A stretch of DNA of 40,616 nucleotides, taken from assembly GCA_013389055.1 (NCBI GenBank), contig JACAEC010000051.1, positions 1-40,616 of the forward strand, given 5' to 3'. Source of the DNA: Hydrogenophilaceae bacterium. Lineage in GTDB: Bacteria; Pseudomonadota; Gammaproteobacteria; Burkholderiales; Thiobacillaceae. Shown piece by piece: positions 1-40,616 of the stretch. A program made the position numbers and the translations under genes. The notes beneath the pieces were generated by a model, which was not told where the DNA came from, made no database searches, and was given only the letters and a program-made list of their open reading frames with translations. Position 1 is the stretch's first letter; each line of letters starts with the position of its first letter.

Positions 1-504
1 AACCTGCTCGGCGTATTCATCGCGGCCAGCCTGTACTTCGTCTTCGTCTACCACATCACCAATCTGTACTTCACCAAGCATCACGGCCTGGAAGCCTTCA
101 TCCTGATGGACGGCGGCATCCATACCCTGTTGTTCTGGGTCGGCCAGGTGGTGCTGGGCTACCTGTTGCCCATGGCGATCCTGTTCCACCCGGGTCTCGG
201 CAACAACCGCGGCTGGATCGCGCTGGCCTCGGTGCTGGCCATCCTCGGCGGCCTGGCCCAGATGTACGTCACCATCATCGGCGGCCAGGCCTACCCGATC
301 GAGATGTTCCCGGGCTACAAAGTCAGCAGCAGCTTCTACGACGGCGTGGTGCATGCCTACAATCCGAGCCTGCTGGAAGTGATGCTGGGCCTGGGCGGCG
401 TCGCCGTGTCCCTGATCATGGTGGCCTTCGCGATTAAGGTGCTGCGCTTCCTGCCCGAGCGGCTGGACGACGAGACCGTCGCCGCCCTGCACGGGGCCAA
501 GTAA
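1..504 (+). CDS. dsrP: DsrP-like (NrfD family) membrane subunit of the DsrMKJOP complex, 3' part only
   Basis: Open reading frame from base 1 to TAA at 502-504; hydrophobic multi-TM protein (NLLGVFIAASLYFVFVYHITNLYF...); followed by dsrN and dsrR as in known dsr loci. Confidence 0.8.
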   Translation, partial: NLLGVFIAASLYFVFVYHITNLYFTKHHGLEAFILMDGGIHTLLFWVGQVVLGYLLPMAILFHPGLGNNRGWIALASVLAILGGLAQMYVTIIGGQAYPIEMFPGYKVSSSFYDGVVHAYNPSLLEVMLGLGGVAVSLIMVAFAIKVLRFLPERLDDETVAALHGAK

Positions 505-555
505 CCCGCCACCCGGCGGGTGCTGGTGCACCCATGCAGCAGTTCGACTCCCTTC

Positions 556-589
556 GCAAAACCGACCAAATTGGTCGGTTTTGCTTTTT
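556..589 (+). terminator. Intrinsic terminator between dsrP and dsrN
   Basis: GCAAAACCGACCAA-A-TTGGTCGGTTTTGC perfect inverted repeat (556-584) followed by TTTTT. Confidence 0.8.
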
Positions 590-614
590 GGCCAGCCCGC
601 CAGGGAACTAGGCC

Positions 615-2000
615 ATGGCCCACGTCTACATCTCGGCCGCCCACAAATCGTCCGGCAAGACCACGCTGACCCTGGGCCTGGCCCGCGCCCTGAGAAACCA
701 GGGCCGCCGGGTGCAGGTGTTCAAGAAGGGCCCGGATTACATCGACCCGGTCTGGCACTCCCATGCCGCCGGCCGGCCCTGCTACAACCTCGACTTCCAC
801 ATGATGCAACAAGCGGAGATCGAGGACTTGTTCGCCCGCCATGCCAGCACCGCCGAGATCAGCCTGATCGAGGGCAACAAGGGCCTCTACGACGGCATGG
901 ACCTCGAGGGCAGCGACAGCAACGCCGGCCTGGCCAAGCTGCTTGAGGCACCGGTGGTGCTGGTCATCGATTGCCAGGGCATCACCCGCGGCATCGCGCC
1001 CCTGCTGGTCGGCTATCGGGCCTTCGATCCGGCCGTCCGCTTCGGCGGCGTCATCCTCAACAAGGTGGCCGGTCCCCGCCACGAGCAAAAGCTGCGCGCC
1101 GCCATCGAGCGCTATACCGATTTCAAGGTGCTGGGCAGCCTGCCGCGCGATGGCCGCCTGGAGATCGTCGAGCGCCATATCGGCCTGATCCCGGGCAACG
1201 AATCGGCCGAGGCCGAGGCCAAGATCGAGGCCATCGCCGCCCAGGTCGCCGAGCGGATCGATCTTGCGGCCCTGGTCGAGATCGCTCGGCAGGCAGCGCA
1301 GCCGAAGCCGCCCGCCACTGCGACGACCAGCCCGGCCGCGCCGATCCGGATCGGCATCCTGCGCGACCGCGCCTTCGGCTTCTACTACAACGAGGATCTC
1401 GACGCCCTGAGCGACGCCGGCGCCGAACTGGTGCCGGTCGATGCCCTGCACGATGCCCGGCTGCCCGAGGTCGACGGCCTAGTCATCGGCGGCGGCTTCC
1501 CCGAGGTATTCATGGCCGAGTTGAACGCCAATGCCAGCCTGCGCACCGATGTCCGCCACGCCGCCGAGGCCGGCCTGCCGATCTATGCCGAATGCGGCGG
1601 CCTGATGTACCTCGCCCGCTCCATCCACTGGCAGGGCAAACGTGCCGAGATGGTCGGCCTGATCCCGGGCGATACGGTGATGGGCGAGCGCCCGGTCGGC
1701 CGTGGCTATGCCGAGGTGCGCACCACCGGACAAGGGGCCTTCCTGCCGGCGGCCGGCACCACCCTGCCCGCGCATGAATTTCATTATTCGCATCTGGAAA
1801 ACCTCGCCGGCGACCCCATCTATGCCTACGATGTCAGCCGTGGGCACGGCATCGACGGTCGCCATGATGGTATCGTCTACAAGAACGTGCTGGCCTCCTA
1901 CTGCCATTTCCGGGGGGCGGGTCCGAACGGGTGGATCAAGCGTTTCATCGAACACGCACGCCACATCGCCCGCAACAAATCTGCCGCCCGTGCGGCCTAA
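615..2000 (+). CDS. dsrN: Cobyrinate a,c-diamide synthase family amidase (DsrN-like)
   Basis: P-loop start MAHVYISAAHKSSGKTTLTLGLARAL and GATase-like C-terminal half with GGGFPEVF and AECGGLMYL; dsr context. Confidence 0.9.
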   Translation: MAHVYISAAHKSSGKTTLTLGLARALRNQGRRVQVFKKGPDYIDPVWHSHAAGRPCYNLDFHMMQQAEIEDLFARHASTAEISLIEGNKGLYDGMDLEGSDSNAGLAKLLEAPVVLVIDCQGITRGIAPLLVGYRAFDPAVRFGGVILNKVAGPRHEQKLRAAIERYTDFKVLGSLPRDGRLEIVERHIGLIPGNESAEAEAKIEAIAAQVAERIDLAALVEIARQAAQPKPPATATTSPAAPIRIGILRDRAFGFYYNEDLDALSDAGAELVPVDALHDARLPEVDGLVIGGGFPEVFMAELNANASLRTDVRHAAEAGLPIYAECGGLMYLARSIHWQGKRAEMVGLIPGDTVMGERPVGRGYAEVRTTGQGAFLPAAGTTLPAHEFHYSHLENLAGDPIYAYDVSRGHGIDGRHDGIVYKNVLASYCHFRGAGPNGWIKRFIEHARHIARNKSAARAA

Positions 2001-2030
2001 TTTCGAGTTCAACTTCAAGAGGACAGCAAG

Positions 2031-2405
2031 ATGATCAACGTGACCAAGGAAGCTGCCGAGCAGATTCGCCAGGCCGCTGCCCAAAACGACTCGGAGAACC
2101 TCGGCCTGCGCATCGCAGCCAAGGTCAACGACGAAGGCATGCTGGAGATCGGCATGGGCTTCGACCAGGAGCGCAGCAACGACTCGGTGAACGAAGCCTG
2201 GGGTGTGACCGTGCTGGTCAATGCCCAGAGCGCCCCCTACCTGCAGGATGTGACCCTGGACTTCGCCGAGGTCTCCCCTGGCCAGATGGGCTTCGTCTTC
2301 TCCATGCCCGAACCGCAAGGCGGCGGTGGCGGTGGCTGCGGTTCCGGTGGCGGCGGTGGCGGCTGCGGTTCCGGCGGTTGCGGCTCCGGCGGCTGCGGCA
2401 GCTAG
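2031..2405 (+). CDS. dsrR: A-type Fe-S scaffold homologue DsrR with a Gly/Cys/Ser-rich C-terminal repeat tail
   Basis: HesB/IscA-like core MINVTKEAAEQIRQAAAQ...VTLDFAEVSPGQMGFVFSMPEPQ without cysteines; tail GGGGGGCGSGGGGGGCGSGGCGSGGCGS; position after dsrN. Confidence 0.8.
   Translation: MINVTKEAAEQIRQAAAQNDSENLGLRIAAKVNDEGMLEIGMGFDQERSNDSVNEAWGVTVLVNAQSAPYLQDVTLDFAEVSPGQMGFVFSMPEPQGGGGGGCGSGGGGGGCGSGGCGSGGCGS
2320..2402 (+). repeat. In-frame GGC/GGT-rich tandem repeat encoding the (Gly)n-Cys-Gly-Ser units of the dsrR tail
   Basis: Direct reading: two GGGGGGCGS units followed by two GGCGS units. Confidence 0.9.
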
Positions 2406-2422
2406 GTCCAGACCGACCGTTG

Positions 2423-2450
2423 CGCCATGCCGGCAATCGCCGGCATGGCG
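2423..2450 (+). terminator. Strong hairpin downstream of dsrR
   Basis: CGCCATGCCGGC-AATC-GCCGGCATGGCG, perfect 12 bp arms, followed only by TTTC. Confidence 0.5.
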
Positions 2451-2504
2451 TTTCATGTCAACGCTTGTCAGGCAGTTTAGTTAGAAAGCTTCATCGATCA
2501 GGGT

Positions 2505-3935
2505 ATGGACTACTTACCGATATTCATGGATGTCCGCGGCCGTAGAGGTTTGGTGGTCGGCGGTGACGAGGTGGCTGCACGCAAGGCATCGCTGATGCTG
2601 AATGCCGGCGCCCAGGTGACCGTGCTCAGCCCCACCCCGCTGAGCTCCGCCTTCGGCCAGTTGACCGGCGCCGAGCGCCTGCACCATCGTCAAGCAGCGT
2701 TCTCGCCGGCAGAGCTCGACGGCTTCGACCTGGTCTATGCCGCGACCGAAGACGACGCGCTCAACCGCCAGGTCCATGAGGCCGCCCGCGCCCGCCACCT
2801 GCCGGTGAACGTGGTCGACACCCCCGAGCTGTGCAGCTTCATCATGCCCTCGATCATCGACCGCTCGCCGATCCTGGTGGCCATCGCCAGCGGCGGCGAG
2901 GCGCCGGTGCTCTCGCGCCTGCTGCGCGCCCGGCTGGAAACCCTGATCCCCTCCGCCTACGGCCGCCTGGCCCACTTGGCCGGCCGCTTCCGCGACAAGG
3001 TGCGCGAGCGCTTCCCCACCAGCGCCGAGCGGCGCAAGTTCTGGGAACGGGTGTTCCTGTCGCCGGTGGCCGAGATGGTCTTCGCCAGCCGCGAGCAGGA
3101 TGCCGAGGTCGCCCTCAACCGCCTGCTGGAAAGCGAATCGGCCGAGCTGCCGACCGGCGAGGTCTATCTGGTCGGCGCCGGCCCGGGCACCCCCGACCTG
3201 CTCACCTTCCGCGCCCTGCGCCTGATGCAGCAGTCCGACGTGGTGGTCTACGACCGCTTGGTGGCGCCGGCCATCCTCGACATGTGCCGGCGCGACGCCG
3301 ACCGCATCTACGTCGGCAAGGAACGCGACAACCACGCGGTGCCGCAAGACCAGATCAATCTCCTGTTGGTGCGCCTGGCCCAGGAGGGCAAGCGGGTGCT
3401 GCGCTTGAAAGGCGGCGACCCCTTCATCTTCGGCCGCGGCGGCGAGGAGATCGAGACCCTGACCGAACACGGTGTGCCCTTCCAGGTGGTGCCAGGCATC
3501 ACCGCCGCGAGCGGCGTCGCCTCCTATGCCGGCATCCCGCTCACCCATCGCGACTATGCCCAATCGGTCGCCTTCGTCACCGGCCACCTCAAGGACAACA
3601 CGGTCAATCTCGACTGGGCCTCGATCGGCCGGCCGAACCAGACCATCGTCATCTACATGGGCTTGAAGGGTTTGGCTTCGCTTTGCCAGGGCCTGATGCA
3701 GCACGGCTTGCCGGCCGACATGCCAGCCGCCATCGTGCAGCAGGGCACCACGCCCAACCAGCGCGTGGTCACCGCCACCCTGGGCACCCTGACCGAAGTG
3801 GCTGAGAAGGCTCAGTTGAAACCACCGACCCTGATCATCGTCGGCCACGTGGTCAAGCTGCATGAGAAGCTGGCTTGGTTCAAACCCGAAAGCCGCACCG
3901 CTGCGACGCCGCTGGATCAGCCGACCCACCTGTAA
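2505..3935 (+). CDS. cysG: Siroheme synthase (precorrin-2 dehydrogenase/ferrochelatase + uroporphyrinogen-III C-methyltransferase)
   Basis: N-terminal [32 protein letters not shown] and C-terminal SUMT motifs [34 protein letters not shown]. Confidence 0.95.
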
Positions 3936-3962
3936 CGCCCAGCCGGCGGCCGACGGCCGCCG

Positions 3963-6641
3963 TCAAAGTTCGCGCTGGATGCGCCGCACGCTCGGGTCTT
4001 CCGGGTGTGGCTCGCTGCGGAAGCCGAGCCTGCCGACCAGGCTGAGCATCTTGCGGTTGCTCGCCAGCACCTCACCCTCGATCAGCCGCATGCCCTTGGT
4101 CCGGGCAGTATCCATCAGCACCTCCATCAGCTTGTAGCCGATGCCCTTGCGCTGCCACTGGTCGGAGACGACCAGGGCGAACTCGCAGGATTCCGCATCC
4201 GGATTGATGGCATAACGCGCTACTCCCAGCTCGACCTCCTTGCCGTCCATCTCGGTCACCGCGATGAAGGCCATTTCCCGGTCGTAATCGATCTGGGTGA
4301 GGCGCACCAGCGTGTCCTGCTTGAGCTCCTGCAAGGTGTCCATGAAACGGAAATACTTGGTCTCGGGCGACAGGTTGCGCACGAAGGTCTGCTCGATCTC
4401 GGCGTCCTCCGGCCGGATCGGCCGGATGATGACGTTGCGGCCGTCGGCCAACTGCCACTTGGAGACCAGGTGGGCCGGGTAGGGATGGATGGCCATGTGG
4501 CCGTATCGGTCGGCGCCGGAAGGCCGCGCGGCGATGACGATGCGGGCATCGGCCGCCAGCACGCCATGCTCGTCGGCCAACAGCGGATTGATGTCGAGCT
4601 CCTGGATCCAGGGCAACTCGCAGGCCATTTCCGACACCTTGAGCAGCACCTCCTTCAGGTCCTCTTCCGCCACCGCCGGCAGATTGCGGAATTCGCCGAG
4701 CATGGGATAGATCCGCGTCCGCTGCATCAGGTCGCGCGCCAGGTAGGAGTTGAGCGGCGGCAGCGCGACCGAGCGATCCTTGAACACCTCGACGGCGACG
4801 CCGCCGGCACCGAAGGTGATGACCGGGCCGAGCACCGAATCGGAAGCGATGCCGATCAGCAATTCGCGCGCGTTCTGCTTGACCACCATGGGTTCGATCA
4901 CCACGCCTTCCAGCCGCGCCTCCGGCCGCACCTTGCGGACATGATCGATCAATTCCTGATAGGCGCTGCGCACCGCGTGTCCCGTGGTCAGGTTCAGGCG
5001 CACGCCGCCGACATCGGATTTGTGGCTGATGTCGGGCGAGTTGATCTTCATCGCCACCGGAAAGCCCAGCTGTTCCGCCATCAAAATGGCCTCCGACGGC
5101 GAGCGCACGATCATGGTCTGGGCGACCGGAATGTGGAAGGCGGCCAACAGCGCCTTCGATTCCACCTCGGTCAAGACATGGCGGCCCTCGGCCAGGGCGC
5201 CCTCGACGATCAGCTTCGCCCCCTCGGCGTCCGGCTCCGCCTGCTGCGACACCGGTCCCGGCGTCTGCATCAATTGCCGCTGGTTCTCGTAATAGGCGGC
5301 GAGGAAGGAGAACACTTCCACCGCAGGCTCCGGCGTGGTGAAGCTGGGAATATGCGCCTCGCGGAAGAGTTCGCGCGCCTCCTTCACCTGAATCTCGCCC
5401 ATCCAGCAGGCGAGCACCGGCTTTTGCGAATCCTTGGCCACCGCCACCAGGGCCTGCGCCGCCTGCAAAGGGTCGGTCATCGCCTGCGGCGTGAGCATGA
5501 CCAGCACGCCATCGACTGCGGCGTCGTTCAGGCAAGCCTGCACGGCCAAGCGATAGCGCTCGGCCCCGGCATCGCCCAGGATGTCGACCGGGTTGCCGTG
5601 CGACCAGGTCGCCGGCAGTCCGGCATCGAGCGTTCCGATCGTCTCCGGCGAGAGTTCGGCCAGGCGCACGCACAGGTCGCCCGTGCGGTCGGTCGCCATG
5701 ACCCCCGGCCCACCGCCATTGGTGACGATGGCCAGCCGGTTGCCGCTCGGCTTGATGTGGCTGGACAGCGCGCGCGCCGCGGCGAACAGTTGGGTAATGG
5801 TGTTGACCCTGACCACGCCGGCCCGCCGGACCAGGGCATCGAACACCGCGTCGGAGCCGACCAAGGCACCGGTGTGTGACTGGACCGCCTTGCTGCCCAC
5901 CTCGTGTCGGCCCACCTTGACCAGGATCACCGGCTTGAGCCGGGCCGCCGCGCGCAAGGCGCTGACGAAACTGCGGGCATCGCGGATGCCCTCGATATAG
6001 AGCAGGATGCTGCGGGTGGCCGGGTCCACCGCCAGGTAATCGAGAATCTCGCCGAAATCGATGTCGGCCGCCGCCCCGCTGGAGATGATGCTGGAAAAGC
6101 CGATGTCGTTCGCCGCCGCCCAGTCCAGCATGGCGGTGCAGATCGCCCCCGACTGGGAGACCAGGGCGAGATCGCCGCTGCGGGCGGCAGCCGGGCCGAA
6201 AGTGGCGTTGAGCCCGATCGCCGGCCGCTGGATGCCCAAACAGTTGGGGCCGATGAAGCGGATGCCGTGGCTCTTGGCGGCCTCGCGCACCTGCCGCTCG
6301 AGCGCGGCGCCCTGCTCGCCCAACTCGCGAAAGCCCGCCGACAACACGACGGCGAAGCGGATGCCGCGCTCGCCGCATTCGTGGATGATCGCCGTCACCG
6401 TGTGCGCCGGGGTGGCGATCACCACCACGTCAGGCGTCTCCGGCAGCTCGGCCGCCGAGCCGTAGCACTTCTGGCCGAACACCGTCGCGTGCTTGGGATT
6501 GACCGGATAGAGATGGCCGGCGAAGGTGGAATCGAGCAGGTTCTTGTAGATCACCCCGGCGACCGAGGCCTCGCGCTCGCTGGCGCCGAAGACCGCAACC
6601 GCGCGCGGATTGAACAGGGGATGCAGATAATGGCGGCCCAT
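3963..6641 (-). CDS. Pat-type protein acyltransferase: ADP-forming acyl-CoA synthetase-like domains + GNAT domain
   Basis: MGRHYLHPLFNPRAVAVFGASEREASVAG (CoA-binding), ATP-grasp-like middle, C-terminal GNAT (FALVVSDQWQRKGIGYKLMEVLMDTA). Start placed at the ATG at 6641 rather than the longer ORF start at 6734. Confidence 0.88.
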   Translation of the reverse strand: MGRHYLHPLFNPRAVAVFGASEREASVAGVIYKNLLDSTFAGHLYPVNPKHATVFGQKCYGSAAELPETPDVVVIATPAHTVTAIIHECGERGIRFAVVLSAGFRELGEQGAALERQVREAAKSHGIRFIGPNCLGIQRPAIGLNATFGPAAARSGDLALVSQSGAICTAMLDWAAANDIGFSSIISSGAAADIDFGEILDYLAVDPATRSILLYIEGIRDARSFVSALRAAARLKPVILVKVGRHEVGSKAVQSHTGALVGSDAVFDALVRRAGVVRVNTITQLFAAARALSSHIKPSGNRLAIVTNGGGPGVMATDRTGDLCVRLAELSPETIGTLDAGLPATWSHGNPVDILGDAGAERYRLAVQACLNDAAVDGVLVMLTPQAMTDPLQAAQALVAVAKDSQKPVLACWMGEIQVKEARELFREAHIPSFTTPEPAVEVFSFLAAYYENQRQLMQTPGPVSQQAEPDAEGAKLIVEGALAEGRHVLTEVESKALLAAFHIPVAQTMIVRSPSEAILMAEQLGFPVAMKINSPDISHKSDVGGVRLNLTTGHAVRSAYQELIDHVRKVRPEARLEGVVIEPMVVKQNARELLIGIASDSVLGPVITFGAGGVAVEVFKDRSVALPPLNSYLARDLMQRTRIYPMLGEFRNLPAVAEEDLKEVLLKVSEMACELPWIQELDINPLLADEHGVLAADARIVIAARPSGADRYGHMAIHPYPAHLVSKWQLADGRNVIIRPIRPEDAEIEQTFVRNLSPETKYFRFMDTLQELKQDTLVRLTQIDYDREMAFIAVTEMDGKEVELGVARYAINPDAESCEFALVVSDQWQRKGIGYKLMEVLMDTARTKGMRLIEGEVLASNRKMLSLVGRLGFRSEPHPEDPSVRRIQREL

Positions 6642-6739
6642 GATGTCTCGATACAGTGGCAATACACCAATGATACCGGGCCTGCTCTTACGCTGAGATG
6701 AATCGGGCGTATATTTATAAAAAAGCCGGGACAAATTCC

Positions 6740-7663
6740 ATGCACACCGCCTACATCACCCACAGCGCCTGCCTCAAACACGACATGGGGCCCTGGCACC
6801 CGGAAGCGCCGGCCCGGCTGCGCGCCATCGACGACCGGCTGCATGCCGCCCATCTCTACGACTTCCTGCGTCACTACGACGCCCCCCTGGTCGAGCCGGA
6901 GGCCTTGCTGCGGGTGCATGACGCCGACTATATCGCGGCCATCGAACAGGCAGCGCCGAGCGAAGGGCTGATCCAGCTCGACGGCGACACCGCCATGTGC
7001 CCCTACACCCTGGAAGCGGCCCGCCGGGCCGCCGGCGGCGCCGTGCTGGCGGTGGACAAGGTGATGGCCGGCGAGGTGGCCAACGCCTTCGTCGCCGTGC
7101 GCCCGCCCGGCCACCACGCCAGCCGCAACCAGGCCATGGGCTTCTGCATCTTCAACAACGTGGCGGTGGCTGCCGCCCACGTCCTGGCCGCGCACGGCCT
7201 CGCCCGCGTCGCCATCGTCGACTTCGACGTCCACCACGGCAACGGCACCGAGGCCATCTTCGCCGAGGAGCCGCGCCTGCTGCTCTGCTCCACCTTCCAG
7301 CACCCCTATTACCCCCATTGCGGGGCCGACACCGTGAGCGAACACATCGTCCCCGTGCCGCTGCCCGCCGGCACCGACGGCACCGCCTATCGCGCCGCCT
7401 TCGAGGCCCGGGTGCTGCCCGCACTGGAAAAATTCAAACCGGAATTCATCTTCTGCTCGGCCGGCTTCGACGGCCACCGCGAGGACGACCTCGCGCATTT
7501 CCGCCTGGTCGAGGCCGACTACGCCTGGATCACTGAACAGGTCATGGCCGTGGCTGAACGCCAGGCCCAAGGCCGCATCGTTTCGCTACTGGAGGGGGGT
7601 TACAACCTCAGCGCCCTGGGCCGCAGCGTGGCGGCGCACATCAAGATGCTGGCGGGCTTGTGA
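6740..7663 (+). CDS. Histone deacetylase / acetoin utilisation (AcuC/AphA) superfamily deacetylase
   Basis: MHTAYITHSACLKHDMGPWHPEAPARLRAI; RPPGHHASRNQAMGFCIFNNVAVAA; DFDVHHGNGTEAIF; SAGFDGHREDDLA; LEGGYNLSALG. Internal ATG chosen over the ORF start at 6698. Confidence 0.93.
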   Translation: MHTAYITHSACLKHDMGPWHPEAPARLRAIDDRLHAAHLYDFLRHYDAPLVEPEALLRVHDADYIAAIEQAAPSEGLIQLDGDTAMCPYTLEAARRAAGGAVLAVDKVMAGEVANAFVAVRPPGHHASRNQAMGFCIFNNVAVAAAHVLAAHGLARVAIVDFDVHHGNGTEAIFAEEPRLLLCSTFQHPYYPHCGADTVSEHIVPVPLPAGTDGTAYRAAFEARVLPALEKFKPEFIFCSAGFDGHREDDLAHFRLVEADYAWITEQVMAVAERQAQGRIVSLLEGGYNLSALGRSVAAHIKMLAGL

Positions 7664-7674
7664 TTGCAGGCTGT

Positions 7675-7691
7675 GGTGCGCGTAGCGCACC
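7675..7691. terminator. Hairpin between convergent deacetylase and response-regulator genes
   Basis: GGTGCGC-GTA-GCGCACC inverted repeat; no T tract, so a terminator role is tentative. Confidence 0.35.
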
Positions 7692-8360
7692 CTACGGCTT
7701 CTTGTTGTCGAAGCCAGGGGTCAGCTTGTGCTCGACCGCGAACACCGCAGCCTCGACCCGCGAGGAGAGGTTGAGCTTGGCCAGGATGTGGCGCACGTGC
7801 AGCTTGACCGTGTCGTAGCTGATCTCCAACTGGCGGGCGATGGCCTTGTTGCTCTCGCCGCGGGCCAGGTGGGTGAGGATTTCACGTTCGCGTTGGGTCA
7901 GCGAATCGAGCAGCGAGGTGGCGGAGCTGCTCTTGTGATCGAGCAGACTGACCAGCTTGGCGGTCATCGCCGGGGCGACCACGGTCTCGCCCTTGTAGGC
8001 GCGCTGGATGGCATCGACCACTTCGTCCGGCTCCATGCTCTTCAAGAGATAACCGTTGGCACCGCTGCGCAGGGCGCGAGCCAGGTCTTCCTCGGCCTCG
8101 CTCACGGTGAGCATGAGCACCGGCAAGGTAAAACCATCGGCGCGCAGTTCCTGCATGACGGTGATGCCGTCGATGCCGCCGATATTGAGGTCGAGCAGCA
8201 GCACATCGGGACTGTGCGTGCGCAGCAGCTCCGCCACTTCGGCCGGATTGCCGGTGATGTTGGCCACCTGGATGTGGCCCTCGCGTTCCAGCAACTCGAC
8301 CAGGCCCTTGCGGAACAAGGTGTGGTCGTCGCAGAGGACGATGCGGATGGGTGAGCTCAT
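7692..8360 (-). CDS. NarL/FixJ family LuxR-type response regulator
   Basis: Receiver (IRIVLCDDHTLFRKGLVELLE, VLLLDLNIGG) and HTH (LTQREREILTHLARGESNKAIARQLEISYDTVKLHVRHIL). Confidence 0.92.
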   Translation of the reverse strand: MSSPIRIVLCDDHTLFRKGLVELLEREGHIQVANITGNPAEVAELLRTHSPDVLLLDLNIGGIDGITVMQELRADGFTLPVLMLTVSEAEEDLARALRSGANGYLLKSMEPDEVVDAIQRAYKGETVVAPAMTAKLVSLLDHKSSSATSLLDSLTQREREILTHLARGESNKAIARQLEISYDTVKLHVRHILAKLNLSSRVEAAVFAVEHKLTPGFDNKKP

Positions 8361-9622
8361 GCTACGGGTCCGGACTCGGGTTGCCGCGCCGGGAAGGTGA
8401 GCCGGACCAGGGTGCCGCCGGCCGGCCGGCTCTCGATGGTGAGCTTGCCGTTCAGCTTGGCTGCGCGCTCGCGCATGATGGTGAGGCCGAAGCTCTTGCC
8501 GACGCTGGAGGCGCTGCCACCGTGGAGGCCGACGCCGTCGTCGGCGACGTTGACGATGTAGTTGCCCTCGTGCAGGTCGAGGGTGACGATGACGTGGCGG
8601 GCGCGGGCGTGCTTGCTGATGTTGTAGAGGGCTTCCTGGATGATGTGGAAGACCTGGACCTCTTCTTCCGGCGTCAGCATCACGTCCTGGGCGACGTTGA
8701 GGAAGTCGACGTCGGCGTTGGCCTTCTTGCGGAAGCTGTCGACCATCTCATGCAGGGCGTGGACCAAGCCGCGCGCATCGATGCGGTCGCGGAACTGGGT
8801 GATCAGGTTGCGGATCTCGGCATAGGCGACCTCGACCGCCTCTTCGACGTCGGCGATGTAGCCGTTGGCGCGGTCCAGTTCGCCATCGGCCATGGCATCG
8901 GTCAGCACGGACAGCCGCATCTTGGCATAGGCCAGGGTCTGCGCGACCGAATCGTGAATCTGGTTGGCCAGCATGGTCCGTTCGTTCATCAGCGAGATGC
9001 GCATGTTCTCCCGGGTCAGCCGCGCATTCTCCAGGGCCATGCCCAGGTGTTCGCTGATCGAGTTGAACAGGTAGCGGACATCGTCGGCCAACTGCTGCTC
9101 GTCGTCCATGAACAGGTTGTAGACGCCCAGCACCTTGCCCTTGTGCCGCAGCGGCACGGCGAAGATGGTGCGGCACTGGTTGGCGACATACATGTGGCGC
9201 ACCTGCTTCTGGCACACGGTCAGCACCTGGCCCAACTGGGTGCTCTGGGTCAGCGTGGCCTGGCCGCAGATGCCGCAATCCAGCGGCATGAAGCGTTCCT
9301 TCTCCACCACCGAGTCGGGCAGGCCGATGGAGCCGGCCAGACGCAAGTGGCCGCAATCGGCGGTGAGGATGCGCACCACCCCGGCCTTGGCGCCGGACAG
9401 CCGGACCATGATCTCCAGAAAGCGCATGAGCATTTGTTCGACGTTGCTCTCGCTGCTCATGCTGCCGGCGATCTCGGCCAACACCTCCAGCGCCGCCGGT
9501 TGGCTGACCTCGAATGCGGTTGGCTGATCGCCGGCCCCGGCTGCCGAGGTGGCCGACGGGTCCATGCGATGGATGGGGGAAATGGTGACGTCCTGCTGGG
9601 TCACGGCAGTGGGGCTACGCAA
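8357..9622 (-). CDS. Soluble GAF-domain sensor histidine kinase, NarX-like (HisKA_3/HATPase)
   Basis: GAF-like region with cysteines (LDCGICGQATLTQ...QVLTVCQKQ...VANQCRTIFAVPL), NQIHDSVAQTLAYAKMRL dimerisation/phosphorylation box, HATPase (ADDGVGLHGGSASSVGKSFGLTIMRERAAKL). Overlaps the regulator gene by 4 bp. Start may be ATG at 9565. Confidence 0.88.
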   Translation of the reverse strand: MRSPTAVTQQDVTISPIHRMDPSATSAAGAGDQPTAFEVSQPAALEVLAEIAGSMSSESNVEQMLMRFLEIMVRLSGAKAGVVRILTADCGHLRLAGSIGLPDSVVEKERFMPLDCGICGQATLTQSTQLGQVLTVCQKQVRHMYVANQCRTIFAVPLRHKGKVLGVYNLFMDDEQQLADDVRYLFNSISEHLGMALENARLTRENMRISLMNERTMLANQIHDSVAQTLAYAKMRLSVLTDAMADGELDRANGYIADVEEAVEVAYAEIRNLITQFRDRIDARGLVHALHEMVDSFRKKANADVDFLNVAQDVMLTPEEEVQVFHIIQEALYNISKHARARHVIVTLDLHEGNYIVNVADDGVGLHGGSASSVGKSFGLTIMRERAAKLNGKLTIESRPAGGTLVRLTFPARQPESGPVA

Positions 9623-9663
9623 TTACTGGAGAAGAGGGATAGTACCCGCAGGGTAGATTCAGG

Positions 9664-10920
9664 TCAAAAGCTCTGCACGACGCGGGTACGCGCCAGCGGC
9701 GGGTTCCTGTCGAAATAGCTCTTGATGCCGGTGGCGATGGCGGCGGCCAGCTTGTCCTGGTAATCGTCATCGGTCAGCCGCCGTGCTTCCTCCGGGTTGG
9801 AGATGAAGGCGGTCTCGACCAGGATGGAAGGGATATCCGGCGCCTTGAGCACGGCGAAGCCGGCCTGCTCGACATGCGGCTTGTGCAGGGCGTTCACCTC
9901 GCCCAGTTCGTCGAGCACCGCCCGGCCCAGCTTGATGCTGTCGGCGATGGTGGCGGTCTGCGACAGGTCGAGCAGGGTCTGCTTGAGGTAGACGTCCTTG
10001 ACGTCGATGTTGATGCCGCCGATCAGGTCGGCATCGTTCTCGCGCTTGGCCAGCCAACGCGCCGCGGCCGAGGTGGCGCCCTTCTCCGACAGGGCGAAGA
10101 CCGAGGAACCGCGGGCATCCGGGCGGACGAAGGCATCGGCGTGAATGGACACGAACAGGTCGGCCTGGGCCCGCCGCGCCTTGTTCACCCGTTCATGCAA
10201 GGGAATGAAGTAATCGCCGTCGCGGGTGAGATAGGCCCGCATATTGGGCTGGCGATCGATCTGGGCCTTGAGCCGGCGGGCCACCGCCAAGGTGACGTCC
10301 TTCTCGCGCGAACCGTTGGCGCCCAGGGCACCTGGGTCCTCGCCGCCGTGGCCGGCATCGATCGCCACCGTGACCAGCCGCACCATGTCGTTCTTGCCGG
10401 TCTTGGCCGGAACGGCCTTGTCGGCCGGCTTGGCATCCTGCTCGGCCTGGGCAATGGCGCTTTCCACCTGCTTATCCAGCGTCGGCGGCGCCGCTACCGG
10501 ATAGACGTCGAGCACCAGGCGGTGGCCGTATTCGCCGAAGGGCTTCAGGGTGAAGATTTGCGGCCGGCTCTCCTGCTTGAGGTCGATCACCATGCGGGTG
10601 ACGCCGGGGCGGTTGCGGGCCACGCGGACGCCGGCGATGTAGGGATCTTGCGCGCCGATCCTGCCGCTGATCTCGGTCAGCGCGGCCTCGGGCTCGACGC
10701 CTTCAAGGTCGAGCACGATGCGCTCGGGGTTCTTCAGTTGGAACTGCTTGAAGCCGATCTCTTCGCTCAACTCGATGGCGATACGGCTGTAGTCGGCCGA
10801 GGGCCACAGGCGCACCGCCTTGACGCCGACCGCGGCCTGCGCGACCGCAGCCCAAGCGCAGGCCCAGGCCAACGCCAGCAGCAGCAAGGGTTTCAAGCGG
10901 TCTTGAGCGTTTCGATGCAA
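9664..10920 (-). CDS. amiC: N-acetylmuramoyl-L-alanine amidase with AMIN domain (AmiC-like)
   Basis: Signal-peptide-like N-terminus (RLKPLLLLALAWACAWAAVAQA), AMIN-like region, Amidase_3 motifs VTVAIDAGHGGEDPGA, FVSIHADAF, ILVETAFISNPEE. Probable TTG start at 10920, overlapping tsaE. Confidence 0.88.
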   Translation of the reverse strand: MHRNAQDRLKPLLLLALAWACAWAAVAQAAVGVKAVRLWPSADYSRIAIELSEEIGFKQFQLKNPERIVLDLEGVEPEAALTEISGRIGAQDPYIAGVRVARNRPGVTRMVIDLKQESRPQIFTLKPFGEYGHRLVLDVYPVAAPPTLDKQVESAIAQAEQDAKPADKAVPAKTGKNDMVRLVTVAIDAGHGGEDPGALGANGSREKDVTLAVARRLKAQIDRQPNMRAYLTRDGDYFIPLHERVNKARRAQADLFVSIHADAFVRPDARGSSVFALSEKGATSAAARWLAKRENDADLIGGINIDVKDVYLKQTLLDLSQTATIADSIKLGRAVLDELGEVNALHKPHVEQAGFAVLKAPDIPSILVETAFISNPEEARRLTDDDYQDKLAAAIATGIKSYFDRNPPLARTRVVQSF

Positions 10921-11372
10921 CGTTTTCCAGCCTCCGTCAATCCAGTGATCTCGACTTGCCGCCCCTCGCCTGCCCAGCTCAGGCGCACCGCCAGATCCGG
11001 CTCGGGCAGCAGGCCCTCGGCCTTTTCCGGCCATTCGACCAGACAGATCGAGCCCGCGTTGAAGTATTCGCGAAAGCCCGTTTCCAACCATTCCGCCGGG
11101 TCGGCAAATCGATACAAATCAAAGTGATATAAATTTAAGCTCGAAATCTCATAAAGTTCAACCAAAGTATAGGTCGGACTCTTCACCCGACCGTGAAAAC
11201 CGAGGCTTCTAAGCAACCCCCGGACCAGGGTCGTCTTGCCCGCGCCCAGGTCGCCGGACAGATACACCGTCATGCCCGGCCGCAATACCACAGCCAGCCG
11301 CGCACCCAAGGCCAGGGTGTCGGCCTCGGCCGGCAACGGCAGGGTCAGGCTATTATCGGCGGCATGGGACAT
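10893..11372 (-). CDS. tsaE: tRNA t6A biosynthesis ATPase TsaE (YjeE)
   Basis: P-loop VYLSGDLGAGKTTLVRGLLRSLGF, KSPTYTLVELYE, HFDLYRFADPAEWLETG. Confidence 0.93.
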   Translation of the reverse strand: MSHAADNSLTLPLPAEADTLALGARLAVVLRPGMTVYLSGDLGAGKTTLVRGLLRSLGFHGRVKSPTYTLVELYEISSLNLYHFDLYRFADPAEWLETGFREYFNAGSICLVEWPEKAEGLLPEPDLAVRLSWAGEGRQVEITGLTEAGKRCIETLKTA

Positions 11373-12452
11373 CGCATCTCTTCTCATTCATCCGAAGCGG
11401 AACCACTCAAGGCTGCCATTCGCCGCTGGGGCGCGGAACTCGGCTTCGGCGCCATCGGCTTCGCCGGCATCGAGCAGGACGCGGCCGAGGCCCGGTTGCT
11501 GGACTGGCTGGCCCGCGGCTATCACGGCGAGATGGATTATATGGCCCGGCACGGCACAAAGCGCGCCCGCCCGGCTGAATTGATTCCGGGCACCCGTTCG
11601 GTGATCACCGCCCGGCTCGACTACCTGCCGGCCGAGCACGAGGCCGAGGCCCTCCTCGAGCAAGCGGAACGGGCCTATATCTCACGCTATGCCCTCGGCC
11701 GCGACTATCACAAGGTGGTGCGCAACAAATTGCAGAAGTTGGCCGGGCGCATCGAGGCCGAAGTCGGGCCGTTCGGCTATCGGGTGTTCACCGACAGCGC
11801 CCCGGTCCTGGAAGTGGAACTGGCGGCGCAGTCGAGCCTGGGCTGGCGCGGCAAGCACACCCTGCTGATCGATCGCCGGGCCGGCTCCTGGTTCTTCCTC
11901 GGCGAGATCTATTGCGAACTCACCCTGCCGCCCGACCCGCCCGAGGCCAACCACTGCGGCAGCTGCCAGGCCTGCATCGACATCTGCCCGACCCAAGCCA
12001 TCGTCGCCCCCTATGAAGTCGATGCCCGCCGCTGCATCTCCTATCTCACCATCGAACTGGCCGGCAGCATTCCGATCGAACTGCGGCCGCTCCTGGGCAA
12101 CCGCATCTACGGCTGCGACGACTGCCAGTTGGCCTGCCCCTGGAACCGCTTCGCCCAGCCGACGCGGGAAGCGGATTTCGCGCCGCGCAACGGTCTGGAC
12201 AGCGCCACGCTGATCGAACTGTTCGCCTGGACAGAAACGGAATTCGAGACTCGCTTGGCCGGCTCGCCCATCCGCCGCATCGGCTTTGATCGCTGGCTGC
12301 GCAATATCGCCGTGGCTCTGGGCAATGCGCCGGCCTCGCCGGGTGCGCGCGCGGCCCTGGCTGCTCGGCTGGACCATCCCTCGCCGCTGGTGCGCGAGCA
12401 TGTGCAGTGGGCGCTCACCCGCCAAACTGCCGGTGCAGCCGGTGATCAATAA
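11364..12452 (+). CDS. queG: Epoxyqueuosine reductase
   Basis: Fe-S motifs CGSCQACIDICPTQAI and YGCDDCQLACPWNRFA. Start at ATG 11364, overlapping the divergent tsaE start. Confidence 0.94.
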   Translation: MGHRISSHSSEAEPLKAAIRRWGAELGFGAIGFAGIEQDAAEARLLDWLARGYHGEMDYMARHGTKRARPAELIPGTRSVITARLDYLPAEHEAEALLEQAERAYISRYALGRDYHKVVRNKLQKLAGRIEAEVGPFGYRVFTDSAPVLEVELAAQSSLGWRGKHTLLIDRRAGSWFFLGEIYCELTLPPDPPEANHCGSCQACIDICPTQAIVAPYEVDARRCISYLTIELAGSIPIELRPLLGNRIYGCDDCQLACPWNRFAQPTREADFAPRNGLDSATLIELFAWTETEFETRLAGSPIRRIGFDRWLRNIAVALGNAPASPGARAALAARLDHPSPLVREHVQWALTRQTAGAAGDQ

Positions 12453-12490
12453 ACTACAATAACGCCACCCAAGCGGAGCCACTCCCCAGC

Positions 12491-13297
12491 ATGCAAATCA
12501 ACCCCAACAGCCCCATCGGCGTGTTCGACTCCGGCGTCGGCGGCCTCACCGTCGTCCGCGCCCTGATGGAGCGCCTGCCATTCGAGCACATCGAATATTT
12601 CGGCGACACCGCCCGGGTGCCCTACGGCGTGAAGTCGGTCGAGACCATCGCCCACTACACCACCCAGATCGCCCAATTCCTGCTGGAGCGCCAGGTCAAG
12701 CTCTTGATCATCGCCTGCAACACCATGGCCTCGGTCTCGGCCCAGGTGGTGCGCGACCTGTCCCCGGTGCCGGTGCTCGACGTGATCGAGGCCGGCGCCC
12801 TGTCCGCCCTGGCGGCGACCGAGAGCCGGCGCATCGGCGTCATCGGCACCCCCACCACCATCAACAGCAATGCCTACGCCCGCGCCATCCACGAAGTCGA
12901 GCCCGACGCCCGCGTGGTGTCCCAGGCCTGCGCCCTGTTCGTGCCCCTGGTCGAGGAGGGCTGGCTCGACCACCCGGTCACCCGGCTCACCGCCCAGGAA
13001 TACCTGAAGCCGGTGCTGGCGGAAAAGGTCGACACCCTGGTGCTGGGCTGCACCCATTACCCCCTGCTCAAACCGCTGCTGGCCGAGGTCGCCGGGCCGC
13101 AGACCACCCTGGTCGATTCGGCCGAGGCCATGGCCGAGCGCACGGCCGCCCTGCTCACCGACCTCAACCTGCACACCGCGTCGCGCACGCCGGCCGACTA
13201 CCAGTTCCACGTCACCGACGTGCCTTTGCGCTTCCAGACCATAGGCGAGCGTTTTCTCGGCCGTTCGCTCAACAACGTCCATGTCGTGAAATGGTGA
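12491..13297 (+). CDS. murI: Glutamate racemase
   Basis: NSPIGVFDSGVGGLTVVRALMERLP, ACNTMASV, LVLGCTHYPLL. Confidence 0.96.
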   Translation: MQINPNSPIGVFDSGVGGLTVVRALMERLPFEHIEYFGDTARVPYGVKSVETIAHYTTQIAQFLLERQVKLLIIACNTMASVSAQVVRDLSPVPVLDVIEAGALSALAATESRRIGVIGTPTTINSNAYARAIHEVEPDARVVSQACALFVPLVEEGWLDHPVTRLTAQEYLKPVLAEKVDTLVLGCTHYPLLKPLLAEVAGPQTTLVDSAEAMAERTAALLTDLNLHTASRTPADYQFHVTDVPLRFQTIGERFLGRSLNNVHVVKW

Positions 13298-13316
13298 CGG
13301 GGCTCTTAGAATGATT

Positions 13317-13330
13317 TTGACCGGCATCAA
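13317..13330 (+). promoter_or_regulatory. FNR/ANR-type box upstream of cytochrome c gene
   Basis: TTGAC-CGGC-ATCAA; candidate -10 CATAAT at 13352-13357 would put the box centre near -41. Confidence 0.6.
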
Positions 13331-13406
13331 GGACAAACCGCCGATTTAAACCATAATGAAAATAGGTTTTCTTGTAGATTCATCCACTCACTTGAAAGGA
13401 CGCACC

Positions 13407-13709
13407 ATGAAGAAATTGACCCTCGCCTTCGTCGCCGCCGGTCTTGTCATCGCCGGCCCCGTACTCGCCGATGAGGCCATGGCGAAAAAGAACATGTGCA
13501 TGAACTGCCACAGCGTCGACAAGAAGCTGATGGGCCCTTCGTTCAAGGACGTCGCCGCGAAGTACAAGGGCAACAAGGACGCCGAGAAGATTCTGGCCGA
13601 GAGCATCGTCAAGGGCAGCAAAGACAAGTTCGGCAAGATCCCGATGCCGCCGCAGGCCAAGGCCGCCGGCGATGCCGCCGCCTTGGCCAAGTGGATCATG
13701 AGCCTGTAA
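13407..13709 (+). CDS. Small periplasmic monohaem cytochrome c (c551/c552-like)
   Basis: Signal peptide MKKLTLAFVAAGLVIAGPVLA, haem motif CMNCH, distal Met in IPMPPQ. Start moved to 13407. Confidence 0.92.
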   Translation: MKKLTLAFVAAGLVIAGPVLADEAMAKKNMCMNCHSVDKKLMGPSFKDVAAKYKGNKDAEKILAESIVKGSKDKFGKIPMPPQAKAAGDAAALAKWIMSL

Positions 13710-13728
13710 GCGGCGCCGACCACACGAC

Positions 13729-13756
13729 AAAAAGCGGGGCACGCCCCGCTTTTTTT
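13729..13756 (+). terminator. Rho-independent terminator after cytochrome c gene
   Basis: AAAGCGGGGC-A-CGCCCCGCTTTTTTT. Confidence 0.9.
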
Positions 13757-13778
13757 ATGCTCGTCCCTCCCCCTTGGC

Positions 13779-13838
13779 TATCGATCGACTATATCGATCG
13801 ATATCATCGTAACTATTCATTATCTAAATCCATTAGAT
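13779..13838. promoter_or_regulatory. Two dyads upstream of ahpC
   Basis: TATCGATCGA-CTATA-TCGATCGATA (13779-13803) and ATCTAA-ATCCA-TTAGAT (13822-13838), both with 5 bp spacers. Confidence 0.5.
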
Positions 13839-13900
13839 CTCCCTAATATTCGCTCCGTCGCTTTCAACCAAGCCGACTCAACCGAACCCAAGGAGAAAAC

Positions 13901-14467
13901 ATGCAGTCTTTGATCAACACCGAAATCAAGCCCTTCAAGGCCACCGCTTACCAGAACGGCAAGTTCGAGCACGTGAGCGACGAGGATCTGAAAGGCAAGT
14001 GGTCCGTGGTCTTCTTCTACCCGGCCGACTTCACCTTCGTCTGCCCGACCGAGCTGGGCGACCTGGCCGACAACTACGCCGAGTTCAAGAAGCTGGGCGT
14101 GGAGATCTACGCCGTGTCCACCGACACCCACTTCACCCACAAGGCCTGGCACGACACCTCCGAGACCATCGGCAAGATCCAGTTCCCGATGATCGGCGAC
14201 CCCACCGGCGTCATCACCCGCAACTTCGGCGTGATGATCGAGGAAGCCGGCCTGGCCGAGCGCGGCACTTTCGTGATCGACCCGCAGGGCAAGATCCAGA
14301 TCATCGAGATCAACGCCGGCGGCATCGGCCGCGACGCCGCGGAGCTGTTGCGCAAGGTCAAGGCTGCCCAGTACGTGGCCGCCCACCCGGGCGAAGTCTG
14401 CCCGGCCAAGTGGAAAGAGGGCGAGGCCACCCTGGCCCCGTCGCTGGACCTGGTCGGCAAGATCTAA
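13901..14467 (+). CDS. ahpC: Alkyl hydroperoxide reductase subunit C (2-Cys peroxiredoxin)
   Basis: [50 protein letters not shown]. Confidence 0.96.
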
Positions 14468-14478
14468 GTCATCCCTTT

Positions 14479-14502
14479 CCCTCCCCCTCGGGGGAGGGTT
14501 TT
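14479..14502 (+). terminator. Intergenic hairpin between ahpC and ahpF (partial terminator/attenuator)
   Basis: CCCTCCCC-CTCG-GGGGAGGG followed by TTTT. Confidence 0.55.
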
Positions 14503-14588
14503 CCCAGATCGCAATACCCAAGGCGCTGGATGTACGCAAACACCCGCGCCGACGCCTTCGTATTGCCCTCTGAATCAGGAGAAACACC

Positions 14589-16151
14589 ATGCTGGACGCC
14601 AACATCAAGACCCAATTGAAGGCCTATCTGGAAAAGCTCGTGGACCCGATCGAGCTGGTGGCCTCGCTCGACGACAGCGACAAGTCGCGCGAGATGCGCG
14701 GCCTGCTGGAGGACATCGCCAGCCTGTCGGACAAGGTCGCCCTGCTGGAGAACGGCAACGACGCCCGCCGCCCCTCCTTCGCCATCGGCCGCGTCGGCGA
14801 GCCGGCCCGCATCCGCTTCGCCGGCCTGCCCATGGGCCACGAGTTCACCTCGCTGATCCTGGCCCTGCTCCAGGCCAGCGGCTATGCGCCAAAGTTCTCC
14901 GCGGAACAGATCGAACAGATTCGCGGCATGACGGGCCAATTCCGCTTCGAGACCTACATCTCGCTGTCCTGCCACAACTGCCCGGACGTGGTGCAGGCCC
15001 TCAACGCCATGGCCGCGCTCAATCCCAAGATCCAGCACGTGATGATCGACGGCGCCTTGTTCCAGGACGAGGTGAACACCCGCCAGATCATGGCCGTACC
15101 CAGCGTCTATCTCAACGGCGAGCCCTTCGGCAACGGCCGCATGACCATCGAGGAAATCGTCGCCAAGCTCGACACCGGCGCCGAGGCGCGGGATGCCGCC
15201 AAGCTGGCGGAGAAGGCACCGTTCGACGTGCTGGTGGTGGGCGGCGGGCCGGCCGGCGCGGCAGCGGCGGTGTACGCCGCGCGCAAGGGCATCCGCACCG
15301 GCGTGCTGGCCGAGCGCTTCGGCGGCCAGGTGATGGACACCCTGGCCATCGAGAACCTCATCTCCGTCCCCCATACCGACGGCCCCAAGCTGGGCCGCGC
15401 CCTGGAAGAGCACGTCAAGGAATACGAGGTGGACATCATGAACCTGCAGCGCGCCGAGGCCCTGATTCCCGGCGAGGCCGGCAGCTTCCATGAGGTGCGC
15501 CTGGCCAACGGCGCGGTGCTCAAGGCCCGCGCCTTGATCCTGGCCACCGGCGCCCGCTGGCGGGAGCTGAACGTGCCCGGCGAGCAGGAATACCGCGGCC
15601 GCGGCGTCGCCTACTGCCCGCATTGCGACGGCCCCCTGTTCAAGGGCAAGCACGTTGCCGTGGTCGGCGGCGGCAACTCCGGCGTGGAGGCGGCGATCGA
15701 CCTGGCCGGCATCGTCGGCCACGTCACCCTGCTCGAATTCGGCGACGCCCTGCGCGCCGACGCGGTGTTGCAGAACAAGCTCTACAGCCTGGCCAACGTC
15801 ACCGTGATCAAGAGCGCCCAGACCACCGAGGTCACCGGCGCGCAAGGCAAGGTCAACGGCCTCACCTACACCGACCGCACCACCGGCCAGAGCCAGCACA
15901 TCGCCCTGGAAGGCGTGTTCGTCCAGATCGGCCTGCTGCCCAATACCGACTGGCTGAAGGGCGTGGTCAATCTGTCCCGCTTCGGCGAGATCGAGGTCGA
16001 TGCCAAGGGCCAGACCAACGTACCCGGTATCTTCGGCGCCGGCGACTGCACCACCGTGCCCTACAAGCAGATCATCATTGCCATGGCCGAAGGCGCCAAA
16101 GCCAGCCTCTCGGCCTTCGACCACCTGATCCGCAGTTCGGCGCCGGCCTGA
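14589..16151 (+). CDS. ahpF: Alkyl hydroperoxide reductase subunit F
   Basis: N-terminal glutaredoxin-like fold with [15 protein letters not shown] motif [21 protein letters not shown], redox CPHCDGPLF. Confidence 0.96.
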
Positions 16152-16176
16152 TCCAGCGGACGACCTGGGCAGGCGG

Positions 16177-16208
16177 GAGGGATCGGCGTCGTGGTTGGCC
16201 GATCCCTC
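16177..16208 (+). terminator. Hairpin downstream of ahpF
   Basis: GAGGGATCGGC-N10-GCCGATCCCTC; lacks a clear T tract. Confidence 0.4.
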
Positions 16209-16327
16209 TTCGAGGTATGGAGCCCGGCCCTATTTCCTTCCGAGCGGCAGCGCATGGCAACTCCTGCCCATCTTGCCTGGGGTGCTATTGTTAAAATATT
16301 CAAATTCCACCCGCTCGGGAGATCGGC

Positions 16328-16888
16328 ATGCGCATACCTTTGGAAATCACCTTTCGGCACATGGCGCCGTCAGACGCGATCGAGGCCAATATCCGAGAGA
16401 AGGCAGAAAAGCTCGAGCATTTCTATGAGCAGATCATGGGTTGCCGTGTCGTGGTGGAAGCCCCCCATGACCACCATCACCAAGGTAAGCTTTTCCATGT
16501 GCGGGTCGACTTGACCGTGCCGGGCGGGGAACTCCTCGTGACCGGCGGCCACCACCATCAAAGCCACGCCCATGAGGATGTCTATGTGGCGATCCGGGAC
16601 GCCTTCGATGTGGCGCGCCGCCGCGTGGAAGACTACGCCCGGCAGCAGCGGGGGGACGTCAAGAGCCACGAGCCTGTTCCGCTCGGCCGAATAGCGGAAC
16701 TGCAACCGGAAAACGATTACGGCATGATCGAAACCGCCGACGACCGCTTGGTTTACTTCCATCGCAACAGCGTGGCCGAAGTCAGCTTCGACAAATTGGT
16801 CGTGGGCGATGAAGTGCGCTTCGTCGAGGAAATGGGCGACAAAGGACCGCAAGCCAGCATGGTGCGCCCCCTGGGCAGGAAGCCTTAA
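16328..16888 (+). CDS. HPF/RaiA-like (S30AE) ribosome-associated protein fused to a C-terminal cold-shock-like domain
   Basis: N-terminal MRIPLEITFRHMAPSDAIEANIREKAEKLEHFYEQIMGCRVVVEAPH (HPF-like); C-terminal GRIAELQPENDYGMIETADDRLVYFHRNSVAEVSFDKLVVGDEVRFVEEMGDKGPQASMVRPL (CSD-like). Confidence 0.82.
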   Translation: MRIPLEITFRHMAPSDAIEANIREKAEKLEHFYEQIMGCRVVVEAPHDHHHQGKLFHVRVDLTVPGGELLVTGGHHHQSHAHEDVYVAIRDAFDVARRRVEDYARQQRGDVKSHEPVPLGRIAELQPENDYGMIETADDRLVYFHRNSVAEVSFDKLVVGDEVRFVEEMGDKGPQASMVRPLGRKP

Positions 16889-16977
16889 GCACCAAGCGCG
16901 CCCGCGGGGGTGGAGCACATCTTCGAGGCGTTTCAGCTGCGCTCGGCACAAGAAACCCGTGCCGCGCTCAATTCAGC

Positions 16978-17469
16978 TCAGGCCCGCGTGTAAGTCACGA
17001 AGTGATAGCCCAAGCCCGCTGCGCTGACATGCGGCTCGCGCGTCGCCTCGCGCCAGGCTTGGCCGTCGAAGGCAGGGAAGTAGGCGTCGCCTTCGTATTC
17101 GGCCTGGATTTCGGTGAGGTAGAGCCGGTCGGCGCGGGGCAGGACTTGGCGGTAGAGGTCGGCACCGCCGACGAAGAAGACCTCGGGGTCGTCGCCGCAG
17201 GCGGCGATCGCCGCGTCGATGGAGTGGGCGGCAAGACAGCCTTCGACCCGATAGTTGGGGTCGCGGGTGACGATGACCGTGGTCCGCCCCGGCAGCGGCC
17301 GGCCGATGGATTCAAAGGTCTTGCGGCCCATGACGATGTGGTGGCCCATGGTCAGCGCCTTGAAGTGCTTGAGGTCTTCCGGTAGGTGCCAGGGCAGGGT
17401 GTTGTTGATGCCGATGACCCGGTTCTTGGCCATGGCGGCGATGACGTTGATTTGTTTCCCTTCATTCAT
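16978..17469 (-). CDS. folA: Dihydrofolate reductase
   Basis: INVIAAMAKNRVIGINNTLPWHLPEDLKHFKALTMGHHIVMGRKTFESIGRPLPGR. Confidence 0.96.
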   Translation of the reverse strand: MNEGKQINVIAAMAKNRVIGINNTLPWHLPEDLKHFKALTMGHHIVMGRKTFESIGRPLPGRTTVIVTRDPNYRVEGCLAAHSIDAAIAACGDDPEVFFVGGADLYRQVLPRADRLYLTEIQAEYEGDAYFPAFDGQAWREATREPHVSAAGLGYHFVTYTRA

Positions 17470-17512
17470 CACTCGGTACTCGCTACTCGTGACTCGCCAC
17501 TCATCCCTCAGA
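17464..17512. repeat. Degenerate heptanucleotide tandem repeat (ACTCGNN)n across the thyA 3' end / folA 5' end
   Basis: + strand: ATTCATC ACTCGGT ACTCGCT ACTCGTG ACTCGCC ACTCATC CCTCAGA, 7 bp phase kept throughout. Confidence 0.8.
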
Positions 17513-18320
17513 CCGCCACCGGCGCCTTGATGCCCGGGTGCGGGTCGTAGTTCTCCAGGCTGAAGTCCTCGTACTTGAAGCCGAAGATGTCAATCACCTC
17601 GGGGTTGATGCACATGGTCGGCAGCGGCCGGAAGTCGCGCGCGAGTTGCAGGTTCACCTGCTCCATGTGATTCAGATAGATGTGGGCATCGCCCAGGGTG
17701 TGGACGAAGTCGCCCGGCCGCAAGCCGCAGACCTGGGCCATCATCATGGTGAGCAGGGCATAGCTGGCGATGTTGAAGGGCACGCCGAGGAAGATGTCGG
17801 CGCTGCGCTGGTAGAGCTGGCAGCACAGCCTGGCCTGACCGCCGGCCCGGTCGGGCTCGACGTAGAACTGGAAGAAGGCGTGGCAGGGCGGCAGCTTCAT
17901 CTTGTCGACCTCGCCCACGTTCCAGGCCGAGACGATGAGGCGGCGCGAATCGGGGTTGGTCTTGATCTGCTCGACCACTTGGCTGATCTGGTCGATATGG
18001 CGGCCGTCGGCGGCCGGCCAGGAACGCCACTGCGAGCCGTAGACCGGGCCGAGGTTGCCCTCTGCATCGGCCCACTCGTCCCAGATGGTGACGCCGTTTT
18101 CCTTGAGATATTTGATGTTGGTGTCGCCCTGCAAAAACCAGAGCAGCTCATGGATGATGGACTTGAGGTGGACCTTCTTGGTGGTCAGCAGCGGAAAGCC
18201 TTTACCCAGGTCGAAGCGCATCTGGTAGCCGAACACGGAAATGGTGCCGGTGCCGGTGCGGTCGGATTTCTCGACGCCATGCGCGAGCACATGGCGCAAC
18301 AGGTCGTGGTACTGCTGCAT
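17508..18320 (-). CDS. thyA: Thymidylate synthase
   Basis: [50 protein letters not shown]; catalytic-site context intact. Confidence 0.97.
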
Positions 18321-19219
18321 TAGATGGTGTCCTTGTAGATGAGCTTGTAGACCAGGTTCATCAGGAACAGCTGCTGATGTTGGTTGAGGCTTTCGAATTG
18401 CAGGCCGTAGACGTTGCGCGGCTGGCCGTCGGCGCCGGTCTCCGCCACCACGGAACGCACGGCCGCGGAGACCTGCACCGCCTCTTCGATCTCGCCGACC
18501 TGGGCCTTGAAGCCGAGATAAACGGTCTGGTCCTTGCGGCCGATCGGCTTGCCGATCAGCAGGCGCGCCCCGCCGACGCTGATGTCGTTGATCAGGCCGG
18601 TGGCGACCGGGCTGCCACCCTCTTTGTCATAGATGACCGTTTCCAGTTCGACCACGGCCCGCATGGACTTGCGCAGGCGCATGGTCTGCACGCCGGCCGG
18701 ATAGGACAGGTGCAGATAGGGATAGGGGGCGTGCTGGACCTTGAGCACCTTGGCGCTGAAGGTGCCGATGACCAGGCCGGAGAACACCCGCACGGCGAAG
18801 GTTTGGCCATCGCTGATGTGCACCAACTTGCCGCCGGTTTCCGGTAGGCTGGTCATGATGCTGCGACCCTTGCTGTAGCCGACCAGGCGCACACTGTAGG
18901 TCTCCTTGCTTCCCGCCGCCAGCGGCTGCAATTGCACGACCTCGCCGGGCACCAGCTTCAGGCTTTCGAAGGGCAGCAGCTCGGCGGCCTTGACCCGCGA
19001 CTCGTCGGCCACCACTTCCGGCGCCTCGCCGCGCTCGCGGCCGAAGACCTCGCGGAACAGGCCGCGTTGGATCAGGCCGCTCACCTGGTTCATGCTCTGG
19101 ACCACGATGCCGCGATTGAGCAGTAGACGGCCATTGGCGTCATAAGCCGACCAAGGCAGGGGCTGACCGATGACGATCTCGGATGCACGCACCCGAACCA
19201 GGTCTTTCTGCTCAGGCAT
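18320..19219 (-). CDS. PilZ-domain c-di-GMP effector (YcgR-like architecture)
   Basis: [43 protein letters not shown] contains RxxxR...(D/N)xSxGG PilZ signature; N-terminal beta-rich YcgR-like region. Confidence 0.8.
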
Positions 19220-19267
19220 GGTCCGCCCTGGCAATACTGTCGCGGCTGTTCGCTACCCTGTTCATTA

Positions 19268-19822
19268 TTAGTGCGTAGTTTGCTTGGCTAATTGGTCGAG
19301 TATATCCAAAACCAGTTCCCGGCCTAAACCGCCCATGCCCCGGGTGAGCAGGTCGGCGTCGCGCTCGCCGTCGATCAGCCGGCGCATGATGCCGCCCAGC
19401 CGGGCCATGTCGCCGCCCGCCTTGACCATCTGTTCCGCCATGGTGGCCAGTGCCGAGAAGGCCTGGACGTCGCCGCGGGCGGCCGCCTCGATCATGGCGG
19501 CCAGGCCCGGTGCGGCGGCCCCCGCCTCCGGCGCGCTGTCCAATGGCGGCAGCGTGGCCGGGTCATTGAGGCCGGCCAGGATGGCCTCGGCGATCACCCG
19601 GTCCTCGTCGTCCAGGCCCAGGAGCACTTGCCGGTCGCGCTTGCCGGCGGCGATCTGGCGAATCGTGGCGACCAACTGCCCCCAGCCCTGGGCCTCGGCC
19701 GCCTGCAGGGCGCCCTGCAGTTCGGCCTTGAGCGCGGGGTTGACCATGGCTTGGACCACGGCATGGATAAACTGGGCATGCACCCGCAGAATCTGCTCGG
19801 CCGCGGCCGGTAGTTGAGCCAT
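19268..19822 (-). CDS. Conserved-looking hypothetical protein, 184 aa, downstream of bpt
   Basis: [40 protein letters not shown]...; start overlaps the bpt stop (ATGA); no family recognised. Confidence 0.65.
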   Translation of the reverse strand: MAQLPAAAEQILRVHAQFIHAVVQAMVNPALKAELQGALQAAEAQGWGQLVATIRQIAAGKRDRQVLLGLDDEDRVIAEAILAGLNDPATLPPLDSAPEAGAAAPGLAAMIEAAARGDVQAFSALATMAEQMVKAGGDMARLGGIMRRLIDGERDADLLTRGMGGLGRELVLDILDQLAKQTTH

Positions 19823-20553
19823 CAAACACTCTCCTGAGGACGTTGCCATTGCCCTTGCTGCAGCAGTTCGATCGGGCGATATTGGGTTTTGTAAGCCATC
19901 TTGGGGCTCTGCTCGATCCAGTAGCCGAGGTAGAGATAGGACAGGCCCAGCTTGCGGGCCAGTTCGATCTGGGCCAGCACGCCGTAGACGCCGAGGCTGC
20001 GCTTGGCCAACTCGGGCGCGTAAAAGGTGTAGACCGCGGAGAGGCCGTCGAGCAGGCGGTCGACCAGGCAGACCATGACCACCTCGCCATTCAGCCGGAA
20101 TTCGGCCAAGGCGCTGTCGATCTGGCTTTTCAACAGAAAGTTGCGGTATTGCTCGCGGTCGTCCTCGTCCATGCCGCCGCCCGGGTGGCGCCACTGCTGA
20201 TAGCGGCGATAGAGCCGGTAGTGTTCCTCTTCGAAACTCAAGGGCTTGAGTTCGAACGCGAGGTCCTGGTTGCGCGCGGCACAGCGGCGTTGGCTGCGGT
20301 TGGGCGCGAACTCCGCCACCGACACCCGCGCTGGCATGCAGGCCCGGCAGGCACTGCAACGCGGCCGGTAGACGAACAGGCCGCTGCGACGAAAACCGGC
20401 ACGCACCAATTCCGAATAGACCGTAGTGTCGATCAGGCTGTAGGGCGTGGCCACTTGGGAACGCGCCTCCCGCCCCGGCAGGTAGCTGCAGGGATAGGGC
20501 GCGGTCAGGTAGAGCTGCAACCTATGGATGGGCAGTTCGCGCAAAGAGGTCAT
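19822..20553 (-). CDS. bpt: Aspartate/glutamate leucyltransferase (Bpt/Ate family arginyl-leucyl transferase)
   Basis: [90 protein letters not shown]. Confidence 0.93.
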
Positions 20554-21235
20554 GATCGAAGGTCCATTTGCCAACACGGCCGGGCTCGGCCACCAAGCTA
20601 TCCAATTCGGCCCGAAAGATGCTGCGCGGGATCGGCCGGGCACCGAGCGAGGCCAGATGTCGGGTCACCATCTGGCAATCGATCAGACCGAAACCCCAGC
20701 GCCTGAGTTGCAAGACCAGGTGGGCCAGGGCCAATTTTGACCCATCCGTGACCCGGGTGAACATGGATTCGCCGAAAAAGGCGCGGCCCAGGGCCACGCC
20801 GTAGAGGCCGCCGACCAGGCGGCCGTCCAGCCAGGTCTCCACCGAGTGGGCATAGCCCGCCCCGTGCAAGCGGCCGTAAGCCGCCTGCATGGTCGGGGTG
20901 ATCCAGGTGCCGGCCTGACCTTCCCGCGGCTCGGCGCACCGGTGCATGACCTCGGCAAAAGCCGTGTCCACCCGGATTTCGTAATCGGGCTTCTTCAGGC
21001 GGCGGGCCAAGGAGCGGGCGATCTTGAATTCACCCGGGAACAGCACCATGCGCGGGTCGGGCGACCACCAGAGGATGGGCTCGCCCGGGCTGAACCAGGG
21101 GTAGATGCCGCGGCCGTAGGCATCGAGCAGGCGCTCGAGCGAAAGGTCGCCGCCGGCCGCGAGCAGCCCGTTGGGCTCCGCCAGGGCGGTATCGAGCGGG
21201 GGGAACGGGGCCGTGCCGGCAAGCCAGGGAATCAT
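20522..21235 (-). CDS. aat: Leucyl/phenylalanyl-tRNA--protein transferase
   Basis: [63 protein letters not shown]. Confidence 0.96.
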
Positions 21236-21288
21236 GCACCTATTGTAACCAGCGCCATCCGGTAGAATGCGCGCTGGTATCCCCACGC

Positions 21289-23712
<2,424 letters not shown>

Positions 23713-23748
23713 CGGCACGGGCAATTTGTACTACTCTAGTCGAACTAT

Positions 23749-23916
23749 ATGGATATCCTCTATCTACTGATTCCCCTGAGCCTGGTCTTCGTCACGGTGA
23801 TCGCGATCGGCCTGCTCTGGGCAGTGAAAAGCGGCCAATTCGAAGACATGGAAGGGCCGGCCCACCGCATCCTGATGGATGACGACGACGAACCGCCGGC
23901 AAAAGACCGCGACTAG
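23749..23916 (+). CDS. ccoS: cbb3 oxidase maturation protein CcoS (55 aa)
   Basis: Hand-translated, absent from the ORF track: MDILYLLIPLSLVFVTVIAIGLLWAVKSGQFEDMEGPAHRILMDDDDEPPAKDRD*. Confidence 0.9.
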   Translation: MDILYLLIPLSLVFVTVIAIGLLWAVKSGQFEDMEGPAHRILMDDDDEPPAKDRD

Positions 23917-23929
23917 AACCTGCGACGGA

Positions 23930-23943
23930 TTGACACAGGTCAA
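23930..23943 (+). promoter_or_regulatory. FNR/ANR/FixK-type box upstream of ccoN
   Basis: TTGAC-ACAG-GTCAA, perfect palindromic half-sites, 67 bp before the ccoN ATG. Confidence 0.75.
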
Positions 23944-24010
23944 GATGAAACATTAGGATTCGGAAGTCTTAAATTATCAACTAACTTGAAACCCCGCTTA
24001 GGAGGCCTGT

Positions 24011-25444
24011 ATGGAAGCAACAACATACAACTATAAGGTCGTCCGGCAATTCGCCATCATGACCATCGTCTGGGGCATTGTCGGCATGTTGGTCGGTGTC
24101 ATCCTGTCCGCCCAGTTGCTCTGGCCGACATTGACCGAAGCCCTGGGGCCCCTGGCACCCTATCTTTCTTATGGCCGCATCCGCCCGCTGCATACCAATG
24201 CGGTGATCTTCGCCTTCGGCGGCTCAGGGCTGTTCGCTGCCTCCCTGTTCATCGTCCAGCGCACCTGCCAGACGCGGCTGCTCTCCGATGGCTTGGCCAG
24301 TTTCGTGTTCTGGGGCTGGCAACTGGTCATTCTGCTGGCCGCCGTGACCCTGCCCCTCGGCTTTACCTCCAGCAAGGAATACGCCGAACTGGAATGGCCG
24401 ATCGACATCCTGATCGCCGTGGTCTGGGTCGCCTACGCCGTCCTCTTCTTCGGCACCATCATCAAGCGCAAGACCCAGCACATCTACGTGGCCAACTGGT
24501 TCTTCGGCGCCTATATCGTCACCATCGCCTTGCTGCATATCGTCAACAGCATCGAGTTGCCGGTGACGCTGACCAAGTCCTACTCCGCCTATGCCGGCGT
24601 CCACGATGCCATGGTGCAATGGTGGTACGGCCACAACGCGGTCGGCTTCTTCCTGACCACCGCCTTCCTCGGCATGATGTATTACTTCGTGCCCAAGCAG
24701 GCCGGCCGGCCGATCTTCTCCTACCGGCTGTCGATCGTGCACTTCTGGTCGCTCAACTTCATCTACATGTGGGCCGGTCCGCATCACCTGATGTACACGG
24801 CCCTGCCCGACTGGGCGCAGTCGCTGGGTATGATTTTCTCGCTGATGCTGATCGCGCCGTCCTGGGGCGGCATGATGAACGGCATCATGACCCTGTCCGG
24901 CGCCTGGCATAAGCTGCGCACCGACCCCATCCTGAAGTTCCTGATCACCGCCCTTTCCTTCTACGGCATGTCGACCTTCGAGGGCCCGATGATGTCGGTG
25001 AAGACCGTGAACGCCCTGTCGCACTACACCGAGTGGACCATCGGTCACGTGCATTCCGGCGCCCTGGGCTGGGTGGCGATGATCACCATCGGCTCCATGT
25101 ACTACCTGATCCCGCGCTTGTTCGGTCGGGAGGAAATGTACAGCGTGAAGCTGATCAACACCCACTTCTGGATCTCGACCATCGGCGTGGTGCTCTACAT
25201 CGCCTCCCTCTGGATCGCCGGCGTGGCCCAGGGCCTGATGTGGCGCGCGACCAATGACGACGGCACCCTGACCTACAGCTTCGTCCAGTCGGTGGAAGCG
25301 ATGTATCCCTTCTATTACATCCGCCTCCTGGGTGGCCTGCTGTTCTTCGGCGGCATGCTGCTCATGGCCTACAACGTGGTGAAAACCATCACCGCAGGCA
25401 AGGCAGTGAACGACGCCCGCATCCCCGAAGCGGTTGCCGCCTGA
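24011..25444 (+). CDS. ccoN: cbb3-type cytochrome c oxidase subunit I
   Basis: Haem-copper oxidase motifs: [56 protein letters not shown]. Confidence 0.97.
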
Positions 25445-25464
25445 CCCGGAACAGGAGACGAATC

Positions 25465-26079
25465 ATGATTGCTCACAAGCTCATCGAAAAAAACATCGGC
25501 CTGCTCATCGTGCTGACCATCCTGATCGTCAGCGTCGGCGGTTTGGTTCAGATCGTGCCCTTGTATTTCCAGAAATCGACCACCAAACCGGTGCCGGGCC
25601 TCACGCCCTACAATGCCCTGCAACTGGCCGGTCGCGACATCTACATCCGGGAGGGCTGCGTGGGCTGCCACTCCCAGATGGTCCGACCCTTCCGTGCCGA
25701 GACCGAGCGCTACGGCCATTTCTCGGTGGCCGGCGAGTTCGTCTATGACCGCCCCTTCCTCTGGGGCTCCAAGCGTACCGGCCCCGACCTGCAGCGAGTG
25801 GGCGGCCGCTATTCGGACGAATGGCATTACGTACATATGATGAACCCGCGCGACGTGGTGCCGGAGTCGAACATGCCGGCCTACCCATGGCTCGCCGACA
25901 CCCCGCTCGACAGCTCCGACATCCAGAAGAAGATGCGCGTACTCAAGGACTGGGCTGGCCACCCCTATACGGATGAGGATATCCAGGGTGCACAGGCCAT
26001 GCTCGAAGGTAAAACCGAGATGGATGCCATGATCGCCTATCTCCAGGTGCTTGGCACCGCGGCACCCAAGGCCAAGTAA
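25465..26079 (+). CDS. ccoO: cbb3-type cytochrome c oxidase subunit II (monohaem)
   Basis: [48 protein letters not shown]. Confidence 0.97.
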
Positions 26080-26081
26080 GC

Positions 26082-26246
26082 ATGGACGCCGGCTTCATCG
26101 GTTCTGCCGTCACGGTCTTGTTCTTCCTGTTGTTCATCGGCATCGTCTGGTGGGCCTATCACAAGGAGAACAAGGCCAAGTATGAAGAGGCGGCCAAGCT
26201 GCCCTTCCAGGAAGGCGATGACGGCGCCGATGACCGCCCGGTCTGA
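26082..26246 (+). CDS. ccoQ: cbb3 oxidase subunit CcoQ (54 aa)
   Basis: Hand-translated, absent from the ORF track: MDAGFIGSAVTVLFFLLFIGIVWWAYHKENKAKYEEAAKLPFQEGDDGADDRPV*. Confidence 0.9.
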   Translation: MDAGFIGSAVTVLFFLLFIGIVWWAYHKENKAKYEEAAKLPFQEGDDGADDRPV

Positions 26247-26267
26247 TCGATACCTGAGGAGAACATT

Positions 26268-27206
26268 ATGATTGAAGGCTACGCCATACCCGATTTCATC
26301 AGCGAGTTCTGGCATTACTACATCGCCGCCATCACCGTCATTTCCATCATCGGCATCATCTGGTTCCTCAAGAGCCAGACTACGCGCAAACTCGCCGTCG
26401 GTGAAGAGGCCGAGTTGATGGCGCCGACCTGGGACGGCAACTTGCAGGAACTCAACAACCCGCTGCCCCGCTGGTGGCTGTATCTGTTCTATTTCCTGAT
26501 CGTCTTCAGCATCGCCTATCTGGTGCTCTATCCCGGCCTGGGCAAGTTCGAAGGCAGTTGGAACTGGTCTTCGGCCGATGCCTATCAGGAAGAGAAGGCC
26601 CGGGTCGATGCCCGATTCAACGCGCAGTTCCAGCCATTCCTCGGCATGGACCTGAAGGCGGTGGCAGCCGATCCCAAGGCGCGCGAGATGGGCCAGCGCC
26701 TGTTCATGGCCTACTGCTCGACTTGCCACGGCACCGATGGCAAAGGCGCCAAGACCAGCCGGCTGTTCCCCGACCTGACCGACAACGAGTGGCTGTTCGG
26801 CGGCGGCGACCCCGAGGCGATCAAGGCCAGCATCGCCTACGGCCGAGTCGGCGAGATGCCGCCGATGCAGGACGCCCTGGGCGGCGCGGCCGGGGTCAAG
26901 GAAGTGGCCCACTATGTCCTCTCGCTCTCCGGCAAGCCTCATGACACGGCCCTGGCCGCTGCCGGCCAGGCCAAATGGGCGGCCTGCGCGGGCTGTCACG
27001 GCGAGGACGGCAAGGGCAACCTGGCCATCTCGGCGCCGGACCTCACCGACAAGGCCTGGCTCTACAGCGGCACCGAGGCCGGCATCATGGAAGCCATCAG
27101 CAAGGGCCGCAAAGGCGGCATGCCGGCCCAGCTCGAGCATCTGGGCGAGGCCAAGGTGCATCTGCTCACCGGCTACGTCATGTCGCTATCGCAAAGCGGC
27201 AAATAA
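26268..27206 (+). CDS. ccoP: cbb3-type cytochrome c oxidase subunit III (dihaem)
   Basis: Two haem motifs CSTCH and CAGCH; N-terminal TM and NNPLPRWWLYLFYFLIVFSIAYL. Confidence 0.96.
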   Translation: MIEGYAIPDFISEFWHYYIAAITVISIIGIIWFLKSQTTRKLAVGEEAELMAPTWDGNLQELNNPLPRWWLYLFYFLIVFSIAYLVLYPGLGKFEGSWNWSSADAYQEEKARVDARFNAQFQPFLGMDLKAVAADPKAREMGQRLFMAYCSTCHGTDGKGAKTSRLFPDLTDNEWLFGGGDPEAIKASIAYGRVGEMPPMQDALGGAAGVKEVAHYVLSLSGKPHDTALAAAGQAKWAACAGCHGEDGKGNLAISAPDLTDKAWLYSGTEAGIMEAISKGRKGGMPAQLEHLGEAKVHLLTGYVMSLSQSGK

Positions 27207-27216
27207 CGAGCCGACC

Positions 27217-27265
27217 GTGACCGGTCCGGCGACCGGTCACGCTGCCCTTGCGGGCGGCTTTTTTT
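27217..27265 (+). terminator. Tandem-hairpin terminator after ccoP
   Basis: GTGACCGGTC-CGGC-GACCGGTCAC immediately followed by GCTGCCC-TTGC-GGGCGGC-TTTTTTT. Confidence 0.85.
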
Positions 27266-27301
27266 CAATGACACGCCGAATCAGGAGAGGTCTCTCGCGC
27301 A

Positions 27302-28714
27302 ATGATTGAACACCCCGCTGCTGGCGGCCAGGCATCTGGCGAGAGCGAACAGCAACTGCTGGAGATCCGGCAGAAGATCCACCCCCGCGCGGTCCACGGC
27401 TGGTTCAACAACTGGCGCATCGCCCTGGTGGTGTTCACCCAGGCTATCTATTACGGCCTGCCCTGGCTGCAATGGGACGGGCATCAGGCCGTGCTGTTCG
27501 ATCTGGCCGCCCGCAAGTTCTATCTGTTCGATCTGGTGTTCTGGCCCCAGGACTTCATCTGGCTGGCCGCGCTCTTGATCATCTCCGCTCTCGCCCTGTT
27601 CCTGTTCACCGCAGTGGCCGGCCGCCTGTGGTGCGGCTATGCCTGCCCGCAGACGGTCTATACCGAGCTCTTCATGTGGATCGAGCAGGCCTTCGAGGGT
27701 GATCACATCCACCGCAAGAAACTGGAAACCGCACCGTGGGGCGTGGAGAAAATCTTGCGCCGAGGTGGCAAGCACCTGACCTGGATCGTGCTCGCCCTCT
27801 GGACCGGCTTCACCTTCGTCGGTTATTTCACGCCGATCGAGGTGCTCGGCCAGGAAGCGCTCAGCTGGCAACTCGGCCCCTGGGAGACCTTCTGGATCCT
27901 GTTCTACGGCTTGACCACCTGGGGCTTCGCCGGCTTCATGCGCGAGCAGGTCTGCAAATACATGTGCCCCTATGCCCGCTTCCAGAGCGTGATGTTCGAC
28001 CCGGACACCCTGATCATTACCTACGACTACAAACGGGGCGAACCGCGCGGCGCACGCAAGAAGGGCCTCGATCACAAGGCCCAAGGCTTGGGCGACTGCG
28101 TCGACTGTGGCATCTGCGTCCAGGTCTGCCCGACCGGCATCGACATCCGCAACGGCCTGCAATACATGTGCATCGGCTGCGCCGCCTGCATCGACGCCTG
28201 CGACCAGGTGATGGTGAAGGTGGGTTACCCCAAAGGGCTGATCCGCTATTCGACCGAGAACGCAATCGAGGGCAAGTACCCGGACTCGGCCATCTGGCGC
28301 CACAGCCTGCGGCCGCGCACCCTGGTCTACAGCCTGATCCTGCTCGGCATCATAGGCGCCTTCCTCTATACCCTCGCCGAACGCATCCCCTTGCGGGTGG
28401 ACATCATGCGCGACCGGCAGACCCTGGCCCGGGAAACCGAAGAGGGGCAGATCGAAAACCTCTACCGCATGCAGATCATCAATATGGATCGGCAGGCGCA
28501 TCGTTACCTGATCCGCGCCCGCGGCATCGAGGGGCTGACGGTGGCCAGTGGCCAGCAGGTGGACATTGCCGGCCTGGATACCGTGAACATCACTGTCAAT
28601 CTGCGCGCCGAACCCATGCATCTGACGCGGCCGAGCACCCCGATCATCTTCGAGGTCCGATCCGAGGATGACAACACCATCGTCCAGGAAGCAAAATCGA
28701 GCTTTCTCAAATGA
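27302..28714 (+). CDS. ccoG: cbb3 oxidase accessory ferredoxin-type protein CcoG (FixG/RdxA)
   Basis: LWCGYACPQTVYTELFMWIE; CVDCGICVQVCPTGIDIRNGLQYMCIGCAACIDACDQVM. Confidence 0.95.
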   Translation: MIEHPAAGGQASGESEQQLLEIRQKIHPRAVHGWFNNWRIALVVFTQAIYYGLPWLQWDGHQAVLFDLAARKFYLFDLVFWPQDFIWLAALLIISALALFLFTAVAGRLWCGYACPQTVYTELFMWIEQAFEGDHIHRKKLETAPWGVEKILRRGGKHLTWIVLALWTGFTFVGYFTPIEVLGQEALSWQLGPWETFWILFYGLTTWGFAGFMREQVCKYMCPYARFQSVMFDPDTLIITYDYKRGEPRGARKKGLDHKAQGLGDCVDCGICVQVCPTGIDIRNGLQYMCIGCAACIDACDQVMVKVGYPKGLIRYSTENAIEGKYPDSAIWRHSLRPRTLVYSLILLGIIGAFLYTLAERIPLRVDIMRDRQTLARETEEGQIENLYRMQIINMDRQAHRYLIRARGIEGLTVASGQQVDIAGLDTVNITVNLRAEPMHLTRPSTPIIFEVRSEDDNTIVQEAKSSFLK

Positions 28715-29226
28715 ACCAGCCACTGTCCTCGATCCCTGAATCCAATCCGCCTTGGTGGCGCCAACCGTGGCCGTGGTTCCTGATGGCCCTGCCGCTGAGT
28801 GCAGTGGTCGGCGGCATCATCACCGTCTGGCTGGCGGTGAACGGTGCCGATGATCTGGTCAGCGACGATTACTACAAGGAAGGGTTGGCAATACGCCAAG
28901 TCGTCGAGCGTGACGCAAAGGCCAGCCAACTCGGCCTGATGGCCGAACTGAAGGCACATGCGGGAGCCCTAAGCGTGAACCTCGGTGGTGACTTGCCCGC
29001 CGACCCCGACAGTTTGAGACTGCGTCTGATTCACCCCACCCAGGCCGGGCAGGACATTGTGCTGACCCTCAAGGCGATGGGCAAGCAACAATTTATGGCC
29101 CACCTGCCAGCGATGCCGCCAGGCAGGCGGCAACTGCAACTGGAGCCGCCTGATCGCAGCTGGCGCTTGATCGGGGAGTGGCGTAGCCCCCTTGATGGCC
29201 AGTTGACCCTGCAAGCACGACCTTGA
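28711..29226 (+). CDS. ccoH: FixH family protein CcoH
   Basis: Single TM followed by DDYYKEGLAIRQVVERDAKA; overlaps ccoG by 4 bp. Confidence 0.88.
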   Translation: MNQPLSSIPESNPPWWRQPWPWFLMALPLSAVVGGIITVWLAVNGADDLVSDDYYKEGLAIRQVVERDAKASQLGLMAELKAHAGALSVNLGGDLPADPDSLRLRLIHPTQAGQDIVLTLKAMGKQQFMAHLPAMPPGRRQLQLEPPDRSWRLIGEWRSPLDGQLTLQARP

Positions 29227-29260
29227 AGACCCCACGCAACAAACAAAGAGGAGACCCAGC

Positions 29261-29392
29261 ATGGACGTCATCATGAAAGAGCTGTTCACCACCGACATCG
29301 GCCTCTTGGCCCTGTTCACCCTCGGCTTCATCGTCGCCATGGGCCTGTTCCTGTGGTACCGCCTTACGAAATACGCCCGGGAAGATCGCTGA
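29261..29392 (+). CDS. Small single-TM protein, 43 aa, DUF3149-like
   Basis: Hand-translated: MDVIMKELFTTDIGLLALFTLGFIVAMGLFLWYRLTKYAREDR*; preceded by AGAGGAG ribosome-binding sequence; DUF3149 resemblance from memory. Confidence 0.7.
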   Translation: MDVIMKELFTTDIGLLALFTLGFIVAMGLFLWYRLTKYAREDR

Positions 29393-30808
29393 TCAGATCG
29401 ATCGAGGCGCAAACAGCGCCTCCAACTGGAGCCGGCTGGCCGTGTAGTCTTCCTTGTCTAGAAAGTCCTGGGCAAGGAAGGCCTCCATCTGCGGATAGAG
29501 CGTGATCGCCTCATCCAGTTGCGCATCGTTGCCGCGAGTATAAGCGCCGATGGTGATCAGGTCGCGACTGCGCTGATAGCGGGCGTAGAGCCCCTTGAAC
29601 CGACGCACCTGATCCAACTCACTGCGGCTCAACAATTCGGTCGCCACCCGCGAGATCGAAGCCTCGATGTCGATCGAGGGATAATGGCCCTGGTCAGCCA
29701 GCTGTCGCGACAACACGATATGACCATCGAGGATGGCCCGGGCGGCATCGGCGATGGGGTCCTGCGGATCGTCACCTTCAGTGAGCACGGTGTAGAAAGC
29801 GGTGATCGAACCCGAGCCGTCGTGGCTGTTGCCGGCCCGCTCGACCAATTGCGGCAGCTTGGCGAAGACCGAGGGCGGGTAGCCTTTGGTCGCCGGCGGC
29901 TCGCCCACCGCCAGAGCGATCTCGCGCTGGGCCTGGGCATAGCGGGTGAGCGAGTCCATGATCAAGAGCACGTGCTGGCCCTGGTCGCGGAAGTATTCCG
30001 CCACCGCCGTGGCATAGGCCGCGCCGTGCAGGCGCAGCAAGGGCGGCGAGTCGGCCGGCGAGGCCACCACCACCGAGCGCCGCAGACCCTCCTCGGCCAG
30101 GATGTTCTCGATGAATTCCTTGACCTCGCGGCCGCGCTCGCCGATCAGGCCGACCACGACGACATCGGCCGAGGTATAGCGGGCCATCATGCCCAGCAAC
30201 ATGCTCTTGCCAACGCCGCTGCCGGCGAACAGGCCCATGCGCTGGCCGCGGCCGACGGTGAGCAAGGCATTGATCGCGCGCACCCCGACATCGAGCACCT
30301 CGCGGATCGGCTCCCGCTCCATGGGATTGACCGGGCGGCTGTACAAGGGCCCCTGGCGCTGGGCTGTAATCGGCCCCAGGCGATCCAAGGGCCGGCCAGC
30401 GCCGTCGATCACCCGCCCGAGCAATTCCGGTCCGACCATGACCTGACGAATGCGATCCTCGTTGCGTCGGCGATGGTGATAGGGTTTGTGGATTTTCGGC
30501 GGGTCGGCTTGGCTAGTCGGGCAGGGTTCGACCACGGCGCCCGGCATCAGGCCATAGACATCGGTCGCCGGCATGAGGAACAGCCGCTCGCCGGAGAAGC
30601 CGACCACCTCCGCATCGACCCGGGTGCCGCTGGGCATGGAAACCTGGCAGCTGACGCCGGTGGCCAGCTTGAGCCCCACCGCTTCCATGACCAGGCCGGC
30701 CACTCGGGTCAGCCGTCCGCTGATGTGCCATGGCCCGGCAAGGTCCAAGGCCTCGCGGCAGTTGCGCAGGTGGGCCTTGAGCGCCTCGGCCCGGCTTATT
30801 TGAGCCAC
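29393..30808 (-). CDS. fliI: Flagellum-specific ATP synthase
   Basis: [59 protein letters not shown]. Confidence 0.96.
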
Positions 30809-31428
30809 TCCGGTTTCGCCCCCAAGGCTGCCACGATCTCCTGCCAGCGCGTCGGCAGGCTGGAATCGAGTTCGCCCTGCATGCTCTCGATGCGAAAGCC
30901 GCCGGGCTGCATGCCGGCATCCTCGGAAACTCGCCAGTTCAGATGGCCATGCTCATGCGCCAGCCAGTCTTTGATGATGGCCGCATCATCGGGATGAACG
31001 ATCAGCTTGGGGTGGCCGCTCAGCGTGGGCAGGTGGGCCAAGGCCTCCTGCACCGTCTCGAGCATCAATTCCGGCTTGGCTTGAAAGGTTGCGCCGACCA
31101 CCTGCTGGGCGATGGCGAGAGCCAGTTGCAGCAGCTCATCGGCCAACTCCTGGTCCTGCTGCAGCTTCTCCTGGGCCAGGGCGGTGAACAGGGCGCGGGC
31201 CCTCTGGCTGAACTCCTCGCCGACCCGGCGGCCTTCGGCCTCGCCTAACTGATAGCCCTCCTGCCAGGCCTCTTGGTGGATGCGCTCGACGTCTTCGGCC
31301 GTCGGCAGGCGCACTTCCTCGGCCGGCTCGGCCTCGCTGCTCGCTCCCTTGTCCTGACCCTCGAATACCCCCAGCTCCCATCGCTGGTAGGCGGTGAGGT
31401 CCTCTTTCGGGATGATGCGGGATGGCAT
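30796..31428 (-). CDS. fliH: Flagellar assembly protein FliH
   Basis: [56 protein letters not shown]; position between fliG and fliI. Confidence 0.9.
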
Positions 31429-31449
31429 GGATGGCTTCGGGCTTCGGGC

Positions 31450-32463
31450 TTATTCGATCAGGCTTTCTTCGCCGCCCTTGCCACCCAGGACGATCTGGCC
31501 TTCGTCGGCCAGACGGCGGACGATCTTGAGGATTTCCTTCTGCTCCGATTCCACCTCGGACAGGCGCACCGGACCCTTGGCCTCGAGGTCTTCCCTGAGC
31601 GCCTCGGAAGCCCGGCTCGACATATTACGGAAGATCTTTTCCTTGAGTTCCTGGTTGGTGCCCTTGAGCGCGACAATCAGGCTTTCCGACTGGACCTCGC
31701 GCAACAGCAGCTGAATGGCACGGTCGTCCAGGTCGAGCAGGTTGTCGAAGGTGAACATCTTGTCCTGGATGGCCTGGGCCAGTTCGGGATCCTGCTCCCG
31801 GACGCTCGCCAGCACCGAGGCCTCTTGGGTGCCGCCCATATAGTTGAGGATATCGGCCGCTGCCTGGACGCCGCCGACCGAACTCTTTTTGGTGCGGTCA
31901 CTGCCGGACAGCAGTTTCGACAAGACATCGTTGAGTTCGCGCAAGGCCACCGGCTGCACCCCCTCCAAGGTGGCGATTCGCATCATCACATCGTTGCGCA
32001 GGCGCTCGACGAAATACTGCATCACCTCGCTGGCATGATCGCGATCGAGGTGAACCAGGATGGTGGCGATGATTTGGGGATGCTCGTTGCGGATCATTTC
32101 GGCGACCGAGGCCGCGTCCATCCACTTCAGACCCTCGATGCCGGTGTTGTCCTGCCCTTGCAGGATACGCTCGATGATGTGAGTAGCCTTGTCGTCGCCC
32201 AGGGCCTTGCGCAGAACGGTACGCAGGTATTCGTCGGAATCGGCCAGGCTCACCCGCCCCACCGAATCCAGCCGCAATTCCTCCAGGACCTTCTCGATCT
32301 CCTCGCGACCGACATTGGCCAGCTTGGCCATGTGCGTGCCGAGCTTTTGCACCTCGCGCGGCCCCAGATGCTTGAATACCTCCGAGGCCTCCTCGTGGCC
32401 CAGGGACAGCATCAGGATCGCGCTGCGATGCAGCCCTTCGTCGCTCATTCCTTGGCCATCCAT
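31450..32463 (-). CDS. fliG: Flagellar motor switch protein FliG
   Basis: RSAILMLSLGHEEASEVFKHLGPREVQKLGTHMAKL; MFTFDNLLDLDDRAIQLLLREV; MSSRASEALREDLEAKGPVRLSEVE. Confidence 0.97.
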   Translation of the reverse strand: MDGQGMSDEGLHRSAILMLSLGHEEASEVFKHLGPREVQKLGTHMAKLANVGREEIEKVLEELRLDSVGRVSLADSDEYLRTVLRKALGDDKATHIIERILQGQDNTGIEGLKWMDAASVAEMIRNEHPQIIATILVHLDRDHASEVMQYFVERLRNDVMMRIATLEGVQPVALRELNDVLSKLLSGSDRTKKSSVGGVQAAADILNYMGGTQEASVLASVREQDPELAQAIQDKMFTFDNLLDLDDRAIQLLLREVQSESLIVALKGTNQELKEKIFRNMSSRASEALREDLEAKGPVRLSEVESEQKEILKIVRRLADEGQIVLGGKGGEESLIE

Positions 32464-34082
32464 TCTTTGATGATATCGGCCGCCGCTTTGGGATTCTGCT
32501 TGGCAAACTCGCGCACCGAGGCGATATGTGCGTCATAGCCCGAAAGTTCCTTCTGCGCCAGCTTGGCATCGAAGGCAGCCAGCAAGTCCATCTCTTCCCC
32601 GGCTGTCTCCATCACCGGCTTCTTCTCTGTCGCCTTCATCCAGTCCTTGAGCAGGGGCCGCAAGACACCGAACACCAGATAGAAGGCCAGACCGATCACC
32701 AAGAGGTTTTTCAAGGCCTCCTTGGCGAAGGCGACGTTGCTCGGATCCTTCCAAAGGGGAGTTTCGACCGGTTCGACCTTGGTTTCGGTAAAGGCGGCAT
32801 TGACGACGTTGACGGTGTCGCCCCGCTCCTGATTGAAGCCCATCGCCTCGCGCACCAGATTGGTCACCTGCTGCAACTCTTCCGGCGCCAAGGGCTTGGC
32901 CGCCTGGCCTTCCTCCTGCTGTCGGTAGTTCACCACCACCGCCACGGAGAGGCGCTTGACCCGGCCCAAAGGCTCTTTCACGTGGCGAATGGTCCGGTCG
33001 AGCTCGAAGTTGATGGTGTTTTCCTCGCGCCGCGAGCCGCTGCCGGCCTGGCCCTGGCCGGTCGCCGCTCCGGCATTGGCGCCGGCCTGGGCGGCCAGCG
33101 GCGCGGTGGCCGGCCCCGGCGGCTGATTGGTCAGGGCACCGGGAATGCCGGCCGCCTGGCCGCCGTCGCCATTAATGCTTTGCACCGACTGACGGCTGCG
33201 CACGGCCTGCTGCTCGGCTGCGGGATTGGGCCGGTAGCTTTCGCTGGTGGATTCGCTTTCGGAGAAATCCAGGTCCGCCCGCACCTCGGCCCGGACATTG
33301 CCCTCGCCGACGATGGGCGAGACGATGGATTCGACCCGCTTGGCGTAATAGGCCTCGATCTCGCGCAAATAATCGAGCTGGTTGGCATTCAGACCCTTGA
33401 GGCTGCTGGCGTCGGTCTTGACACTCAACAGCCGTCCGGCCTGATCGACCACGGTGACATTGTCCGCGGTCAACTCCGGCACGCTGCTGGAAACCATGTG
33501 GACGATGGCGTTGACCTGGGCAACATCGAGCACCCGGCCGGGATAGAGGCTGACCAGGACCGAGGCCGAAGGGGCCTGCTTGTCGCGGATGAACACCGAG
33601 GGCTTGGGAATGGCCAGATGCACCCGCGCCGACTCGACCGGCGATAACGCTTGAATGGTGCGCGCCAGTTCACCTTCCAGCGCCCGCTGGTAGGTGACTT
33701 GCTCCTGAAACTGGGTCATGCCGAGCTTGGCGTTGTCCATCAACTCGAAGCCGACCGCCCCGCCCCGCGGCAGGCCTTGGGAGGCCAGACGGAAGCGCAG
33801 GTCGTAGACCTGCTCCGCCGGCACCAGGATGGCGCCGCTGCCCTCGGCCATCTTGTACGGAATATTCATCTGCTGCAAGGCGGTGACCACGGAACCACCA
33901 TCCCGCTCGGACAGGTTGGAGAACAAGACGCGATAGTCGGGCGTACGCGCCCACATGAAGAGCCCCGCCACCAACGCGATCGCCGCCGCCAGACTGACCA
34001 GAATGGCGAATTTTCGGGTGATCGGAAGCTCGTTGAAGCGCTGGGCGAGATTGCTGAACGACTGCTCAGGCGTGGCTGCCAT
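32445..34082 (-). CDS. fliF: Flagellar MS-ring protein FliF
   Basis: YRVLFSNLSERDGGSVVTALQQMNIPYKMAEGSGAILVPAEQVYDLRFRLASQGLPRGGAVGFELMD. Confidence 0.97.
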   Translation of the reverse strand: MAATPEQSFSNLAQRFNELPITRKFAILVSLAAAIALVAGLFMWARTPDYRVLFSNLSERDGGSVVTALQQMNIPYKMAEGSGAILVPAEQVYDLRFRLASQGLPRGGAVGFELMDNAKLGMTQFQEQVTYQRALEGELARTIQALSPVESARVHLAIPKPSVFIRDKQAPSASVLVSLYPGRVLDVAQVNAIVHMVSSSVPELTADNVTVVDQAGRLLSVKTDASSLKGLNANQLDYLREIEAYYAKRVESIVSPIVGEGNVRAEVRADLDFSESESTSESYRPNPAAEQQAVRSRQSVQSINGDGGQAAGIPGALTNQPPGPATAPLAAQAGANAGAATGQGQAGSGSRREENTINFELDRTIRHVKEPLGRVKRLSVAVVVNYRQQEEGQAAKPLAPEELQQVTNLVREAMGFNQERGDTVNVVNAAFTETKVEPVETPLWKDPSNVAFAKEALKNLLVIGLAFYLVFGVLRPLLKDWMKATEKKPVMETAGEEMDLLAAFDAKLAQKELSGYDAHIASVREFAKQNPKAAADIIKEWMAKE

Positions 34083-34088
34083 GCCTTA

Positions 34089-34403
34089 TCAGACCTGCAT
34101 ATTCATGATTTCCTGGTAAGCGGAAACCAGTTTGTTGCGTACCTGAACCATGGTCTGGAAGGAAACGCTGGCCTTTTGCAGGGAAAGCACGACATCTTGC
34201 AAGCTGGTGTTGGGGTCGCCCAGCTCGAACTGCTGGCTGAGTTGCTTGGCGTCCTGCTGGGCGCTGCTGACCTGATCCAGCGCTGCCTTGAGCAGCGCCG
34301 TGAAATCCTGGCCTCCGGCCTCGGCCGCCGATGGCGACTGCCCTGCCTGGGCGGCGACCGCCCGCAGTTGGCTGACCATTTGTTCGATGCCCGGATTGTT
34401 CAT
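34089..34403 (-). CDS. fliE: Flagellar hook-basal body protein FliE
   Basis: MNNPGIEQMVSQLRAVAAQ...LQDVVLSLQKASVSFQTMVQVRNKLVSAYQEIMNMQV. Confidence 0.95.
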   Translation of the reverse strand: MNNPGIEQMVSQLRAVAAQAGQSPSAAEAGGQDFTALLKAALDQVSSAQQDAKQLSQQFELGDPNTSLQDVVLSLQKASVSFQTMVQVRNKLVSAYQEIMNMQV

Positions 34404-34467
34404 CGCTCCACCTCCATCGAGTGCCATTATAGGAGGTCAACCCTGTCTTCATCCAGCGCTTTAGGCA

Positions 34468-35787
34468 CTAAATATCCTCGCCAGTTTCAGCCCTGTAGCG
34501 TTGCAGCTTGTAGCGCAAGGTCCGCTCGCTGATGCCCAACTCCTCGGCTGCCTGCTTGCGGGAGCCGCCACAGCGCTCCAGGGTTTGCAGGATCATGTCC
34601 CGCTCGACATCCTTGATCGCCTTGCCGCCGGCCTCAACAACCGGACGGGATACCGACCGGGGCAGCATCAGGTGTTCCGGGCCGATCTCCTCGGCCGGCG
34701 CCAGGATCATGGCGCGCTGCACGACGTTGCCTAGCTCGCGGATGTTACCGGGCCAGTCATACCCGGTCAATTCAGCCATGGCTGCGGCATTGAAACGCAT
34801 ACGGCCCCGGCCGACGGTGGTGGCAAAGCGCTCCAGGAAGTGTTCGGCCAAGGGCAAAATATCCTTGGTGCGACCGCGCAGCGGCGGGATTTCCAAGGGA
34901 AATACGTTGATCCGGTAATACAGATCGTCGCGGAAGCGGCCCAAGCGGACCGCCTCTTCCAAGTCCCGGTTGCTGGCGGCGATGACCCGGACGTCCAGCC
35001 GGATCGGGCTGCGGCCACCGACCCGCTCGGCCTCCCGCTCCTGCAATACCCGCAAGAGCTTGGCCTGCAGGTGCAGGGGCAGTTCGGTGATCTCGTCGAG
35101 CAAGAGGGTGCCGCCCTGGGCCTGCTCGAACTTGCCCGGCTGACTCGACGCCGCGCCGGTGAAGGCCCCCTTCTCGTAGCCGAACAAGGTCGCCTCCAGC
35201 AGATTTTCCGGGATGGCCGCGCAATTGACCGCCACGAAAGGGGCCTTGGCCCGATTGGAATGCCGGTGCAGGAATCGGGCATAGACCTCCTTGCCGACAC
35301 CGGACTCGCCGGTCAGCAACACGGTGGCCTCGGTCGCGGCCACCCGCCGCGCCAGGTCCAGGACGGCGCGACTGGCAGGATCTTCGGCAATCAGTATCTC
35401 GCCGGCAGAATCCTGGGCAGGGCGCAGATGGCGCGCGACGACCGCCAGCAGGCGGTCCGGCTCGAAAGGCTTGGGCAGATAGTCGGCCGCGCCGTCGCGC
35501 ATGGCCTCGACCGCCTTTTCGATCTGGCCATAGGCCGTCATCAGGATCACCGGCAGGCCGGGACTGGCGGCCTTGATCGACTTGAGCAGGCCATGGCCGT
35601 CCATGCCGGGCATCTGGACGTCGGACAGGACCAGACCGGGGGTCTCCCGGCGCAGCAGGCCGAGGGCGGCCTCGGCGTTGCTGGCCGTATCGACCTGATA
35701 GCCCGCCAGATTCAAGGTGTCGGTCAGGGCCTCGAGCAAGGCTGCATCATCCTCGACCACCAGCAATCTGGGTTGTCCTGCGCTCAT
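34468..35787 (-). CDS. flrC: Sigma-54 dependent response regulator, FlrC/FleR-like
   Basis: Receiver, AAA+ (GESGVGKEVYARFLHRHS, GAFTGAASSQPGKFEQAQGGTLLLDE), Fis-type HTH; upstream of fliE. Confidence 0.9.
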   Translation of the reverse strand: MSAGQPRLLVVEDDAALLEALTDTLNLAGYQVDTASNAEAALGLLRRETPGLVLSDVQMPGMDGHGLLKSIKAASPGLPVILMTAYGQIEKAVEAMRDGAADYLPKPFEPDRLLAVVARHLRPAQDSAGEILIAEDPASRAVLDLARRVAATEATVLLTGESGVGKEVYARFLHRHSNRAKAPFVAVNCAAIPENLLEATLFGYEKGAFTGAASSQPGKFEQAQGGTLLLDEITELPLHLQAKLLRVLQEREAERVGGRSPIRLDVRVIAASNRDLEEAVRLGRFRDDLYYRINVFPLEIPPLRGRTKDILPLAEHFLERFATTVGRGRMRFNAAAMAELTGYDWPGNIRELGNVVQRAMILAPAEEIGPEHLMLPRSVSRPVVEAGGKAIKDVERDMILQTLERCGGSRKQAAEELGISERTLRYKLQRYRAETGEDI

Positions 35788-36650
35788 GCCGCACCGGCCT
35801 CCTTATACAACGGTAAAAACAGGGTAAATGCACTGCCTCGGCCGGCCACGGACTCGACTTCCACCCAGCCGCCATAGGCGTCGGCGGTCTGCTTGACGAT
35901 GGCCAGCCCCAGGCCGCTGCCCTCGCCCCGGGTCGTGAAAAAGGGCTCGAACAGCCGGGCCTTGGTCTCCTCCGGAATGCCCGGCCCCTCGTCCTCGACC
36001 CGGAAGGCCACGAAAGGGCTGCTGTGACTGTCGGCCTGCAAACGGATGCGGCTCCCCACCGGACTGGCCTGCAGGGCGTTCTCCATCAGATTGATCAGGG
36101 CGCCGAGCACCGCCGGGCGATCTACCCAGACCAGCAACGGCGCCGCCGGGGCGGTGGCCTCGATTTCCACCCCTTGCAAGGTCGCCTGCGGCTCGATGAC
36201 CTGCTCCAGTTCCTCCACCAAGCCCTGAACCGAGATGGCCGTCGGCTCGCCCTGCTGGCCTTTGACGAAAGACAGCATGTCCTGGATCAGGCGTTCCAGA
36301 TAGCGCAGGCGGGACAGGGTCTTTTCGGCGAAGCGGATTCGGTCGGCATCGGCCAGGCCGGGGCGGGCCAGGTGGCCGACATAGAGCAGGGCCGCCGCCA
36401 GGGGGGTGCGGAACTGATGGGCCAGCTTGGCCGCCATCTCGCCCAGGGCGGAAAGGCGCTCGCGCCGCGCCAATTCGCCGTTGGCCGTGGCCAGCTCGGC
36501 CGACAGCCGGGCCACCTGGCTTTGCAGTTCCTCATAGGCCTCGGACAGCTTGGCGGAGGTCTCGCTGAACAGGGCGAAGGCCTCTTTCAGCTCTTCTGAT
36601 GGGGTTTCCTCGGCTGGGACGGGCATGAAATCTATAGCGACGGGTTTCAC
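35784..36650 (-). CDS. flrB: Soluble sensor histidine kinase, FlrB/FleS-like
   Basis: LSALGEMAAKLAHQFRTPLAAALLYVGHL; HATPase GEGSGLGLAIVKQTADAYGG; overlaps flrC by 4 bp. Confidence 0.88.
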   Translation of the reverse strand: MKPVAIDFMPVPAEETPSEELKEAFALFSETSAKLSEAYEELQSQVARLSAELATANGELARRERLSALGEMAAKLAHQFRTPLAAALLYVGHLARPGLADADRIRFAEKTLSRLRYLERLIQDMLSFVKGQQGEPTAISVQGLVEELEQVIEPQATLQGVEIEATAPAAPLLVWVDRPAVLGALINLMENALQASPVGSRIRLQADSHSSPFVAFRVEDEGPGIPEETKARLFEPFFTTRGEGSGLGLAIVKQTADAYGGWVEVESVAGRGSAFTLFLPLYKEAGAA

Positions 36651-36700
36651 ACATCATAACAAAGTGATGGCGGACTTTGCCCATAACTGGTGGCCTCGCC

Positions 36701-36728
36701 TAAAGTTTTACTGATAGGCTACCGATGA
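36701..36728 (+). promoter_or_regulatory. Sigma-28 (FliA)-type promoter upstream of the MCP
   Basis: TAAAGTTT-N12-ACCGATGA versus consensus TAAAGTTT-N11-GCCGATAA. Confidence 0.65.
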
Positions 36729-36763
36729 GATTTCTAATAAACCTTGGATGGAGACCTAATTAC

Positions 36764-38430
36764 ATGCTGCAATCGTTGCTGATGAAGCTGATTCGCGCCC
36801 TCAATCAGTTCACCATAGGCACCCGCCTCCTTGGTCTGACCCTGTTTCTCTCCGTCATGATGCTGGCCACCGGCCTGGCCGGTATCTGGGGATTCGCGAG
36901 GCTACCCAAGCCATCTCCGAGATTTATGACAAAAACGTCAGCGCGATGAATGACATGCAACTGGTCCGGCACAAGCAGATGCGGATCCGCAACCTGGCCC
37001 TGGAGGCCCGCCTGGGCGCCGATGCCTTCCTGGCCCAGGAAAAGTTCGATGAAGTCGATAAGGAGATTCGCGGCATTACCGAAATCCTCAACAACTACGG
37101 CCAACGCCCCATGTCGGGCGAGGAAAAGGCCTTGTTCGAGAAATACACCGCCTCCCGGATGAAGTTTGGCGTGGAAGGCCTGTCGAAGCTGCGCGACCTC
37201 TACAGCGCGGAAGACTGGCCCGGCGCCGACCAGCATTACAAATCCGTGCTCAACCCCACCTTCGCCGTTGCTTCGGACGACACCGACGCCCTGATCAATT
37301 ACCAAGTCCAGGCCGCCCAGGCGTCCCGCGACCAGATCGGCAAGCTCTCCCAAATCCTGCTCACCCTGGCCATCACCACCATGACGGCCGGCCTGGTCCT
37401 GTCGATCCTGCTGTCCCTGGCCATCCGCCGCAGCATCGTCGGCTGCGCCAGCGGCCTGGAACAGGCTGCCGGCCGGCTGGCCAAGGGCGACCTGACCGGC
37501 ACCGCCAATGTCATTGGCAAGGACGAACTGTCCCGGGTCGCCACTGCCTTCAACCATATGAGTTCGGAGTTCTCCAATCTGATCGGCGAAATCCGGCAGT
37601 TGGCGGAAGAAGTTAGCCAGGGTGCCGGCCGCACCGCCGATGACAGCAGCGCCGTGCTGGCCGCCTCCAGCCGACAGGAGGCGATCGCCCATGACGCCGC
37701 CCAGACCGCCCACAACCTCTCGGCGACCGTCGCCCGGGTCGGCGAAAACATCAAGAACATGGTCTCCGTAGCCGACCAGGCCAGCCAACTGGCCCGCCAC
37801 GGCGAGGCCGTCGTCAACAAGGCCGCGCAAGGCATTCAAGCCATTTCCGAGTCGGTCAACCGCTCGTCCGAGGTCGTCTTGACCCTGGGCGAGTATTCCG
37901 AGGAGATCGGCCGGATCGTCAACGTCATTAAAGATATCGCCGACCAGACCAACCTGCTCGCCCTCAACGCCGCGATCGAGGCGGCCCGGGCCGGCGAGCA
38001 AGGCCGCGGCTTTGCCGTGGTGGCCGACGAGGTGCGCAAGCTGGCCGAACGCACGACCAAGGCGACCGCCGAGATCTCCGCCACCATCACCACCATCCAA
38101 AGCGAGACCGGCAAGGCCGTGTCGGCCATCGAGCAGGGCAGCCAGGAAGTCGCCCATGGTGTGGAAATGGCGATACAGGCGGGGCACGCCATCGCCGAAA
38201 TCAGCGAAGTCGTGACAAATACCACCGTACTCATCCACAATATCGACCATATCCGACGGGAGCAGGATGCAGCCAGCCAGGCCATTGCCCAACAGGTGGA
38301 TGAAATCCTGGCCACGGCGAAGCAGAACAGAGATGCAGCAGAGAGCTCAGCTGAGGCCGCGCAAGGCATGACGCGGCTGTCGAGCCGACTGAAAGACACT
38401 GTCAGCCGGTTCAAGTTGACGTACAACTAA
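36764..38430 (+). pseudogene. Methyl-accepting chemotaxis protein interrupted by a -1 frameshift
   Basis: Frame 1 gives TM1 ([43 protein letters not shown]) then a stop at 36947-36949; the rest, with HAMP and signalling tip [40 protein letters not shown], is in another frame. Adding one G to GGGG at 36888-36891 gives [27 protein letters not shown]. Confidence 0.85.
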
Positions 38431-38461
38431 CGCATTAATTCGAGCAGACAGGAACACTACG

Positions 38462-39403
38462 ATGTCAGACCTGCTTAAACGCATCGACGCCCGAACCAAG
38501 CTGGCCGGAGCCAACAAGCTTGAAATCCTCCTATTTACCCTGGGCACCGACCAGAACACGGGGCGCAAGGAGACCTTCGGCATCAACGTGTTCAAGGTCC
38601 GCGAAGTCATGCGCATCCCCGAGATCACCCGGGCACCCGAGATGCCCTCTGCGGTAGAAGGCATGGTCAGCCTGCGCGGCGCGCTGGTGCCGGTCATCGA
38701 CCTCGCAAAATATATCGGCGTGATGACCGATGCGCCGCCGGCCATCATGATCGTGACCGAATACAACGGCCAGACTCAGGGTTTCCTGGTCGGCGAGGTC
38801 GACACTATCCTGCGCATCGACTGGTCCGAGATGAAAGTGCCGCCGGCCATGTTGACCGCCCAGATGGGTGGACTGGTGACCGCCGTGAGCGAATTGCACG
38901 ATAAGCGGCTGGTGATGATGCTGGATGTCGAAAAGATCCTGTCCGATACCACCCATTACGACGATAGCCACCTGTTCCAAAACCTGGAACCGATCGGCAA
39001 GCCCGATCGCACCGTGTTTTATGCCGACGACTCCTCGGTTGCCAGAAACCAGGTCGAGCGAACGCTGGAGGCCATCGGCGTCAAGGGTATCTCCGCCATC
39101 AACGGCAAGCAGGCCTGGGACGAGCTGCTCAAAATCGCCGCCCAGGCGGACTTGGCGGGCCGCCCGGTCAGCGATTATGTGCAACTGGTGCTGACCGATG
39201 TCGAGATGCCGGAAATGGACGGCTATGTCTTGACCAAGAACATCAAGTTGGACCCGCGCTTCAAGGGCATTCCGGTCCTGATGCATTCCTCGCTCTCCTC
39301 GGAGGCCAACAAAACCTTGGGCATCTCCGTGGGGGTGGATGAATACGTGCCAAAATTCGAGCCACACCGCTTGGCTGAAGTCCTCAGCCGGATGCTGAAG
39401 TGA
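38462..39403 (+). CDS. cheV: CheV-type coupling protein (CheW + receiver), copy 1
   Basis: CheW-like GINVFKVREVMRIPEITRAPEMPSAVEGMVSLRGALVPVIDL; receiver VLTDVEMPEMDGYVLTKNIK. Confidence 0.93.
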   Translation: MSDLLKRIDARTKLAGANKLEILLFTLGTDQNTGRKETFGINVFKVREVMRIPEITRAPEMPSAVEGMVSLRGALVPVIDLAKYIGVMTDAPPAIMIVTEYNGQTQGFLVGEVDTILRIDWSEMKVPPAMLTAQMGGLVTAVSELHDKRLVMMLDVEKILSDTTHYDDSHLFQNLEPIGKPDRTVFYADDSSVARNQVERTLEAIGVKGISAINGKQAWDELLKIAAQADLAGRPVSDYVQLVLTDVEMPEMDGYVLTKNIKLDPRFKGIPVLMHSSLSSEANKTLGISVGVDEYVPKFEPHRLAEVLSRMLK

Positions 39404-39413
39404 GGTCTAGCCC

Positions 39414-40352
39414 ATGAACGAACTGGAACAATCCAAGCTGATCGATGCCGTAGATGGCCGCACCAAGCTGGCCGGCTCCAATAAGATGGAGGTGCTGCTG
39501 TTTTCGCTGGGCACCCATGAAATCTTCGGCATCAACGTGTTCAAGGTCCGCGAGGTATCGCCGACACCGCCGATCACCATGACCCCGAACATGCCCTATG
39601 GCGTGGAAGGCGTGATTTCCTTGCGCGGCAGCATCATCCCGGTCATCACCCTGGCGAAATTCATCAAGCTGGAAAATGTGCCGGAGGGTCTCAGCAAGAC
39701 CATGATTGTCACCGAATTCTCCCGCCATACCCAGGGTTTCCTGGTGGATGAAGTCGATCGCATCATTCGGGTCGACTGGGACAAGGTCAAGCCGCCGGAG
39801 AACATGATTGCCGGCCAAGAAGGCCTGATTACCGCCATTACCGAGCTCAATGACGGCCGCCTGGTCTCGATACTCGACGTCGAACGAATCCTGTCCGAGG
39901 TTCTGGGCGAAAAGCCCATGCCTAACCTGCCCAAGCTCGAAGGTAAAGAAGAAACCACCGTGTTCTTCGCCGACGACTCCACCGTCGCCCGCAAGGAAAT
40001 CATGATGGTGCTGGACAAGCTGGGTGCCAAACACGTCCAGGCCAACGACGGCCTGGAGGCATGGGAAAAGCTGCAGAACATGGCCAACCGCGCCGGTTCC
40101 GAGGGGCGCCCCATGCGCGACCAGCTGCAACTGATCCTGGTCGACGCCGAAATGCCCGAGATGGACGGCTATGTGCTGACCAAGAACATCAAGTCCGACA
40201 GCCGCTTTGCCGGCATCCCGGTCATCATGCACTCCTCCCTGTCCTCCGAGGCCAACCGCACCATGGGCCAGCGAGTCGGGGTCGATGCCTATGTCGCAAA
40301 ATTTGATCCGGCCGTGTTGGCTGATACCCTCATGGCGTTCATCAAGCGCTAG
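39414..40352 (+). CDS. cheV: CheV-type coupling protein, copy 2
   Basis: FGINVFKVREVSPTPPITMTPNMPYGVEGVISLRGSIIPVITL; receiver LILVDAEMPEMDGYVLTKNIK. Confidence 0.93.
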   Translation: MNELEQSKLIDAVDGRTKLAGSNKMEVLLFSLGTHEIFGINVFKVREVSPTPPITMTPNMPYGVEGVISLRGSIIPVITLAKFIKLENVPEGLSKTMIVTEFSRHTQGFLVDEVDRIIRVDWDKVKPPENMIAGQEGLITAITELNDGRLVSILDVERILSEVLGEKPMPNLPKLEGKEETTVFFADDSTVARKEIMMVLDKLGAKHVQANDGLEAWEKLQNMANRAGSEGRPMRDQLQLILVDAEMPEMDGYVLTKNIKSDSRFAGIPVIMHSSLSSEANRTMGQRVGVDAYVAKFDPAVLADTLMAFIKR

Positions 40353-40389
40353 GTAAAATGTGGGATAGCCCAATAAACAGAGGAAAGAC

Positions 40390-40616
40390 ATGCCCGACAA
40401 GAATTTGAAGTTTCTGGTGGTCGACGACTTCTCGACCATGCGCCGGATCGTGCGCAACCTGCTCAAGGAACTCGGCTTCACCAACGTGGACGAGGCCGAG
40501 GACGGGGCCGTTGCCTTGCAGAAGCTCAAGACCATCACCAATTTCCAGTTTGTGGTCAGCGACTGGAACATGCCCAATATGACGGGCATCGAGTTGCTCA
40601 AGGCCATTCGCGCTGA
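40390..40616 (+). CDS. cheY: Chemotaxis response regulator CheY, truncated by window end
   Basis: [47 protein letters not shown]...[21 protein letters not shown]. Confidence 0.93.

Follow-up and report, generated by a model that had tools for sequence, protein, structure and literature searches.

The role of DsrR in sulfur oxidation has long been unclear, and the sole characterised protein lacks metal ligands. The dsrR gene in the window, by which we mean the whole 40,616-nt stretch of DNA analysed here, encodes a DsrR that ends in a tail with four cysteines. The question raised by this locus is whether these cysteines have a function or belong to a low-complexity extension. As set out below, comparison of homologous proteins suggests that the conserved four-Cys tail marks a hidden metal- or sulfur-binding site in many betaproteobacterial DsrR.

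A DsrR protein with all of its cysteines in the tail

The gene dsrR (2031–2405, forward strand) was assigned from its ORF and translation, from a match to Pfam PF01521 and from 2k4z as best match in both sequence and fold. Its product of 124 amino acids comprises a Cys-free A-type (IscA-like) core, residues 1–96 (2031–2318, forward strand), followed by a Gly/Cys/Ser tail, residues 97–124 (2319–2402, forward strand). The tail reads GGGGGGCGSGGGGGGCGSGGCGSGGCGS and contains exactly four Cys, a count conserved across relatives: Cys103 (2337–2339), Cys112 (2364–2366), Cys117 (2379–2381) and Cys122 (2394–2396), each encoded by TGC on the forward strand and separated by 8, 4 and 4 residues. The sequence-only reading of this DNA had described a Cys-free A-type core with every Cys in the tail; it was right in every detail of the ORF, its coordinates and the tail, and PF01521 and 2k4z support the core.

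The score against PF01521 is just above the cut-off (26.9 versus 26.3 bits), while scores against the IscA, SufA and ErpA equivalog profiles (30–36 bits) are far under theirs (117–151 bits). The best match in the PDB is Allochromatium vinosum DsrR, 2k4z (sequence E-value 3.5e-13, fold E-value 1.1e-7), and the fold also matches IscA (1r94, 1.3e-5) and SufA (2d2a, 1.4e-5). AlphaFold2 predicted the core, a helix followed by six strands, with a pLDDT of about 90. Most of the tail lies below 50 (residues 96–113 throughout), so it is predicted to be disordered when alone. The structure prediction proposed earlier thus gave a confident A-type core and a disordered tail.

The core fold and PF01521 are common to this protein and to IscA, SufA and ErpA. 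These A-type carriers have three conserved Cys, Cys35 and those of the C-terminal CGCG, whereas the window DsrR has neither Cys35 nor a CGCG end. In line with the earlier statement that characterised DsrR proteins lack the canonical Fe-S ligands, the core of the window protein has no Cys, and none of 252 distinct DsrR sequences has Cys at the Cys35 column. With this residue missing throughout the set, the tail Cys do not supplement a complete A-type site but occupy the place of the IscA CGCG end, in larger number. A. vinosum DsrR is similar in having an A-type core without Cys at this position, but it ends in the Cys-free NPRDPTYRPPSGG (the last residues of the query matched 2k4z exactly) where the window protein has a 28-residue four-Cys tail. 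By similarity, position and absent ligands the window protein is a DsrR, and by its tail it is a variant.

The DNA encoding the tail is a tandem repeat. A degenerate DNA search of the whole genome for the CGSGGCG motif found it in dsrR only, and a tag shared with other proteins of the genome was rejected on this basis.

Genomic context

The gene order in the window is dsrP-like 3′ end, dsrN, dsrR, cysG, all on the forward strand. The first is the 3′ end of a gene for an NrfD/DsrP-like membrane subunit (106–504; positions 250–310 of the 313 of the PF03916 profile). Directly upstream of dsrR is a dsrN-like cobyrinate/siroheme a,c-diamide synthase gene (615–2000; NCBIfam PRK01077, 452 bits, cut-off 254), and 3′ of dsrR is the siroheme synthase gene cysG (2505–3935; PRK10637, 650 bits). 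DsrR genes in general follow dsrN: almost every homologous locus has dsrN upstream and in the same orientation. Most four-Cys loci have cysG downstream, but so do 12 loci whose DsrR has 0 or 1 tail Cys; because of these 12, the cysG neighbourhood was rejected as the cause of the tail. Elsewhere in the genome, a separate contig has a dsrA fragment at its end. An origin from a phage, plasmid or viral contig was rejected, with no matches at the sensitivity used.

Other features of the window were recorded. Between dsrR and cysG there is a perfect 11-bp inverted repeat, GCCATGCCGGC-AATC-GCCGGCATGGC (2424–2449, forward strand), which occurs once in the window; the region 2400–2480 folds far better than shuffled sequences (z = −4.7) and has no long T run. 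Further downstream, a 923-aa acyl-CoA-ligase/ATP-grasp protein with a C-terminal GNAT domain (Pat-like; 3963–6734, reverse strand) is divergent to a histone-deacetylase-family protein (6698–7663, forward strand), the two overlapping at the listed start of the former; they are a possible protein acetylation/deacetylation pair. Genes for a small cytochrome c, an AhpC-type peroxiredoxin and an AhpF-like reductase follow one another at 13356–16151 (forward strand).

The four-Cys tail among relatives

Relatives were sought with core-only queries, which kept the tail from biasing the sample. In the samples DsrR sequences scored at least 64.7 bits and IscA/ErpA at most about 56. A DsrR was detected in five members of the genus, one of them the source of the window, and each has four tail Cys; the spacings are 8-4-4, 8-4-4, 10-4-4, 10-4-4 and 4-4-4. 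About 20 further genomes of the same family also have exactly four. Tailed DsrR proteins within the family are nearly all four-Cys; in one genus (g6) the protein ends in an acidic stretch free of Cys, and Thiobacillus likewise has no tail Cys. The tail is thus neither confined to one strain nor Cys-free in close relatives, the findings that had been named as counting against a function.

Scanning GTDB genomes yielded 80 named DsrR loci, almost all from Betaproteobacteria and spanning Thiobacillaceae, Hydrogenophilales, Rhodocyclaceae, Sulfuricella, Gallionellaceae and others. In most of them by far the tail has exactly four Cys, with zero in Thiobacillus relatives and in locus L110. The window protein is not a one-off variant, four Cys being found in many betaproteobacterial DsrR. 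Four-Cys tails are present in isolate or complete genomes, namely Parasulfuritortus cantonensis (L068), Sulfurisoma (L088) and AP021857.1 (L099). Because this type of tail recurs in the genus (four other genomes), in many genera and in isolate genomes, a strain-specific tail or an assembly artefact was rejected.

Tails in Rhodocyclaceae follow the motif C-x(n)-C-x2-C-x3-C with far less Gly repeat, as in CSGRDTKSCGPCGGGCA (L081); such low-repeat tails with four Cys were seen in L081, L085 and L101. It had been proposed that repeat expansion might have rebuilt a flexible thiol array. The flexible array fits the comparative data, but the idea that the thiols arose by expansion is not favoured, since four Cys also occur with little repeat. 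Because the Rhodocyclaceae tails keep four Cys in this way, the Gly-Ser repeat looks like padding, specific to certain lineages, around a four-Cys motif.

A class-wide sample of 369 genomes, followed by samples at order and family level, brought in mostly gammaproteobacterial DsrR. Most of these have a short Cys-free NPNDPNYxPP end, the type of tail also found in A. vinosum DsrR. In one gammaproteobacterial family (f150) the tail Cys count varies, being 4, 3, 1 or 0. Six of its DsrR proteins (L179, L273, L275, L277, L279 and L280) have three tail Cys (CGSGGCSSC or CGCGSGGC) after an NPNDxNYxPP-like end, and in the sister species L197 and L281 a fourth Cys sits at the Tyr of NPNDxNY. No mention of a DsrR Cys tail was found in the literature searched, which covered few subscription papers.

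Number and position of the tail cysteines

The alignment of DsrR homologues proposed earlier gave a tail Cys count conserved at four and a variable spacing. Among the 252 distinct sequences, 129 have no tail Cys, 7 have one, none has two, 10 have three, 105 have four and 1 has five. One of the ten three-Cys cases (L084) looks frameshifted against its relatives, and in the single exception above four (L063, L021/L285) the fifth Cys forms a CC pair (GGCCS). The 105 four-Cys tails show 49 different spacings, the three spacers ranging over 2–15, 1–10 and 2–13 residues. Among tails with at least two Cys the variance of the count was 0.089, compared with 3.18 under independent residue draws, and 91% had exactly four, compared with an expected 19%. 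Cys gain by mutation is easy, since a single point change would turn 77% of the non-Cys codons in the tail into Cys codons.

Pairs of sequences on disjoint branches were drawn from tails with at least three Cys, so that pairs with full loss are excluded. The count was the same in 42 of the 49 pairs and the spacing in 13. Cys columns had changed in 29 of 206 cases (14%) and other columns in 293 of 896 (33%; Fisher p = 4e-8), a comparison to be read with the aligner's own preference for Cys-Cys pairing in mind. At least 12 changes between ≤1 and ≥3 tail Cys were needed on the core tree, which is poorly resolved (92 columns). From these changes the tail was probably gained or lost repeatedly. All of these statistics come from related sequences under uneven sampling. 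Losses of tail Cys are nearly all-or-none. The four-Cys tail is more than chance, its count being kept across many genera while spacing and residues vary, and selection looks to have acted on the number of thiols in the tail and not on their position.

Function of the tail

We consider coordination of an Fe-S cluster or metal by the four tail thiolates to have about an even chance of being the correct explanation. With Cys35 and the CGCG end, the ligands usual in A-type proteins, both missing, the flexible Gly-rich tail would present four thiolates instead, and these would coordinate an Fe-S cluster or a thiophilic metal centre of another kind. Sites of the 4Fe-4S, 2Fe-2S and Zn or Fe tetrathiolate types usually have four ligands. 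The property under selection would then be four-thiolate coordination itself; the ligand would presumably be Fe-S rather than Zn or sulfur, and DsrR might have a carrier or sensor role linked to reverse-Dsr maturation, with a Dsr protein as its putative client. In favour of this explanation we counted the pinned Cys count, the low-repeat tails, the isolate genomes, the DsrR/IscA fold and the position next to siroheme genes. Counted against it were the spacer ranges, which are loose for a metal site, the absence of a folded tail site in the AlphaFold2 model, which was made without metals, and the report that A. vinosum DsrR binds neither iron nor Fe-S, although that protein has no tail Cys. The last statement is the title of Grimm et al. 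2010 as cited in PMC11406059. Because A. vinosum DsrR comes from a Cys-free lineage, this negative result need not hold for the window DsrR. Tail-less DsrR is common (129 of 252) and is found also in Thiobacillus relatives, so Dsr sulfur oxidation does not, as a general rule, depend on a four-Cys tail.

The main rival to a metal ligand set is a persulfide-carrying arm, and Zn or redox switching was named as a main rival as well. As an arm, the tail thiols would pick up persulfide or polysulfide from the DsrEFH/DsrC relay and either pass it on or act as a sensor of it, in the manner of the DsrC arm. DsrC, like DsrR, is a protein of the Dsr pathway and has redox-capable Cys on a mobile, flexible C-terminus, but its fold differs and its two Cys are at fixed positions, whereas the window DsrR has four with free spacing. 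The location of dsrR within the dsr operon of sulfur oxidisers agrees with such an arm, as do the flexibility of the tail and its tolerant spacing, which suit a swinging thiol. PMC11406059 reports that DsrR expression in A. vinosum correlates with DsrEFH and DsrL, which also favours it. One or two Cys would be enough for a carrier, however, and a strict count of four, with almost no one- or two-Cys tails, is not what an arm predicts. We regard this function as unlikely, though still a serious contender.

Rated somewhat lower, and also as unlikely, is a Zn or soft-metal buffer or a disulfide redox switch, in which two disulfides, or a Zn(Cys)4 site that opens on oxidation, would control a regulatory effect of DsrR. 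PMC11406059 also describes a part for A. vinosum DsrR in the regulation of sulfur oxidation, and four nearly all-or-none Cys in a flexible tail could serve a switch of this kind. The spacing fits no known Zn motif, and short Gly-rich spacers are unusual in Zn domains.

The earlier alternative of a mere low-complexity extension does not fit the comparative data. Slippage in the tandem repeat could have produced a neutral, disordered tail of variable length and spacing with Cys of no role, but it would not be expected to pin the count at four, to preserve four Cys where the repeat is slight, or to remove nearly all of them together when they are lost. Such an extension is already strongly disfavoured, and we consider it very unlikely. 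A microcin B17-like substrate, its Gly-Cys-Ser tail turned into thiazoles and oxazoles by a cyclodehydratase, was suggested by a resemblance to Gly/Ser/Cys-rich modified peptides that served as a lead only; it was rejected as extremely improbable, since no YcaO (PF02624) was found in the genome, which is 95% complete, with the control positive in 5 of 14 genomes.

Implications for DsrR

Nearly half of the DsrR proteins collected, in a sample weighted to betaproteobacteria, have a tail with three to five Cys, and for this reason the negative Fe-S result may not transfer. We propose, tentatively and at somewhat less than even chances, that DsrR of betaproteobacterial sulfur oxidisers is a cluster or sulfur carrier of new design. 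In this design the buried A-type ligands would have been replaced by a disordered four-thiol tail, with the number of ligands under selection and their position free, and the whole tail would have come or gone as one piece on several occasions. If this is true, the description of DsrR as a protein without Fe-S function would be valid for Cys-free lineages only. The tail is also a clear case in which the number of a residue is conserved in a predicted disordered segment while sequence and spacing are not. Since related organisms carry members of this one family that have the tail and members that lack it, a direct comparison is at hand.
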